From positions 1-58,748 of the forward strand of contig CALXWB010000006.1 of NCBI GenBank assembly GCA_944392225.1: a stretch of 58,748 nt of DNA, given 5' to 3'. Shown here one piece after another: positions 1 to 58,748 of this stretch; positions within the stretch are counted from its first letter, which is position 1; every line of letters starts with the position of its first letter. The notes under the pieces were generated by a model. That model was not told the DNA's origin. It did not search any database and saw nothing but the letters and a program-made list of their open reading frames with translations. A program made the position numbers and the translations under genes. This stretch comes from an uncultured Alphaproteobacteria bacterium. GTDB taxonomy: Bacteria; Pseudomonadota; Alphaproteobacteria; RF32; CAG-239.

Positions 1-19
1 CAAGCCAGATATAGCAACG

Positions 20-56
20 CAAAAACGCCAAGGATTTTTATCCTCGGCGTTTTTAT
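20..56. terminator. Rho-independent terminator
   Basis: A 12-bp inverted repeat (AACGCCAAGGAT with ATCCTCGGCGTT, one G-T wobble) is followed by a T run. It probably ends a gene lying left of the window. Confidence 0.7.
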
Positions 57-78
57 CATGAGCAAAATCTAAAAAAAA

Positions 79-154
<76 letters not shown>

Positions 155-210
155 ATGGCTCATAAATTATACCACAATTTACAAATTGCAAGTTTTATTT
201 ATTTGCCCTG

Positions 211-2676
211 TTATTTTTCTTGTTCTTTTTTGCCTTTTTCTTTTGTTTTTTTGTTTTCCAACATTTCCAAAACAGCTTTTTTAATGTCGGCATCGCCCAA
301 AGTGATGGTTTGCTGCGGGAACGGAATCTCTATTCCTTCTTCTCTGAAACGCTTGTCTATTTCAAAACGCAAATCACTCGGTATCATCCAGCCGGTCCAA
401 ATATCACTGGTATAGCAGCGCAACTCAAAATCCAAACTGCTGGGGCCAAAATCTTTGAAAAGAACTGACGGAGCCGGCTTTTTTAACACGCGTTTATGCG
501 CCTCTGCACATTCCAGCAAAATTTCAGCCACGCGACGCGTATCTGAACCATAGGCCACGCCGACATTGATTGACATACGCGATGAGTTGTCACTATGGGT
601 CAAGTTGGTAACCGTGGTGGACAAGATGTTGGCATTGGGGATAATTAAACTGGTCTTTTTGAAAGTTTCAACCTCGGTTGCACGGATGTTGATTTGCTTT
701 ACTCGGCCTTCTTCGCCATTAATACTCACCCAATCGCCCACTTTTATCGGACGTTCAAACAAAATAACAATACCGGAAACAAAGTTGTTGACCACATTTT
801 GCAAGCCCAAACCAATACCAACTGATAAAGCACCGGCAATCAACGCAAGGTTTCCTAAATCGCCTCCCATGATGGCTATGGCCAAGAGCGCCGATAAAAC
901 ATAGCCCACCGAACCAAAGCCGGATTCCAACGAGGCTTTAATTCCTTCATCAATATCCATTTTGCTCAAAACATTGCCGACCAAACGGCGTTTTAAGGCT
1001 CGAACTATGTTGACGGCAATGAAGAAAATGATGATGCCTAAGAATATGGACAACAAAGAAATTTTTACACCGCCTATATTAAACCCGGTGAAAATTTTAT
1101 ATATTCCGTGATTTAATATTTCTACCGAAACACCCCATAAAGCCAAAATCATATAAATGGCCAACAGAACAAAAAGCGGATCCACAACCAAGCTTATCCA
1201 GAAATTGAGCTTGGATAAAATCTTTCTCTTCACCCGGAAAGTTTTGGCCCAAAAACGCATCAGCAACAAACGATGCATTATCTCTTCAAAAGCTTTGCGC
1301 ACAATGAACAAAAAGCCCAAAAGGATGAATGTCATGATGATGCGGTTTAATATGAAGGCTGATAAAAACGGATAACCGCTTATGGCCACCAAACACAAAA
1401 TGATGCCCGCCACCGTGGTAAAGAATGTGATTTTGAAAGATGAACTTTCGCCATCATCTTCTTGGGTTTCATCATCCTCATCTTCCGGATTGTCATCTTC
1501 AACTTCCGGCAGGCCGTCCCATAAACTGCGGCGCACGATCAGCCATATGAAAAAGGCTTTGACAAAACACCCCATCGCACTGATATAAGCCGATAAATCT
1601 ATGCTGTAATCCGAACGGTCTGATATATATTCCAAAAAGCCAAACAAGCCAATGGCATATATCATGCCATAAAAGGCGGAAGCCATGCTTAAAGCTTTTT
1701 CATTATTGACATTGACCAAACGCCAGCGCTCGTTATAAGGCGCAAAAACCACACGAGCAATGGCGCGCCCCAACAAAACATATAAAGAAAAGAACAAAAA
1801 GCTGCCGACGATAGAGGCAAAATAGCCGGTTAAAATTTCGGTTGACGCAATCCATATCAGCATGCCGACGATAATGCAGGATGGAATCACGCCATAGCCG
1901 ATGGCCACGCATATGGCTGCCGAAACTTTTTTGCCATAACGGGGATGCTCAATTGTGTTATCATAACCAAATTTGCGCATGATGAGCAAACGCAAATAAA
2001 CACCCAAAATCAAACTCAATATAAAGATGACAAAAACCGGCAAACCGTTATTGTAGACGCGTGCTTTTTCCGTTTGATTCAAGCTTTCATACCAGCTTAT
2101 CGGTGAGTCGATGATATCATAAATAAAGCTCAAAAGATATTTGTTGGCTTCAAACAAATTGGCCGGATTTATCAGCGGTTTTTGTTTGTTAAACAAATTG
2201 CCGAACAGTTCTTTGCTGCGCAGATTTAAAATACGCGTATCAGTTTCATCCAAACGAGCCAAAATGACATCCGCTTCGGCCACTTTGCCTTTTTGCGTGT
2301 CAAGCTCTGATGTATATTCTTTGCGCTTTTGCGATAAGAGCTTTGATTCTTGGCCGCCTTCCGGAACTTCGCCCAAAGCATCCAGCTTTTTTTGCGTGTA
2401 TTGCATATCTTGTTCCAGCGCTTTTTTGGCCTCTAATGCCAAGCTGCGCATGGTTGAAGATAAGCGGATGCTGGCTTGCAGATAATCCGGCTTGGCCGAC
2501 CCGCTTTTCAAGATCTTATCCATGTCGTTTAACATGGTGGAAAACTTGAGATAATCAAATTTTGTTAAGGAATCTTGTGTTTGAGTTTTATCTGTTTTTT
2601 CTTCCGCCCAGACAGAATCTGTGCAAACAAACACACAGAAAAATGAAAACAATAACAATGATAAAAATTTTTTCAT
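211..2676 (-). CDS. Large MscS-family mechanosensitive ion channel
   Basis: The 821-residue protein starts with a signal peptide (hydrophobic residues 4-18, probable cleavage after VWA near 24). A periplasmic, partly coiled region (about 30-190) follows, then about ten membrane segments. An acidic cytoplasmic loop rich in D/E lies near 385-410. The C-terminal third carries the MscS signature: a Gly/Ala-rich pore helix (GIGLGLQNVVNNF) followed by a beta domain with ERPIKVGDWV. The length matches the large MscK/YbiO-type subfamily rather than the roughly 290-residue E. coli MscS. The expected role is release of osmolytes under hypo-osmotic stress. The start has an AAGGAAAA ribosome site. It lies 35 bases behind the ASADH-like gene and is probably cotranscribed with it. 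Confidence 0.9.
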   Translation of the reverse strand: MKKFLSLLLFSFFCVFVCTDSVWAEEKTDKTQTQDSLTKFDYLKFSTMLNDMDKILKSGSAKPDYLQASIRLSSTMRSLALEAKKALEQDMQYTQKKLDALGEVPEGGQESKLLSQKRKEYTSELDTQKGKVAEADVILARLDETDTRILNLRSKELFGNLFNKQKPLINPANLFEANKYLLSFIYDIIDSPISWYESLNQTEKARVYNNGLPVFVIFILSLILGVYLRLLIMRKFGYDNTIEHPRYGKKVSAAICVAIGYGVIPSCIIVGMLIWIASTEILTGYFASIVGSFLFFSLYVLLGRAIARVVFAPYNERWRLVNVNNEKALSMASAFYGMIYAIGLFGFLEYISDRSDYSIDLSAYISAMGCFVKAFFIWLIVRRSLWDGLPEVEDDNPEDEDDETQEDDGESSSFKITFFTTVAGIILCLVAISGYPFLSAFILNRIIMTFILLGFLFIVRKAFEEIMHRLLLMRFWAKTFRVKRKILSKLNFWISLVVDPLFVLLAIYMILALWGVSVEILNHGIYKIFTGFNIGGVKISLLSIFLGIIIFFIAVNIVRALKRRLVGNVLSKMDIDEGIKASLESGFGSVGYVLSALLAIAIMGGDLGNLALIAGALSVGIGLGLQNVVNNFVSGIVILFERPIKVGDWVSINGEEGRVKQINIRATEVETFKKTSLIIPNANILSTTVTNLTHSDNSSRMSINVGVAYGSDTRRVAEILLECAEAHKRVLKKPAPSVLFKDFGPSSLDFELRCYTSDIWTGWMIPSDLRFEIDKRFREEGIEIPFPQQTITLGDADIKKAVLEMLENKKTKEKGKKEQEK

Positions 2677-2711
2677 CGGAATTTTCCTTAACTTATAAGT
2701 CAGATTATTTT

Positions 2712-3716
2712 TTATTTTCCAAGCAACAACTTCATCACATTAAAGGCATTTTTTGCCACGCCGACGCGCAGGTTATCGGCCACGCACCAAAAGCTGATGC
2801 CGTTTTCAACCGAAACGTCTTGACGCAGGCGGCTGACATAAACCTCATTTTCGCCCTGAACATCGCTCATCGTTACATAACCGCCGTTGACGTGTTTGTC
2901 AAAAACAACCACGCCCTCCGTTTTGCTCATGAGTGTGCGGACATCTTCAACATCAACCTCATCGGCACATTCCACATTGACAAACATGCCGCAACCAATA
3001 AATGCCGGAATGAAAGCGCAGTTGGCATGAACCTTGACATTGGCGTTCAAAACCTTTTTGGTTTCAGCGTTCAAAGCCCATTCGTTTTGGGTTTCATCTC
3101 CCAAAAACTCCCCAACCTGCGGAATCACGTTGAAAGCAATTTGTTTGTTGAAAACTTTTTGATTATCGACCAAAGTATCGTTCATATAAATTTTTCTGAC
3201 CTGGTCAAAAAGCTCATCCATACCTTCTTTGCCATAAACGGATGTGGAACTATAAGTGGTGACAACAAGTCTGTTAATCAGATATTTTTCATTGACCTTG
3301 CTCAAAGGCAGCAACATTTGCGTCACGGCGGCAGAAGGAATCGAAACCAAGCCGCGTTTGGCCTCACTAACCTTGGCATCGTTGACGCCGGAAACAATCA
3401 TCGGAACATCGGAATCGGCAAAAAAGGCCGAAGATGTGTCCACAACTTTTGCACCCTTGCTCAAAGCCTTGGGAACATAGCGTTTGGCCAGCTCGTCGGT
3501 GGTGGCAAAAATGGCAACATCCACCTTGCCAAAATCAAAATCATCCAAGTTTAAGACATCCAGATCATCATCTTCGCCATAAGAAACTTGGTTGCCCAGA
3601 ACCGATTTATAATCAACGGCAAAAACATCTTTAGCTTTGATGCCGTCTTCTTCCAAAAAGCTCAAAATCTCATGTCCGACGCTTTCCATTACGCCGACAA
3701 CTGCAATCTTTGTCAT
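2712..3716 (-). CDS. Aspartate-semialdehyde dehydrogenase-like protein, probably catalytically inactive
   Basis: The 334-residue protein aligns by eye along its whole length with Asd: N-terminal Rossmann fold, IAFNVIP, ETKKVL and a C-terminal SVENG...VADNLR. The active site is missing. The catalytic Cys of the NPNCSTIQ motif is Ala129 (IPSAAVTQ), the Gln of TYQAVSG is Ser156, and the Arg and His of the CVRVPVFHGHSE region are Phe235 and Cys242. The nucleotide-binding GATGAVG is GVMESVG. The gene is intact with a good ribosome site (AAGGATG). It recalls the E. coli Usg-1 paralogue, which also lacks the catalytic Cys. Its function is unknown; true threonine/lysine pathway activity is unlikely unless the chemistry differs. 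It sits directly upstream of the MscS-type gene. Confidence 0.85.
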   Translation of the reverse strand: MTKIAVVGVMESVGHEILSFLEEDGIKAKDVFAVDYKSVLGNQVSYGEDDDLDVLNLDDFDFGKVDVAIFATTDELAKRYVPKALSKGAKVVDTSSAFFADSDVPMIVSGVNDAKVSEAKRGLVSIPSAAVTQMLLPLSKVNEKYLINRLVVTTYSSTSVYGKEGMDELFDQVRKIYMNDTLVDNQKVFNKQIAFNVIPQVGEFLGDETQNEWALNAETKKVLNANVKVHANCAFIPAFIGCGMFVNVECADEVDVEDVRTLMSKTEGVVVFDKHVNGGYVTMSDVQGENEVYVSRLRQDVSVENGISFWCVADNLRVGVAKNAFNVMKLLLGK

Positions 3717-3819
3717 TTGCGAATCATCCTTTTTTTATAATCAAAATCTTTTTTATCTTTCTATATCATCTTTTTTCAAGCTTACCAACATTTTTTTCAA
3801 AAACTTTTACATTTATTGG

Positions 3820-3848
3820 CTGACAGATTTTGGACAAAATTGTATATT
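3820..3848 (+). promoter_or_regulatory. Candidate sigma-70 promoter
   Basis: CTGACA and TATATT are separated by exactly 17 bases. It points at the secA-like short frame and the 481-aa gene that follows. Found by eye; AT-rich sequence gives such matches fairly often. Confidence 0.45.
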
Positions 3849-3868
3849 TTTTCTGTTTTAAGATTATT

Positions 3869-3979
3869 GTGGTTATTACTTTAAATAAATTGATTGGTTC
3901 TTTGCTAAGGGGAAGCAGTCGGTTGGTTTTTGGCAATGATGATGATAAGCTTAAGGCTCTTGCTCCGAAAATCGGGTAA
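3869..3979 (+). pseudogene. Short frame resembling the 5' end of secA (truncated)
   Basis: A GTG-started frame of 36 codons encodes a peptide with LNKLIGSLLRG near the start and FGNDDDKLKALAPKIG at the end. This resembles the first 30-40 residues of SecA, where a short amphipathic helix precedes FG(S/T)xNDRxxK and a conserved INALEP stretch. The frame stops at TAA exactly where SecA would continue. Removing one G at 3974-3976 would restore KIGKI before similarity ends. I read it as a stranded 5' fragment, with its promoter, left by duplication or recombination. It could instead be a real leader peptide. Confidence 0.35.
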
Positions 3980-4010
3980 GATATTTTATTCATTTTAATT
4001 TTTTTAATTT

Positions 4011-5456
4011 ATGAAAAACTTTAATTTTAAGGCAATTATTATTGCCATCATTGCGCCGATTGTAAAATTGTTCCCAGCATGGGCGCTGAAGTTTACCAAG
4101 AAGTCAAACCCGTTTGCGGAAAAGTTTATGATCTCTTCCAAAAGAGAGATTAAATATCTGGCGAAACACCTCAAATCGGTGAATTGGATTAGCGAACGCA
4201 GATGGCGTCTGCAAACCTACAAGCTTGTCTATGCTTGCAAAGACCCTCATTCCCTAGCTTTTCAGGCCTTCATTAACAATATCGATAACAGCGAAGTTTT
4301 TGATGCTGCTTATGCCGAAGTTCCTGTCGAAGCCGTTGAGGCTAAAGGGTATACCCTTGACAGTAAACGTGTTATCACGGCATGTAATGATAATATAGAT
4401 TATTTTTACATCCTTGAAAAAAAGCAGCCAAGAAGTTTCACCCCAGATATTGTGAGACAGCTGGAAGAAAAAGTAAGAAGTGCGTATTACGATACATTGT
4501 ATACGTATGGCAATTGGCAGGAGCTGGCAAAGCTGGATTCTCTCCTTTACCATGATTGGGAGAACGCTTCGACCATGGAAATGCGAGAAAAGGCAAAACG
4601 TTGCTTGGACTCTTTGCTTGAGAATAAGGATTATCTTCCCAATTTAACTGCGGGGCAGTTGCGTTCGCTGGGAGATAAGTTTGAAACTTGGAGCAAAGAG
4701 GCAAACCCCAATATTGTCGCAGATAAAATGCTGCAATATTGGAAAAAGGGAAAAAATTTCAACGAAATTTTCGCCCTTCTGGAACGCTTTTTAAGTGCTC
4801 CTAAGGCCGATACATCTCGGGCGATAGAGATTTCATCTATGCTCGAAGGCACAGAGTTTTATACTCCGGCCGTGATTGCAATGATCGGCAAAGGGATTGC
4901 TCGTCCTCAGGATTTTTCTTGCCTTACAGGAGATGCTGAAAGCATAAAGAAAAATCTTGAGCACTGCATTGCTCAGAAAGTTGAAAGTCTTATATCTAAC
5001 GATGATTTTGCTCTCTTGGATAATACGCAAAAGGCATCTTTGCTCGAAATTTTGGCCAAGAGGGGAAAGCTTTCTCTTGACCTGTTATCTACCGTTCAGG
5101 ATAATCAACTCAAAAAAAAGTTGATAAATATATTGGAGGAAAATGCTCAGGCAAAGTGGTTTGCCTCATTATTGGGACATAGCATCGTTGAGAGTTACAT
5201 CAGAGATCTCGACTCAATGCCTTGCATCTACGGGAAGACTCAAAGTTTGAGTTTCCATGATGGAGAATGGGTTCAAATCTTTGTTGAGAAAAACTGGTAT
5301 GATGAGGAACATATCGTCAAGCTCATGCAAAGCCCTTATGCCAAGTCAATTCGGATTTTTATTGAAAAATACGGATTGACCCAGAAGCAATTTGAGGCTC
5401 TACTCACGGGACAAAACTCCGCATTGGCACCGAAAGTAAAAAAATTTCTTAATTAA
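4011..5456 (+). CDS. Orphan 481-residue protein with N-terminal membrane anchor
   Basis: I do not recognise a family. The first 30 residues are hydrophobic and basic (AIIIAIIAPIVKLFPAWALKF) and could be a signal anchor. The rest looks alpha-helical with many short charged/hydrophobic repeats, possibly HEAT- or TPR-like, for example around 150-330. No catalytic motif is apparent. There is no clear ribosome-binding site before the ATG; the upstream sequence is a run of T and A. It is the only plus-strand gene among minus-strand housekeeping genes. It has its own terminator and follows a secA-like fragment, which together suggest later acquisition. Confidence 0.75.
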   Translation: MKNFNFKAIIIAIIAPIVKLFPAWALKFTKKSNPFAEKFMISSKREIKYLAKHLKSVNWISERRWRLQTYKLVYACKDPHSLAFQAFINNIDNSEVFDAAYAEVPVEAVEAKGYTLDSKRVITACNDNIDYFYILEKKQPRSFTPDIVRQLEEKVRSAYYDTLYTYGNWQELAKLDSLLYHDWENASTMEMREKAKRCLDSLLENKDYLPNLTAGQLRSLGDKFETWSKEANPNIVADKMLQYWKKGKNFNEIFALLERFLSAPKADTSRAIEISSMLEGTEFYTPAVIAMIGKGIARPQDFSCLTGDAESIKKNLEHCIAQKVESLISNDDFALLDNTQKASLLEILAKRGKLSLDLLSTVQDNQLKKKLINILEENAQAKWFASLLGHSIVESYIRDLDSMPCIYGKTQSLSFHDGEWVQIFVEKNWYDEEHIVKLMQSPYAKSIRIFIEKYGLTQKQFEALLTGQNSALAPKVKKFLN

Positions 5457-5490
5457 TAGCAATATTTTCGTTCTTTTGCTGTTTGCGTCT

Positions 5491-5527
5491 AAACACTCTG
5501 GCTTGTGAAAGTCGGAGTGTTTTTTTA
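5491..5527 (+). terminator. Terminator of the 481-aa gene
   Basis: The stem AACACTC...GAGTGTT (5' arm 5492-5498) is followed by seven T, 35 bases after the stop codon. Confidence 0.75.
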
Positions 5528-5543
5528 TTTTAAAATGCACAAA

Positions 5544-5576
5544 AAAAATCCTCAGGATAAAACCTGAGGATTTTTT
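5544..5576 (-). terminator. Terminator downstream of rplS
   Basis: A perfect stem, AATCCTCAGG with CCTGAGGATT, has A/T tracts on both sides. It can act in either direction and lies just after the rplS stop codon on the minus strand. Confidence 0.85.
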
Positions 5577-5596
5577 CTTTTAACTCAACGCTAAAA

Positions 5597-5995
5597 TTAT
5601 TCAGCATCTTTGTTGTCTTCACGAGCTTTTGCAGCGGCTGCCAAGTCATCGGCAATACGAGCAGAACGGCCACGCAATGCGCGCAAGAAGTATAATTTTG
5701 CACGGCGAACTTTACCGATACGAGATACTTCAATTTTTGCAACATTCGGAGAATATAACGGGAAAACACGTTCTACGCCTTCACCGAAAGAAATTTTTCT
5801 AACCGTGAAAGAAGAGTTTAAGCCGTCATTTTTACGAGCGATGCAAACGCCTTCATAAATTTGGATACGTTCTCTGTCGCCTTCTTTTACTTTGGTGTGA
5901 ACGCGCAAGGTGTCACCAGGTTTAAAACTAGGAACGTTTTTACCTTCGGTGAGCTTTTCCATTTGCTCTTTTTCAATATCTTCAATTATGTTCAT
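5597..5995 (-). CDS. rplS: 50S ribosomal protein L19
   Basis: This is a 132-residue L19, near the usual 115-130. The signature [25 protein letters not shown] is followed by [17 protein letters not shown] and the basic C-terminal [19 protein letters not shown]19 sits at the 30S-50S interface. It is the last gene of the rpsP-rimM-trmD-rplS order, a conserved bacterial operon, and a terminator follows at once. The start has an AAAGGG ribosome site. An A/E/D-rich tail of about 15 residues follows the core. Confidence 0.97.
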
Positions 5996-6034
5996 CAGTT
6001 TTACCCTTTTACTAATTTTTTTAACTTTATATAT

Positions 6035-6724
6035 CTAAACTCTTTTAGAATCAAGATATTTCTTCAACAAATCAGGTCTTCTTCGTTCAGTTATTTCCAA
6101 GGCTTCCCGGTGTTGCCAGTCAGCAATTTTTTGGTGGTGTCCGCTCAATAAAACTTCCGGCACAACCCTTCCCTCCCACTCTATCGGGCGGGTGTATTGC
6201 GGGTGCTCCAGCAGATAGTTTTCAAAACTCTCGTCAGTGGTGGAATCTGCATTACCCAAAACGCCGGGCAAAAGCCTGATTACCGCATCTAACATAATTT
6301 GCGATGCTTGCTCGCCTCCGGTCAAAACATAGTCGCCTATGCTTATCTCTTCCACATTAAAGGCATCTAACACGCGTTGGTCAACACCTTCAAAGCGACC
6401 GCAAATGATTGTGAGTTCTTCTTCTTTGCTCAACTCTTTGACTTTGTCTTGGCTCAAGGGCATGCCCCTCGGGCTCATATAGATGATTCTGCCGCCATGG
6501 TAGTTGGCTTTGATTGCCGCGCCCAAAACATCGGGACGCATCACCATGCCGGCGCCGCCGCCACAAGGTGTGTCATCAACCGAGCCATGCTTGTCAAAAG
6601 CATAATCTCTGATGTTGACTGCCTCCAGCGACCAAATACCCTCTTTTAAGGCGCGACCGGTTAAAGAATAACCCAAAAAACCCGGAAAAATCTCGGGAAA
6701 TATGGTCAAAACCTTAACCTTCAT
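6035..6724 (-). CDS. trmD: tRNA (guanine-37-N1)-methyltransferase
   Basis: TrmD methylates G37 next to the anticodon, preventing +1 frameshifting. The SPOUT-fold signatures are clear: VLTIFPEIF at the start, DDTPCGGGAGMVMRPD, the knot region ICGRFEGVDQRV, EISIGDYVLTGGE and a C-terminal RPIEWEGR...VLLSGHH. I chose the ATG at 6724, which makes the protein begin MKVKVLTIFP like its homologues (229 residues). A longer frame to 6769 only adds residues unlike the family. The start overlaps the end of rimM by 11 bases, implying translational coupling. Confidence 0.96.
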   Translation of the reverse strand: MKVKVLTIFPEIFPGFLGYSLTGRALKEGIWSLEAVNIRDYAFDKHGSVDDTPCGGGAGMVMRPDVLGAAIKANYHGGRIIYMSPRGMPLSQDKVKELSKEEELTIICGRFEGVDQRVLDAFNVEEISIGDYVLTGGEQASQIMLDAVIRLLPGVLGNADSTTDESFENYLLEHPQYTRPIEWEGRVVPEVLLSGHHQKIADWQHREALEITERRRPDLLKKYLDSKRV

Positions 6725-7274
6725 TATCCTCATCCTCAAAAGAGGTGTCTTCCTCATCTTCTTCGGCAAAGTTTATGAGCGAACGAACAATAATATAACC
6801 ATCTTTAATATTTATTGTTGGGACATATTCTTTTGTAAAAGGCAGCATTTCAGACTTTCCGTTTTCGCTTAATTTTATTTCAAGCATATCTCCGGCACCA
6901 AAATTATAAACGCCGACCACTTCACCCAACACCTCAGAAGTCTCGTCTTGAACTTTTAACCCGATTAAATCGGCATGATAAAATTCTTCCTCTTCCAAGG
7001 CAGGCAAAACATCTTTGCTTACATAAAACCCTGTGCCTTTCAAAGCCAGAGCTTCATTTCTGTCATCAAGCCCTTTTATCTTGACCCGTAACAAATCTTT
7101 AGAATGACCAACAACTTTAATCTCAAATTTGCGCGAACCTTCTTTGTTCTCAACCATTCCATATTGGTCAATGTCTTCGGGAACTTCGGTAAAGCTCTTC
7201 ACCTTAACCTCACCCCTGACACCGTGAACTCCGACGATGGCACCCAAACATATGCGATTGTCTTTTTTGCTCAT
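6714..7274 (-). CDS. rimM: Ribosome maturation factor RimM
   Basis: RimM assists assembly of the 30S head around ribosomal protein S19. The 186-residue protein has the N-terminal RimM barrel (LGAIVGVHGVRGEVKVKSF) and a PRC-barrel-like C-terminal half (GLKVQDE...LGEVVGVYNFGAGDMLEI, LPFTKEYVP). The last 20 residues are very acidic (EEDEEDTSFEDED), an extension beyond the family core. The gene lies between rpsP and trmD in the standard order. Confidence 0.95.
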   Translation of the reverse strand: MSKKDNRICLGAIVGVHGVRGEVKVKSFTEVPEDIDQYGMVENKEGSRKFEIKVVGHSKDLLRVKIKGLDDRNEALALKGTGFYVSKDVLPALEEEEFYHADLIGLKVQDETSEVLGEVVGVYNFGAGDMLEIKLSENGKSEMLPFTKEYVPTINIKDGYIIVRSLINFAEEDEEDTSFEDEDNEG

Positions 7275-7315
7275 CTAAAGCTCCGTTAAAAAAATAACTA
7301 AACGTTCAAAGTTTT

Positions 7316-7696
7316 TTATTCAGCAGAAGCTTCGGCGTTAGCAGCTTCAGCAGCAGCTTTTGCTTTTTCTTCTTTTTCTTTCAATCTTTCCATAGCTTTT
7401 GCTTTAGGAGCAGATTTTTTCGGTTGAGCATTGATAACCGGTTTGGCTACCAAACCCAAGTTTGCAAACAATTTTGCCAATCTTTCAGTCGGAAGAGCAC
7501 CTTTAGAGAGCCACTCTTTGACTTTTTCTTCATCAACAACCAAACGATTTGCGTGGTCTTGAGGCAACATCGGGTTATATGAACCAATGCGCTCAATGAA
7601 TCTACCGTCGCGTGGAGCTCTGGCATCGGCTACAACGATACGATAGAACGGACGTTTTTTAGAACCACCACGAGATAGTCTGATACGTACTGCCAT
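7316..7696 (-). CDS. rpsP: 30S ribosomal protein S16
   Basis: The S16 core is intact: [26 protein letters not shown], then [15 protein letters not shown]. At 126 residues it exceeds E. coli S16 (82) because of an Ala/Lys/Glu-rich tail after residue 85, a style of tail common in alphaproteobacterial S16. A GAAAGGA ribosome site precedes the ATG. It heads the rpsP-rimM-trmD-rplS block, 70 bases after ffh. Confidence 0.97.
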
Positions 7697-7766
7697 TTTA
7701 TTTTATCCTTTCTTTATTATTAACACCGCCGGATTGGTCACCCTTTCCGGCACTCAAATCCGCTCA

Positions 7767-9164
7767 TCAGAACGGAAATTTTCCTCCAAATCCGCCGAAG
7801 TTTCCTCCAAACGGACCATTTTTCATTAACTGAGAAGCCAGCGGCGACTTCAACAATGAACCCATGCCGCCCAACTTACCCATCTTTTTCATCATGGTTG
7901 ACATTTGCTCATATGATTTGAGCAACTTGTTAACCTCGTGAACTTCAACTCCGGCACCCGAGGCAATTCTCTTTTTGCGAGATGCCTTGATTATGTCCGG
8001 ATTTTTTCTTTCGGCCTTGGTCATGGAAAGTATGATGGCTTCTTGCTTCTTGATTAAGCCATCAGATCCGGCTGCCTCAATTTGGCTTTTGAACTTGGAC
8101 AACCCCGGAATCATCCCGACGATTGAACCGATACTTCCCATATTTTGAATCTGGCGGAGCTGACCTAACATATCTTCCAAGTCAAACTTGCCTTTCATCA
8201 TTTTTTTTGCCATTTTTTCGGCTTCTTCGTGATCCACCTTTTCAATGGCTTTTTCAACCAAAGAGACAACGTCTCCCTGACCTAAGATTCGTCCGGCCAT
8301 ACGTTCCGGATGAAACTCTTCAATCTCGTCAATCTTTTCGCCCGTGCCCAAAAACTTAATCGGGACGCCGGCCACCATTTTCATGCTCAATGCGGCACCG
8401 GCTCTTGAGCTACCGTCCACTCTGGTCAAGACCAAACCGGTGATGCCGATTTGCTCGTTAAACTCTTTGGCCACGTTGCAGGCCTCTTGACCAATCATTG
8501 AATCGGCAACCAACAAAACCTCGGTCGGATTGGCGATTTTTTTAACCTCTTTAACCTCATCCATCAGCACTTGGTCAATTTGCAAACGGCCGGCCGTATC
8601 CAAGATGATGACATCATAGCCGCCTTTTTTGCCTTCGCTTAGCGCACGTTTGGTAATGGCTTCCGGCTTTTCGCCTTTAACAATCGGCAAACAAGCAACG
8701 CCGATTTTTTCTGCCAATTGCGCCAACTGCTCTTGCGCGGCCGGACGATAAATGTCCAAAGAGGCCAATAAAACTTTTTTCTTTCCCTTCAACTTGTTGG
8801 CAATTTTGGCAGATGTTGTGGTTTTGCCCGAACCTTGCAAGCCGACCATCAACACACAGACCGGCGGCACGGCTTTGAAATTGAGCTCACTGCCCTCTTC
8901 CGAACCCAAAAGTTTGACCAACTCGTCATGCACAATTTTGACAACCATTTGTCCCGGTTGAATGGATTTGACAACCTTTTCACCCAAAGCCTCAACCTTG
9001 ACCTTGGCAATAAAGTCTTTGACCACCGGCAAAGACACATCGGCCTCAAGCAAAGCAATGCGAATTTCGCGCATGGCTTCGTCAATGTCTTTTTCCGTCA
9101 ATACACCGCGTGATGTAATCTTGGAAAAAACCGAACCTAATTTATCTGTCAGAGCCTCAAAAAT
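7767..9164 (-). CDS. ffh: Signal recognition particle protein Ffh, apparent ATT start
   Basis: Ffh binds 4.5S RNA and targets nascent membrane proteins to FtsY. The NG domain has GLQGSGKTTTSAK (P-loop), DTAGR and TRVDG. The C-terminal M domain has methionine-rich helices and a Gly/Phe-rich tail. Homologues begin MFxxLxxxL. Here the matching frame reads FEALTDKLGSVFSKITSRG and the codon in the Met position (9162-9164) is ATT, with AAAGGA eight bases upstream. No ATG, GTG or TTG lies between it and the next in-frame stop about 30 codons upstream. A TTG at 9101 would delete 21 conserved residues of the N domain. I infer initiation at ATT (465 residues) with moderate confidence. Confidence 0.9.
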   Translation of the reverse strand: MFEALTDKLGSVFSKITSRGVLTEKDIDEAMREIRIALLEADVSLPVVKDFIAKVKVEALGEKVVKSIQPGQMVVKIVHDELVKLLGSEEGSELNFKAVPPVCVLMVGLQGSGKTTTSAKIANKLKGKKKVLLASLDIYRPAAQEQLAQLAEKIGVACLPIVKGEKPEAITKRALSEGKKGGYDVIILDTAGRLQIDQVLMDEVKEVKKIANPTEVLLVADSMIGQEACNVAKEFNEQIGITGLVLTRVDGSSRAGAALSMKMVAGVPIKFLGTGEKIDEIEEFHPERMAGRILGQGDVVSLVEKAIEKVDHEEAEKMAKKMMKGKFDLEDMLGQLRQIQNMGSIGSIVGMIPGLSKFKSQIEAAGSDGLIKKQEAIILSMTKAERKNPDIIKASRKKRIASGAGVEVHEVNKLLKSYEQMSTMMKKMGKLGGMGSLLKSPLASQLMKNGPFGGNFGGFGGKFPF

Positions 9165-9181
9165 TGTCTTATTCCTTTCAG

Positions 9182-9378
9182 GCAGGGCCTGAGCCCCACA
9201 CCACTTTACCTCTTGCCCCGTGTACCGCGATGCTCTCGCGACACTACACGAAACAAATACCTACACGTTGTTGCACGCAGGCGACGGCCTGAGCGAACAC
9301 CCTCTCACCCTCTTGCTCCGTGGACCGCGTTGCTCTCACATCACTTCCGCGAAAACAAGTGCCTACATACTATTGCAC
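9182..9378. repeat. GC-rich imperfect tandem repeat, two units of about 97-101 bp
   Basis: Unit 1 (9182 to about 9276) and unit 2 (about 9277-9378) each run in the same order: GCAGG, GGCCTGAG, CTCTTGC(C/T)CCGTG, ACCGCG(A/T)TGCTCTC, AAACAA, CCTACA, TTGCAC. Identity is about 70% by eye. The stretch is clearly richer in GC than its surroundings. Unit 1 contains the hairpin CGCGA-TGCTC-TCGCG. Sequence to about 9420 is similar in composition but not a clear third unit. It ends 18 bases before the apparent ffh start. No recognised RNA family or insertion sequence fits. Confidence 0.6.
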
Positions 9379-9719
9379 GCCAGTGTGCGAACCCTCGCTG
9401 ACTGGCGGCACTCCTTGGAGTGTTAAACGTTTCTCGTGCTTTTCACTTGGAAAAGTTGTTATGTTGCTGATTTTATAATTGGTTTTATTTTAAGAGTCAA
9501 GCTTAAAAATGCTTGTTTTTCAGACCGATTCTTTTTCTGCTTTTTCGATTCTTTTTTTATTTTAACCTCAATAATCGGTAAAATCTGTCATCTCATTGTT
9601 ATTTGTTGTTTTTTACAGAAAAAATAAAAATTCAACTTTTGTTTGGATTCGCCGGCAAAGTGTTAAACGAATCGTTAAAATTGTTACAAAAAATTTATCT
9701 TTTTTTACCGCTCAACCTA
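9379..9719. other. Stretch without a supported gene
   Basis: The first 40 bases continue the GC-rich repeat-like sequence. The rest (9425-9719) is AT-rich, with T-runs and pyrimidine-rich segments on the plus strand. Open frames here are short and have low-complexity, Phe-rich translations. I see no gene in it. Confidence 0.5.
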
Positions 9720-9747
9720 TTGACTTATAATCATTTTGTCCTAGAAT
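9720..9747 (+). promoter_or_regulatory. Candidate sigma-70 promoter
   Basis: TTGACT and TAGAAT are separated by 16 bases. Transcription would start about 35-40 bases before the short membrane-peptide frame at 9792. Confidence 0.45.
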
Positions 9748-9791
9748 CTGCTCATAACGTGAATTCTTATAGTAATAATTAATTATATAAT

Positions 9792-9911
9792 ATGGAAGCA
9801 TTATTTTTTGATTTAACAGAGATCCTGGGGGGATTTTTGTTTGGTCTGGTTCTTTTAATTGGGGCCATTCAATTGTTTTGGTCGCCAAAAGAGGAACTGA
9901 AAGATTATTGA
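9792..9911 (+). CDS. Possible 39-residue single-pass membrane peptide
   Basis: The frame starts at ATG and encodes MEALFFDLTEILGG, then a hydrophobic helix (FLFGLVLLIGAIQLF), then WSPKEELKDY before TGA. The topology (acidic N-terminus, one membrane span, charged tail) is typical of small bacterial membrane proteins. A sigma-70-like promoter lies about 45 bases upstream. There is no obvious Shine-Dalgarno sequence and I know no homologue. The surrounding 600 bases hold no other gene. Confidence 0.4.
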   Translation: MEALFFDLTEILGGFLFGLVLLIGAIQLFWSPKEELKDY

Positions 9912-9992
9912 GAATGTTTGACACTAAAGCCTTGAATTTTGTACGTTTCAGCTGACGTATTTTATTCAGGGCTTTTGTTGTTTTAAAAGCGC

Positions 9993-10028
9993 AAAAAAAG
10001 AACCGAACTCATCATTCGGTTCTTTTTT
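9993..10028. terminator. Bidirectional terminator downstream of gltX
   Basis: The stem AAGAACCGAA/TTCGGTTCTT with flanking A and T runs lies 13 bases after the gltX stop. It may also end plus-strand transcription from 9747. Confidence 0.85.
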
Positions 10029-10040
10029 ATTTACTCTAAT

Positions 10041-11468
10041 TTACAATCTTGCCAGGGCCTGATTGATACGATTTATCGTTTCTTCCTTACCCAAAATCAC
10101 GGCAATCTCGGTGGCACCGCCCGGCGTGGTTTCTTTGCCGGACAAGGCTATGCGTAACGGATACAAAATCTGTCCGTTTTTAACACCCAAAGTTTCAGCC
10201 AAAGCTTTCAGTTTTTCAAACAAAGCCTCATTGGTCCAAACATCAGCTTCTGCCAACACGGTTTTGGCTTCAGCTAAGGTCTTTTTGGCAACTTCAGCAT
10301 CACTCTTCATCTTTTTATTGAAATACAAATCATTAGAAAAATCTTTAACTTGCTCAATAAAATCTATCTGATTTGGAATATCGCCCAAAAACTCAACACG
10401 CGGCTGCAAAACCTTGCTCAAAAATTCTTCATCAATTTTTCTTGACAGACACTCTTTATAATAAGGTGCTGCTAATTTATGGAACTCTTCCAAGGGCAAA
10501 GCTCTGATGTAGCAACCGTTCATCCATGTGAGTTTGGTGATATCAAAAATGGCCGGAGATTTGTTCAATCTCTCCACGGAGAAGACTTTTTTCAACTCAT
10601 CAAGAGAGAAAATTTCTTGGTCGGTTCCAGGATTCCAGCCCAGCAAAGCAATATAGTTGATGATGGCTTCCGGCAGATAGCCTTTGGCGACCAAATCTTG
10701 GAAAGAGGCATCGCCGTTACGTTTGCTCAATTTATGCTGCGCATCTTTCATCACCGGCGGAACATGAACATATTGCGGGTGCTCCCAACCAAAATCTTCA
10801 TAAATCAGATTATATTTCGGGGTAGAAGAAATATATTCATTGCCTCTGACAACATGGGTGATTTCCATCAAATGGTCATCGACCACATTGGCAAAGTTAT
10901 AGGTCGGCAAACCGTCTGATTTGAGCAACACGCCTTCATCCAACTCATCATAATCAATTTCAATATCACCATAAACCTCATCATGATATTTGGATTTGCC
11001 GGTTTTGTTGATGGTTTGGCGAATGACATATGGCTCACCGGCTGCAACTCTTGCTTTGGCTTCTTCCAAGCTCAGATGTTTGCAAGGGTCTTGAAACTTG
11101 ATGTTTTGCTCTTCGTCTTTTTGTTCATCGGCATCTTCTTTAGAGCAGAAGCAATAGTGCGCACCGCCCAACTCAACCAATTTGTGCGCGTATTCGGCAT
11201 AGATGCTCTTTCTTTCCGATTGAATATACGGGCCGTATTTTCCGCCGATATCCGGGCCTTCATCCCAGTTCATGCCGACGCGTTTCAATGTGGCATAAAT
11301 GATATCGGTTGCACCTTCAACATAGCGTTTTTGGTCGGTATCTTCAATACGCAAAATAAAATCTCCGCCTTTTGCTTTGGCAATCAAATATTCATACAAA
11401 GCCGTGCGCAAATTGCCGATATGCATATAGCCCGTGGGACTTGGGGCAAAACGAGTTCTGGTTTTCAT
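10041..11468 (-). CDS. gltX: Glutamate--tRNA ligase
   Basis: This class I synthetase charges tRNA-Glu. The protein (475 residues from my chosen start) has the HIGH-type motif in RFAPSPTGYMHIGNLRTALY and the KMSKS-type motif as HKLSKRNG, with the anticodon-binding domain behind. I chose the ATG at 11468 (MKTRTRFAPSP) because GAAGG lies eight bases before it; a start five codons upstream would fall on the ribosome site. It lies 82 bases after recN on the same strand. Alphaproteobacteria often carry a second GltX acting on tRNA-Gln; only one copy is in this window. Confidence 0.96.
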   Translation of the reverse strand: MKTRTRFAPSPTGYMHIGNLRTALYEYLIAKAKGGDFILRIEDTDQKRYVEGATDIIYATLKRVGMNWDEGPDIGGKYGPYIQSERKSIYAEYAHKLVELGGAHYCFCSKEDADEQKDEEQNIKFQDPCKHLSLEEAKARVAAGEPYVIRQTINKTGKSKYHDEVYGDIEIDYDELDEGVLLKSDGLPTYNFANVVDDHLMEITHVVRGNEYISSTPKYNLIYEDFGWEHPQYVHVPPVMKDAQHKLSKRNGDASFQDLVAKGYLPEAIINYIALLGWNPGTDQEIFSLDELKKVFSVERLNKSPAIFDITKLTWMNGCYIRALPLEEFHKLAAPYYKECLSRKIDEEFLSKVLQPRVEFLGDIPNQIDFIEQVKDFSNDLYFNKKMKSDAEVAKKTLAEAKTVLAEADVWTNEALFEKLKALAETLGVKNGQILYPLRIALSGKETTPGGATEIAVILGKEETINRINQALARL

Positions 11469-11550
11469 CTTTTTTACCTTCAATTAAAATTGATACATAA
11501 AATTGAATTCAACATAAAACAAATTTATTTCCTTGCCAAGCTAAATCTGT

Positions 11551-13224
11551 TTATGCCGATTTTGAGTTGATTAAAATGTTGGCGGCGGCTCTGGCCTCAT
11601 CAGTTATCACTTCTCCGGCCAACATGCGGGCAATTTCTTCTTGTCTTTCAGCGGCGGAAAGCTCATGCACATAGGTTGTGGTGACGTTGTCTTTGGTTTG
11701 TTTTTCCACCTTGAAATGATGATTGCCCTTGCCGGCCACTTGCGGCGAATGCGTTACAACCATCACCTGAACACTGCCCGCCAAGCGTGCCAACCTTTCG
11801 CCAACGGCTTGAGCCGTGGCACCGCCGACACCGGCATCAACCTCATCAAAAATCATGGTGCCGATATTGGAAGATGCGGCCAAATTGACTTTCAGGGCCA
11901 GCATAAACCTTGCGAGCTCGCCGCCTGAGGCTATTTTGTTTATCGGGCCTTGCGGTGAATTTGGGTTGGTTGAAACCGTGAACATCACCCCATCCATGCC
12001 TAATTCGCTCCAACTATTTTCATCCAGCGGGGTAATCAAAGTCTCAAACTTGGCTTTTTCCATTTTGAGCGGTGATAATTCTGCCATCACACTCTTGTCT
12101 AAATTGGCAGCAGTTTTCTTTCTGGCTTGGCTTAACTCTTTTGCTTTGTTGATATATTCCAGCCTTTTTTCCTGCTCAAGCTTTCTTAAATTTTCCAAAC
12201 CTTCTTCACCGAACTCAATTTGTCCCAAACGTTTTTGAAAATCAGCCAAAACTTTGGGCAGCTCACTCACGCTGACTTGATGTTTGCGTGCCAAGTCTTT
12301 AAGCATATAAAGTCTGCTCTCAATATTTTCCAGCTCATTTGTGTTCATGGAAATGTTTTCCGAGGCGGCCTCTATTTGATTTATGGCTTCAGAGGCCTCA
12401 ATCAGCGCACTATCCAGTGCGGCAATGATGTCATCATATTTGCCCTCAACATGGCTGGCGGCCTTGTCCATGGCGGCTTGTGCATGGCGCAAAGCGGAAG
12501 GAACATCGTTTGTTTGCGTCAAAGCATTATAAGCATATGACAAACTCTCTATGATTTTTTCGGCGTTCATCAGCTCGGAGCGGCGATTGCTCAGCTCTTC
12601 TTCCTCACCTTCATAGGTATTGGCTGCCTCAAGCTCTTTGACCCAATGGCGCAAATTTTCTTCATCTTCTTTAGCTTTGACGATCTCTGCCTCGGCCTCG
12701 GCTCTTTGCTTTTTGGCTTGTTTATAGGCCGTGTATGCCTCTTTCACGGCTTGCAACAAATCTTTATATAAGCCGTAAGAATCCAACACGGATAAATGAT
12801 TGGCCGGGTTGAGCAAACCTTGATTATCAAACTGTCCATGCACCTCGACCAAATATTTGCCGATTTCTTTGAGCAACTTCAAGCTTATCGGTTGATCATT
12901 GAGAAAGATTTTGCCTTTGCCGTCTTGCCCCAGTGTGCGCTTGATGACCAAATCGCCATCACATTCCAGCTCGTTATCGGCAAAAATTTGCCATAGCGGA
13001 CTATCTTTTTGCGGCATATCAAAAACCGCTGTCACGCTTAATTTGTCTTCTCCCATACGAATCAATGAAGTTTCGGCCCGGTTGCCGATAACCAACCCCA
13101 AAGAATCGAGCAAAATCGATTTACCGGCACCGGTTTCCCCGGTCAAAACACTCAAGCCGGACTTAAAATCTAAGTCCAGCTTGTCGATTAACACAACATT
13201 GCGTATGGATAAAGATTGCAACAT
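11551..13224 (-). CDS. recN: DNA repair protein RecN
   Basis: RecN is an SMC-like ATPase acting in double-strand break repair. The 557-residue protein has Walker A GETGAGKS near residue 30, a long central coiled coil rich in E, K and A (about 160-370), then the ABC signature SGGELARF and Walker B DEVDAGVGG near the C-terminus. The start MLQSLSIRNVVLIDKL matches the family. It begins seven bases after the bamD stop, so the two are cotranscribed. No LexA-type site was seen immediately before it. Confidence 0.96.
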   Translation of the reverse strand: MLQSLSIRNVVLIDKLDLDFKSGLSVLTGETGAGKSILLDSLGLVIGNRAETSLIRMGEDKLSVTAVFDMPQKDSPLWQIFADNELECDGDLVIKRTLGQDGKGKIFLNDQPISLKLLKEIGKYLVEVHGQFDNQGLLNPANHLSVLDSYGLYKDLLQAVKEAYTAYKQAKKQRAEAEAEIVKAKEDEENLRHWVKELEAANTYEGEEEELSNRRSELMNAEKIIESLSYAYNALTQTNDVPSALRHAQAAMDKAASHVEGKYDDIIAALDSALIEASEAINQIEAASENISMNTNELENIESRLYMLKDLARKHQVSVSELPKVLADFQKRLGQIEFGEEGLENLRKLEQEKRLEYINKAKELSQARKKTAANLDKSVMAELSPLKMEKAKFETLITPLDENSWSELGMDGVMFTVSTNPNSPQGPINKIASGGELARFMLALKVNLAASSNIGTMIFDEVDAGVGGATAQAVGERLARLAGSVQVMVVTHSPQVAGKGNHHFKVEKQTKDNVTTTYVHELSAAERQEEIARMLAGEVITDEARAAANILINSKSA

Positions 13225-13231
13225 CTTTTAT

Positions 13232-13993
13232 TTATGCCTTTTTATCGGTCATTCCCTCTTCTATCACATCCATACCGCGCTTGGTCCATTTGCTCTTGGG
13301 ATAGTTATATTCCAAAACCTGATATGCTTTTTGCGCTTCGGTGTTCAAACCCAAAATGGTATAAATCTCCACTTGGCGATACAATGCTTCTTCAATTTGC
13401 GGGGTGGTTTGATATTGGTTAACCACGGTTGAAAAACGGTTCAATGCCGATAGATAATTTTCTTGTCCTAAATACCAGCGACCGATTGCCATTTCTTGTC
13501 CGGCCAAATGGTCCACCGTCAAATCCAGTTTCAAGCGGGCGTCTTTGGCATATTCCGAATTCGGGAAACGGATAATTACTTCTCTTAATGCTTGCAAAGC
13601 TTTTTGCGTGTTGCTTTGGTCTTGGCTGACATCGACAATTTGCTCATAATAGCACATGGCCTTGAGATAATAAGCATAAGCAATGTCTTTGTTGCCGGGG
13701 TGGAATTTGATGAATCTGTCCAGAGCGATAATCGAATCGTCATATTTTTTGTCTTTATAATAAGCATATGCCGCCATCAAGCGCGATTGTGTGGCCAAAG
13801 CCGAATATGGGTGTTCGAGCTCAACTTTTTCAAAGGTTTCCGCTGCTTTGGTATATGATGTTTTGTCCAGATATTCTTGTGCTTGCTGATACAATGCCTC
13901 GGCGGTTTTGGGTTCTTCTTTGGGGGTGGAGGAACATCCGCCAATAAAGCTCAAAGACAACATACATCCTACTATAAGCAGTGCTTTTTTCAT
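13232..13993 (-). CDS. bamD: Outer membrane protein assembly factor BamD
   Basis: BamD is the essential lipoprotein of the BAM complex that inserts beta-barrel proteins. Residues 1-20 form a lipoprotein signal with lipobox FIGGC and then SSTPKEEP. TPR-like helices follow (ALYQQAQEYLDKTSYTKAAETFEKVELEHPYS and later repeats), as in the family. I set the start at 13993 (MKKALLIVGC); the longer frame to 14038 overlaps lpxC and would bury the signal peptide. It starts 13 bases after lpxC and is followed closely by recN, a conserved alphaproteobacterial order. Confidence 0.94.
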   Translation of the reverse strand: MKKALLIVGCMLSLSFIGGCSSTPKEEPKTAEALYQQAQEYLDKTSYTKAAETFEKVELEHPYSALATQSRLMAAYAYYKDKKYDDSIIALDRFIKFHPGNKDIAYAYYLKAMCYYEQIVDVSQDQSNTQKALQALREVIIRFPNSEYAKDARLKLDLTVDHLAGQEMAIGRWYLGQENYLSALNRFSTVVNQYQTTPQIEEALYRQVEIYTILGLNTEAQKAYQVLEYNYPKSKWTKRGMDVIEEGMTDKKA

Positions 13994-14006
13994 CTCTATA
14001 ATCTCC

Positions 14007-14861
14007 CTACATAATCTCATAATTGCTTTTATCGGCAAAAAGTTTTTTCAACAGCTCGTTGGTATGGAAATGCCCGGTTTTGGCCGCTTTTAATCTGCCC
14101 AAAACATGATAACCCGATGTATATAAGTCACCGATGGCATCTAAAACCTTGTGGTTGACACATTCGTTTTCTACTCTGAAACCGCCCTCGTTTAAGATAT
14201 TTTCGCCATCCAAAACAACCGCATTTTCCAAACTGCCGCCCTTTATCAGCCCGATGGATTGCAAATAATCTACCTGATATTTTTCGCAAAAGGTGCGGCA
14301 AGGCGCAATTTTTTTGGCAAAAACCTGTTCATCAATATCGGCATCAAACTCCTGATGTCCAACAATTTTTGACGGAAACTCTATCATAAAATCAATATGC
14401 AGTTTTTCTGCCGGAGAAAGGCTGATTTGGTTGCCCTTATCATCAACAAAGGACACCTCTTTCAAAACTTTTAAAAATCGGCGCGGCGCATTTTGTGCAA
14501 CAAGCTTTTCTTTGCGCAAAATTTCATAAAAAATTTCGGCACTGCCGTCCATAATCGGCACTTCCGGGTTGTTGACCTCAATTAATGCATTATCAACGCC
14601 GACTATGGCCAAGGCACCCATCAAGTGCTCTATGGTTGAAACCAAATTGCCTTCTTTATCGCCTAAGCAAGAACAGTTTCTGGTATCTACAATATTGGAA
14701 TACAGGGCCTTAATTTCCGGCTTGTTTGGCAAGTCTACCCGCTTGAAAACAATACCGAAATTTTCCGGCGCCGGCTTGATGGTCAACACGGAAGCACAGC
14801 CCGAATGCAAACCAATTCCTTCTATTTTTAAATCTTTTGCCAAAGTTTGCTGCATTTGCAT
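14007..14861 (-). CDS. lpxC: UDP-3-O-acyl-N-acetylglucosamine deacetylase
   Basis: LpxC catalyses the committed step of lipid A synthesis, so the organism makes LPS. Zinc ligands are visible: His in STIEHLMGAL (near residue 79), and the His and Asp of HKVLDAIGDLY; a catalytic His lies in GHFHTNELL. GIGLHSG and the PIMDGSA motif are present. At 284 residues it is slightly shorter than E. coli LpxC (305). A GAGG ribosome site lies in the 30 bases between it and the RNase P RNA, so both could share a transcript. ftsZ, often upstream in the class, is absent here. Confidence 0.97.
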   Translation of the reverse strand: MQMQQTLAKDLKIEGIGLHSGCASVLTIKPAPENFGIVFKRVDLPNKPEIKALYSNIVDTRNCSCLGDKEGNLVSTIEHLMGALAIVGVDNALIEVNNPEVPIMDGSAEIFYEILRKEKLVAQNAPRRFLKVLKEVSFVDDKGNQISLSPAEKLHIDFMIEFPSKIVGHQEFDADIDEQVFAKKIAPCRTFCEKYQVDYLQSIGLIKGGSLENAVVLDGENILNEGGFRVENECVNHKVLDAIGDLYTSGYHVLGRLKAAKTGHFHTNELLKKLFADKSNYEIM

Positions 14862-14892
14862 GGTTCAAATAACCTCTTTAAAAAAATTTATA

Positions 14893-15280
14893 TTCAGGCG
14901 GCCTATAAGCCGGGTTCTGTATTTTGTTCTACTTTGCAGCACAACAAAACGATAGCTATTCATCTGGGCAAGATGTCACCATCTTGCTCGTCGCGACCTA
15001 CCTCTGGAGTGGGTTGGAAACACCCCGCACAACTTTTTAATAAAAGCCCTCCTAACTTGGTCTTGCTTCAAATAGGGTTTACCTGGCCAAAACCGTTGCC
15101 GGCTTTGCGGTGAGCTCTTACCTCGCCTTTTCAACCTTACCGCGAACAAGCCGCGGCGGTAATTTTCTGTGGCACTTTCCCTTGGGTCGCCCCAGCCAGA
15201 CGTTATCTGGTATTTTGTTTCCATGAAGCCCGGACTTTCCTCGCCGGTTGCCCGACGCAGCTATCCGACCGCCTATTTCA
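14893..15280 (-). ncRNA. rnpB: RNase P RNA (type A)
   Basis: Read on the minus strand, the conserved 5' core GAGGAAAGTCCGGGCTTC and the 3' core with ACAGAACCCGGCTTATAGG are unmistakable. The terminal P1 stem pairs AGGCGG at the 5' end with CCGCCT at the 3' end. A central AGGGTTTA-type element and an AGAGGTAGGTCG-like segment are also present. The RNA cleaves 5' leaders from pre-tRNAs. Ends are estimated from P1 and may be off by several bases. Confidence 0.95.
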
Positions 15281-15409
15281 AACTCTAAACATATAAAAAA
15301 TAAAAGCAAGTTTATTTATTCAATTTATTTAAAAATTATCCCCATTTTTTTATTTTTTTCTATCTCCCTGCCAGCAACAGTTTGCTCTTTTCTTATTCTT
15401 TTTTCTTTA

Positions 15410-15424
15410 GAACAAACATAGAAC
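15410..15424. promoter_or_regulatory. Possible LexA/SOS box (GAAC-N7-GAAC)
   Basis: GAAC, seven bases, GAAC matches the direct-repeat LexA site known in alphaproteobacteria (GTTC-N7-GTTC on the other strand). It lies 96 bp before mraZ, in the space between rnpB and mraZ. About one such match is expected by chance in a window this size, so only its position makes it notable. Confidence 0.35.
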
Positions 15425-15445
15425 AATTAATAAAATGCTAAATTT

Positions 15446-15470
15446 TTCCATTGATTCCCACAATTTCCCA
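15446..15470. promoter_or_regulatory. Candidate MraZ operator, three 10-bp repeats
   Basis: On the minus strand the pattern is TGGGA-N5-TGGGA-N5-TGGAA, a near match to the known MraZ site (three TGGGN repeats with 5-base spacers). It lies about 50 bases upstream of the mraZ start, fitting autoregulation of the operon. Confidence 0.7.
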
Positions 15471-15519
15471 TGATATACCATATACATGTTTTGATTCTAA
15501 GAAAAAAGGCAGAAAGACA

Positions 15520-15984
15520 GTGAGAAAGACTTTTCTCTTTATGGATACAATCTCTAACAAGGTGGACGCAAAAGGCCGCGTCTCCCTGCCTGCCGATTAT
15601 CGCGCCATTGTTAAAGACCTATCCAGCGAGATTGTCTGCTATCGCAGTCTTTCTCTGCCTTGCATTGAAGGTTGCTTGGAAGAAACTTTGGATAAGCTGG
15701 CCTCTGATATCGAAACCTCAACAGATTTCTTTTCCGAGACACAAGACAACCTCACCAACCTCATTTTCGGCGATGCCAAACGTTTTCCTTTTGATTCTAC
15801 CGGGCGTATTCTCCTTTCCGAAAAGCTCTTAAAACATGCGCAAATCACAACCGAGGCCGTGTTTGTCGGCAAGGGGAGAAAGTTCCAAATTTGGAACCCT
15901 GAAAATTGGGAAAAAGAAGAGGCTCGCATTCGCGCCGAGGCTTTGAAAAATCGCCCCTCTTTGCAACCCAAGGAGGAACGCTGA
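15520..15984 (+). CDS. mraZ: Transcriptional regulator MraZ
   Basis: MraZ is a ring-forming DNA-binding protein with two SpoVT/AbrB-like domains that controls the division and cell wall cluster. The first copy shows SNKVDAKGRVSLPADYRAI, the second FPFDSTGRILLSEKLLKHA. I chose GTG at 15520: it places FLFMDTISNKVD in the position of the usual FLSTFxNKVD and has AAGGCAGAAAG upstream (154 residues). ATG at 15541 is an alternative. The stop overlaps the rsmH start (TGATG). Three TGGGA-type repeats lie upstream. Confidence 0.92.
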   Translation: MRKTFLFMDTISNKVDAKGRVSLPADYRAIVKDLSSEIVCYRSLSLPCIEGCLEETLDKLASDIETSTDFFSETQDNLTNLIFGDAKRFPFDSTGRILLSEKLLKHAQITTEAVFVGKGRKFQIWNPENWEKEEARIRAEALKNRPSLQPKEER

Positions 15985-16907
15985 TGTTTGCCAAAGGTTA
16001 TGACAAGCATTTTCCGGTGATGTTGCCCGAAGTCCTCTCTGCGCTTAAACCTCAAGATAATGAAATATATGTTGATGCCACTTTCGGCAACGGCGGCTAC
16101 ACTCAAGCCCTGCTTGAAGCCGCAAATTGCAAAGTGATTGCGCTTGACCGCGACCCCAATGTGCAACAACGCGCTGCAGAATTTGAAAAAATTTACGGTT
16201 CTCGTTTTGACTTTAGAGCCGGCCAGTTCGGCGATTTTGCCGAGATTGTGACCGAACCCATTAACGGCGCCGTCTTTGATATCGGCGTCTCGTCCATGCA
16301 GCTTGATAATGCCGACCGAGGTTTTTCTTTTGCCAAAGATGCCCCGCTTGATATGCGCATGTCTTGCTCCGGCCTTTCTGCCGCAGACTTGGTCAATACT
16401 TTGAGCGAAAAAGAGTTGGCCGATATTCTCTACAACTTCGGAGAAGAAAGAAAATCTCGGCAAATTGCCGCAAAAATCGTGGCCGAAAGAACAAAAAATC
16501 CAATCTCTTCCACCAAACAATTGGCGGATATCATCTACACCGTTATCAAAAAAACACCTCATTCTATAGATCCGGCAACCCGCAGTTTTCAAGCTTTGCG
16601 TATTGCCGTTAATAATGAGCTCGGTGAGCTGGAAAACGGCCTTAAAGGCGCCACCAGCCGAATCGCCTCAGGCGGAAGATTGGTCGTTGTGAGCTTTCAC
16701 TCGCTTGAAGACCGCATCGTCAAAAACTTTTTTAAAGCTAACTCGGGCCCTAACGTGCATGTTTCAAAATATGCACCTAAAGCCCAAACAAATAACAGTT
16801 GCGCTGCTTTTGCCCAAACCTCCAAAGCCATATCCGCCTCGGAGGAAGAAGTTGAGCTCAATGTTCGCTCTCGCTCGGCAAAGCTGCGTTGGGGATTGAA
16901 ACAATAA
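15984..16907 (+). CDS. rsmH: 16S rRNA (cytosine-1402-N4)-methyltransferase
   Basis: RsmH N4-methylates C1402 in the decoding centre. Family motifs: HFPVMLPEVL at the N-terminus, the SAM site DATFGNGGYTQALLEA, FDIGVSSMQLDNADRGFSF, then FQALRIAVNNELGEL and VVSFHSLEDRIVKNFF. The ATG at 15984 is preceded by AGGAGG and overlaps the mraZ stop by one base. Length (307 residues) is normal. It is the second gene of the cluster, as in most bacteria. Confidence 0.97.
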   Translation: MFAKGYDKHFPVMLPEVLSALKPQDNEIYVDATFGNGGYTQALLEAANCKVIALDRDPNVQQRAAEFEKIYGSRFDFRAGQFGDFAEIVTEPINGAVFDIGVSSMQLDNADRGFSFAKDAPLDMRMSCSGLSAADLVNTLSEKELADILYNFGEERKSRQIAAKIVAERTKNPISSTKQLADIIYTVIKKTPHSIDPATRSFQALRIAVNNELGELENGLKGATSRIASGGRLVVVSFHSLEDRIVKNFFKANSGPNVHVSKYAPKAQTNNSCAAFAQTSKAISASEEEVELNVRSRSAKLRWGLKQ

Positions 16908-16932
16908 CGCCAGACCAGAAAGGATGTGCGAT

Positions 16933-17316
16933 ATGACAAATACAAAAACAATTTCTTATATTTTAGCTTTTATTATTCCCTGTCTTTTGGGTTTTGGAAT
17001 CTTGGTGATGAAAAATCAGGTCCAAGGCTTGGAAAAAGAACTCGTTTCCTTGAACAAAAGCATTCAGACCGATATCAAAACAATCCATGTGCTCAAAGCC
17101 GAATGGAGCCATTTGAACAACCCGGCTCGCTTGAGAAAACTTGCCGCCAAACATATTTCTCTAAATCCTCTGCAAGCTGAACAAATTATTAACCTTTCTG
17201 CGTTACCATTTGAATATGAATCGGGCGATTCGAAAAAAATGATTGCTCAAAAAAATATTGCAGATTATGCCGAGCAAAATAAGGAAATTAAAAAACTTGT
17301 TAAAGCTCAGCGCTAG
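16933..17316 (+). CDS. ftsL: Cell division protein FtsL
   Basis: This small bitopic protein (127 residues) has one membrane span (ISYILAFIIPCLLGFGILVM), a short coiled coil (QGLEKELVSLNKSIQ) and a segment typical of FtsL: LKAEWSHLNNPARLRKLAAKHISLNPL. FtsL joins FtsB and FtsQ to activate septal synthesis. I preferred ATG at 16933, nine bases after AAAGG, to the ATG at 16924. It sits between rsmH and ftsI as expected. Confidence 0.9.
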   Translation: MTNTKTISYILAFIIPCLLGFGILVMKNQVQGLEKELVSLNKSIQTDIKTIHVLKAEWSHLNNPARLRKLAAKHISLNPLQAEQIINLSALPFEYESGDSKKMIAQKNIADYAEQNKEIKKLVKAQR

Positions 17317-17359
17317 TCTTGTTGGTTTTTAATTGGTTTTTGTTGAGGCAGAAAGGCAA

Positions 17360-19117
17360 ATGTTCGGAAAGTATTTTTCCAAAAAGGAAGAAAATTTTTA
17401 TCTTCCCGGCGAGGAAATCAAAATCGGAAAATCTTGTTCTTTTATGAACTATACTTGCGCGAAAGATCCGCTTTCCGTTTGCAAAAACCGTGTCATTTTT
17501 ACCATCTTTTCTTTCTTGTTTATCTATCTTGTTATCGGCGTGCGCTTGTTTGAAGTCTGTGTTGCCCCTAACCTCAAAGCTCATGAAGAGGAAGAAGTTT
17601 CTCACGGCTTTGCTTTTGCTCATAACCCCATTAAACGTGCCGATATCGTGGATAGAAACGGAACCGTTATTGCCACTTCTTTGCCCACGGTTAACCTCTA
17701 CGCCAACCCAAGAAAAATTCTCAACCCGCAAAAGGCTGCTCAAAAACTGGTTCGGATTTTGCCCGAACTCAAATATAACTCTTTGTTGAAAAAACTTTCT
17801 TCCAACTCTACTTTTGTTTATATCAAGCGCAACCTCACGCCTTCTCAACAATATCAAATCAACTATCTCGGAATCCCCGGATTGGACTTTGAAAACGGTG
17901 AAAAACGCGTCTATCCGCACAAAAACCTTTTTGCCCATCTTATCGGCTCCACAAATATTGATAACAAAGGTATTGCCGGACTGGAGAAAAAAGAAAATGA
18001 GCGTTTGACAGAATCGGACATTCCTTTGGCTTTGACCATTGATGCCGGCGTGCAAGATACCATACGTGAGCATTTGCAGGCTGCCGTCAAACATTTTGAT
18101 GCCGTCGGCGCAACCGCCATTTTGATGAACGTAAATACCGGCGAGGTCATTTCTCTGGTTTCTCTCCCCGATTATGACCCCAATCTTTCCATCAACCCCA
18201 ATTCACGCTCTTATTTCAACATGGCAACCAAAGGTGTTTACGAACCGGGGTCTGTCTTAAAGGTCTTTAATGCCGCCATGTCTCTTGAAAGCGGAAAAGT
18301 TAAAGTATCGGATAAGTTTGATGCCACTCAGCCTCTCAAACTCAAATATAATGTGATTAAAGATTATCGCGGCGAAAATCGTTGGCTCTCCGTTCCGGAA
18401 ATTATGGTTTATTCTTCAAATATCGGCTCGGCACGCATGGCTCTAAAGGTCGGCGGCAATGAACAACGCCAATTTATGCAAAAGCTGGGCTTTTTTGACG
18501 AACTTGATTTTGAAACAACCGAAAAAAGCAAACCCATTTTTCCGAAACGCTGGAGTGAAGGCACAATTGCAACCGTTGCTTATGGCTATGGCTTGGCAAT
18601 TACACCCATGCATATGATTACGGCTTTTTCTGCCGTGGTTAACGGCGGAATTTATCATGAGCCGACAATCTTGAAAAACAGCAATAAAAAGAACAGCGGA
18701 TACCGCGTCTTGTCTTACAATACCTCTAAACAAATGCGCGATTTGCTCCGTTTGGTGGTCACGGACGGCTCCGGCAAAAGAGCCAATGTTTTGGGCTATG
18801 AAGTGGCCGGCAAAACGGGAACGGCAAACAAACTCTCCGCTAACGGAAAATATAACAGTAAAGTGGTGCGCACAACCTTTGTTTCAACCTTCCCGGTCAG
18901 CAATCCTCAATATGCCTTGCTGGTGATGATGGATGAGCCCAAAGGCAGCAAAGAAACCTGGGGCTTTACAACTGCCGGCTGGAACGCCGTCCCGACCGGG
19001 GCTAAAATCATTACCGCTATTGCACCGCAGCTTAATGTTAAAGCCAATTATGACTTGGATGAAGCCAGAAAAGCACGCATTATTGAAGCTTCATACACGG
19101 GAAAATCCGTTCACTAA
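17360..19117 (+). CDS. ftsI: Septal peptidoglycan transpeptidase FtsI (PBP3)
   Basis: This is a class B penicillin-binding protein. A basic cytoplasmic stretch is followed by one membrane span (FTIFSFLFIYLVIGV), the PBP dimerisation domain, and the transpeptidase domain with the active-site SxxK in EPGSVLKVF (near residue 300), SSN (near 350) and KTGT (near 485). It cross-links septal peptidoglycan. I used ATG at 17360 (GAAAGG upstream) rather than a GTG nine codons earlier. A terminator follows at once, so murE, murF, mraY and the rest of the usual cluster are not contiguous here. Confidence 0.95.
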   Translation: MFGKYFSKKEENFYLPGEEIKIGKSCSFMNYTCAKDPLSVCKNRVIFTIFSFLFIYLVIGVRLFEVCVAPNLKAHEEEEVSHGFAFAHNPIKRADIVDRNGTVIATSLPTVNLYANPRKILNPQKAAQKLVRILPELKYNSLLKKLSSNSTFVYIKRNLTPSQQYQINYLGIPGLDFENGEKRVYPHKNLFAHLIGSTNIDNKGIAGLEKKENERLTESDIPLALTIDAGVQDTIREHLQAAVKHFDAVGATAILMNVNTGEVISLVSLPDYDPNLSINPNSRSYFNMATKGVYEPGSVLKVFNAAMSLESGKVKVSDKFDATQPLKLKYNVIKDYRGENRWLSVPEIMVYSSNIGSARMALKVGGNEQRQFMQKLGFFDELDFETTEKSKPIFPKRWSEGTIATVAYGYGLAITPMHMITAFSAVVNGGIYHEPTILKNSNKKNSGYRVLSYNTSKQMRDLLRLVVTDGSGKRANVLGYEVAGKTGTANKLSANGKYNSKVVRTTFVSTFPVSNPQYALLVMMDEPKGSKETWGFTTAGWNAVPTGAKIITAIAPQLNVKANYDLDEARKARIIEASYTGKSVH

Positions 19118-19134
19118 TTTTTGATTTTCATAAC

Positions 19135-19168
19135 AAAAAAAACAGCCTCTTTGTGAGGCTGTTTTTTT
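19135..19168. terminator. Bidirectional terminator between ftsI and trcR
   Basis: The stem AACAGCCTC/GAGGCTGTT has long A and T runs on both sides and lies between two convergent genes. Confidence 0.9.
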
Positions 19169-19173
19169 ATCTT

Positions 19174-19956
19174 TTATTCAGCTGCCTTTTTGGTTGTTTT
19201 CTTTTTGGCTGCTGTTTTTTTCTTAGAGCTCGTCTTTTTGGTTGTTGCTTTTTTGGCAGCCTTTTTAGGAGCTGTTTTCTTGGCAGCCTTTTTAGGTGCT
19301 TTCTTCACGGCTGCTTTTTCTTTGGCTTTTTTAGCTGTGGTTTTCTTTGTCGTTTTTTTAGCTACAGCTTTTTTGGCTGTCTTCTTCGTGGCTTTTTTCT
19401 TTGTAGCTTTCTTTTTCGGAGCATTTGCCTTCTCAAGACGTGCTTGTGCCAAAGAAATGGCCTCATCAAGTTCTTTTTCGCTGGTCAAACCAATGATAAC
19501 CGGGTTTTTGGGGCGAATATTGGCACTTTCTCTGTGAGTGCCGTTACGAATGGCCTCAATCGTGGGTTTGGTGGTGCCGATTAATTTGCAGATTTGGCTG
19601 TCTGACAATTGCGGATAATTTTTGATTACCCAAGCAATGGCGGACGGCTTGTCATTTCTTTGTGACGGTGAAAGCATTTTTTTGGCTTTGGCATTCTTTT
19701 CTTTAACGTTTCTTTCCAAAACATTAGCCACCAAATTTGCCGTGCTGTCTGCTTCACAACGGTGAATTTCTTCCCAGGTGAGTTGGTTGTTGTCAATTGG
19801 GCTTAAACCCATAATATTGCTGGAAACATCTCCATCGGCAATGGCTTGAATCTCAAGCTCGTGAATCTCGCAAAAATCTGAAATTTGTCTGAAGGTCAAT
19901 GTGGTATTTTCAACCAACCATACCGCGGTTGCTCTTGGCATTAACGGAGCTGTCAT
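19174..19956 (-). CDS. trcR: TrcR-type cell cycle regulator (DUF1013) with histone-H1-like tail
   Basis: Residues 1-175 match the alphaproteobacterial DUF1013/TrcR family: PLMPRATAVWLVENT at the start, TFRQISDFCEIHELEIQAIADG, RNDKPSAIAWVIKNYPQLSD, and the helix-turn-helix-like IGTTKPTIEAIRNGTH. Residues 178-260 are almost pure Lys, Ala and Thr in PKKAAKK/TKKT-type repeats, like histone H1 tails and bacterial AlgP/HU-type extensions. The family usually ends near residue 160-230 without such a tail. The tail suggests non-specific DNA binding or compaction added to the regulator. A GAAAGGA ribosome site precedes the ATG. Confidence 0.88.
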   Translation of the reverse strand: MTAPLMPRATAVWLVENTTLTFRQISDFCEIHELEIQAIADGDVSSNIMGLSPIDNNQLTWEEIHRCEADSTANLVANVLERNVKEKNAKAKKMLSPSQRNDKPSAIAWVIKNYPQLSDSQICKLIGTTKPTIEAIRNGTHRESANIRPKNPVIIGLTSEKELDEAISLAQARLEKANAPKKKATKKKATKKTAKKAVAKKTTKKTTAKKAKEKAAVKKAPKKAAKKTAPKKAAKKATTKKTSSKKKTAAKKKTTKKAAE

Positions 19957-20002
19957 CTTTTTTATCCTTTCTTTTGAAAATATATATCTTGCAATATATA
20001 AA

Positions 20003-20033
20003 AAAAACTATCTTTTTTTCAAAGATAGTTTTT
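20003..20033 (-). terminator. Terminator of the gene at 20078
   Basis: The stem AAACTATCTTT/AAAGATAGTTT with T runs on the minus strand lies 45 bases after the stop codon. Confidence 0.75.
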
Positions 20034-20077
20034 CTTTGCATAATATACAAGCATTTTTTTATTAATGCGCTAATTTG

Positions 20078-20902
20078 TTAGAATTTGCTGTTGCGATTAT
20101 AAATATTGGCCATATTCAAATAACCAACTTCCAACATCTGAGCCGTGGCCTGATATTTTGTGGCCTGGATTTGCAGCGCATTGACCGATGATAAGGTGCC
20201 TGAGCTATCCGTTGTGGTTAGCGGGACTTTGCTCTCTGTTTTGTTTTGGGTGTCTTGGGATACCTGCTCGGTCATAACATAGTCGTGTTTGACATTATCT
20301 CCCATTTTGATTTGCAGCGCATAGGACACTTCTTCATTGCGTTCGGCCGTGTCTTCATTGCGGGTGATTTTGATATAATAGTCACCCTTTTGAGCACGAT
20401 ATTCTCCCGACAAAATGGAGTCCATGGCTTCTCTTTCTTTTGTGCCTTTCTCTGCCGTGCTGTCACCAATCAAGACTTGTTTGTTGCCTTTGGTCATATA
20501 AACTTGAATATTTAACTTCTCAGCCGTTAATGCCAACAGATTTTCTTCTTCCAAAGCCTCTTGCTCGGCTTTTTCCTCTTCATAGCCTTCCGGGTCAAGC
20601 TGTTGCTTCAGGCTGTCCAAATATTCTTCATACTTAGACAAGTCCAGAACATTTTCACTTTCCGTGCTGTCTCTTAACGATATGGCCAGTTTGCCGTTGG
20701 ATTGGACCTGAACTTTATAGATATCTTGTGAATCGTAATCTTCTGCCAACTTGGCTACTGCCGTTGTTCGGGCATAGTTTAAGCGCACATAGCCTAAATC
20801 TCTGGCATTGGCAAAGGTCTCATCGACATCGTTCATATCGGTAAGTGTTTTTTCCCAGGTTTGGGAGCTTGCGTTTGCCATTGCTTCTGAAATCGTAACC
20901 AT
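20078..20902 (-). CDS. Uncharacterised protein with PPC-like domain and flagellin-like C-terminal helix
   Basis: The 274-residue protein has no signal peptide. Residues about 55-205 follow the layout of bacterial pre-peptidase C-terminal (PPC) domains: DIYKVQVQSNGKLAISL, then a Glu-rich loop, LNIQVYM, and GDYYIKITR...YALQIKMGD. The last 40 residues (LSSVNALQIQATKYQATAQ, MLEVGYLNMANIYNR) form an amphipathic helix like those at the ends of flagellar axial proteins, so export through the flagellar apparatus is possible. Start at 20902 has GAGGAG upstream. A sigma-70-type promoter lies 30-60 bases before the ATG, so it is a single-gene unit with its own terminator. Confidence 0.7.
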   Translation of the reverse strand: MVTISEAMANASSQTWEKTLTDMNDVDETFANARDLGYVRLNYARTTAVAKLAEDYDSQDIYKVQVQSNGKLAISLRDSTESENVLDLSKYEEYLDSLKQQLDPEGYEEEKAEQEALEEENLLALTAEKLNIQVYMTKGNKQVLIGDSTAEKGTKEREAMDSILSGEYRAQKGDYYIKITRNEDTAERNEEVSYALQIKMGDNVKHDYVMTEQVSQDTQNKTESKVPLTTTDSSGTLSSVNALQIQATKYQATAQMLEVGYLNMANIYNRNSKF

Positions 20903-20931
20903 TTTACGTCTCCTCACAAATATACCTTGTT

Positions 20932-20960
20932 AGTATAGCATATTTTTTGTAATAATTCAA
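20932..20960 (-). promoter_or_regulatory. Sigma-70 promoter with extended -10
   Basis: On the minus strand TTGAAT and TATACT are separated by 17 bases, with TG just before the -10 box. It drives the PPC-like gene. Confidence 0.6.
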
Positions 20961-20967
20961 TAAAACT

Positions 20968-22530
20968 TTAATATATAAGTTTATATAGTGCTATCATTTT
21001 ATTGGTTTTATTCAACTTTTTCTCACCTAAAAACTCAAACTCATATTTTGCGGCATACATATTCTCTTTGACTTTTTCCGTGACCAAAATTTCATTATTG
21101 TAGGTATGCTCCAAAATGTCACTGACATAATCGTCCAAAAGCGTTTCCGCATCAGGATAATCAACAATATTGCATTTGCTCAAAAACAGCAAATTATCAT
21201 CATCCAAGTCTTCTTTATATTGGGACACGTCTTTTAAAAATTCTGACGCAAATTTTGCCGCCGTTTCCGTATCTTCATAGCCAATTTCGGTAAAACTTTC
21301 TTTTTCCTTGACATCAGAAGAATGATATTTGCTCAATAAATTATATACAATATTCTGCAAATCGGAGCGATAAGTGTTTAAGCTTTCTTCAACATTGATA
21401 TTGCTCTCGTCATAAAAACGAAACTGATAACTGATATTGACCAAGCACGGAAATTTTACATCTACCTTCTTCAATGGGATGTTTTCTTCTTCCTGCTCTT
21501 GGAAATTGCCGTTTAGTTGGTCTTCCCATTTTTTGAAACTACGCCTCAATATGCCATAGTCTGCGGGAACTCCCGCTTGGACTTGCGACATGATATGAGC
21601 TCCAACGCCGGTTAAAAACAGCGCAACCTTATTATCTGAAAAAGTTTTTTTGCTTTCATAAAACTCTTCCAAATTAACATTTTCTCCATCAATTATCCTA
21701 AAAGCATCATAAAGCAACGAATTGGCTTCCGGCAAAGATAAATTGCAATATCTGGCCAGTTCCATTGTGCCTCCGTATACAATCAATTTGACGCCGAATT
21801 TGGAAAACGTGTCTTCAAACATGGTTTGTGATTCTAAATTTTCCATAACTTCGGTAATAAAGTCTACTATATAATGTCGATACTCCAACGGTGCCTCCGG
21901 CCAGGCCGGGGCCAACGCCGGTTCATAATCATTTAAATGATATAGCTTTATAATCTGATTGGCTTTTTCATAAAACTGGCTCTCTTTTTTTTGCGGCCGT
22001 TCTTTTTTGGCTGATCCCCTAAAAACATACCAAGGGATTTTGTTGAGCAACAACGGTATGGCTAAGGCCAAAAAGATTACAAAAAATGATGAAAATAATA
22101 TCCGTTGAACATATTCTTCCGGCGCCAGCTCTTCAACTATCGGCAATAATAACGTGACGACGATGTTGGCCAAAATCAAGCTCAAAATGATTATGGACAC
22201 AAGCTTTAAGGCTGCCACAATGATATCTGTCGAGCCACCTTCTTTGCTTTCTCTCTCTGCTTTTTCGGCTTCCACATCATATATGTTTTTGACGGGCGCA
22301 TCCTCATCTTTTTTGCCGCGATTTAAGACACTCACATATTCTACCGTTTCCTGATAGCTGTTGTCTTGAACGTCAAACACTTCTTTGATGATTTTTACTT
22401 TTACTTTTTCCTGCTCTCTTTCTTTGGCAAGGTTTATGGCCTCGTGCCGCTGATCGCTTGAAAATCTGTCTTCCAGTTTCCAACCGTCTCCCCTATCGGC
22501 ATAAACCTCATAATGCGTTATTTTTACCAT
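20968..22530 (-). CDS. Uncharacterised protein with two central membrane segments
   Basis: The 520-residue protein begins with a small domain (KITHYEVYADRGDGWKLEDRF...AINLAKE) that recurs, in my recollection, at the start of several alphaproteobacterial hypothetical proteins. Two hydrophobic segments follow near residues 105-135 (AALKLVSIIILSLILANIVVTLLL) and 142-162. The remaining 340 residues are predicted cytoplasmic and helical, with no catalytic motif I recognise. The ATG lacks a strong ribosome site (ACGAG only). It lies between rpmE and the PPC-like gene, all on the minus strand. Confidence 0.75.
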   Translation of the reverse strand: MVKITHYEVYADRGDGWKLEDRFSSDQRHEAINLAKEREQEKVKVKIIKEVFDVQDNSYQETVEYVSVLNRGKKDEDAPVKNIYDVEAEKAERESKEGGSTDIIVAALKLVSIIILSLILANIVVTLLLPIVEELAPEEYVQRILFSSFFVIFLALAIPLLLNKIPWYVFRGSAKKERPQKKESQFYEKANQIIKLYHLNDYEPALAPAWPEAPLEYRHYIVDFITEVMENLESQTMFEDTFSKFGVKLIVYGGTMELARYCNLSLPEANSLLYDAFRIIDGENVNLEEFYESKKTFSDNKVALFLTGVGAHIMSQVQAGVPADYGILRRSFKKWEDQLNGNFQEQEEENIPLKKVDVKFPCLVNISYQFRFYDESNINVEESLNTYRSDLQNIVYNLLSKYHSSDVKEKESFTEIGYEDTETAAKFASEFLKDVSQYKEDLDDDNLLFLSKCNIVDYPDAETLLDDYVSDILEHTYNNEILVTEKVKENMYAAKYEFEFLGEKKLNKTNKMIALYKLIY

Positions 22531-22553
22531 TGTTCACTCGTTCATATAAAAAA

Positions 22554-22583
22554 AACCTGCATTTAACATAGCAAATGCAGGTT
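22554..22583 (-). terminator. Terminator of rpmE
   Basis: A perfect 11-bp stem, AACCTGCATTT with AAATGCAGGTT, is followed by a T run on the minus strand. Confidence 0.85.
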
Positions 22584-22608
22584 AATAAAAAGCTAAATCA
22601 AACAAAAA

Positions 22609-22848
22609 TTACTTATTGCTATCTCCGGCTTTAAGACCGAATGCTGCAAATTTGTTGTTGAATTTAGAAATTTGACCGCCGGTATCTACCAAACGTTGAA
22701 CGCCTGTCCATGCCGGATGAGATTTCGGGTCAATCTCCAAACGGATTTTGTCACCGGGTTTGCCCATGGTGGATCTTGTCTTAAATTCTGAACCATCTGT
22801 CATTACATACGTAATTTCATGGTAATCAGGATGAATTCCTTCTTTCAT
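22609..22848 (-). CDS. rpmE: 50S ribosomal protein L31
   Basis: The 79-residue protein starts [18 protein letters not shown] and has [25 protein letters not shown], the L31 signature. The CxxC zinc ligands of the C+ form are absent, so it is a C-minus (zinc-independent) L31. A TAGGAG ribosome site precedes the ATG. It is flanked by its own terminator and a 90-base AT-rich leader. Confidence 0.95.
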
Positions 22849-22936
22849 TCTAAAAACTCCTAAAACTTTTATTTAAACGCATAATTTTTACGCTTTTATA
22901 CATTAGCATTTTTAATAACGCAAGCTTTTTTTTAGA

Positions 22937-23950
22937 TTATTTTAATTCTTCTATCAAAACGCTGTTTTCTTTGCCGTTGGCTTCTGTCAAATTCACCAAC
23001 TTGATGCTATAATTTTTATAGCCCTTGGAAAGCAAATATGACCGCGTGGCAATGGCACGATTTAAGGCTGTGCGCTTTTTGCGAAAACTGTCTTCTCCAT
23101 TTTCCAAATTATACGGATATATGCCAATCTTATTTTTGTTTGGATCTGCAAAAGTGGCGATGATGGCATCTATTTGGGCTTTGTTTTCCTCTGTCAACTC
23201 ATCGGCATCTTCGGCAAAATAAATGGTGCCCATGGCCTCTTGCTCAGCATCTTGTGCTTTTTCTTGCGCGGTGTTAACCAATAATTTTGGCTGAATTTCC
23301 GGCTCTGTTGCTTCTTCTTTGAGCAAAGATTCAACTTTGGGAGCCGGTGTGCTTGTTGCAGCTGGCAATGCGCTTTGGCTCTCTTGAGACAGGCTTTCTT
23401 GTTGCTTGCCCTCAATCGTGCTTGTTTGCACCATATTCACATTCGGCAATTCTTCCGTCACAACAGGGGTGCTCGGCGCCGGAGAAGTTTTCTCTGCGAC
23501 ATTATTTTGCTCTTGCACCTTAAACGGCGTGTCTTTTGGCAACGTAGCGGGCTGAGAAACTTGTGCGGGCTGAGTAACCTGAGCCGGCTCATTTTCTGCA
23601 GGGGCCATCTGTTTTGGCTCAACAGGTTTGGCCATTTCTTGCTTCTCTGCTGTCTGCGGCAAAGTAACCGTTACGGCTTTTTTAGCCGGAACTTCTATTT
23701 TTGTTTCCGATTTTTTAGAAACTGCAGCTTTTTTCTTTGGTTTTGCCTTTTTTGGGGCCGGGGTGCTTTTTTCTGCCGAGATTATTGGGAAAAGAGGCTT
23801 GGAGACATACGCGCCGGAAGAAGTTGTGCCTTCCAAATTATCCAGCACAGACAAGTTGACATACGAATCGTCGGCATTTGCCTTTTGCGCTTGGATAAAA
23901 ATTCCTAAGGACAGCACACTTATTGTTGTTAATAATAACTTGGCGCGCAT
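22937..23950 (-). CDS. Exported proline/lysine-rich protein with OmpA-like C-terminus
   Basis: A signal peptide (residues 1-26, cleavage probably after ANA) leads a 337-residue protein. Residues 60-240 are low complexity, rich in P, A, K, E, Q and T, as expected for a periplasmic linker. The last 100 residues resemble an OmpA/MotB fold: TIYFAEDADELTEENKAQIDAI, then a degenerate core and RTALNRAIATRSYLLSKGY in the place of the usual NxxLSxxRAxAVxxYL. The peptidoglycan-binding Asp and Arg are only partly recognisable. It may tether the outer membrane or envelope to the wall. It follows the IMPase-like gene by 18 bases. Confidence 0.7.
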   Translation of the reverse strand: MRAKLLLTTISVLSLGIFIQAQKANADDSYVNLSVLDNLEGTTSSGAYVSKPLFPIISAEKSTPAPKKAKPKKKAAVSKKSETKIEVPAKKAVTVTLPQTAEKQEMAKPVEPKQMAPAENEPAQVTQPAQVSQPATLPKDTPFKVQEQNNVAEKTSPAPSTPVVTEELPNVNMVQTSTIEGKQQESLSQESQSALPAATSTPAPKVESLLKEEATEPEIQPKLLVNTAQEKAQDAEQEAMGTIYFAEDADELTEENKAQIDAIIATFADPNKNKIGIYPYNLENGEDSFRKKRTALNRAIATRSYLLSKGYKNYSIKLVNLTEANGKENSVLIEELK

Positions 23951-23968
23951 TTTCCCCTCCTATAAAAA

Positions 23969-24784
23969 TTATTTGTTAATCAGTTCGATAACTTTTTTCC
24001 CAATATTGGCATTGGATGCAACCACGTTGCCGGAAGCCAAAACTGATGCAATGTCTTCGCTGCGCGGGTCTTTTTGATGCATTTCCAAAACTAAACCACC
24101 TGATTCTTTGACCAATAATATTCCGGCGGCAATTTGCGACATTGTATTATGTGCACTAACGGCAGCATCCATTTTTCCGGCGGCAACGCGTGCCAAATCA
24201 AGCGCCGTGCAACCAAAATTGCGCACGAAGCCTTGTTCGGCAATGATTTTGTTTCTGATATCTTGGCAAACCTGGTCGCTGTTTTGGCCCTGATCATCCA
24301 TTTGTGACTGCACACTTATCATCGAATCGGCAATGTCTTTGCGCAAAGACACACGCAAACGCTCGTGGCTGCGAAAACCCTCTTTATAAGCGCCATTGCC
24401 TTTTTCGGCAAAATAGCATTCTTCCGTGGCCGGATTGTAGATGACAGCCGTGGTGATTTGACCATTCTCACAAGTGGCAACCGAAACGGCAAGCTCCGGG
24501 ATTCCGCGTGAGAAATTGATGACACCGTCCAATGTGCAAACAATGAAATGCGGACCTGCCGGTTGCGGCTTGTTATCTTCGGCAAAAGCAAAACCCGGAC
24601 GAATCTTGGACAGTTCCTGTCTGAGGTTGCCTGCAACGCGCCTGATGGAAGATATTGCAAACTCATTGAGCCCGCGAACGGATGTTTGCAACTTTTCAAT
24701 TTCGCTAAAGTCACGGTTGGCCGGTGCCGCAGCTCTTTTCACGGCACCGATTAAGGCGTTAAGATTGCTTGATAAATAAGACAT
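23969..24784 (-). CDS. Inositol monophosphatase-like protein, metal site degenerate
   Basis: The 271-residue protein has the overall order of SuhB/IMPase proteins: GFAFAED for the GEE motif, FIVCTLDGVINFSRG for WIIDPLDGTTNF, and GCTALDLARVAAGKMDA for GSAALDLAxVAAGRxD. Key metal ligands are replaced: the first Asp of DPLDG is Cys83, and the WD of the last motif (WDxAAG) is Met-Ser (SQIAAG remains). Phosphatase activity is therefore doubtful. The start codon overlaps the efp stop (TAATG), so the two are translationally coupled; efp next to an IMPase gene recurs in alphaproteobacteria. Confidence 0.82.
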   Translation of the reverse strand: MSYLSSNLNALIGAVKRAAAPANRDFSEIEKLQTSVRGLNEFAISSIRRVAGNLRQELSKIRPGFAFAEDNKPQPAGPHFIVCTLDGVINFSRGIPELAVSVATCENGQITTAVIYNPATEECYFAEKGNGAYKEGFRSHERLRVSLRKDIADSMISVQSQMDDQGQNSDQVCQDIRNKIIAEQGFVRNFGCTALDLARVAAGKMDAAVSAHNTMSQIAAGILLVKESGGLVLEMHQKDPRSEDIASVLASGNVVASNANIGKKVIELINK

Positions 24785-25347
24785 TATTTAGCTCTTTCTA
24801 CATATGAACCATCTGATGTGTTGACCACAATTTTTTCACCTTGGCCGACAAACGGCGGAACCATTGTTCTCACACCATTGTCCAAAATGGCCGGTTTGTA
24901 AGAAGAAGCTGCGGTCTGGCCTTTGATAACCGGCTCGGTTTCTTTGACCTCGCAAATAACTTGTTGCGGCAGCTCAACAGAAATCGGCTTGCCATCAATG
25001 AAGTTGATGATGACGGCCATGCCATCTGTCAAAAACGGACGAGAATCGCCCAAAATATCTGACGGCATGTTGAATTGATCAAAGGTTTCGCTATCCATGA
25101 ATGTTAAGCCGGAAGCATCTTCAAACAAAAATTGGCAATCTTTGGTTTCAACCATCAATTTTTCTACCATATCTTCTGTTCTGTAACGTTCGTTGGTTTT
25201 GGTTCCTTCTTCCACAGATTTCATTTCAACCTGCATGAAAGCGCCGCCTTTGCCCGGTTTGACAAAGTTTGTTTTGGTTACAGTCCAGGGTTTGTTTTTA
25301 TATTCAATTACCCAACCTACTCTGATTGATCCAGCTTGTTGTTTCAT
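24784..25347 (-). CDS. efp: Elongation factor P
   Basis: EF-P rescues ribosomes stalled on polyproline. The KOW-like N-domain carries the loop FVKPGKGGAF with the Lys that is modified in many bacteria, then OB domains with ERYRTEDMVEKL and the C-terminal GEKIVVNTSDGSYVERA. The start at 25347 (MKQQAGSIRVG, GGAG upstream) gives 187 residues, the usual length. EpmA/EpmB-type modification genes are not in the window. The gene is coupled to the IMPase-like gene downstream. Confidence 0.97.
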   Translation of the reverse strand: MKQQAGSIRVGWVIEYKNKPWTVTKTNFVKPGKGGAFMQVEMKSVEEGTKTNERYRTEDMVEKLMVETKDCQFLFEDASGLTFMDSETFDQFNMPSDILGDSRPFLTDGMAVIINFIDGKPISVELPQQVICEVKETEPVIKGQTAASSYKPAILDNGVRTMVPPFVGQGEKIVVNTSDGSYVERAK

Positions 25348-25397
25348 TTTTTTCTCCAATTTATTATATTTTTTATTTCAATGATTTTTAATGCAAA

Positions 25398-25919
25398 TTA
25401 ATCTAATCTTTTGATTTTATCAACTAGAATTTTATATTCCGATGCATTTAAAATGACAAAATCGGCAATTTTTAAAATTTCTTCATCTATTTTTTCAAAA
25501 TAGGGAATCGCTTGCTGAATCAAAAACAGTTCAGAATACCATTTTATGACGGCCTTGCCCTGCTCTTGATTTTCTTTTTCCAACAAAAAGCATACAAAAT
25601 CCGGCTCTGCTTCCGATGCAAGCATGGCTTCATGGCGCGTGGGCGCACAATTTATGCCCAAAAATTTTCCTTTGAGCTCCTTTTGCAACGGCTTTATGCT
25701 CTTGGCAAATTTTTCATCAATCTCTGTTGTGAGCAACAGGCCGTCCAAACCAAACTGTTGCATAAACTCTTTATTTGTCCCCAGCACCAATTTATCTGAT
25801 GCAACCGCCTGCGCCAAAACCGCCTTTGCTGATTTTTCATCGGCAATATAACAGCATATGTCTTCATTATTTATCAGATTTTGGTCATTCGGACCGATTT
25901 TTAGCATAAACTTTGGCAT
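25398..25919 (-). CDS. ThiE/TenI-like protein, degenerate
   Basis: The 173-residue protein has the strand-helix rhythm of a TIM barrel and resembles thiamine phosphate synthase: ICCYIADEKSAKAVLAQAVASDKLVLGTN, FGLDGLLLTT where ThiE has DGVHLGQ, then LGINCAPTRHEAMLASEAEPDFVCFLL where ThiE has a GxSxHxxxEAxxAxxxGADYIGxGP pattern. The pyrophosphate-binding motifs are not recognisable, so activity in thiamine synthesis is doubtful. Start at ATG 25919 with AAGAGA upstream; the frame further upstream does not look coding. It follows the divergent promoter region before the zapA cluster and lies 50 bases before efp. Confidence 0.55.
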   Translation of the reverse strand: MPKFMLKIGPNDQNLINNEDICCYIADEKSAKAVLAQAVASDKLVLGTNKEFMQQFGLDGLLLTTEIDEKFAKSIKPLQKELKGKFLGINCAPTRHEAMLASEAEPDFVCFLLEKENQEQGKAVIKWYSELFLIQQAIPYFEKIDEEILKIADFVILNASEYKILVDKIKRLD

Positions 25920-26009
25920 AAATTCTCTTTGTTGGTTGAAAAACTTTATTATCTTATTATTATGTTCAAAATCATATGTGAAAATTATGTGAATTGAAAG
26001 CAAAAAATC

Positions 26010-26282
26010 GTGACCGAGATAAAAAATATTGAACTGAGACAAACCGAAAATGCTCTGGCAGAGCTTAGCAATGCTTTGCTTGAGCTCGGCAACCTCGTCG
26101 ATGCAAAAAAGAATCTTCTTTCCGAAGAGAAAAAAAAGCTCCTATCTGAAAATAAAGAATATAAAAACCAGATAGAATCGCTTAAAAACTCTTCTCAGAA
26201 TGTTATCTCGACGATTGATCATATCATCCTTAAACTTGATAATGTGTTGGAAAACGATGGCGCAAGTTACAATAACAATTAA
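26010..26282 (+). CDS. DUF4164-like coiled-coil protein
   Basis: The 90-residue protein is almost entirely coiled coil (residues 5-65, heptads rich in L, E, K and N). Alphaproteobacteria commonly encode a small DUF4164 coiled-coil protein just before zapA, and length and position fit. Translation would begin at a GTG; the ribosome site is weak (GAAAG). The 3' end overlaps zapA by 26 bases, implying coupling and a shared division role. Confidence 0.7.
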   Translation: MTEIKNIELRQTENALAELSNALLELGNLVDAKKNLLSEEKKKLLSENKEYKNQIESLKNSSQNVISTIDHIILKLDNVLENDGASYNNN

Positions 26283-26604
26283 TTCTCGCGAATATGCCGT
26301 TGCCTGTGAAGACGGCCAAGAAGTCAGAATCATTCAGCTCTCGCGAATGCTGGATGAAAAAGCAAAAATGCTCACCCAAGGCGGCGGACAAGTGAACGAA
26401 AATATGCTCCTGGCCATGGTTGGTTTGCTGCTGGCAGATGAGCTCTCCGAGCTCAAAAAAAATGGCGTGACCCTTCCCAAAGATCAAAATCAAACAGCTC
26501 TCGACCCCGCTCAAATCAAGCAACTGGACGATTTGTTAACAGGCAAAATTAATTCTTTAATTAAAGATATAAAATCTGTTGCATCTAAAATCGAATCATT
26601 GTAG
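26257..26604 (+). CDS. zapA: Cell division protein ZapA
   Basis: ZapA binds and bundles FtsZ. The N-terminal domain reads AQVTITINSREYAVACEDGQEVRIIQLSRMLDEKAKML and includes NENMLLAMVGLLLADEL; a C-terminal helix (about 85-115) completes the fold. Start at ATG 26257 gives 115 residues, typical of the family, and lies inside the preceding coiled-coil gene. It is followed at once by 6S RNA, a linkage conserved in many proteobacteria. Confidence 0.93.
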   Translation: MAQVTITINSREYAVACEDGQEVRIIQLSRMLDEKAKMLTQGGGQVNENMLLAMVGLLLADELSELKKNGVTLPKDQNQTALDPAQIKQLDDLLTGKINSLIKDIKSVASKIESL

Positions 26605-26616
26605 ACTATAAACATA

Positions 26617-26772
26617 GAGGGAAGCTGTCCGGTGCGTATTTCCGCAGATCTTCCGAGCCATCGTTTTTTTATAGGGAATCGTCCCTGAGCAGATCGTGGT
26701 CTGTTTATATGATGCCCACCTTGTGAGAAGCGGTTCGACAAGTTTGTTTCATACGGCTATGATGGCTCCCTC
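26617..26772 (+). ncRNA. ssrS: 6S RNA
   Basis: The sequence lies directly after zapA, the usual site for ssrS. The closing stem pairs GAGGGA at the 5' end with TCCCTC at the 3' end. The interior has alternating short helices and an unpaired central bubble, ending CATACGGCTATGATGGCTCCCTC. 6S RNA sequesters the housekeeping sigma-70 holoenzyme in stationary phase. Boundaries follow the closing stem and are approximate. Confidence 0.8.
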
Positions 26773-26784
26773 ACAATTTTTCTT

Positions 26785-26812
26785 AACCCCTACTTTAATA
26801 TAGGGGTTTTTT
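26785..26812 (+). terminator. Terminator after 6S RNA
   Basis: The stem AACCCCTA/TAGGGGTT is followed by a T run, 12 bases after the 6S RNA. Confidence 0.85.
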
Positions 26813-26843
26813 GTTGTTAATTTTTGCCGAAAGGGCTAAACCT

Positions 26844-27626
26844 TTGAGATTGATTTATTGCGGAGATGTGGTCGCTCGCGCCGGACGCGAGGCCGTTTTG
26901 AATAACCTTGATGTCTTGAAACAAACCTATAAACCCGACTTTATTATCGTGAATGTGGAAAATGCTGCTCATGGGTTTGGCGCAACACCGGGTATCTGCC
27001 GCGATTTTTTGGCTCAGGGAGCCGATGCTCTTGTCACGGGAAATCATGTTTGGCAGCAAAGAGAACTCATTCCTTTTTTGGATGAATGTAAAAAAATCGT
27101 GCGACCGCTTAACTATCCCGAAGATCTTCCCGGAAAAGGCTATTGCGAAGTTGAAACGCCGAACGGTAAAAAACTCCTTATCATTCAGCTCTTGGGACGC
27201 TTGTTTATGGAAGCGGTCGATTGCCCGGTTGCCGCTGTTGACAAACTTTTGAAAAACTATGCCTTGGGCAAAAATGTTGATGCCATTTTTGTGGATATCC
27301 ACGCCGAAGCAACTTCTGAAAAACTGGCCTTGGGTTGCTATCTTGACGGCAGAGTTTCCGCCGTTATCGGTTCACATACTCACGTGCCGACCAACGATGC
27401 CAAAATTTGGCCTCACGGCACGGCCTATCTTACCGATGTCGGTATGTGCGGCGATTATGACTCCGTTCTGGGTTTTGATAAGCAAGAACCCATCAACCGT
27501 TTGGCTCGCAAATACACCGGCGGCAGACTCACTCCGGCCAAAGGTAAAGGAACGCTCTGTGCCGTTTTGGTGGATACCGATGTGCAGACCGGGTTGGCCA
27601 CGCATATTGAAACAATCAAAATTTAG
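26844..27626 (+). CDS. ymdB: YmdB/TIGR00282-family metallophosphodiesterase
   Basis: The family motifs are RLIYCGDVVARAGR at the N-terminus, FIIVNVENAAHGFG, DALVTGNHVW, IFVDIHAEATSEK and SAVIGSHTHVPTND, which supply the di-metal site (Asp, Glu/Asn, Asn, His, HTH). Members in Bacillus hydrolyse 2',3'-cyclic nucleotides and affect RNA turnover. I chose a TTG start at 26844 because AAAGGG lies about 10 bases upstream and homologues begin with MRxLxxGDVVG. The frame upstream would run into the 6S terminator. The folate cyclo-ligase gene often found between 6S RNA and this gene is missing. Confidence 0.9.
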   Translation: MRLIYCGDVVARAGREAVLNNLDVLKQTYKPDFIIVNVENAAHGFGATPGICRDFLAQGADALVTGNHVWQQRELIPFLDECKKIVRPLNYPEDLPGKGYCEVETPNGKKLLIIQLLGRLFMEAVDCPVAAVDKLLKNYALGKNVDAIFVDIHAEATSEKLALGCYLDGRVSAVIGSHTHVPTNDAKIWPHGTAYLTDVGMCGDYDSVLGFDKQEPINRLARKYTGGRLTPAKGKGTLCAVLVDTDVQTGLATHIETIKI

Positions 27627-27635
27627 GGCTTGATT

Positions 27636-28808
27636 TTATTTTTGATAGATTTGGCTGCCATAAGGAATGTCATTGCCGATACCGGGGGCCAAATATTTGC
27701 TTTGGATAAAACCCATCTCCCCTTCATCCAGCATAATCCTGGACCAGGTTTTGTCCGGGGAAATGCCCGTCAGGCGCACCGTTGTTCCCTCTTTTAGTCT
27801 TTTGAGGACATCAAAATCTTCTGACGGACCATACATCACTTTTTGCTCTGATTTTAGGTGATATAGTTTGGAAATGTCTGTGATATCGACAGGGATTTTT
27901 ATGATTTTGCCAACAACCATATCATCACTTATCACATCGCCATCATTAAAAACAACCTGCTGGTTATATTCAATACTATCTTTATGCTGAAAATATTTTG
28001 CAATAGAATCATAGGGCAAAAATTTTATCATTGTCGGCAAGACAACAATCAAAACCAGCAAAAGCGGAATGAACAGTTGGACCAAACGCAGAGCCCCGAA
28101 ATTCCAGCTTTTAATCTCAAAGTTTGGCTTGAGCCCAAGTTTTGTCATGAGCTTTTTTAACAAAGTTTTTTGATAAGCATCGGCATATTTTCCGGCAATC
28201 ACCGCAGAAATATAGGCATTGCCAAGCTGCTTGTTTTGCCAATAGGCCAAAGCATTATGTGCCCAAAGCTGATAGTTTTGCGCTCTGTTTTTATCCACGC
28301 CGTTAAAATTGTTTATTATGGCTTTGATATTTTGTTTGAAAGCCTTCAAACTCCACCAACCGCAAAGCCAGTTCACGACAGACGTGGAAAAAGCCTCTTT
28401 TATGGCTTCATTATAATTGCAGATTTTGTCTTCACAACTTATTTCTTCCCCGATGATTTTGCCCTTAACCTTGGTCAGGCTTATTGCTTTGAGATTAAAG
28501 TCATCGCGGCCTTGCCCGTTTTTATAGGGCTTTAACGAAAACAGCGGCGGCATTTTTTCTGCCGGATATGCCGAACACAAAATATCATAGGTCAGGCGTT
28601 TGTTCTCATTGCTGATGATATCATAGGCAACCGACAATTTTTGAAAATTTTCTTTGGCCTCATCACTACTGTTATGGTCCGGGTGCCAGCGTTTGGCTCG
28701 CTCCCGATATTTCAGCTTGGCCAAATTTTCATCAGCATCATATGAAACTCCTATGATGCGATAATAGCCCAAAGCATCTTTGCTATATGTTTTCATCTGT
28801 TCCGTCAT
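27636..28808 (-). CDS. J-domain membrane protein with SH3-like C-terminus
   Basis: Residues 13-75 form a J domain (LGYYRIIGV...YRERAKRWHPDHN) with an intact HPD at 42-44, so it should stimulate an Hsp70/DnaK ATPase. A middle part of unknown function includes a Trp-rich stretch (NWLCGWWSL, near 146). A membrane span lies at about 240-262 (LRLVQLFIPLLLVLIVVLP). The C-terminal 70 residues fit a bacterial SH3 domain (LKEGTTVRLTGISPDKTWSRIML...GFIQSKYL). The start overlaps the preceding flagellar-operon gene by four bases (ATGA). The arrangement suggests a membrane-bound co-chaperone linked to flagellar or envelope assembly. Confidence 0.85.
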   Translation of the reverse strand: MTEQMKTYSKDALGYYRIIGVSYDADENLAKLKYRERAKRWHPDHNSSDEAKENFQKLSVAYDIISNENKRLTYDILCSAYPAEKMPPLFSLKPYKNGQGRDDFNLKAISLTKVKGKIIGEEISCEDKICNYNEAIKEAFSTSVVNWLCGWWSLKAFKQNIKAIINNFNGVDKNRAQNYQLWAHNALAYWQNKQLGNAYISAVIAGKYADAYQKTLLKKLMTKLGLKPNFEIKSWNFGALRLVQLFIPLLLVLIVVLPTMIKFLPYDSIAKYFQHKDSIEYNQQVVFNDGDVISDDMVVGKIIKIPVDITDISKLYHLKSEQKVMYGPSEDFDVLKRLKEGTTVRLTGISPDKTWSRIMLDEGEMGFIQSKYLAPGIGNDIPYGSQIYQK

Positions 28809-30460
28809 ACGTAAAAACCTTGTTTGATGTTTTCCGTTTGTGACTCATTTTCACATATCTTTATAAAATTTTCTTTAACATTTATTCTGATGTTACCGAC
28901 ATAGTGCAAAGCATTTAACGTGGTTTTGAATATGGCAAAAATGTTTTTCTTTAAATCGTCATCTATCTCTTTTGATGTGCGGATTATCAAATCAAAATTT
29001 CTTTCTTTGCGATATGAAAAGCCGTCAAACTGAAACATGCCCAGCGCGGTAAAATTGGTATCAACCACAAAGCGCGTGGCTTTGGCGCCTTTTCTGCGCT
29101 TTTTGTTTTGCTCTTGAGAATCTTCTATATTTTTGATGGCAATGCGAATGTGGCTCAACTGTTCTCCGTTTAATATCGGCATATCTATTATTTTCCAGTT
29201 TTGCACTTCTCGAATCGAACTTTGCACCACCTCATGCAAGCGGTTCAGCACCTCTTGACCACCTGTTCCTTGTCGGTTCAAATCTTGCACCAAATCTTTA
29301 CCCAGCCAGGCGGAAACGTTTTTTTGCAAAGCCGCTTTGGTGTAATTTAAAACACTTTCGGTAATATTTTCATTGGCGCCGGGAAATTTTTGTATGATTT
29401 CGGCCACGAGTTTGGTTTGGTTATTTTTCTCCAGCGGCTCAAATATTTTCACCAGCTTTTGCAGTTCTTGTCCTTCCACACCGGCCAGCAAATTTTTAAA
29501 TATTTTTACCGCGGAGATTAATTTTTCCGATAAATTTTGGCTGGCATTTATTTCTTGGTTTTGCTTTGGTAATTCTATATCCGGCAATTTGACATCTACA
29601 ATCTCCAACAAAACTTGTTTTTGATTTTCCATTTTCATTAAATTATCCGGCAGGAAATTTCCCATTACCGTGCGTAGGGCCAAAAGCTTGCTGTCCGGGC
29701 TGGAAAATGCCGCGCCGGTAAAATGTGTGTTTTTCAAAGATAAAAGCTCGTTTTTTATCTGCTCAACCACCTGGTTTGTTTCTGCCACATTCGGCAGCCT
29801 GCCTTTGGTTTGAGCCACAAATCGGTTTAATATCAGCTCCAGGCGCTCAATCGAACTTTGGATGACCTCTCCTTTGGGCAGAATATTTCCTCCCTGCTGA
29901 GCCATATTGTTTGCCAGAGATACATCTTTTATTTTGATGGAAACTTGAGCGTTGCTGAAATTTTGTTTCAAAATCTGACGCACATTTTCCGGCAAGTTTA
30001 TTCTTTTGGATATGGTCTTTAAAATATAATTGACTTTCATCGGGTGAAAATCAGCATTATTAAAAGCCTGATTATTTTTAACGATAACTGCCGTTTCTGC
30101 TCGGGGCTGATTTTTTACAATTTCATTTGTGCTTAAATTTGCCGTCGGAAGTTTTATTTCTGCTTTGTTGTCACCTGTGGCACTTACTTTGACCTGAATG
30201 TTATCCGGGAAATTTTGCCCGTTTTTTATCTCGCCCGAAAGCTTGACCGAAACTTCAACCTGCTGGCCGTTTATCTCAACCAAAGCCTTGAAAGCATTGG
30301 GCTGAAATGACATATCTTTTATGATTTGCAAGCGCAAATCTTGACCCGCTTTGAGAAACTCTTGCACCTCTGCCGGCAAGTTTGATATCTCGCCTTTGAT
30401 GCTGCTTTCCGGCGGGGTTAGATTGGGTGTTTGCACTATCGGCGGAATAATATCAGCCAT
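28805..30460 (-). CDS. FliK-like protein of the flagellar operon
   Basis: The 551-residue protein starts MADIIPPIVQTPN. It has an N-terminal region rich in Q, N, P and K with a LRLQIIKDMSF strand and a beta-like VEVSVKLSGEI, helical central repeats, and a conserved-looking C-terminal part: HIRIAIKN, ATRFVVDTNFTALGMFQFDGF, RNFDLIIRTSKEID, ALHYVGNIRINV. Low-complexity N-terminus plus compact C-terminal domain resembles hook-length proteins such as FliK, yet a true FliK is encoded at 42808. It lies between flhG (8-base overlap) and the J-domain gene. Start 30460 is preferred over an in-frame ATG seven codons upstream inside flhG. Confidence 0.5.
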   Translation of the reverse strand: MADIIPPIVQTPNLTPPESSIKGEISNLPAEVQEFLKAGQDLRLQIIKDMSFQPNAFKALVEINGQQVEVSVKLSGEIKNGQNFPDNIQVKVSATGDNKAEIKLPTANLSTNEIVKNQPRAETAVIVKNNQAFNNADFHPMKVNYILKTISKRINLPENVRQILKQNFSNAQVSIKIKDVSLANNMAQQGGNILPKGEVIQSSIERLELILNRFVAQTKGRLPNVAETNQVVEQIKNELLSLKNTHFTGAAFSSPDSKLLALRTVMGNFLPDNLMKMENQKQVLLEIVDVKLPDIELPKQNQEINASQNLSEKLISAVKIFKNLLAGVEGQELQKLVKIFEPLEKNNQTKLVAEIIQKFPGANENITESVLNYTKAALQKNVSAWLGKDLVQDLNRQGTGGQEVLNRLHEVVQSSIREVQNWKIIDMPILNGEQLSHIRIAIKNIEDSQEQNKKRRKGAKATRFVVDTNFTALGMFQFDGFSYRKERNFDLIIRTSKEIDDDLKKNIFAIFKTTLNALHYVGNIRINVKENFIKICENESQTENIKQGFYV

Positions 30461-31265
30461 TGGCCAAAACCTTTTTGGCAATGCTTATCACATCTTCTGC
30501 CGCTTCTGATGTGGGATAGCGATTAATAATCGGGGTTTGGTTTCTGATTGAATCTCTCACCCTGGTATCGCGGCGAACAATGCCCAACAAAGGCGGATTT
30601 ATCTTCAAAAAATTGGTGCAGGCTTTAAGCAACGTATCATACGTTCTTTGCCCTTCCCTGATATTGACCGCTTGGTTGACCACAATGCCAATCTCGCTCT
30701 TGGGATATTGCATGGTCATGATTTTGATAAAAGCATAGGCATCGGTCAGTGATGTCGGCTCGTCGGTGCACAAAACTATGATTTTTTCTGCCAAGCCCGA
30801 TAATATTCGCACCGGCTTTTCAACCCCTGCTCCCATGTCCAATATCACTTTATTATAAGATGAAGCTAATAGGGACAAGTCTTCTCCCAAAATTTGCAGC
30901 CGGCCTATCGGCATGGAGGCCAAGCCGGCCGAACCCGAGCGCCCGGCTATCACATCAAAACGGCCTTTATCATAATGCTGAACAACCTGATTTAGCGTCA
31001 ATTTTCCGGCGACCACACTGCCTAAGTCATATTGCGTCATCAGCCCCAATTGGATATCTATATTGGCCAAGCCAAAATCGGCATCAAAAAGCAATGTCTT
31101 TTGCCGCATCAGACTCAAGGCCTGTGCCAGGGTTATGGAAAACCACGTTTTGCCCACACCGCCTTTACCCGATGCCACGGCAATCAGATTTCTGCCTTTT
31201 CTCACGCTGCGGCTTATGGGCCCCCGAGGCATGATTTTTAATTCTTCCGAAATTTGATTTTCCAT
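30453..31265 (-). CDS. flhG: MinD-like flagellar ATPase FlhG (FleN)
   Basis: A ParA/MinD-type ATPase of 270 residues with deviant Walker A ASGKGGVGKTWFS (near 31-43), FDADFGLANIDIQLG and VILDMGAG. FlhG sets flagellar number by acting on the FlhF GTPase. Position directly after flhF supports the call over MinD or ParA. The N-terminus is short and lacks a clear DQAxxLR motif of the kind known to stimulate FlhF in other bacteria. A Lys/Ala C-terminal helix could bind membrane weakly. Confidence 0.88.
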   Translation of the reverse strand: MENQISEELKIMPRGPISRSVRKGRNLIAVASGKGGVGKTWFSITLAQALSLMRQKTLLFDADFGLANIDIQLGLMTQYDLGSVVAGKLTLNQVVQHYDKGRFDVIAGRSGSAGLASMPIGRLQILGEDLSLLASSYNKVILDMGAGVEKPVRILSGLAEKIIVLCTDEPTSLTDAYAFIKIMTMQYPKSEIGIVVNQAVNIREGQRTYDTLLKACTNFLKINPPLLGIVRRDTRVRDSIRNQTPIINRYPTSEAAEDVISIAKKVLANG

Positions 31266-31283
31266 TTTTCCCTCTTTCTGTTT

Positions 31284-32246
31284 CTAGGCCGCACTCAAAA
31301 CCAAACGGCTTAATGATTTGGCATCAATTGCAGATAATCCGTTGGCAATTGATGAACTCACACTTGCTGCACAAAAGCTCATGTCACAACATGCGGCAAC
31401 CGATAATACCGTTCCTATTCTGCGGGTTAAATCAAGGCGCGTGGGCAAAAGATATTTGGCCCCAATCTCGGCAAATATTTCTGCAATTTCCACCGCTTCT
31501 ATCGTGTTTCTGCCGGAATCCATCGTCAGAATAAACTGACCTTTTATCTGGCGGCAAAAATTTTCCACTTTCAAAACTTCTTTATCTATAAACGGGTTTA
31601 TTCCCGGCGTGTCTATCAGCACCAGCCCATATCTCTCTTTGGCTTCTTTCACCTTTTGTAGCAAAGCTTTTTCTTCCGGGCAAAAATAAAAATCCGTTTC
31701 CAAAATTTTGGCAAAAGCCTCTAATTGTTTGTTGGCTCCGGCGCGGACATTATCCGTGCTGATGATGCAGCAAGATATCTTTTGAAACTTGGCTTGCGTA
31801 GCTGTTTTGGCAATGGCCGTCGATTTTCCGCTGCCCGAAGTGCCCATGAATAATTTAACGGGATGACGCATATCCAAAATATCGCTATAGGCATACAGCT
31901 TGCTCAATGTTTGGGTCAAGATTTCTCCTTCATCTTTGAGGGGGAATTGTCTTTCTATATCCCGTGCCGTGGCCAAAATTTTGTCTTTTACCACATCTAA
32001 AACACCGTGATAATCCAAACACTCACGCAGTTTTTGCAGCTCAAATATCGGCTTTGTCGAAACCTCTTCCGGCTTATCTTCAATTTCAAAACTCAAATCC
32101 GTATCTTCATCAACCGCTGCCATGACCAAAATCGTGCCGTCTGCTTTTTTTTCCGATGAAATTATGGCCGCATCAGCCCCCAGCTCTGACTTGATTATTG
32201 CCAAAGCCTCACTCATGTTTGCCGCGGATATTTGCTTGATTTTCAT
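31284..32246 (-). CDS. flhF: Flagellar SRP-type GTPase FlhF
   Basis: FlhF is the third SRP GTPase (with Ffh and FtsY) and places the flagellum at the pole. The N-terminal MKIKQISAANMSEALAIIKSELGADAAII is the family start. The G domain shows GTSGSGKSTAIAK (G1), ISTDNVRAGA (G2 region) and LIDTPGINPF (G3, where most have DTAGR). At 320 residues it is short, with a reduced basic linker. It sits between flhA and flhG, the standard order. The altered G3 could lower GTPase activity. Confidence 0.9.
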   Translation of the reverse strand: MKIKQISAANMSEALAIIKSELGADAAIISSEKKADGTILVMAAVDEDTDLSFEIEDKPEEVSTKPIFELQKLRECLDYHGVLDVVKDKILATARDIERQFPLKDEGEILTQTLSKLYAYSDILDMRHPVKLFMGTSGSGKSTAIAKTATQAKFQKISCCIISTDNVRAGANKQLEAFAKILETDFYFCPEEKALLQKVKEAKERYGLVLIDTPGINPFIDKEVLKVENFCRQIKGQFILTMDSGRNTIEAVEIAEIFAEIGAKYLLPTRLDLTRRIGTVLSVAACCDMSFCAASVSSSIANGLSAIDAKSLSRLVLSAA

Positions 32247-32255
32247 CGGCTAACC

Positions 32256-34364
32256 TCAAATTTGGCCAACGGTTTTAATCTTGGCTTTCGGGTGAATCTC
32301 ATTTTGCGACATAACCACCGTCATCGGGCGGAAACGCTCAATGATTGAACGCACAAACGGTCTGATATTCGGGCTGGTTAACAAAACCGGGTTTTCCCCT
32401 TTGGCAGCCAAATTTTCTATCACATCTCTGACTTTGGTGATGAAGTTTTGTAAGGTGCTCGGCGCCATGGCCAACTGTCTGTCATCTCCTTCTCCGACAA
32501 TCGACTCTGCAAAAGCCTGTTCCCAAGAAGGCGACAATGTGACCAATGATATCACGCCGAACTCGTTGGCGTAGGCATTAGATAACTGGCGCGCCAAACG
32601 CGTGCGGACATGCTCGGTTATCATCATCAAACTGCGGGTGGTGGTCACGGCTTCCGAAATGCCTTCCAAAATGGTGGGCAAATCTCTTATGGAGACACGC
32701 TCTTGCAACAAATTTTGCAAAATGCGCTGCACCGCACCCAAGCTGACCTTGTTGGGAATCAGCTCTTTGACCAGTTTTTGTTGTTCTTTATCCAGCTCAT
32801 CCAGCAATTTTTGCGTCTCAGCATAAGATAATAACTCAGGCATGTTATCTTTCACCAGCTCGGTGATATGCGTGGTCACAACCGTTGAGGGATCTACTAC
32901 CGTATAGCCTCTAAACATGGCTTCTTCTCGATATGATTGGTCCACCCACATGGCTTTCAAACCAAAGGTCGGCTCGGTTGTATCTTCTCCGGGAAGATTA
33001 ATCTTTTCCCCTCTCGGGTCCATCACCAACAATTGCGTCGGGCGCAGTTCTCCCCTGCCGCTTTTAACCTCCTTAATATAAATATTATATTCATTTGGGG
33101 CCAATTGCATGTTATCTTGAATGCGGATGGAGGGCATGACAAAACCTAATTCTGAGGCCAAGGCTCTTCTCAAAGCTTTTATCTGATCCGTCAACTTCTT
33201 ATTGGTTTCTTCATTAATCAGCGGCAACAAGCCATATCCGATTTCCAGGCGAATCAGGTCTATTTTCAAAGCTGTTGAAATCGGCTCTTCAGCAGCTTTT
33301 GAGCCAACTTGTTTCTGCTCTTGTTCCATAACCTCTTGCGCTTGCGCCTGGGCTTCTTTTTGCCTTTTATCCAGATAATAGGCGGTTGAGCCGGTTAAGG
33401 TGGCCAACAAAACAAACGGAATGGCCGGCGTGCCCGGCAACATGCCCAAAGCCAAAGCCAAGAAAGCAGACATACCCAAAGCTTTTGGATAGTTGGCAAC
33501 CTGGTCAAACAAAACCTTATCCGTGGCATCGGTCATACCGGCTTTGGAAACCAAAATACCGGCGGCTACGGAAACAATCAAGGCCGGAACTTGAGATACC
33601 AGACCATCACCAACCGTCAATAGCGTATATGTTGAACCGGCCTGCGCAAAGCTCAAATCATTTTGCACCATACCAATAATAATACCGGCCACGATGTTAA
33701 TAAACGTGATAATCAAACCGGCAATGGCATCTCCTCTGACGAACTTGCTGGCACCATCCATCGCTCCGTAAAATGAGCTTTCTTTGGAAAGGTCTTCTCT
33801 TCTTTTTCTGGCTTCGTCTTCATTTATCAAGCCGGAAGACAAGTCGGCATCTATGGCCATTTGCTTACCGGGCATGGCATCCAAAGCAAAACGGGCGGCA
33901 ACTTCTGCAATACGCCCCGAACCTTTGGTGATGACCACAAAGTTGACCAAAACCAAAATGGCAAACACAATCACACCAATCACAAAATTGTTGCCCATGA
34001 TAAAACCACCGAAAGCCTTAATCACTTCACCGGCGGCATCGGGCCCCATATAGCCTCGGGACAAAATCAAACGCGTGGAGGCCAGGTTTAAGGCCAAACG
34101 ATACATCGTGGTGATTAACAAAACCAACGGAAAGGCACTAAACTCTGTCGGCTTTTCAATAAAAATGGCGGTCATCAAAACCAGGCAAGACATGGTAATA
34201 GACAAGGCCAAGGCAATATCCAATAGCCATGCCGGCATTGGCATAATCAAAATCACCAACATCAAAATAATCGACAAAGCAAAAAGCAGGTCACCCCTCT
34301 TGGTGGCGCCCAACAGCATGTCTTTAAATGATTTGTTGCCAAATATGTTATTTTGCATTGCCAT
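32256..34364 (-). CDS. flhA: Flagellar export gate protein FlhA
   Basis: FlhA forms the nonameric export gate of the flagellar type III secretion system. The 702-residue protein has eight predicted membrane spans in the first 330 residues, the FHIPEP signature region (RFALDAMPGKQMAIDADLSSGLINEDEARKRR), and a cytoplasmic domain beginning near 360 with PLINEETNKKLTDQIKALRRALASELG. It lies between flbD and flhF with short gaps. Start could be Met1 or Met3. Confidence 0.97.
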   Translation of the reverse strand: MAMQNNIFGNKSFKDMLLGATKRGDLLFALSIILMLVILIMPMPAWLLDIALALSITMSCLVLMTAIFIEKPTEFSAFPLVLLITTMYRLALNLASTRLILSRGYMGPDAAGEVIKAFGGFIMGNNFVIGVIVFAILVLVNFVVITKGSGRIAEVAARFALDAMPGKQMAIDADLSSGLINEDEARKRREDLSKESSFYGAMDGASKFVRGDAIAGLIITFINIVAGIIIGMVQNDLSFAQAGSTYTLLTVGDGLVSQVPALIVSVAAGILVSKAGMTDATDKVLFDQVANYPKALGMSAFLALALGMLPGTPAIPFVLLATLTGSTAYYLDKRQKEAQAQAQEVMEQEQKQVGSKAAEEPISTALKIDLIRLEIGYGLLPLINEETNKKLTDQIKALRRALASELGFVMPSIRIQDNMQLAPNEYNIYIKEVKSGRGELRPTQLLVMDPRGEKINLPGEDTTEPTFGLKAMWVDQSYREEAMFRGYTVVDPSTVVTTHITELVKDNMPELLSYAETQKLLDELDKEQQKLVKELIPNKVSLGAVQRILQNLLQERVSIRDLPTILEGISEAVTTTRSLMMITEHVRTRLARQLSNAYANEFGVISLVTLSPSWEQAFAESIVGEGDDRQLAMAPSTLQNFITKVRDVIENLAAKGENPVLLTSPNIRPFVRSIIERFRPMTVVMSQNEIHPKAKIKTVGQI

Positions 34365-34375
34365 TTTTATTTATC

Positions 34376-35710
34376 TTATTTTTCCGATGTTACGTTATAA
34401 CCTTCTGCCTCATATTGTTTGAGCTTGTTGCGCAGGGTTCTGATTGATATACCTAAAATTTGCGCTGCAACAGTGCGGTTGCCTAATGTGTGTTTGAGCG
34501 TGTCTATTATCAAATTGCGCTCCATTGAAGCAACCGTGGTGCCGAACGGGGTACTCATGCCGCTTGTTTGAGCCGGAGCTTGCGGCTCTTGCGTTTTATT
34601 GATTATCGAATCGGCATCATCCAAAATGATGGCCTCTTCTCCAATTTCGTCCCCCGTGCTTAGTAACACGGCACGATGAATGGTATTTTCAAGCTCACGC
34701 ACATTTCCCGGCCAAAGATAATTTAACAATTTTTCTTCCGCTTTTCTACTCATCGGTTTCATCGGCAGCTCATTTAATTCGGAATATTTTTTCACAAAAT
34801 GTTTGGCCAAAACAACAATGTCTCCGGGGCGATCTTTTAATGAGGGAATGTGAATATTGACCACATTCAAACGATAATATAAGTCTTGACGAAAAGTGCC
34901 GTTCTTGACTGCCTCGGCCAAATCTCGGTTGGAGGTGGCGATGATGCGCGTGTTGATTTTTATCGGTGCTTTGCCGCCAATTCGGTCAATTTCTTTTTCT
35001 TGAATGGCACGCAGCAATTTTGCCTGAATTCCAATATCCATTTCTGAAATTTCATCTAAGAGCAAAGTGCCGTCCGAGGCTTCTTCAAACTTGCCGATAC
35101 GACGAGCCACGGCGCCCGTGAATGCACCTTTTTCATAGCCAAATAATTCTGATTCAAGCAAGGTTTCGGGAATGGCTGCACAGTTTACGGCAACAAATTT
35201 TTTGTTGGCACGTTTGGAATTGTCATGAATAAAACGAGAAAAAATTTCTTTACCTGTTCCCGATGCTCCCGTCAATAATATGCTGGCCTCAGACGGGGCT
35301 ACTTGCTTGGCCATTTTTAAAATAGCCTCGGTTTTTTTGTCACCATATATCAGTGCATGGTTTTCTCTGGTGGCTGCCGCCAATACCGCACCAATCAGCT
35401 CCGGGTCGGGCGGAAGCGGAATATACTCTTTGGCACCTGCTTTGATGGCTTTGACCGCCAATGTCGGATCATTGGCTACGCCGCAAGCCACAACCAAAAC
35501 ATTTATTCTTTCACTCTCTAAAGATTGAATAAATTTATAGACATCTAACTTGACGTCTATCATCACCAGCTCTATGGCTTTGCCGGAACGCAATATCTCC
35601 AGCGCAGCTTCTTCCGTATCTGCCAAGCTCACCTGTCCGCCTTGCGAAATGGCAATCTTGCTCGCTGCACCGATTTGGCCGTCTAATGTTCCGACAATTA
35701 ATAACTCCAC
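34376..35710 (-). CDS. flbD: Sigma-54-dependent flagellar transcription activator FlbD
   Basis: A bacterial enhancer-binding protein of 444 residues. The N-terminal receiver-like domain (1-115) keeps an Asp in VMIDVKLDV but otherwise deviates from standard receivers, as reported for Caulobacter FlbD. The AAA+ domain has GASGTGKE (Walker A), FGYEKGAFTGA (sigma-54 contact loop), GTLLLDEI (Walker B) and WPGNVREL. A Fis-type helix-turn-helix ends the protein (AAQILGISIRTLRNKL). It should act at sigma-54 promoters such as those at 44544 and 54587. Gene order fliN-flbD-flhA matches Caulobacter. Confidence 0.93.
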   Translation of the reverse strand: MELLIVGTLDGQIGAASKIAISQGGQVSLADTEEAALEILRSGKAIELVMIDVKLDVYKFIQSLESERINVLVVACGVANDPTLAVKAIKAGAKEYIPLPPDPELIGAVLAAATRENHALIYGDKKTEAILKMAKQVAPSEASILLTGASGTGKEIFSRFIHDNSKRANKKFVAVNCAAIPETLLESELFGYEKGAFTGAVARRIGKFEEASDGTLLLDEISEMDIGIQAKLLRAIQEKEIDRIGGKAPIKINTRIIATSNRDLAEAVKNGTFRQDLYYRLNVVNIHIPSLKDRPGDIVVLAKHFVKKYSELNELPMKPMSRKAEEKLLNYLWPGNVRELENTIHRAVLLSTGDEIGEEAIILDDADSIINKTQEPQAPAQTSGMSTPFGTTVASMERNLIIDTLKHTLGNRTVAAQILGISIRTLRNKLKQYEAEGYNVTSEK

Positions 35711-35737
35711 TTTTTTACCCTCTGATCTCTACCTTTG

Positions 35738-36088
35738 TTATTTTGCGGCTTTGACAACCTCGGTCATGGTTATGCCCAATTTGTCATCAACCACAACAAC
35801 CTCTCCTCTGGCAACCAGATTGTTGTTGACATAGACATCTATGGCTTCGCCAACCTTGCGGTCAAGCTCTATGATGGCGCCCTTGTTCAAGCTCATCAGC
35901 TGGCTGACTTTCATCTTGGTTTTGCCCAAAACCGCCGATACTTTCACCGGAATCTCATATATTGCTTCCAAATCATTGACAGAGCTCGGGATGTTGAAGT
36001 TGTCCATGTCTTCTTGCGTGCGCAAAATCGGCTCTTCTCCGACGTTGCCGTTGTCGCTCATTTCATCTAACTCTAAGTTCTTATCCAT
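35738..36088 (-). CDS. fliN: Flagellar motor switch protein FliN
   Basis: The 116-residue protein has the SpoA/FliN C-terminal domain: YEIPVKVSAVLGKTKMKVSQLMSLNKGAIIELDRKVGEAIDVYVNN, then LVARGEVVVVDDKLGITMTEV. The N-terminal 45 residues are acidic and variable. FliN is part of the C-ring and interacts with FliH during export. A GAGGAAAA ribosome site is present. Confidence 0.96.
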   Translation of the reverse strand: MDKNLELDEMSDNGNVGEEPILRTQEDMDNFNIPSSVNDLEAIYEIPVKVSAVLGKTKMKVSQLMSLNKGAIIELDRKVGEAIDVYVNNNLVARGEVVVVDDKLGITMTEVVKAAK

Positions 36089-36100
36089 TTTTTCCTCGTT

Positions 36101-36862
36101 TTATTTATGTTTATTGGCTTCTAATATTTTGTTGGCTTTTTCCAGCATCTGTCTGCCGTTCCTTTCAACACCGCCGCTCTCCCATTCCACACGGCAATCC
36201 GAGGGCAACATGCTCTCATCTTTATGAAGAGATATCTTGCCTTCAAAGTCGTTTTTGTTGGCCAGTTTTGCTATCTCTTCCTGAACAAACGGCAAAACTT
36301 CAGGATGAAAATAAAACGCCAATTTGTCTTCATCCTTAAAACTGGCAAAGTTTTTCTCTAAAAACTCTTTGACCAATTTTTGCGCCATTTTGGCTTCCAA
36401 TATCGGAACCAGCTTTTGAATCACATTTTGTGATATTTCTATAATCCGATTGTCTGAGGCATCTTCTTGCTGCTTGTTGTCTGACAATAATATCATCAAA
36501 CGGTTGTTTATCTCAGACAACAGCGCATCATGCATTTGTTCCGCTTCGGCTTTGGCTTTTTCATAGCCTTCCGCATAGCCTTTGTCATGAGCTTCTTTCT
36601 CTTTTGCCTGCACCTCTTCTTCACTAAAGGTTATCACTTCTTCTTCCGGGTAAACAGGGGCCGGCGGCTCCGGCGCTTTAACTTCTTCCGGTTGAGGAAG
36701 CACCTCTTCTTGCAAGGGTTCTGCCTGCGGTTCTTCTTTTTCAGCTTTTTCCTCTTCTTGCACCGCGTCTATGCTGCTGTTGTTTTCCCAGCCTTCAACA
36801 TAAGGTTGATTATATTCATCCAAGATGAAATTATCAAACTGAAATTTTTCAAATTTTGACAT
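36101..36862 (-). CDS. fliH: Flagellar assembly protein FliH
   Basis: FliH regulates the export ATPase FliI and docks it to the C-ring. The 253-residue protein has an acidic, Pro-rich N-terminal third (residues 33-95, E/P/Q-rich), a coiled region with KGYAEGYEKAKAEAEQ, and a globular C-terminus similar to V-ATPase subunit E (FHPEVLPFVQEEIAKLAN, PSDCRVEWESGGVERN). The ATG at 36862 follows AGAAGGG. The position corresponds to the Caulobacter fliF-operon gene flbE. FliI itself is not in the window. Confidence 0.88.
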   Translation of the reverse strand: MSKFEKFQFDNFILDEYNQPYVEGWENNSSIDAVQEEEKAEKEEPQAEPLQEEVLPQPEEVKAPEPPAPVYPEEEVITFSEEEVQAKEKEAHDKGYAEGYEKAKAEAEQMHDALLSEINNRLMILLSDNKQQEDASDNRIIEISQNVIQKLVPILEAKMAQKLVKEFLEKNFASFKDEDKLAFYFHPEVLPFVQEEIAKLANKNDFEGKISLHKDESMLPSDCRVEWESGGVERNGRQMLEKANKILEANKHK

Positions 36863-36887
36863 CAACCCTTCTCCGTCTGATTTTCAA

Positions 36888-37910
36888 CTAGTAAATCAGC
36901 TCATCATTTTCTTTACCTTCACTAATCACAATCTCACCGGCGTTCGAAAGCTCTTTAGTGGTGGTAACAATATATTGTTGTGCTTCTTCAACATCGCGCA
37001 GGCGAACAGGTCCCATGGCTTCCATATCTTCTTTGATAATCTTTCCGGCACGGGTGGACATGTTGTTGAAGAACAAATCTTTGATGGTGTCTGATGCACC
37101 TTTCAAGGCAATTGCCAGCTTGTCTTTATCGACATTGCGCAGCAAAACTTGAATACCTTGAGAATCGACCCTGACCAAATCTTCAAACGTAAACATAAGA
37201 GATTTGACGCGTTCGGCACTCTCGCGGTTTCTTTCTTCCAAGGCTTCCATAAACCGACTCTCGGTATTGCGATCCAAAGAGTTGAAAATATCGGCAATGA
37301 GCTCGTGCGCATCGCGTCTGGAAGACTTGGACAGATTGCTCATAAACTCTTTGCGCAAGGTCTTTTCCAAACCATCCAAAACTTCTTTTTGCACCGAATC
37401 CATTCTGAGCATGCGCATGACAATTTCCATGGCAAAATTTTCCGGCAACAACGCAATGACCTTGGCTGCGTGTTCTGCCTTGATCTTTGACAAAATAACG
37501 GCAATGGTTTGCGGATATTCGTTTTTCAAATAGTTGGCCAAAACATGCTCGTTGACATTGCCCAGTTTGTCCCACATCGTGCGGCCTGCCGGACCTCTGA
37601 TCTCTTCCATAATCACGGATACGCGGTCTTTATCCAGAGCTTTGGACAATAATCTTTCCGTGCTCTCGTATGTGCCCATTAACATGCCGCTGTTGGAAGC
37701 TCTTTCTATAAACTCATCAAAAAGTTGCTCCACAACATTGGAGTTGACCTTGCCCAAGCTGGCCATGACAACAGACAGCTCTTTTATCTCTTCATCGTCC
37801 ATTAAGGCAAACAAAGATGATGACCTCTCGTCGTTTAGAGAGAGCATCAAAATGGCTGCTTTCTGCTGGCCGCTAAGTAAGTTATAATCATCTATCACAT
37901 TTGGTTTCAT
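36888..37910 (-). CDS. fliG: Flagellar motor switch protein FliG
   Basis: FliG couples the MS ring to the C-ring and takes torque from the stator. All three parts are present in 340 residues: N-terminal SGQQKAAILMLSL...DEEIKELSVVMASLG, middle with NEYPQTIAVILSKIKAEHAAKVI (armadillo, EHPQT-like motif) and ILP/LPE residues, and a C-terminal domain with MFTFEDLVRVDSQGIQVLLR and GPVRLRDVEEAQQYIV. Charged residues of the torque helix are present. It starts after GAGGAT, 16 bases behind fliF. Confidence 0.97.
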   Translation of the reverse strand: MKPNVIDDYNLLSGQQKAAILMLSLNDERSSSLFALMDDEEIKELSVVMASLGKVNSNVVEQLFDEFIERASNSGMLMGTYESTERLLSKALDKDRVSVIMEEIRGPAGRTMWDKLGNVNEHVLANYLKNEYPQTIAVILSKIKAEHAAKVIALLPENFAMEIVMRMLRMDSVQKEVLDGLEKTLRKEFMSNLSKSSRRDAHELIADIFNSLDRNTESRFMEALEERNRESAERVKSLMFTFEDLVRVDSQGIQVLLRNVDKDKLAIALKGASDTIKDLFFNNMSTRAGKIIKEDMEAMGPVRLRDVEEAQQYIVTTTKELSNAGEIVISEGKENDELIY

Positions 37911-37926
37911 GTTTTTATCCTCTCAC

Positions 37927-39549
37927 TTAGTTGCCATCGGTTGAATATAACCAACTGCGAATGATGCTGACCGCTGCTTCCGGATTTTTCTCTATCAAAT
38001 CATTAATCCGTTTCAGAGATGACACTTTAACCCTTCCATCAACCTTGTTCAGGTTCACCAGCTCATCCAAATCGGCATCATTGTCGTTTAAGAAGTTGGA
38101 CAAGAGCAAATTGTCGTCTTCGGGGTTTTCACCCAACAATTTGGCATTCGGTCCTTGTTGGGCACTGTTTTCAAAGGCATTGTTGATAAGCGGACGAATG
38201 ACCAGCAAAATCACCAATATTGCCACTATTGCCACGCCCAGACCCTCTGCCATGCGCATCAGTTCTTTCTTGGTAAAGCCCATAATCAAAATTTCAGGGG
38301 CTTTTTCCATCTCTTCACCAAGACTTGCAAAGCGAATGTTTTCCACTTCAACCATATCTCCTCGGTTGGCATCAAAACCGACTGCCGACTTGACCAAAGC
38401 TTTTAATTGCTCCATTTCTTCTGCCGTGCGCGGACGATATACCATTTTGCCTTCGGCATCTTTTTCATAAACACCGTCAACCATCACGGCAACCGTCAAA
38501 CGCTTTATCTCACCCGTGTTTTTGATCTTGTTTCTAACCGTCTTGGAGATTTCATAATTGATGGTCTCTTCGGTTTTGTTGCTTTGCGAAACAATGTTGT
38601 TGCCCGATGTGACCGTATCTCCGTTGGGTATGTTTTGTGATACGGTTACAGGATTTTCCACATCATTGGATATGCCGCTCTCGCTGATGGTTTGGCTGGA
38701 ACGCGCCACTTGCGAATCCGGGTCATAAATTTCTTCATTGGTCACAACCTGGTCAAAGTCCATCTCAATATTGACTCTGGCTTGTGCTTTGCCCGCACCG
38801 ACGGCTTTTTCCATCATTTCAACCACGCTTTTGGCCATTTTGCGTTCTTGTTCCATGCGCATGATTTCGTTGGTGGCATTGTCTTGGGCCTGCTTGTCCT
38901 CAGAATCGGTTGTCAGCAACTTGCCGCTGCTGTCCACTATTGATACATTTTTAACATCAAGCTTTGGAACTGCCGCTGCAACCAACTTTTGAATCGATTG
39001 CACTTCTTTGGTATCCAACGGCCCATTTTTGGTTTTGACTACAACGGAAGCAGACGGCACCTGCTCTTCTCTTGAAAACATTTCTCTTTTCGGCAAAACC
39101 AAATGAACCCTTGCGCTCTTGATATTGTCTACCGAGCGAATCGTTCTGGCAAGCTCTCCTTCCAGCGCTCTGATGAGGTTGATGTTTTGCACAAAATTGG
39201 TGGAGCCCAAAGCATCGGTATTGTCAAAAATTTCATACCCGACATTGGAGCCTTTGGAAGCCAAAGCCAGCTCTGCCGTTTCTACACGCATTTTATTAAC
39301 CTGGTCTGCCGGCACCAAAACCTCCGTGCCGTTTTTGGCCAGTTTGTATTTTATGTTATCTGCTTCCAGGCGTGAAACGATTTGTTTGGCATCTTCCAAC
39401 TCTAAGTCCGTATATAAAACAGAATATTCCACCGAGTTTATTTGCATGATGATATAGGCAAAAAAACTGATCAAAAATATCACGATGGCGGCCAAAGATA
39501 CCAATCTGCCAGGTGACAAATTTTTTATACTTTGCAAAAAATTATTCAC
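37927..39549 (-). CDS. fliF: Flagellar MS-ring protein FliF
   Basis: FliF builds the MS ring in the inner membrane. Two membrane spans (residues 16-36 and about 435-457, IVAILVILLVIRPL) flank the periplasmic ring domains, with YSVLYTDLELEDAKQIVSRLEADNIKY and LVLPKREMFSREEQVPSASVVVKT. The C-terminal cytoplasmic tail (AVSIIRSWLYSTDGN) binds FliG. Translation begins at GTG (39549) with GGGGAATATAA upstream. It heads the fliF-to-flhG operon; I found neither a sigma-54 nor a perfect CtrA site in the 130 bases before it. Confidence 0.96.
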   Translation of the reverse strand: MNNFLQSIKNLSPGRLVSLAAIVIFLISFFAYIIMQINSVEYSVLYTDLELEDAKQIVSRLEADNIKYKLAKNGTEVLVPADQVNKMRVETAELALASKGSNVGYEIFDNTDALGSTNFVQNINLIRALEGELARTIRSVDNIKSARVHLVLPKREMFSREEQVPSASVVVKTKNGPLDTKEVQSIQKLVAAAVPKLDVKNVSIVDSSGKLLTTDSEDKQAQDNATNEIMRMEQERKMAKSVVEMMEKAVGAGKAQARVNIEMDFDQVVTNEEIYDPDSQVARSSQTISESGISNDVENPVTVSQNIPNGDTVTSGNNIVSQSNKTEETINYEISKTVRNKIKNTGEIKRLTVAVMVDGVYEKDAEGKMVYRPRTAEEMEQLKALVKSAVGFDANRGDMVEVENIRFASLGEEMEKAPEILIMGFTKKELMRMAEGLGVAIVAILVILLVIRPLINNAFENSAQQGPNAKLLGENPEDDNLLLSNFLNDNDADLDELVNLNKVDGRVKVSSLKRINDLIEKNPEAAVSIIRSWLYSTDGN

Positions 39550-39684
39550 TTATATTCCCCAATTTTTGAGCTTTTATTCTCAATTCAATAAAAATACTTC
39601 CCTTTCGTTATACATAACTTAAAAATTTTTATAATTAAATGATATTTTTAAATATTCACAAGTTATCCCCTTTGGCACAAAAAA

Positions 39685-39706
39685 AGCCCCCGTTTTCACA
39701 GGGGCT
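39685..39706 (-). terminator. Terminator of the fliK-flgD-flgE operon
   Basis: The stem AGCCCC/GGGGCT with a run of eight T on the minus strand separates flgE from fliF. Confidence 0.85.
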
Positions 39707-39736
39707 CAACTTTAGGAAAAATTTGCAAATTTTATA

Positions 39737-41983
39737 TTAGATTAATCTTGTCAATTCCTCTAACATTTCATCTGCGGTGGTAATAATTTTGGTTGAAGCC
39801 GAGTAAGCTCTTTGTGTGACAATCATATTTGAGAACTCGGTAGCCAAATCAACGGTTGATGCTTCCAAAGCATTGCCGCTGATTTCGCCGGCACCGTCAA
39901 CACCTGCTTGTTTCAGCAACGGTTGGCCCGAAGCATCGGTTTCAATCCAAGCATTACCTGTTAAAGCACTCATGGCGTTGGCATTGGTGAAAGTGGCAAG
40001 CGGTAAAATGGCTATCGGACGTGTTTCACCATTGTCAAACAAGGCTGTCACAACACCATTTTCACTTACTGTCACGCCGGAATAACTACCATATTTTGCA
40101 CCGTCTTGTTTGATGTAGTTGGTGGAAAAACTTCCGGCCAAGCTGGTCAAACCATCCGTGGTGCCGGTGTTGCCCATGCTGATTTTTACGGTTGTACCGT
40201 TACCAACCGAGCCATCCATATTTTCTGCACCGTTTGCCCATTGAATGGACATGTCTTCAACATAGAAATATTTCGGTGTTCCGTCTGAGTTAAAGCGAAC
40301 AGCCGGAACCATGGAGCCGTCTTCAACATCCAAACCGTTGGTCGTAAAGCTGCTGGAGATGGTGTGTTCTCCCGTGGCAACCGCATTGCCGTTGACCCAG
40401 GTGTTGCCATCATTGCGCAAAGAACCGGTTACACCTGCCAAGCTGTTCATGTTTAAGGTGATATCTCCGCCCGTGCCGGTCGGCATAATTTCAATACTGC
40501 TACCGCTGGCAACAAAACGGTTCGGCTCCGTGACATTGGCTTTGATGGCAGCCACCGTCAATTCTACCAGTTTTACGGTATCAATTTTGCCGCCAGCAAT
40601 GGCTGAAGAAATATCAATATCCGTTGCTGCGGCCGCACCGCCGTTTTTAAAGGTGAATGTGGTGCCGTTGATGGTAAATGTTTGGTCTGTATAATCGCCC
40701 AAAGTGGTCGAAGTAAAGTCTAAACGAGCCGTGTTTTTGATATCCGGGTCAATTTCAGGAATTTGGAAAATACCTGTCGGAATACCTGTGGCCAAAACAG
40801 GGTTTGCTGCCGATTGAACACAAGCTTGGGTTTGGCTGGCATTGACTGTTAAGGCTGCACCGGCCTGAGATTGAACGATCTGAATCGAATCGCTGGTGGC
40901 GCTAAAACGATCTGCACTCGGCATATTGGCCTGAATCACATTATTAAATGCATTTATAAAATCTGATACCGAGGTAATGCCATCTTGAATATCCACTTTC
41001 AATTGAACATTATTGCCTTGGCTTTGCGGTGCATTTATATCCGTGTTTAAGAAGTTAAAGACATAGTTTTTGCCGGTGCTTTGATCCGTGATTGTGATGC
41101 TTGAACCATTGGCCGGAATTGCCTTGAATTCCAATTGGCCTGCAGCATAATATACATCGGCAGAACCTCCGTCGGTCACTTCCTTATTGCCGGTCAAAAT
41201 CAAGTTAGCTGCACCTGAGGGCATGTCTACTTCCATTCCCCAAGAGTTGGTGCTCTTTTTAACAAAGTTGATGCTCAAGTTGCTTGAGTTACCCAAGCTG
41301 TCATAAATCAAGGCAGAAATTGAGCGATATCCGCCGGCATCGGGTGAGGTGGCATCATAAACCGGGTCATCTGCCGGCAAGTTTGCTCCAAAGCTAATTT
41401 GTTGGGTCGGGCTGGCCGTGCCGCCAATTGTGGCCAAATTAATCGGTTTTAAGTTTTTGCTGTCTACAATATTGTCATTGACATAAACCGTGGCTCCCGT
41501 AGTGTCATAATAGGCCTTCATATAGGTTACGCCGCCTACCTCTACCGTTGTGGCATTGGGGTTGCCGTCCCAAGGCAACAAAGACCAGCCTTGCGCATAA
41601 AAACCGCCGGTGTTGACCAAATAGCCTGACGTATCCACACCGAAATCTCCGGCTCTGGTATAAGCCCAAGCATCACCTTCTTGCGGGTTGGCTGCTTGGT
41701 TTACAACAAAGAAACCCGTGCCGGAAATAGCCAGTGCTGTTGATGATGAGGTTGATGACAACAAACCCTGAACATCTATTCCTTGTTTGGAAACCGGCTG
41801 AACACCGCCCGGGGAATAAAAGTTTGATGAGGTTTGCTTGGTCACCAAAGTTTGAAATGCAACACTGGTTCCTTTATAACCAATGGTGTTTACGTTTGAG
41901 ATATTATCGGAAATTGCACCCATTGCATTTGACTGGGCGGTCATTCCCGAAATACCCGATTGCATTGCTCCAAAAAGACTCAT
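39737..41983 (-). CDS. flgE: Flagellar hook protein FlgE (long form)
   Basis: The axial N-terminal helix (SLFGAMQSGISGMTAQSNAMGAISDNISNVNTIGYK) and C-terminal helix (STVDLATEFSNMIVTQRAYSASTKIITTADEMLEEL) define a hook protein. The 748-residue length exceeds typical FlgE (about 400-600). The extra sequence lies in the surface-exposed central part, which has two related segments with ITITDQSTGKNYVFNF and FTINGTTFTFKNGG (IQIVQSQAG and IEIMPTGTG follow in each), suggesting an internal domain duplication. TAGGAG precedes the ATG. It is third in the operon after fliK and flgD. Confidence 0.94.
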   Translation of the reverse strand: MSLFGAMQSGISGMTAQSNAMGAISDNISNVNTIGYKGTSVAFQTLVTKQTSSNFYSPGGVQPVSKQGIDVQGLLSSTSSSTALAISGTGFFVVNQAANPQEGDAWAYTRAGDFGVDTSGYLVNTGGFYAQGWSLLPWDGNPNATTVEVGGVTYMKAYYDTTGATVYVNDNIVDSKNLKPINLATIGGTASPTQQISFGANLPADDPVYDATSPDAGGYRSISALIYDSLGNSSNLSINFVKKSTNSWGMEVDMPSGAANLILTGNKEVTDGGSADVYYAAGQLEFKAIPANGSSITITDQSTGKNYVFNFLNTDINAPQSQGNNVQLKVDIQDGITSVSDFINAFNNVIQANMPSADRFSATSDSIQIVQSQAGAALTVNASQTQACVQSAANPVLATGIPTGIFQIPEIDPDIKNTARLDFTSTTLGDYTDQTFTINGTTFTFKNGGAAAATDIDISSAIAGGKIDTVKLVELTVAAIKANVTEPNRFVASGSSIEIMPTGTGGDITLNMNSLAGVTGSLRNDGNTWVNGNAVATGEHTISSSFTTNGLDVEDGSMVPAVRFNSDGTPKYFYVEDMSIQWANGAENMDGSVGNGTTVKISMGNTGTTDGLTSLAGSFSTNYIKQDGAKYGSYSGVTVSENGVVTALFDNGETRPIAILPLATFTNANAMSALTGNAWIETDASGQPLLKQAGVDGAGEISGNALEASTVDLATEFSNMIVTQRAYSASTKIITTADEMLEELTRLI

Positions 41984-42008
41984 TTTTTTTCTCCTAAAGT
42001 TTTTTTAA

Positions 42009-42788
42009 TTATATGGTGTAATAACTTTGCGTTTCTTCTGCAGGAGGGGTTTCTTCCTCTTTGTCGCCTTCTGAGCCTTCTACGTTGCCGCTGCCTGAAT
42101 TCTTGTCAAAGTAGTCATCATTGCGAATTGTGACAATATCGCCCAATTGTGCCGTTACGGCATCACCAAGACCAACATATATGTTGTTTTGGTCACTGGC
42201 CACACCCGTAACTTTGCCAAAAATCGTCGTGGTTACGGAAGCTGCCGTTTCTCCGTCGGCAACCTTGGTGGTTACAACAATTTGGTAAGCACCGTCTTCC
42301 AACTGTTTGCCGTTTGAATCTTTTCCGTCCCATGTAAACTCGTGTGTGCCGGATGTTTTTTCGCCATTTTGCGTATATACAATGTTGCCGCTCATGTCTT
42401 TGACCACAATGCTTGAAGACAAGACATCTTTGTCAAGAGTGTATGTGGCTTTGGCCTTGGCGCCTTCCAGGGGCATAACATCGCCCAAAACCTGAACGGT
42501 CTTGCCAATATAAGAAACGGCTTGAGCTCCCAAGTTGGCTATGTTTAAAGACATTAAAGTATCTAATTTTTCATTGGTTTGGATGGCTTGCTCAACCGAT
42601 GAATATTGAACCAGCTGATTGGTAAATTCTGCCGTGTCCATCGGATCCATCGGATCTTGATATTTTAATTGTGTGGTCAACAGCTGCAAAAATGTGTTCA
42701 TATCTGCAGAAAGCTGTGCCGAACTCTTATTTGTTGAGCTGGTGCCGTTGGTATAATAACCTGTGATTCCGCTTATATCTGTTGTCAT
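42009..42788 (-). CDS. flgD: Hook cap and assembly protein FlgD
   Basis: FlgD caps the growing hook. The N-terminal export and assembly region reads MNTFLQLLTTQLKYQDPMDPMDTAEFTNQLVQYSSVEQAIQTNEKL, nearly invariant in the family. A FlgD Tudor-like and Ig-like domain (AKATYTLDKDV...GTHEFTWDGKDSNGKQLEDGAYQI) follows. The last 30 residues are acidic (GSGNVEGSEGDKEEE). Good GAGGAG ribosome site. It lies between fliK and flgE. Confidence 0.96.
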   Translation of the reverse strand: MTTDISGITGYYTNGTSSTNKSSAQLSADMNTFLQLLTTQLKYQDPMDPMDTAEFTNQLVQYSSVEQAIQTNEKLDTLMSLNIANLGAQAVSYIGKTVQVLGDVMPLEGAKAKATYTLDKDVLSSSIVVKDMSGNIVYTQNGEKTSGTHEFTWDGKDSNGKQLEDGAYQIVVTTKVADGETAASVTTTIFGKVTGVASDQNNIYVGLGDAVTAQLGDIVTIRNDDYFDKNSGSGNVEGSEGDKEEETPPAEETQSYYTI

Positions 42789-42807
42789 GGCTTTTCTCCT
42801 CTAAAGT

Positions 42808-44505
42808 CTATACCCTGATATTCAAGCCTTTTTCTGCCGTCCAATTTTGGTTGGCTGCTTCCGAAGTGATAATATCCGGGTTGGCTTCTTGTTCAAAAAC
42901 CTTACCGATGAAACTGCGCAGCTGTTCTCCCTGCCCTTGCGCCTGATTGCCGTCATTTCTGAAGCTAAAGCTCAGGCTGTTGCCATCGGTTTCAAATCCG
43001 GCATCGTTAAATGCCTTTTCCAGAACTTGCGCATCTCTTTGCAAGGCTTCCATTGTTTCTGGACGGCTGGAAATGATATGCGCTTGTAATTTGCCATCCT
43101 TAATTTGCATCTTGATTTCAATATGACCTAAATCTTCCGGCTTGAGGCGAACTTCAATCGTATCCACCCCTTTCACGGCTGATTTGGTGATATTTACTTT
43201 TACTTGCTCTACAGCTTCTTTGCTCATGCCTTTATAAATATCTCTGAAAGATGTTTGTGTGCTTTTATCTGCCGCTTCTGCTTTGGCCGCCGCGTTGAAC
43301 TCGGCACCGCTTATAACGGCATGATTTCCCATATCAGCTTTGGCTGAAACAGACTTAATATCCGTTACGGCCACGCTTTGTTGATTGTTCACAGCTTCTG
43401 CCGTGTTTTGCATATTCTGCATGGCAACGCCCGCCTGCATATTTTCTGCTTGCGTCGGAGCCGATTTTGATGCTGTTGTGGTAGTCGGCTGCGTTGTTGT
43501 TTGTGCCGGAGCATCAAGCTTGCTTTCCGTTTCTTGCAAAGCAAAACTGTTTTTTACCAATTCTTTTTGGTTGAGATAGGAAATTTTTTCCTCTTTGACA
43601 TTAACAGACAATTTGACTTGCTTATCGGCCAAAGTTTCTTCTATTTTTTTGACATCTTCCAACTCAGACAAATCTATCGTTTGCGGTTCTTCCGATACAA
43701 CCTCTGTTGTCTGTTTGGCTTTTGATTGCGCTTTAACAGCTGTTGCTGCCGTTTGAGAAAGCTCTCCGGCCATTTCAGCTTCCGGCAAAATTTCAGCAAC
43801 GGGATTTGTTGCTGGAAGAAGTTTTTGAGACAATTCTGCCCCGCTTAAATTGATGCTTTCTTGCGTTTGCGGGGCGATCAAAGTCACATTTTGCATTTGA
43901 GACAAAAGATTTGCAGAAACCTTTTCGGGGGCAATTTGGTTGCCGTTTTCATCCAAGACCTGTATCTCTCCCGATGATATTTTATCCATTACCGTTTCCG
44001 GCGATGTTGTGAGCATATCTTGCAAGGAGACGCTTTCTTCTCCGGCGGCCGCTTCTGCCTGTTGGGAAATATTTGCCGCTTCAATCGGGGCAGCAAATGC
44101 GGCCACAACCTTGTCCGAATTGTCTTCATCTTGAGCCGATTTATCTTTCACATTTTCTTCAGCAGGGGCTGTATTTTCCTTAACCTCTGCAGAATCATCC
44201 TTTTCAGCCTTATCATCTGGCGTTTTGTCTGCTGAGGTATTTTTTTCAACCGCCTCATCTTTATATTCTGTTTTTTCTTTATATTCTGTTTTTTCCTTTA
44301 CAGGCTCTTCTTGCGTCTTTTTATCTGACGCTTTTTGAATATCGGTATTTTTATCTTCGGTTTGCCCGATTGAAGAAAATTCCGGTGTATTTTTCTCCAA
44401 CAAACCGGCAAAGCTCTCCGTTCCGATTGCAGGCGTGCTTATCTGAGAAACAAGTTTGCTGAACTGAGCGGTGATGCTTAATTTATTTAATTCATTAATA
44501 TCCAT
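42808..44505 (-). CDS. fliK: Flagellar hook-length control protein FliK
   Basis: The 565-residue protein has a long low-complexity, Ala/Glu/Lys/Thr-rich N-terminal ruler and the conserved C-terminal hook-length domain (PF02120): VRLKPEDLGHIEIKMQIKDGKLQAHI, then RPETMEALQRDAQVLEKAFNDAGFE. FliK measures the hook and switches export specificity. An imperfect KEKTEYK/KDEA repeat lies near residue 70. I chose ATG at 44505 (MDINELNKL); the frame upstream crosses the sigma-54 promoter and is not coding. First gene of the fliK-flgD-flgE operon. Confidence 0.93.
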   Translation of the reverse strand: MDINELNKLSITAQFSKLVSQISTPAIGTESFAGLLEKNTPEFSSIGQTEDKNTDIQKASDKKTQEEPVKEKTEYKEKTEYKDEAVEKNTSADKTPDDKAEKDDSAEVKENTAPAEENVKDKSAQDEDNSDKVVAAFAAPIEAANISQQAEAAAGEESVSLQDMLTTSPETVMDKISSGEIQVLDENGNQIAPEKVSANLLSQMQNVTLIAPQTQESINLSGAELSQKLLPATNPVAEILPEAEMAGELSQTAATAVKAQSKAKQTTEVVSEEPQTIDLSELEDVKKIEETLADKQVKLSVNVKEEKISYLNQKELVKNSFALQETESKLDAPAQTTTQPTTTTASKSAPTQAENMQAGVAMQNMQNTAEAVNNQQSVAVTDIKSVSAKADMGNHAVISGAEFNAAAKAEAADKSTQTSFRDIYKGMSKEAVEQVKVNITKSAVKGVDTIEVRLKPEDLGHIEIKMQIKDGKLQAHIISSRPETMEALQRDAQVLEKAFNDAGFETDGNSLSFSFRNDGNQAQGQGEQLRSFIGKVFEQEANPDIITSEAANQNWTAEKGLNIRV

Positions 44506-44543
44506 CTTTTTTATCCCGATAAAGGTTACGTTTGCCTTATCCT

Positions 44544-44560
44544 TGCAAAAAGCATGCCAA
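44544..44560 (-). promoter_or_regulatory. Sigma-54 promoter of fliK-flgD-flgE
   Basis: On the minus strand TGGCATG-CTTT-TTGCA matches the -24/-12 consensus TGGCACG-N4-TTGCW with one substitution. It lies about 40 bases before the fliK start and just after the flaF terminator. Confidence 0.85.
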
Positions 44561-44578
44561 AAAAAATAAGCGCACAAA

Positions 44579-44613
44579 AAAAAGAGATTCTTTTATTTTG
44601 GAATCTCTTTTTT
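44579..44613 (-). terminator. Terminator of flaF
   Basis: The stem AAAGAGATTC/GAATCTCTTT with T runs on the minus strand lies 20 bases after the flaF stop. Confidence 0.85.
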
Positions 44614-44633
44614 CTTCATATGAATTTTCAGAT

Positions 44634-45020
44634 TTACTTATTTTCTTCAGGCGAAACTTCTTCGTGTTCGGACAAACCGCGCGCTATGTTCATATTGATG
44701 TTTATCAAAATATCCAAACTCTCCGGCTTGGGGTTGGCCAAAATCTCCAACGTGCGCTTAAACACAAACATGGATAAATTTAAGATATTTTTTCTTAACT
44801 CTTCCGGCTGAGGAGATGTGTTATCTCCCATGGCGCTGGCAATAATGCTCCACAAACGACGGTTCTTCTCCAGCGCTTCAGACAGACTGTCGTTACTTTG
44901 TTCCCAATTTTCTTTAATTTGGTTGAGTCTGGATGCCGTTCTTATTAAGGCTCTGCTTTCAAGCTCAACCTGATTCATCCCGGAAACTTCTGTTTCGGCA
45001 TATCTGTTGGTTATATTCAT
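44634..45020 (-). CDS. flaF: Flagellin synthesis regulator FlaF
   Basis: FlaF proteins are about 115-130 residues, helical, and control flagellin production or export together with FlbT in alphaproteobacteria. Here 128 residues show ELESRALIRTASRLNQIKENW, SDSLSEALEKNRRLW-like (NDSLSEALEKNRRLWSII) and LRKNILNLSMFVFKRTLEIL, the family signature. GAGGGAGAG precedes the ATG. A CtrA-type site lies 26-41 bases upstream. FlbT is not recognised in the window. Confidence 0.88.
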   Translation of the reverse strand: MNITNRYAETEVSGMNQVELESRALIRTASRLNQIKENWEQSNDSLSEALEKNRRLWSIIASAMGDNTSPQPEELRKNILNLSMFVFKRTLEILANPKPESLDILININMNIARGLSEHEEVSPEENK

Positions 45021-45045
45021 TCTCTCCCTCTAATTATTTATCTTT

Positions 45046-45061
45046 TTAAAAACTTTTTAAC
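45046..45061. promoter_or_regulatory. CtrA-type binding site upstream of flaF
   Basis: TTAA-AAACTTT-TTAAC matches the full CtrA box TTAA-N7-TTAAC on the plus strand, in the 88-bp space between flaF (minus) and the gene at 45109 (plus). Confidence 0.6.
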
Positions 45062-45108
45062 ACAATTTAGTTAAATTATTCTTATTATATTATTAACAAG
45101 GGGGAAAT

Positions 45109-45972
45109 ATGAACAAAAAATTATTTAAAATTTTTTTGGTGTTTTTTTTGGCTTTTTCATCCGTTGCTTTTGCGCAAACAAAAAATGCATTCAACTCAAA
45201 GCAAGAGCGAGAAAGGCTTAATGTTGCCGGATTTATTGAATATCCTCCTTTCGGGACTTTTGAAAAACGCGGTAATTATTATATTTTTAATTCCGTGTTT
45301 AAAAATATTGTTTCCGAACTGGCGCAAAATGCCAATTTCGGCGTGAATTATTTTACTCCGACCAAAAAAACTTATTCCGCCTTGGTTGACGGGGTTAATC
45401 AAGGAAATTATGATTTGTTGCTCGGTGCTTATTCCAACACAAAGCTTTATGAACGCGTGGAACTGATTTTTCCCTCAATTCTTAACAACCCCGTTACCGT
45501 CATCACCCTGCAAGAAAACGCAAAAAACATTACCAATGCCGAACAGCTGAAAAACCTTAAAGGCGCGGTCTGCATTCAGGATCAGTTTACCGATTTTGTC
45601 TCTAATCAGATGAAAGGCTATAATCTGGAATATGTTGAAACTCCTTATGAAATGTTTGAAAAACTTTTCACAAAAAAAGTGGATTATTTGTTCATGACAC
45701 AATATTACGGTTTGATTGAGTCCATCAAACTCGGCTTGAGAAAAAAGCTCAGCTTTTCCAAACAAAGTGTTTGGAATATGCCCATGTTTTTCGGCGTGTC
45801 AAAATTTTCAAAAAGCAGAAAAATCTTAACCCAAAAGCTTTCTTCTTATTCCAATCTGCCCCAAAATAAGGCTAAATTGGAGCAAAACCTGCATGATATT
45901 ATTCGAGATTATGAAATCCAATATCAAGGTGTTGTTCCGCCAAACTTTTCCACAGAAGAATTGTCCCAATAA
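45109..45972 (+). CDS. Periplasmic solute-binding protein, family 3-like
   Basis: A signal peptide (residues 1-22, cleavage after AFA) precedes a 265-residue mature part with the bilobed SBP family 3 layout: LNVAGFIEYPPFGTFE, a region with GNYDLLLGAYSNTKLYERVELIFPSIL, a hinge near NAEQLKNLKGAVCIQD, and KVDYLFMTQYYGLIESIKLG. No transporter permease or ATPase gene is adjacent, so it is an orphan and may be a sensor rather than a transporter part. AAGGGGG precedes the ATG. It is divergent from flaF and may share its CtrA-type site. Confidence 0.75.
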   Translation: MNKKLFKIFLVFFLAFSSVAFAQTKNAFNSKQERERLNVAGFIEYPPFGTFEKRGNYYIFNSVFKNIVSELAQNANFGVNYFTPTKKTYSALVDGVNQGNYDLLLGAYSNTKLYERVELIFPSILNNPVTVITLQENAKNITNAEQLKNLKGAVCIQDQFTDFVSNQMKGYNLEYVETPYEMFEKLFTKKVDYLFMTQYYGLIESIKLGLRKKLSFSKQSVWNMPMFFGVSKFSKSRKILTQKLSSYSNLPQNKAKLEQNLHDIIRDYEIQYQGVVPPNFSTEELSQ

Positions 45973-46040
45973 AATGATATCCGCTCTTGACCTTTTTTGA
46001 GAAGCGTTTACTATTTAGGTGTTTTTTTAAGGCAGAGAAA

Positions 46041-46706
46041 ATGGTTTTACTTGTTCAACATCCCGTCAGCCCGCAGTGCCGAAAAATAAGAATCGGCATG
46101 AGCGAGAAAAAAATGCTCTTCATCCTCCGCAATGAAGAACCTTGGAATCTGTCTGCCGATGTTTATAAACTCAACCCGGCAGGCGAGCTTCCCATTTATC
46201 TTAATGACGGTATGGTCTTGTGCGGACATAATGCCATTGCCGAATATTTGGAAGAAACCAATCGCGAGATTAAACTCATGCCGGAAACGCCCAGAGAGCG
46301 TGCCGAAGTCAGACGAATCGTCGAATGGTTTGATGATAAGTTTTATCGCGAAGTGTATCGTAATATTGTTTATGAGAAAGTGCACAAACGCTTTTCCAAA
46401 GGGCTCTCTCCCGATTCAAAAATATTAAAAATCGGCTTAAATAACCTCAATTTTCACATGGAATATATTGATTGGCTCGCCGAGCAGAGAAACTATCTTG
46501 CCGGAGAAGAACTTTCTTGGGCTGATGTGGCTGCCGCTGCTCATCTTTCCGTGATTGATTATCTCGGCGATGTGCCTTGGGAGGGATATAAAAATGCCAA
46601 ACTTTGGTATTCTAAAATGAAATCTCGCCCCAGCTTCAAAGATATTTTGAAAGACAATATCAAAGGTATCTTGCCGGCAAAACACTACGCTGATTTGGAT
46701 TTTTAG
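46041..46706 (+). CDS. fzlA: FtsZ-binding protein FzlA (GST fold)
   Basis: The protein has a GST fold but matches the alphaproteobacterial FzlA family: VQHPVSPQCRKIRIGMSEKKMLF, LNPAGELPI, EYLEETNREIKLMPETPRERAEVRRIVEWFDDKFYREV, WLAEQRNYLAGEELSWADVAAAAHLSVIDYLGDVPW and the ending HYADLDF. In Caulobacter FzlA binds FtsZ filaments and is needed for constriction; it has no known transferase activity. I start at ATG 46041 (GGCAGAGAAA upstream, 221 residues); the frame further upstream is unlike homologues. Cytoplasmic. Confidence 0.9.
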   Translation: MVLLVQHPVSPQCRKIRIGMSEKKMLFILRNEEPWNLSADVYKLNPAGELPIYLNDGMVLCGHNAIAEYLEETNREIKLMPETPRERAEVRRIVEWFDDKFYREVYRNIVYEKVHKRFSKGLSPDSKILKIGLNNLNFHMEYIDWLAEQRNYLAGEELSWADVAAAAHLSVIDYLGDVPWEGYKNAKLWYSKMKSRPSFKDILKDNIKGILPAKHYADLDF

Positions 46707-46717
46707 GAATTTTGTTT

Positions 46718-47194
46718 ATGATGAAAAAAGCCCTCCCTGTTTTGATTGTTTTTGCTTTATGCGGTTGCAGCTTGATTCCTTTTTATGATGATGAACCGCA
46801 AGGTCAGGTTATTTATCATTGGGCAAAAGAAAATACCGGCGTGCAAAAATTTTCCAAAGACCATTCCGAATGTATGAGAGAAGCAGAACCAACACGCTGG
46901 ATGCCTGATATTTCCAGCTGGTTTTATTCAGAAGAGGCAAAGCTCAATATTCGTGCCGATTGGTATTCGGGAAAAGGAATTTGGGCAACATATGTGCCCT
47001 ACACCGGCGCTCAGCCGCTTATTGTCAATTCTTTGCGCGATGACAGTGAAGTCAGCCCGAAAAAATATCGTCAATGCATGGAAAAAAGAGGATATTGGCA
47101 TCGACGCGCCAATATCCCCGAAATCACCAATATCTATGTTTACAAGCCGCAACGTGTGTTGCAAAACAAACCCTTCAACCAAGGCGACTTATAG
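46718..47194 (+). CDS. Small lipoprotein of unknown function
   Basis: A lipoprotein signal (MMKKALPVLIVFALCGC) ends in lipobox LCGC. The mature 140 residues have YHWAKENTGVQKFSKDHSECMREAEP and RQCMEKRGYW, a Cys-containing pattern of small proteobacterial lipoproteins that end near an MRxRGY motif. No membrane span follows. It begins 11 bases after fzlA and is cotranscribed with it. The ATG at 46721 is an equally possible start. Confidence 0.75.
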   Translation: MMKKALPVLIVFALCGCSLIPFYDDEPQGQVIYHWAKENTGVQKFSKDHSECMREAEPTRWMPDISSWFYSEEAKLNIRADWYSGKGIWATYVPYTGAQPLIVNSLRDDSEVSPKKYRQCMEKRGYWHRRANIPEITNIYVYKPQRVLQNKPFNQGDL

Positions 47195-47947
47195 TTGAAG
47201 CAACAGCGAGCTTAGGGCTTGCTTCATCTCCAAAATATCAATATCTCTGCCCAGACGGTGATTGCTGCCTTTTATCCATTTAATGACAACATTTTCGCTT
47301 TTGACATGTTGCAAAATTTTCATCGGCTTGTCCGGCAAAACGTTTTTATCATCCGTGCCCTGCAACAGATATAGCGGACAAGAAATCGGCTGCACTTCTT
47401 TGAGCAACAAATTTTGCTGTGCCGTATCAAATATGCGGCCGGTGAAAATATAAGCAAAATCTTTCATCGGGAAAACAAGCCGACCCGTTTCTTTGAGCTC
47501 TTGCTTTTGCTCAGGTGTAAAAATCAATTTATCCAAGTCATCCGTAAAATCCGGGGCTGCCGCCATACCCACCACGCCTTTGACACGCGCTGGGCGTTCT
47601 CTGGCTGCAAGCAAGCTCAACCAACCTCCTAAAGAAGAGCCAACCATTATCACGGGGCCTGTAATCAGATCATCAATGATTTCCAAAATCTGATTTTTCC
47701 AGATATTAAAATCAACTTTTTCAATGTCATTTTTATCGCTTCCGTGGCCGGCTAATTCGAATCGGCAAAAGCCTAAATCATTTTCTTTACAATAAGCTTT
47801 CACCTCTTCCGGTTTTCTTCCCCAAGGGTCTGAGAAAAAGCCATGCACATAGAGAATGGTCATTTCATTGTGTGTATTGAAAGATTTTTCTTGGCTCATT
47901 TCTATTTTGGTTGTAAATTTTGCTTTAAATGTGTGATTTTTTATCAT
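47189..47947 (-). CDS. Alpha/beta hydrolase, ABHD10-like
   Basis: The nucleophile elbow GSSLGG (Ser near residue 91), the acid in LLQGTDDKNV and the His in GSNHRLGR form the triad. VHGFFSDPWGRKPEEVKAYCKENDLGFCRFELAGHG at the N-terminus and VVGMAAAPDFT in the core match the group related to ABHD10 thioesterases, common in alphaproteobacteria. I start at ATG 47947, which has GGGAG six bases upstream (252 residues). The frame continues 93 codons further, but those codons are antisense to the glycosyltransferase. The two genes are divergent with 43 bases between start codons. The 3' end overlaps the lipoprotein gene by six bases tail to tail. Confidence 0.88.
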   Translation of the reverse strand: MIKNHTFKAKFTTKIEMSQEKSFNTHNEMTILYVHGFFSDPWGRKPEEVKAYCKENDLGFCRFELAGHGSDKNDIEKVDFNIWKNQILEIIDDLITGPVIMVGSSLGGWLSLLAARERPARVKGVVGMAAAPDFTDDLDKLIFTPEQKQELKETGRLVFPMKDFAYIFTGRIFDTAQQNLLLKEVQPISCPLYLLQGTDDKNVLPDKPMKILQHVKSENVVIKWIKGSNHRLGRDIDILEMKQALSSLLLQL

Positions 47948-47990
47948 ATAAAACTCCCGAATTGATTTTGAAGAGGATTTTAGAAAAAAA

Positions 47991-49145
47991 ATGGAAAAAG
48001 GTAAAGATAAAAAACCTGTTATTTTGCAAGTGTTGCCCGAGCTTGGAACCGGCGGTGTGGAGCTTGGAACGGTGGAGGTTGCTTCCGAACTTGCCAGACG
48101 CGGAATCAAAAACTTTGTTGCCTCAAAAGGCGGCCGTATGGAACATGACCTGCACAAACTCGGCGTGCCGCATTTGACACTTAACCTCAAAAGCAAAAAC
48201 CCTTTGACCATTTTGAAAAATGCCAAAAAATTGGAAGCTTATATCAAAGAAAACGACATCAACATCGTGCATGCCCGTTCGCGTGCTCCGGCTTGGAGTG
48301 CTTATTTGGCGGCAAAAAAAGCCGGCGTGCATTATATGACCACTTTTCACGGCACTTATGGCCTTGGGCTTTGGGGTTTGAAAAAAATCTATAACAAAAT
48401 CATGGTGATGGGAGAGCGCGTGATTGTTATCTCTAACCATATTAAAAATCATGTTTTGAAAAATTATAAGGTTGACCCGAGCAAATTGCGCCTTATTTTC
48501 CGCTGTGTTAATTTGGAAAGATTTTCTCCTGCCGCCGTCAGCCAAGAGAGAATGATTCAAAAGGTTAAAGAATATAATATCCCCGATGATAAGCCCGTGC
48601 TGTTTTTGGGCGGACGAATCACCCGTTGGAAAGGGCAACATTTGCTCATTGAAGCCCTCTCAAAAATGAAAAATCAGGACTATTACTGCATTATTGCCGG
48701 TGATGACCAAGGGCGCGACGGCTATTTTGCTCTCCTGCGCAGTTTGGCCAAGAAATATAAACTCGGCAACAAAATCGGAATCTACGGCAAGGTTTTGGAT
48801 ATGCCCGCCGCCATGATGGTTTCTGACGTGGTTCTATCTACCGCCATTGAGCCCGAAGCTTTCGGCCGCATTGCCGTGGAAGGACAAGCCATGGGCAAAA
48901 TTGTGATTGCGTCAAATATCGGCGGTTCGCTTGATTCCATTATTGACGGCGTGACCGGCAAACTCTATCAATATGACAGTCCGCAAGCCTTGGCTGATGC
49001 CCTCGATTGGGCTTTGTCTCTGCCTTTGAGCGAAAAGAAAAAAATTTCCGCCGCAGCGCAAAAAAATGTAAAAGAAAACTTTACCAAAGAAATAATGTGT
49101 GATAAAACCATTAAAGTTTATGAAGAGCTTTTAGCAGAAAAATAG
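47991..49145 (+). CDS. Glycosyltransferase family 4 protein
   Basis: This is a GT-B fold enzyme of 384 residues. The N-terminal domain has VLPELGTGGVELGTVEVA and IVHARSRAPAW. The C-terminal domain has FLGGRITRWKGQHLLIEAL and the EPEAFGRIAVEGQAMGKIVIAS nucleotide-sugar site with the conserved E-x7-E spacing. It likely adds a sugar during LPS or other envelope glycan synthesis; donor and acceptor cannot be told. No other glycan genes are adjacent. Confidence 0.88.
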   Translation: MEKGKDKKPVILQVLPELGTGGVELGTVEVASELARRGIKNFVASKGGRMEHDLHKLGVPHLTLNLKSKNPLTILKNAKKLEAYIKENDINIVHARSRAPAWSAYLAAKKAGVHYMTTFHGTYGLGLWGLKKIYNKIMVMGERVIVISNHIKNHVLKNYKVDPSKLRLIFRCVNLERFSPAAVSQERMIQKVKEYNIPDDKPVLFLGGRITRWKGQHLLIEALSKMKNQDYYCIIAGDDQGRDGYFALLRSLAKKYKLGNKIGIYGKVLDMPAAMMVSDVVLSTAIEPEAFGRIAVEGQAMGKIVIASNIGGSLDSIIDGVTGKLYQYDSPQALADALDWALSLPLSEKKKISAAAQKNVKENFTKEIMCDKTIKVYEELLAEK

Positions 49146-49241
49146 TTTTCTGCGGTTTGACAAGGGCTTGCCATTGCCTTTGTGAAACTTTGTTTTGATA
49201 AATGGCGTGATGATTAAATATAAAAAAAAGGATATTTTAAT

Positions 49242-51173
49242 ATGGTTGCGATTAAATTGCCTGATGGCAGTAAGTTAGAGATGGAAAGCGGGGTCAATGG
49301 TTTTGACATCGCTCAGAAAATCAGTTCAAGTTTGGCTAAAGCCGCTTTGGCTATCAAAGTTAACGGAAAAACACAAGATTTAAGCACTCCTATCACTACC
49401 GACGCAACCGTGACTATCATCACCGGCAAGGATAAAGAAGGCTTGGAAATCTTGCGTCACTCTTGCTCTCACGTGATGGCTCAGGCCGTTAAAGAGCTCT
49501 GGAATGATGTTCAAGTGACTATCGGCCCGGCTATTGAAAACGGTTTTTACTATGACTTTGCTCGCAAAGAACCTTTTACAACCGATGATTTTGCCAAGAT
49601 TGAAGCCAAAATGCACGAGATTGTGAAACGTGATGAAAAGCTTGAGCGCATTGTTATGCCGCGCAATGAGGCTATCAAATTTTTCAAAGACAAAGGCGAA
49701 CACTACAAAGCCGAGATTATTGAAGATTTGCCGGAAGATGAAACAATTTCTCTTTATCGTCAGGGTGACTTTACCGACCTTTGCCGCGGCCCGCACGTGC
49801 CATCAACCGGCAAAATCGGCGATGCTTTCAAATTGATGAAAGTGGCCGGCGCTTATTGGCGCGGAGATTCAAGCAAAGAGATGTTGCAACGAATCTATGC
49901 CACGGCTTGGGCAAATAAAAAAGATTTGGAAGATTATCTCCATATGATGGAAGAAGCCGCCAAACGTGACCACCGCAAGCTCGGTAAAGAAATGGATTTG
50001 TTCCACTTTGAGCCGGAATATGCTCCGGGTGCCGTTTTCTGGCATGACAAAGGTTACAAAGTCTACCGCAAACTCATTGAATATATGCGCAAACGTCAAG
50101 AAAATAACGGTTATATCGAAATTTCTACCCCGCGCGTGATGGATAGATGCTTGTGGGAAATTTCCGGCCACTGGGATAAATACGGAGCACATAACTATTC
50201 CGGCCAAACCGAAGATAAAAAATGGTTCTGCATTAAACCGATGAATTGCCCCGGTGGTTTGCTCGTCTATAAACAAGGCATTAAATCTTATCGTGATTTG
50301 CCGCTGCGTATTGCAGAGTTTGGTAAGGTTAACCGTTATGAAGCCTCGGGTGCTTTGATGGGCTTGATGCGTGTTCGTGAGTTTACTCAAGATGATGCAC
50401 ATATTTTCTGCACGCCGGAACAAATGGAAGCTGAATGCATCACCACGTTGAAACTGATTTTGGATATTTACAAAGACTTTGGTTTCAACGATGTGAAAAT
50501 TTATCTTTCGACCCGCCCGGACAGCATTTATCGAATCGGCTCCGATGAGATTTGGGATTTGTGCGAAAATGCTTTGGCTCATGCTTTGGAAAGCCATGGC
50601 TATAAATATGAAATTAACCCCGGTGAAGGTGCTTTCTACGGTCCAAAACTTGAGTTTATTTTGAAAGATGCCATCGGCCGTGAATGGCAATGCGGCACTA
50701 TTCAAGTGGATATGAACTTGCCGCAACGCTTTGATATTTCTTATATCGGCGAAGATGGCGAGAAACACCAACCCGTGATGTTGCACCGTGCATTGTTTGG
50801 TTCAATCGAGCGCTTCCTTGGTATTTTGATTGAAAACCACGCCGGCAAGTTGCCGCTCTGGCTCTCGCCGGAACAAGTTGTGGTTTGCCCGATTACTTCC
50901 GATATGGATGATTATGCTGAGGAAGTGACCGATATTTTGAAAAAGAACGGACTTTATGCCAAAGCTGATTTGCGCAACGAAAAAATCAGCTACAAAATCC
51001 GTGAACATTCGGTTGCCAAAATCCCGGTTATTGCCGTGGTCGGGGCCAAAGAAAAAGAAAACAGAACCGTTACGGTGCGCCGTATCGGCTCTGACAAACA
51101 AGAGGTTGTTAAACTTGATGACTTTGTCAAAGCTTTGGTTGAAGAAGCTAAAATGCCGTCTCAAGATAAATAA
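49242..51173 (+). CDS. thrS: Threonine--tRNA ligase
   Basis: A class II synthetase of 643 residues with all domains: TGS (1-62), the editing domain with HSCSHVMAQAV and FTDLCRGPHVPSTG, the catalytic core with MNCPGG, and VNRYEASGALMGLMRVREFTQDDAHIF, and a C-terminal anticodon-binding domain (QVVVCPITSDMDDYAEEV). An AAAAGGATA site precedes the ATG and a terminator follows. The tRNA-Thr(CGT) at the left end of the window is one of its substrates. Confidence 0.98.
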   Translation: MVAIKLPDGSKLEMESGVNGFDIAQKISSSLAKAALAIKVNGKTQDLSTPITTDATVTIITGKDKEGLEILRHSCSHVMAQAVKELWNDVQVTIGPAIENGFYYDFARKEPFTTDDFAKIEAKMHEIVKRDEKLERIVMPRNEAIKFFKDKGEHYKAEIIEDLPEDETISLYRQGDFTDLCRGPHVPSTGKIGDAFKLMKVAGAYWRGDSSKEMLQRIYATAWANKKDLEDYLHMMEEAAKRDHRKLGKEMDLFHFEPEYAPGAVFWHDKGYKVYRKLIEYMRKRQENNGYIEISTPRVMDRCLWEISGHWDKYGAHNYSGQTEDKKWFCIKPMNCPGGLLVYKQGIKSYRDLPLRIAEFGKVNRYEASGALMGLMRVREFTQDDAHIFCTPEQMEAECITTLKLILDIYKDFGFNDVKIYLSTRPDSIYRIGSDEIWDLCENALAHALESHGYKYEINPGEGAFYGPKLEFILKDAIGREWQCGTIQVDMNLPQRFDISYIGEDGEKHQPVMLHRALFGSIERFLGILIENHAGKLPLWLSPEQVVVCPITSDMDDYAEEVTDILKKNGLYAKADLRNEKISYKIREHSVAKIPVIAVVGAKEKENRTVTVRRIGSDKQEVVKLDDFVKALVEEAKMPSQDK

Positions 51174-51194
51174 CTTTTGTTTAAAAATTTATAA

Positions 51195-51225
51195 AATAAA
51201 GCCTCCTTTTCGGAGGCTTTATTTT
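51195..51225 (+). terminator. Terminator of thrS
   Basis: The stem AATAAAGCCTCC/GGAGGCTTTATT plus T run lies 20 bases after the stop. Confidence 0.88.
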
Positions 51226-51307
51226 TCTCTTTTTATTCAGAAATAATAATATTTTAACCATTCATTGTTATCATATTTTTTATGACAATGAATCGGGGAG
51301 AAGAATT

Positions 51308-51538
51308 ATGGCAAATTTCAATGAAAATGCTATTCGTGAAGCGGCTTATTATATTTGGAAAAACGGCGACAAAAAATATGATTGCGGTATGGATAACTGG
51401 AATGCCGCCATCAGCCAATTGCGCGCGCAAAATGCCGCTGCCGTTTTGAAGTGCGGACAACAGATGGGTACCGGCAAAACCAATGCTGCCGCTTTGTATC
51501 GCGGAATCAATTTAATCAAAAAAGGAAATATGAGATAA
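51308..51538 (+). CDS. Small DUF2934-like protein
   Basis: The 76-residue protein begins MANFNENAIREAAYYIWKNGD and continues with DNWNAAISQL, matching the IRExAYxIWExxGxPxGxxxxxWxxAE pattern of DUF2934. The C-terminal half (AAAVLKCGQQMGTGKTNAA) is not part of that domain. GGGGAG precedes the ATG. It stands alone between thrS and tRNA-Phe. Function unknown. Confidence 0.7.
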   Translation: MANFNENAIREAAYYIWKNGDKKYDCGMDNWNAAISQLRAQNAAAVLKCGQQMGTGKTNAAALYRGINLIKKGNMR

Positions 51539-51620
51539 AAGAAGTGATATTTTTTTCAAATCTTGAAAATAATGCTGGACAAGAAAAAAAATATGCTCTA
51601 TAAACTCTTTCGTGATTGAT

Positions 51621-51696
<76 letters not shown>

Positions 51697-51700
51697 TTTC

Positions 51701-51725
51701 AAAGCCTTGGTTTTCCAAGGCTTTT
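51701..51725 (+). terminator. Terminator after tRNA-Phe
   Basis: The stem AAAGCCTTGG/CCAAGGCTTT is followed by a short, interrupted T tract four bases after the tRNA. Confidence 0.75.
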
Positions 51726-51939
51726 GTTGTATCCGGAACATATTGTTTTTACCGATGCTTTCAACAGGAAAGCAGATAGTAAGCACTTTAAAAAAAATTT
51801 AGAAATAACAGCTTTTATTTCTTTGTGTCTTTTCTCGTAAATATATCTAATAGCTTGAATTTTTTTAATGACATATTAAGTTTTTTTTGTTTCAATAAAT
51901 CTTGAGTTTAATATTTATGAGGTTTTTGATTAAAAAGTT

Positions 51940-53268
51940 ATGGATTCCGCATTTAAAGATTTAATCTATTTATTTTTTGTTTTCTTTCTTGTTTTTGCTA
52001 ATGCATTCTTTGTTGTTTCTGAATTTGCAATTGTTAAAATCCGCCGCACCAAGCTGGAAGAGCTGGCTCACTCCGGCGACAAACGCGCCAAAACGGCTCT
52101 TAAAATCAATGCACGGTTAAACACTTTTTTGAGTGCCATTCAACTTGGCATCACCCTTGCTTCCTTGGGCTTAGGTTGGATTGGTGAACCCGCCGTTTCC
52201 CGCTTGCTGGAAGATATTTTTGCTGACTTTTTCGGCAATAACAAGATTTTGTTGCACTCGATTAGCTTTGGTGTGGCTTTTGCTTTTATCACTCTTTTGC
52301 ATGTGGTTTTGGGCGAGCTGGTGCCAAAATCTTTGGCCATTCAAGATACAGAGCGCTATGTTTTGCGCATTGCCAAACCTTTGTATCTGTTCAACCAAAT
52401 TTTTGCGCCCTTTATTTGGGTGTTTGATCATGTGACCAATGCTATTTTGCATTTGATGGGAACTCAAGTTTCTAACGAAAATGATGATGCTCACTCCGAA
52501 GAAGAAATTAAACTCATTATTGATGCTTCGCAAAAAGGAGGCGTGATTGATGATACCGAACGCGGTATTATTCAAAATGCCATCGATTTTTCCGAGATTT
52601 TGGCTCATGAGGTGATGATTCCCAGACAAGACATGAAATGTTTGTATAAAGGACAAACCTATGATGAGGCTCTGGAGTTTGTTAAAAACAACAACCACAC
52701 ACGTTTTCCGCTTTGCGATAAAGACAAAGACCATATTTTGGGTATGATTCATATTCGTGATATGCTGGAATTTAACCCGCAAAACGGAGAAAAATATGTT
52801 TTGAAAAAATTGGCACGTAAGGTTTTGTTTGTGCCGGAAAACAAATCTATCTCCGATATTTTGCACGAGATGATGAGCAAACGTATTCATATGGCCGTGG
52901 TGGTTGATGAATATGGCGGAACGGCCGGTCTGCTCTCCATGGAAGATATTTTGGAAGAGCTGGTCGGGGAGATTCAAGACGAGCATGATGAAGAAGAAGT
53001 GCCCATGAAAAAGCTCAAAGACGGAAGTTTTGAATTTGACGGGGCATATCTGATTGAAGATGCTTATGAAGATATGAGTTTGCCTTTGCCCGAATATGAA
53101 GAAAGCACCATCGGCGGCTATGTCTTCGGGTTGCTCGGACGGGTGCCCAGTGTAGGTGACAAAGCTGAAGACTTCTATTGTTCTTATGAAGTTTTGGGTG
53201 TGGATAATATGCGAATCACCCGCGTTAAAGTTTCGGTTAAATATTCTATTGAAGACAGTGAAGAATAG
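51940..53268 (+). CDS. CNNM/HlyC-CorC family membrane protein
   Basis: Residues 1-190 form the DUF21/CNNM membrane domain with several spans (YLFFVFFLVFANAFFVVSEFAIVKIRRTKLEEL; LLHVVLGELVPKSLAI). Two CBS domains follow (VMIPRQDMKCLYKGQTYDEAL and SISDILHEMMSKRIHMAVVVDEYGGTAGLLSMEDILEELVGEI), then the CorC/HlyC C-terminal domain (YEESTIGGYVFGLLGRVPSVGDKA). Members export Mg2+ or other divalent cations, often regulated by nucleotide binding to CBS. The hemolysin name is historical. Length (442) is normal. Confidence 0.95.
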   Translation: MDSAFKDLIYLFFVFFLVFANAFFVVSEFAIVKIRRTKLEELAHSGDKRAKTALKINARLNTFLSAIQLGITLASLGLGWIGEPAVSRLLEDIFADFFGNNKILLHSISFGVAFAFITLLHVVLGELVPKSLAIQDTERYVLRIAKPLYLFNQIFAPFIWVFDHVTNAILHLMGTQVSNENDDAHSEEEIKLIIDASQKGGVIDDTERGIIQNAIDFSEILAHEVMIPRQDMKCLYKGQTYDEALEFVKNNNHTRFPLCDKDKDHILGMIHIRDMLEFNPQNGEKYVLKKLARKVLFVPENKSISDILHEMMSKRIHMAVVVDEYGGTAGLLSMEDILEELVGEIQDEHDEEEVPMKKLKDGSFEFDGAYLIEDAYEDMSLPLPEYEESTIGGYVFGLLGRVPSVGDKAEDFYCSYEVLGVDNMRITRVKVSVKYSIEDSEE

Positions 53269-53286
53269 TTTTCTTCTGCCCTCATA

Positions 53287-53322
53287 AAAAAAAAGCCGCT
53301 CAAATTGAGCGGCTTTTTTTTA
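53287..53322. terminator. Bidirectional terminator
   Basis: The stem AAGCCGCTCA/TGAGCGGCTT with long A and T runs separates the convergent CorC-type gene and the second hook gene. Confidence 0.92.
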
Positions 53323-53334
53323 TAAGTTTACGGC

Positions 53335-54552
53335 TTATGACTTCAAGTCGCGGACAACTTGCAACATTTCATCGGCAACGGTAAACGAACTAGAGTTCAT
53401 GCCATAAGCTCTTTGAATGACCACCATTTTGCTGAACTCTTTTTCCACATTGGCGGTGGATTGTTCCAAGGCTTGCGGCACAAGATAATTGCCGCCGTCT
53501 TCTATCAACACGGCATTGCCGCTGGCACCGTTGGCCTCAAATAAAGTGCCGGAAATCGGGGTCAAGTTATCAGGCGCGGCAAAACTACTCAAGGCAATTT
53601 TGGCAATTTTTACCGTTTCACCATTGGTATAGAGGGCAGAAACAATTCCGTCTTCACCAATAGAAGCTTCTTTAAAAGCACCGCCTTCTTGCCCATCTTG
53701 TTTGATGTTGGTGATGCCGCTGCTTCCGGCATATTGCGTCATTTTTTCTATATTCATATTAATGGCATTGGTTGAGCCATCTGCCCAAGTGACATTGAGG
53801 TTGAAGTTGGTGGGAGAGATGACTTTTCCATCATTTGAAAATAAAACCTCAATCGGTTCGGAAGAAACGGTGGCGCCATCCATCTCAAAGGTGACGTTCC
53901 AGGCATTGTTTTTGCCTTCCACCTTATGAAAAACCATATTCATATTGGCGCCATTATCATTCGGACCATAAACCATAATGCCGTAGCTGCTGTTTTCCAC
54001 ACCGTCGGCCGGCACATTGGCGCCGATTTGGACTTGACTTGTCGGCGTAGCCGGTATTTTTTCGGGATAATTGAGCACAATATCTGAAATTGAGGTGCCG
54101 AAAGTTCCATCCTCGTTAGGCATGAAGCCTTGAACGCGCATACCATTGTTGGCCACCAGATAAGGCTGACCATCTGTCAGCTGAATGCGAAAGTTGCCGG
54201 CACGTGTATAATACATATCACCCGAATAACTGTCTCGCACATTGAAAAAAGCATTGCTGTTGCCGTTGATGGCTACATCAAAGTTGCTGTTGGAGGCCAC
54301 AACCTGCCCTTGCGAGGTGATAAGGGTTCTGTCATAATAGCCGACGCCTTGCGTGTCCACACGTGTTGACTGCAGACCGCTTGCGGCATTGCCTTTGACC
54401 ACGGGAATTGAGCCCAACATGGTATAAAACATGGTTTCGCTTGATTTATAGCCCACCGTGTTGATATTGGCAATGTTGGTGCTCACGGTTTCCAGCGCAT
54501 GTGACTGGGAGTCCATCCCGGTGACTGACGGGGTAAAAATACTCAGCGCCAT
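53335..54552 (-). CDS. Second flagellar hook protein (FlgE-like)
   Basis: The N-terminal helix (FTPSVTGMDSQSHALETVSTNIANINTVGYK) and C-terminal helix (QSTANVEKEFSKMVVIQRAYGMNSSSFTVADEMLQVVRDL) are those of hook proteins, and the 405-residue length is normal for FlgE. It differs from the 748-residue FlgE at 39737 in the surface region, so it is a divergent paralogue, not a recent copy. It lies alone, 8.3 kb beyond flaF, with its own sigma-54 promoter and terminator. FlgF/FlgG rod proteins are shorter (about 250-260), so those are less likely. Its role could be a hook variant or a hook cover. Confidence 0.88.
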   Translation of the reverse strand: MALSIFTPSVTGMDSQSHALETVSTNIANINTVGYKSSETMFYTMLGSIPVVKGNAASGLQSTRVDTQGVGYYDRTLITSQGQVVASNSNFDVAINGNSNAFFNVRDSYSGDMYYTRAGNFRIQLTDGQPYLVANNGMRVQGFMPNEDGTFGTSISDIVLNYPEKIPATPTSQVQIGANVPADGVENSSYGIMVYGPNDNGANMNMVFHKVEGKNNAWNVTFEMDGATVSSEPIEVLFSNDGKVISPTNFNLNVTWADGSTNAINMNIEKMTQYAGSSGITNIKQDGQEGGAFKEASIGEDGIVSALYTNGETVKIAKIALSSFAAPDNLTPISGTLFEANGASGNAVLIEDGGNYLVPQALEQSTANVEKEFSKMVVIQRAYGMNSSSFTVADEMLQVVRDLKS

Positions 54553-54586
54553 TTTTCTTCTCCTCTAAAATCTTTTAACCTTTATA

Positions 54587-54602
54587 TGCAAAATGTATGC
54601 CA
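54587..54602 (-). promoter_or_regulatory. Sigma-54 promoter of the second hook gene
   Basis: On the minus strand TGGCATA-CATT-TTGCA matches the -24/-12 consensus with correct spacing, 35 bases before the ATG. Confidence 0.85.
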
Positions 54603-54816
54603 AAATCAAATCTTGTTTTAGTTGTTTTGGCATGCAAGCCTCAACCGCATTTTTAAAAACAATAAAGATATACACAATTTTGCCCGTTTTTTAACAAAAA
54701 TTGCCCATTTTTTGCTTTTTTTTGCGTTTTTTTGATTATTTTTATTGTATTTTACATAAATTGGCGGTATGTATTGTTTTGAATTTTTTGTGTTAACAAT
54801 AGAGAGAAATAAGAAA

Positions 54817-55305
54817 ATGGCTAACCCATTGGATACTAAAGTTATCAGCAAATTGGCTGAAATTCTTGATAAAAGTAATTTAACCGAACTTGAATATGAA
54901 GATGAAACTTGCAGAATTTGCCTGACCAGAGAGGTCAACGTTGCCCCTGTTGCAGCTCCTGCTTTTGCACCCATGCCGCAAGCTTTGCCCGTTGCCGCTC
55001 CGGCCGCTGCTCCCGCACCTGCTGCCGAAACACCTGCTCCGGCTGCCGCTGATCAAGACTTTTCAAAACATCCGGGTGCTGTTAAATCTCCGATGGTCGG
55101 CGTGGTTTATTTGTCTGCCGATCCTAACTCTCCAAACTATGTTAAAGTTGGTGACTCTGTGGCCGAAGGTGACACCGTTTGCTTGATTGAAGCCATGAAG
55201 ACTTTCAACCCCGTTAAAGCTCATAAAGCCGGCAAAGTTACCAATATTTTGGTTGATACCGGCGACCCGGTTGAATATGGCGAACCTTTGGTTATTATTG
55301 AATAA
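54817..55305 (+). CDS. accB: Biotin carboxyl carrier protein of acetyl-CoA carboxylase
   Basis: AccB carries biotin for the first step of fatty acid synthesis. The C-terminal biotinyl domain has KSPMVGVVYLSADPNSPNYVKVGDSV and the biotinylation site EAMKT. An Ala/Pro-rich linker (about residues 46-80) joins it to the N-terminal helical domain (SKLAEILDKSNLTELEYED). I chose ATG at 54817 (AGAGAGAAATAAG upstream, 162 residues). accC follows after 29 bases. Confidence 0.97.
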   Translation: MANPLDTKVISKLAEILDKSNLTELEYEDETCRICLTREVNVAPVAAPAFAPMPQALPVAAPAAAPAPAAETPAPAAADQDFSKHPGAVKSPMVGVVYLSADPNSPNYVKVGDSVAEGDTVCLIEAMKTFNPVKAHKAGKVTNILVDTGDPVEYGEPLVIIE

Positions 55306-55334
55306 GTCATCCCGCCAACTTTAAGGATTTTAAT

Positions 55335-56681
55335 ATGTTTGAAAAAGTTTTGATTGCTAACCGTGGTGAAGTTGCTTTGCGTATTCATCGTGCTTGCCGC
55401 GAGATGGGAATCCGCACCGTAGCCGTCCACTCCGAGGCCGATGCCGACGCCATGCACGTGCGCTTGGCTGACGAGGCCGTTTGTATTGGTCCGGCTCGTT
55501 CCACCGACTCATATCTGAATATGTCGGCAATTATTTCCGCCGCACATATTACCGGGGCTGACGCTATCCATCCCGGTTTCGGCTTCTTGTCCGAAAGTGC
55601 AGATTTTGCCGAGATGGTTGAAGAACACGGAATCACTTTCATCGGCCCAAGACCCGAAATTATGCGCATGATGGGTGATAAAATCACCGCACGTGAAGCT
55701 TCCATCAAAGCCGGATTGCCCGTTGTGCCGGGATCTCCTGCTTTGGAAAGTGTGGAACACGCCATTGAATGGGCTCACAAAATCGGCTATCCCGTGATTG
55801 TTAAAGCCAAAGACGGCGGCGGCGGTAAGGGTATGAAAACCGCTTTCAACGACGAGGAAATGAAAGAAGCTTATACCATGGCTAAAGCCGAAGCTAAAAA
55901 CGCTTTCACCAGCGATGTGGTTTATATGGAAAAATATTTGCAAAAACCACGTCATATTGAAATGCAGGTTTTGGCCGATAACTATGGTCATGTGGTGCAT
56001 TTGGGTGAACGTGATTGTTCCATCCAACGCAACCACCAAAAGGTGATTGAGGAAACCCCTTCCCCGGCTTTGAACCAAAAACAACGTGAAGAAATCGGCG
56101 AGATTGCACGTCACGCTGCCGAAGTTTTGGGTTATAATAACGCCGGAACTATGGAGTTTTTGTATGAAGACGGTAAATTCTATTTCTTGGAAATGAACAC
56201 CCGTTTGCAAGTGGAACACCCCATTACCGAGGCTATCAGCGGTATTGATATCGTTAAAGAGCAAATCCGCATTGCCAGCGGCGCCGAACTGGGTTATAGC
56301 CAAAAAGACATTCAGTTCAGCGGACACGCCATTGAATGCCGAATCAACGCCGAAGACCCTGAAACTTTTGCACCTTGGCCCGGCAAGATTACCGAATGGC
56401 ATGCCCCGGGCGGTTTGGGCGTGCGCGTTGATTCTGAAATTTATTCAGGATACAGAATTCCGCCTTATTATGACAGCATGATTGCCAAGCTCATTGTGCA
56501 CGGCAAAACACGTAATGCTGCTTTGATGCGCTTGCGTCGTGCTTTGGAAGAGTTTGTGATTGAGGGGGTGAAAACCACTATTCCGCTGCACCAAGAAATT
56601 ATATCTCAGCCGGAGTTTATTGACGGCCAATATAATATTCACTGGTTGGAAAAATTTATGGCCTCAAAACACAAGGCATAA
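55335..56681 (+). CDS. accC: Biotin carboxylase of acetyl-CoA carboxylase
   Basis: The ATP-grasp enzyme (448 residues) starts FEKVLIANRGEVALRIHRACREMGI. It has KAKDGGGGKGM (ATP loop), EKYLQKPRHIEMQVLADNYG, ERDCSIQRNHQKVIEE, and EMNTRLQVEHPITE with the catalytic Arg. It carboxylates the biotin of AccB. AAGGA lies before the ATG; a terminator closes the accBC operon. The aat gene, often third in alphaproteobacteria, is absent. Confidence 0.98.
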   Translation: MFEKVLIANRGEVALRIHRACREMGIRTVAVHSEADADAMHVRLADEAVCIGPARSTDSYLNMSAIISAAHITGADAIHPGFGFLSESADFAEMVEEHGITFIGPRPEIMRMMGDKITAREASIKAGLPVVPGSPALESVEHAIEWAHKIGYPVIVKAKDGGGGKGMKTAFNDEEMKEAYTMAKAEAKNAFTSDVVYMEKYLQKPRHIEMQVLADNYGHVVHLGERDCSIQRNHQKVIEETPSPALNQKQREEIGEIARHAAEVLGYNNAGTMEFLYEDGKFYFLEMNTRLQVEHPITEAISGIDIVKEQIRIASGAELGYSQKDIQFSGHAIECRINAEDPETFAPWPGKITEWHAPGGLGVRVDSEIYSGYRIPPYYDSMIAKLIVHGKTRNAALMRLRRALEEFVIEGVKTTIPLHQEIISQPEFIDGQYNIHWLEKFMASKHKA

Positions 56682-56698
56682 ATTGCGCCGAGAAAGAC

Positions 56699-56733
56699 AA
56701 AAAACCTCTTCTGAAAATGAAGAGGTTTTTTTG
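56699..56733 (+). terminator. Terminator of accBC
   Basis: The stem AAACCTCTT/AAGAGGTTT with T run lies 18 bases after the accC stop. Confidence 0.88.
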
Positions 56734-56749
56734 TGAAAAATTAAGCATA

Positions 56750-56765
56750 TTAACCAAACATTAAC
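56750..56765 (+). promoter_or_regulatory. CtrA-type binding site upstream of the flagellin gene
   Basis: TTAA-CCAAACA-TTAAC is a perfect CtrA box, 93 bases before the flagellin ATG. A further TTAA half-site lies at 56741. No sigma-54 site was seen in this leader. Confidence 0.7.
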
Positions 56766-56857
56766 CTGAAATATGGTAGTTTTAAAGACGGATGAAAAGG
56801 TTTGAGTAAAAAAGCACATCCAAAGTATTGTAATATATCAAAAAGTAGTTGGTGGAT

Positions 56858-58618
56858 ATGTCAGAAATAAGTTTAACAGCGTCCATGCGCAGCAATTTGT
56901 TAAGCTTGCAACAAATAGCAAAGTTGCAAGACAGCACGCAATTACGCTTATCCACCGGCTTAAAAGTCAATTCCGCCATAGATAATCCCAGTTCTTATTA
57001 TACTGCCAGCTCGCTTAATAACCGAGCCGAGGATTTGTCAGCATTGCTTGATTCGATGGGACAATCGGTGCAGACCATTAAAGCTGCAACCGAGGGGATT
57101 GAGAAAGCAGAAGAGCTTTTAGCCATTGCGCAAGCCACGGCCAACTCGGCTTTGGAAGATATAAAAATTCCCGAAAAAAGCTATTTTGAAAGCCTGGTCG
57201 GAGAAAACGGCGCGGTTGTCAGCAGCAAAGAAGAATTGTTAAACGCCGTCAATGCCGGCAAAGAAGAAATATGCATCTATGGTGAGATTGATATGGGTGA
57301 CCAAACCATCACCTTAACCGACAATCAGAAACTGGTTGGTATTGGTTATTATGGCAAATTTGACTCTGACACCGATAAATTTTCTTCTCTCAAATTTGAA
57401 TATGAAGGTATTGAAGGAAGAAACTTTATTTTTTCTGCTAAGAGCAACAATGTCATTTCAGATTTATCAATAAATGTGAATTCCTTAAACAACCAATTCT
57501 GCAGCGCTATTGCTTTTGATAATGCTACAAATGCAATCATTCAAAATATAGATATTCAAGCTAACACAACAGCTTTATCTATAGCTACTTCAACCAATAT
57601 AAAATTAGATGGAAAAAACTTTTTTAATCTTTACGAAAAAGATACTATATATGCCATTGATTCAAACTCTTCAACTTTTGATATCTATGGGGAAACTACA
57701 ATCAAGAATATTGGTCCGTCATATAATTATGGATTGTGTAGCGGAGGCCAAACCGGCCAAATCAATATTTATGGCAAGATGAATATTCATAGCGAAGGAA
57801 GAAATTCTTTTAATGTGGCTCTCGGAGAAGGAAAAATCAATTTTAAATCCGGTTCAGAGCTTAATATGCAAGGTTTTCTTTTTGTTGCAGAAACACAAAC
57901 GACCGCCCCCGGAATAATGACTTTTGAAGCCGGAGCAAAGTTGAATTATCAAAATCAAGGAAGTTTTCTCGCTTCTAATGAAATAGCGGTTACAGGAAAT
58001 ATGGGCTCAGGTGGACATATAAATATCACTGCAAATTATATCCGTCAAAATTTAACTGATTTCACCGAAACGGATTATAAATGGGAAGAAATTGATTTTG
58101 AGGGCGACAATAGCGGTGCCAAAGGCAAAGTAGAAGATAAATATAATTCAAGTTTCAACAAAACTTTGTCGCAATATGATAGTTTGATTAAAGATAGTTC
58201 TTATAAAGGCGTGAACTTGCTTCAAGCCGATGATTTGAAAGTGATTTTTAATGAAAACAGAAGTTCAACCTTAGAGGTGAGCGGCGTGGATTTGAGCTCC
58301 GATAAAATCGGTATGATGACGGCTGATTGGTTAACCGCTGAAGATGTGCAAAAAACCATAGAACAATTATCTAACGCCAAAAACGCCCTGCGTTCGGCCT
58401 CAACCAAGCTCGGCAACTATTATTCCATCATCACCGAGCGCGAGACTTTTACCGATAATTTGATTAATGTGCTGGAAGAAGGTGCGGATAAGCTCACGCT
58501 TGCTGATATGAATGAAGAGAGTGCCAATATGCTCTCCCTGCAAACGCAACAACAACTGGCGATTAATTCTTTAAGCCTTGCATCACAGGCCAGCCAAGCT
58601 GTCCTGAGATTGTTCTAA
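56858..58618 (+). CDS. Flagellin with inserted beta-helix (pectate-lyase-like) domain
   Basis: Residues 1-106 are the flagellin D0/D1 N-terminal part (SLTASMRSNLLSLQQIAKLQDSTQLRLSTGLKVNSAIDNPSSY). Residues about 430-586 are the C-terminal D1/D0 part (SYKGVNLLQADDLKVIFNE, LEVSGVDLSS, ending LASQASQAVLRLF), both in alphaproteobacterial style. Between them, about 108-400 holds a predicted right-handed beta-helix. It opens like pectate lyases (SSKEELLNAVNAGKEEICIYGEIDMG, ITLTDNQKLVGIGYYG) and continues with short repeated strands (NVISDLSINV, AIIQNIDIQA, INIYGKMNI, INFKSGSELNM). No pectate lyase catalytic Asp/Arg set is evident, so it is probably a surface adhesin or carbohydrate-binding ornament on the filament. 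Start is ATG 56858; the ribosome site GGTGG is close and weak. The usual alphaproteobacterial flagellin is about 270-400 residues. Confidence 0.9.
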   Translation: MSEISLTASMRSNLLSLQQIAKLQDSTQLRLSTGLKVNSAIDNPSSYYTASSLNNRAEDLSALLDSMGQSVQTIKAATEGIEKAEELLAIAQATANSALEDIKIPEKSYFESLVGENGAVVSSKEELLNAVNAGKEEICIYGEIDMGDQTITLTDNQKLVGIGYYGKFDSDTDKFSSLKFEYEGIEGRNFIFSAKSNNVISDLSINVNSLNNQFCSAIAFDNATNAIIQNIDIQANTTALSIATSTNIKLDGKNFFNLYEKDTIYAIDSNSSTFDIYGETTIKNIGPSYNYGLCSGGQTGQINIYGKMNIHSEGRNSFNVALGEGKINFKSGSELNMQGFLFVAETQTTAPGIMTFEAGAKLNYQNQGSFLASNEIAVTGNMGSGGHINITANYIRQNLTDFTETDYKWEEIDFEGDNSGAKGKVEDKYNSSFNKTLSQYDSLIKDSSYKGVNLLQADDLKVIFNENRSSTLEVSGVDLSSDKIGMMTADWLTAEDVQKTIEQLSNAKNALRSASTKLGNYYSIITERETFTDNLINVLEEGADKLTLADMNEESANMLSLQTQQQLAINSLSLASQASQAVLRLF

Positions 58619-58653
58619 AAAATCGTCTAACTGGGAACTAGAGTATTGGACAC

Positions 58654-58686
58654 AAAAAAAGCTCTACAGCTGCAGAGCTTTTTTTG
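58654..58686. terminator. Bidirectional terminator after the flagellin gene
   Basis: The stem AAAAGCTCT/AGAGCTTTT with flanking A and T runs lies between the flagellin gene and the convergent partial gene at the right edge. Confidence 0.9.
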
Positions 58687-58693
58687 TTTTGCT

Positions 58694-58748
58694 TTATTTC
58701 TTGCCGGCGGGCTTGACCGGGGCATTGACTTTGTTTTGCAAATCTTTA
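58694..58748 (-). CDS. Partial CDS, C-terminal end only
   Basis: The minus strand ends in KDLQNKVNAPVKPAGKK then TAA, with the start outside the window. The terminator just beyond supports a real gene end. Eighteen codons are too few to assign a family. Confidence 0.5.
   Translation of the reverse strand, partial: KDLQNKVNAPVKPAGKK

Follow-up and report, generated by a model that had tools for sequence, protein, structure and literature searches.

A flagellin with a beta-helix outer domain belongs to a dispersed set of flagellin genes in an uncultured alphaproteobacterium of family CAG-239

The window, meaning the whole 58,748-nt stretch of DNA analysed here, ends where its contig ends, and the last gene recognised on it, which is preceded by accB and accC (identified with NCBIfam), encodes a flagellin. 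The following features were assigned at this locus.

56750 to 56764, + strand: TTAA-N7-TTAA box, TTAACCAAACATTAA, at the 5' edge of an upstream module common to paralogs
56750 to 56857, + strand: conserved upstream module (promoter/leader) common to paralogs
56858 to 58618, + strand: long flagellin gene, 586 amino acids (reading of the ORF, and Pfam)
56858 to 57121, + strand: flagellin N-terminal D0/D1 half, residues 1-88 (PF00669)
57143 to 57457, + strand: conserved region comprising the linker and the insert's N-terminal cap, residues 96-200, and containing an NQKLVG motif
57188 to 58123, + strand: right-handed beta-helix outer domain, residues 111-422 (fold comparison, and homology)
58136 to 58615, + strand: flagellin C-terminal D1/D0 half, residues 427-586 (PF00700)
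58660 to 58686, + strand: terminator-like hairpin and T-run downstream of the flagellin gene, read directly
58717 to 58748, - strand: terminal 32 nt of the contig, matching the 3' portion of a conserved gene in the congener G002 at 87.5% identity

Both terminal helical regions of the flagellin family were recognised by Pfam above their curated cut-offs, Flagellin_N (PF00669) at residues 12-100 (30 against 26.6 bits) and Flagellin_C (PF00700) at residues 503-586 (34.8 against 23 bits), as expected from the preliminary description of a flagellin scaffold complete at both ends. No credible Pfam match was found between them. The middle region had been described as looking like a beta-helix with a pectate-lyase-type opening, and the fold comparison bears this out: the window insert is a serial strand solenoid matching solved beta-helix proteins, with the properties of a right-handed parallel beta-helix, the insert of a relative flagellin (L057) adopts a beta-helix fold too, and the N-terminal cap aligned with that of the pectate lyase superfamily. 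Among the closest folds are pectate lyase A, alginate lyase 6kfn and AlgE4, with Vag8 and many enzymes equally close. The only match in a search of PDB sequences with an insert profile had an E value of 2.5. Searches for pectate lyase and beta-helix families, proposed earlier as a further check, gave no Pfam match for the window insert and, among the families listed for 36 inserts, scattered weak matches, mostly in single members. A fixed coil period was considered and rejected, as the autocorrelation exceeded the null in one of nine proteins.

The sequences gave no indication of a shared enzymatic function. In an alignment of the 36 inserts, scanned at columns filled in at least 24 rows and numbered on the L057 insert, all columns occupied to at least 80% by one of D, E, R, K, H, Y, C or W lay in the cap (up to position 113) or at the exit (from position 318), and none was found between positions 114 and 317, where the alignment of the solenoid is loose. 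Conserved catalytic residues on the solenoid face, as in pectate lyase superfamily enzymes, were thus not seen, which argues against a common catalytic set in the solenoid, while single members could still be active. The absence of an evident catalytic set, noted in the preliminary description, is supported, and the binding of carbohydrate or the immune shielding suggested there would be putative roles. The Pfam and NCBIfam matches of the 36 inserts were scattered and weak, mostly in single members, and no credible enzyme family was among the 25 of 34 matched Pfam families listed or the 15 NCBIfam families, nor among the Pfam matches of the window protein and seven further long flagellins. Among the families listed, the best match of any kind was to DUF2345 (0.0006) and the best to beta-helix families were at 0.009 and 0.0078, each in one of the 36 inserts. 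A peptidase family was not matched by the window protein, by the seven further long flagellins or in the 25 of 34 Pfam families listed for the inserts.

The domain therefore resembles the pectate lyase superfamily in fold and cap and differs from it in having neither a Pfam match nor conserved catalytic residues. Like flagellinolysins and other flagellins with inserted domains, the window protein bears a foreign domain in the hypervariable region (PMC5595980, as far as seen), but no match to a peptidase, the domain that flagellinolysins carry there, and no conserved catalytic set was found. The survey of domain inserts in question counts 61 domain families in 26,587 flagellins, and its main text uses neither the word 'helix' nor the word 'lyase' (PMC5595980). 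In Salmonella and the E. coli H types, flagellins combine conserved D0/D1 regions with an exposed variable middle, and variety arises by recombination (PMC7018530, in the part consulted). These traits are shared here, with the differences that the middle is a beta-helix and that many versions occur in one genome. Beta-helix adhesins such as Vag8, SRRP and PfbA are carried by an autotransporter or a wall-anchored protein. In the present case the beta-helix is borne by a flagellin, and when PDB sequences were searched with the profile of the insert, the Vag8 passenger, L. reuteri SRRP and PfbA were not matched. No report of a beta-helix flagellin was found in searches of the open-licence literature, and the outer-domain survey of Fields et al. 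2024 may already show one.

Beyond what had been described from the window, its flagellin gene proved to be part of a set of long flagellin loci, at least 17 in number, that are dispersed over the genome. The assembly from which the window is taken (G000) is a 94.9% complete MAG of 1,456,797 bases in 78 contigs. The whole window protein matched 36 stretches of it, and Flagellin_N and Flagellin_C each gave 17 matches above cut-off. Counted by their 3' ends, there are at least 17 long loci, namely 16 with Flagellin_C and one 23-residue tail on contig C16, and in addition at least three short flagellins, all on contig C15, whose ends truncate two of the three. Of the long loci, ten are intact, two (C21 and C13b) are frame-broken and C3 is both frame-broken and cut, while contig ends truncate the remaining four, C9c, C7, C22 and C16. 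Two more 5' pieces, C33 and C32, may belong to cut long loci. The downstream flanks of the 17 long loci are distinct, the longest exact stretch in common being 62 nt, with a flank of only 130 nt available for the window locus. Given the short flagellins and the many different long ones, the earlier proposal that the insert decorates each subunit of the filament cannot be maintained as stated. The ten intact copies, in window numbering, have a mean identity of 95% over residues 1-92, 36% over residues 93-425 and 82% over residues 426-586, and their inserts range in length from 350 to 447 residues.

The assembly of repeats is the main caveat on this repertoire. A non-coding repeat of ~100 nt was also observed directly after several of the flagellin genes and elsewhere, with 21 matches in the genome (for example G000:C5:247-337, C3:84557-84654, C21:16889-16977 and C25:88-265).

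At all 14 readable 5' ends of the genome (C3, C7, C9c, C16 and C22 are seen only by their 3' part), a module of ~110 nt was read by eye that opens with TTAA-N7-TTAA and closes with the same leader and ATG. Over these 14 loci, the N-terminal DNA together with 115 nt upstream has a mean identity of 90.5%. In its pattern the box is presumably similar to the alphaproteobacterial CtrA site. The idea that CtrA governs such genes in general was rejected, since the box is present in 14 of 14 readable copies in this genome but in only one of 27 related loci outside it (up to 200 nt upstream of each, two having less than 120 nt). In the relatives, copies within one genome mostly have a common module of their own that differs between genomes, with variants within G045 and within G034. 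Phase variation of the Salmonella type relies on an invertible promoter between inverted repeats. A scan of window positions 56600 to 56950 for an inverted repeat at the promoter of this locus found only a terminator-like one.

Antigenic variation of the vlsE or pilE type involves many homologous copies and segmental exchange, with one expression site and promoterless silent copies. The flagellin set is similar in its copies and, subject to the caveat on assembly, in segmental exchange between them. It differs in that a promoter-like module and a start were found at each of the 14 readable 5' ends, so that there is no sign of promoterless silent cassettes, and no single expression site is evident in the genome. 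At the 5' ends read and at the one promoter scanned, neither a switch nor silent cassettes came to light, and the simplest reading would be that the genes are expressed jointly.

Segmental exchange was seen as long exact tracts. Loci C21 and C3 have 747 nt in common without a mismatch, preceded by 38 mismatches in 352 columns and followed by 4 mismatches in ~218 columns and then by many (95 in all on that side), and the frame break common to both lies inside this tract. The tract common to C13a and C8a is 563 nt long and runs from the end of the insert into the C-terminal part. A single exact tract of 235 nt, with a left flank at 41% (ungapped), was found in G045, a genome given as 100% complete, and the longest in G034 is 107 nt. 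In the PHI test, absence of recombination was rejected for the C-terminal region (0 of 1000 permutations), and recombination was not significant for the N-terminal region (71 of 1000). Repeats are difficult for assemblers, so that an exact tract in a MAG can be trusted only once long reads confirm it, and since many of the 78 contigs end inside flagellin genes, the exactness of the tracts and the three frame breaks could partly be effects of assembly.

Trees of the conserved ends and of the inserts, which both carry a long-branch warning, gave different histories. In the backbone tree of 46 proteins (9 of 55 were left out because the C-terminal start was not found by pattern), the ten copies of the window's genome fall into a single clade (95*), and the same holds for 11 rows of G045 (96*) and for seven of G034 (100*). 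The six CALXVV rows are not one clade in this tree, requiring 3 changes and being mixed with CALXVW and CALXVX rows. In the tree of 33 inserts, from which 13 of the 46 proteins with a different, lectin-like insert marked by a WYLP motif were left out, the rows of the window's genome need 4 changes, at least 3 of them forced by starred branches. Moreover, the inserts of C13a and C8a join L066 at 100*, and the backbone of L066 is the most distant row. The exact tracts and the discordance of insert and backbone indicate recombination. Homogenised ends together with older or exchanged inserts would explain both the single-clade backbones and the discordant inserts.

The dN/dS ratios (NG86, 8 pairs) are 0.02-0.12 for residues 1-88, 0.25-0.41 for the solenoid and 0.05-0.17 for the C-terminus, and are rough, as several dS values exceed 1. 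The solenoids are less constrained than the ends, with dN/dS below 1 and no positive selection on average. Since ten frames are intact and every pair tested had a dN/dS below 1, it is probable that the majority of the copies are in use.

The position of the window gene was compared with that in four of the six congeners, G002, G003, G004 and G006 (G005, in which a contig ends there, and G001 were left out). The conserved gene of G002 matched by the last 32 nt of the contig (E 4.3e-4 in a database of four sequences), MlaC-type as judged by eye, stands two places downstream of accC, and this match thus places the window flagellin between accC and that gene. No flagellin was found at the accC site in any of the four congeners (frames of at least 120 aa). 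In G006, a block further downstream of the site is inverted. Just downstream of accC, each of the four congeners has a small gene (L114-L117, frames of 159-237 aa), and by eye these differ between congeners, as if the site were a hot spot.

The survey of related genomes proposed earlier located the insert cap region in five of the seven genomes of the genus (the seven have 17, 12, 3, 3, 4, 10 and 4 Flagellin_C matches) and in 34 of 153 genomes of the family, covering 9 of 16 genera. One more genome in the whole order added no cap match (34 of 154), and an even sample of the class gave a match to a longer insert profile in 2 of 289 genomes, both in the same family. The insert is thus rare outside one family, in line with the initial impression that it is unusual in Alphaproteobacteria. 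Flagellin_C was matched in 78 of the 153 family genomes, at least 10 times in 16 and more than 15 times in five (G028, 32; G045, 25; G000, 17; G055, 17; G053, 16), where the counts are of matches, partial genes included, that were read one by one only in the window's genome. The bin with 32 matches, G028, is of 1.6 Mb in 220 contigs (32 of 50 first-look candidates scored). One frame of 862 aa in G049 (G049:C10:20927-21991) has two matches to the cap profile and perhaps holds two beta-helix domains in one flagellin.

Among relatives, 40 loci were fetched, including 14 of the 25 Flagellin_C regions of G045 and 7 of the 9 of G034, and a flagellin was recognised in 37 (all except L099, L100 and L104). 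The WYLP-motif insert, which is different from the beta-helix, was found in 9 of 11 G045 and 4 of 7 G034 flagellins of the backbone tree, so that within a single family two or more distinct outer domains are borne by the flagellin backbone. Pfam matches to Lcl_C in the two such flagellins scanned (1.1e-7 and 0.006) were both under the cut-off, and the protein from G034 also had a weak Pectate_lyase_5 stretch (0.026). In L069 (G045:C14:23800-26400), L092 (G034:C7:72200-75400) and others, a C-type-lectin-like Lcl_C insert replaces the beta-helix or lies beside it, with the pattern WYLP ... WSSSE ... R[CS]FQ, and the residues around WSSSE vary between paralogs. Inserts of the Lcl_C type resemble the targets of diversity-generating retroelements (DGRs). 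A DGR reading was rejected, since RVT_1 gave no match in G045, G034 or the window's genome (95% complete), and was present in 7 of the 22 genomes searched.

Very many flagellin paralogs per genome are known from the magnetotactic cocci MO-1 and MC-1, which have 14 and 15 flagellin genes, mostly in a tandem array, and 15 was given as the record in a 2020 review (PMC7175107, as far as seen). The genes described here differ from these in being dispersed, single and equipped with beta-helix inserts, and five of the 153 family genomes exceed 15 Flagellin_C matches. Odd outer domains in flagellins and genomes with many flagellins are both of kinds already known. Searches of the open-licence literature did not find the two combined as here, where the insert is a beta-helix with a history separate from that of the homogenised ends and the dispersed copies outnumber those published.

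We consider it moderately probable that the window gene encodes a flagellin with an adhesin-like beta-helix outer domain and is one of a recombining set that gives rise to a changeable filament coat. The filament subunit would have ordinary D0/D1 ends with a non-catalytic, adhesin-like right-handed beta-helix as its outer domain, and the at least 17 scattered long loci would provide versions with conserved ends and, where readable, a promoter-like module in common, and with differing solenoids. The flagellin genes would be expressed together, and different subunits would mix in one filament. Gene conversion would homogenise the ends and shuffle the solenoids, and the outcome would be a changeable outer coat, through which both the binding of the filament and the surface that it presents to antibodies or phages would vary. 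On the sequence evidence, such a variable adhesive or antigenic coat on mosaic filaments would be favoured over specific glycan adhesion and over filament mechanics.

Were each solenoid instead an adhesin committed to certain glycans of mucus, plants or bacteria, the set would consist of specialised binders and not form a changing antigenic coat. The lack of a conserved charged, Y, C or W column through the solenoid makes this rather unlikely, and the similarity in fold shows no function, given that Vag8 and many enzymes are equally close. A mechanical role, in which contacts between the outer domains create ridges or a sheath and so make the filament stiffer in viscous gut content, has been described for other outer domains (PMC12445082, in the part consulted), but insert lengths of 350-447 residues and strong divergence fit poorly with regular contacts between subunits, and this role is judged improbable. 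An expansion that is mainly neutral or selfish, in which copies decay and the count is inflated by repeat assembly, would account for the three loci with broken frames, the many contig ends inside flagellin genes and the dispersed repeat downstream of many copies. It is a very unlikely explanation given ten intact copies, dN/dS well below 1 in the 8 pairs tested, 17 distinct downstream flanks, and high counts also in genomes of ~40-50 contigs given as 100% complete (25 matches in G045, 17 in G055). Least probable of all is an insert acting as a polysaccharide lyase, hydrolase or epimerase, for despite pectate lyase A, alginate lyase 6kfn and AlgE4 being among the nearest folds, the solenoid has no conserved column of catalytic type and no credible enzyme family was matched (25 of 34 Pfam families listed; 15 NCBIfam).

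If the changeable coat is the correct reading, the filament would be used as a platform for a domain repertoire. More tentatively, the flagella of this one family may be mosaics of as many as ~30 flagellins encoded by dispersed genes that recombine, with outer domains of the beta-helix adhesin type and the C-type-lectin type swapped on a homogenised backbone, amounting to combinatorial surface variation without an expression switch. More than one flagellin gene is present in about half of flagellated species, for reasons said to be mostly unknown (PMC6299084, in the part consulted). With 17 to 25 Flagellin_C matches and exchangeable adhesin-like domains in genomes of 1.5-1.7 Mb, a trade between surface variety and motility would be directly testable.

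Further flagellar genes were observed in the window. A FlgE hook protein of 748 aa (39737-41983), for which the best matches are at both ends, seems to hold a large middle insert, and a second FlgE-like protein, of 405 aa, is encoded at 53335-54552.
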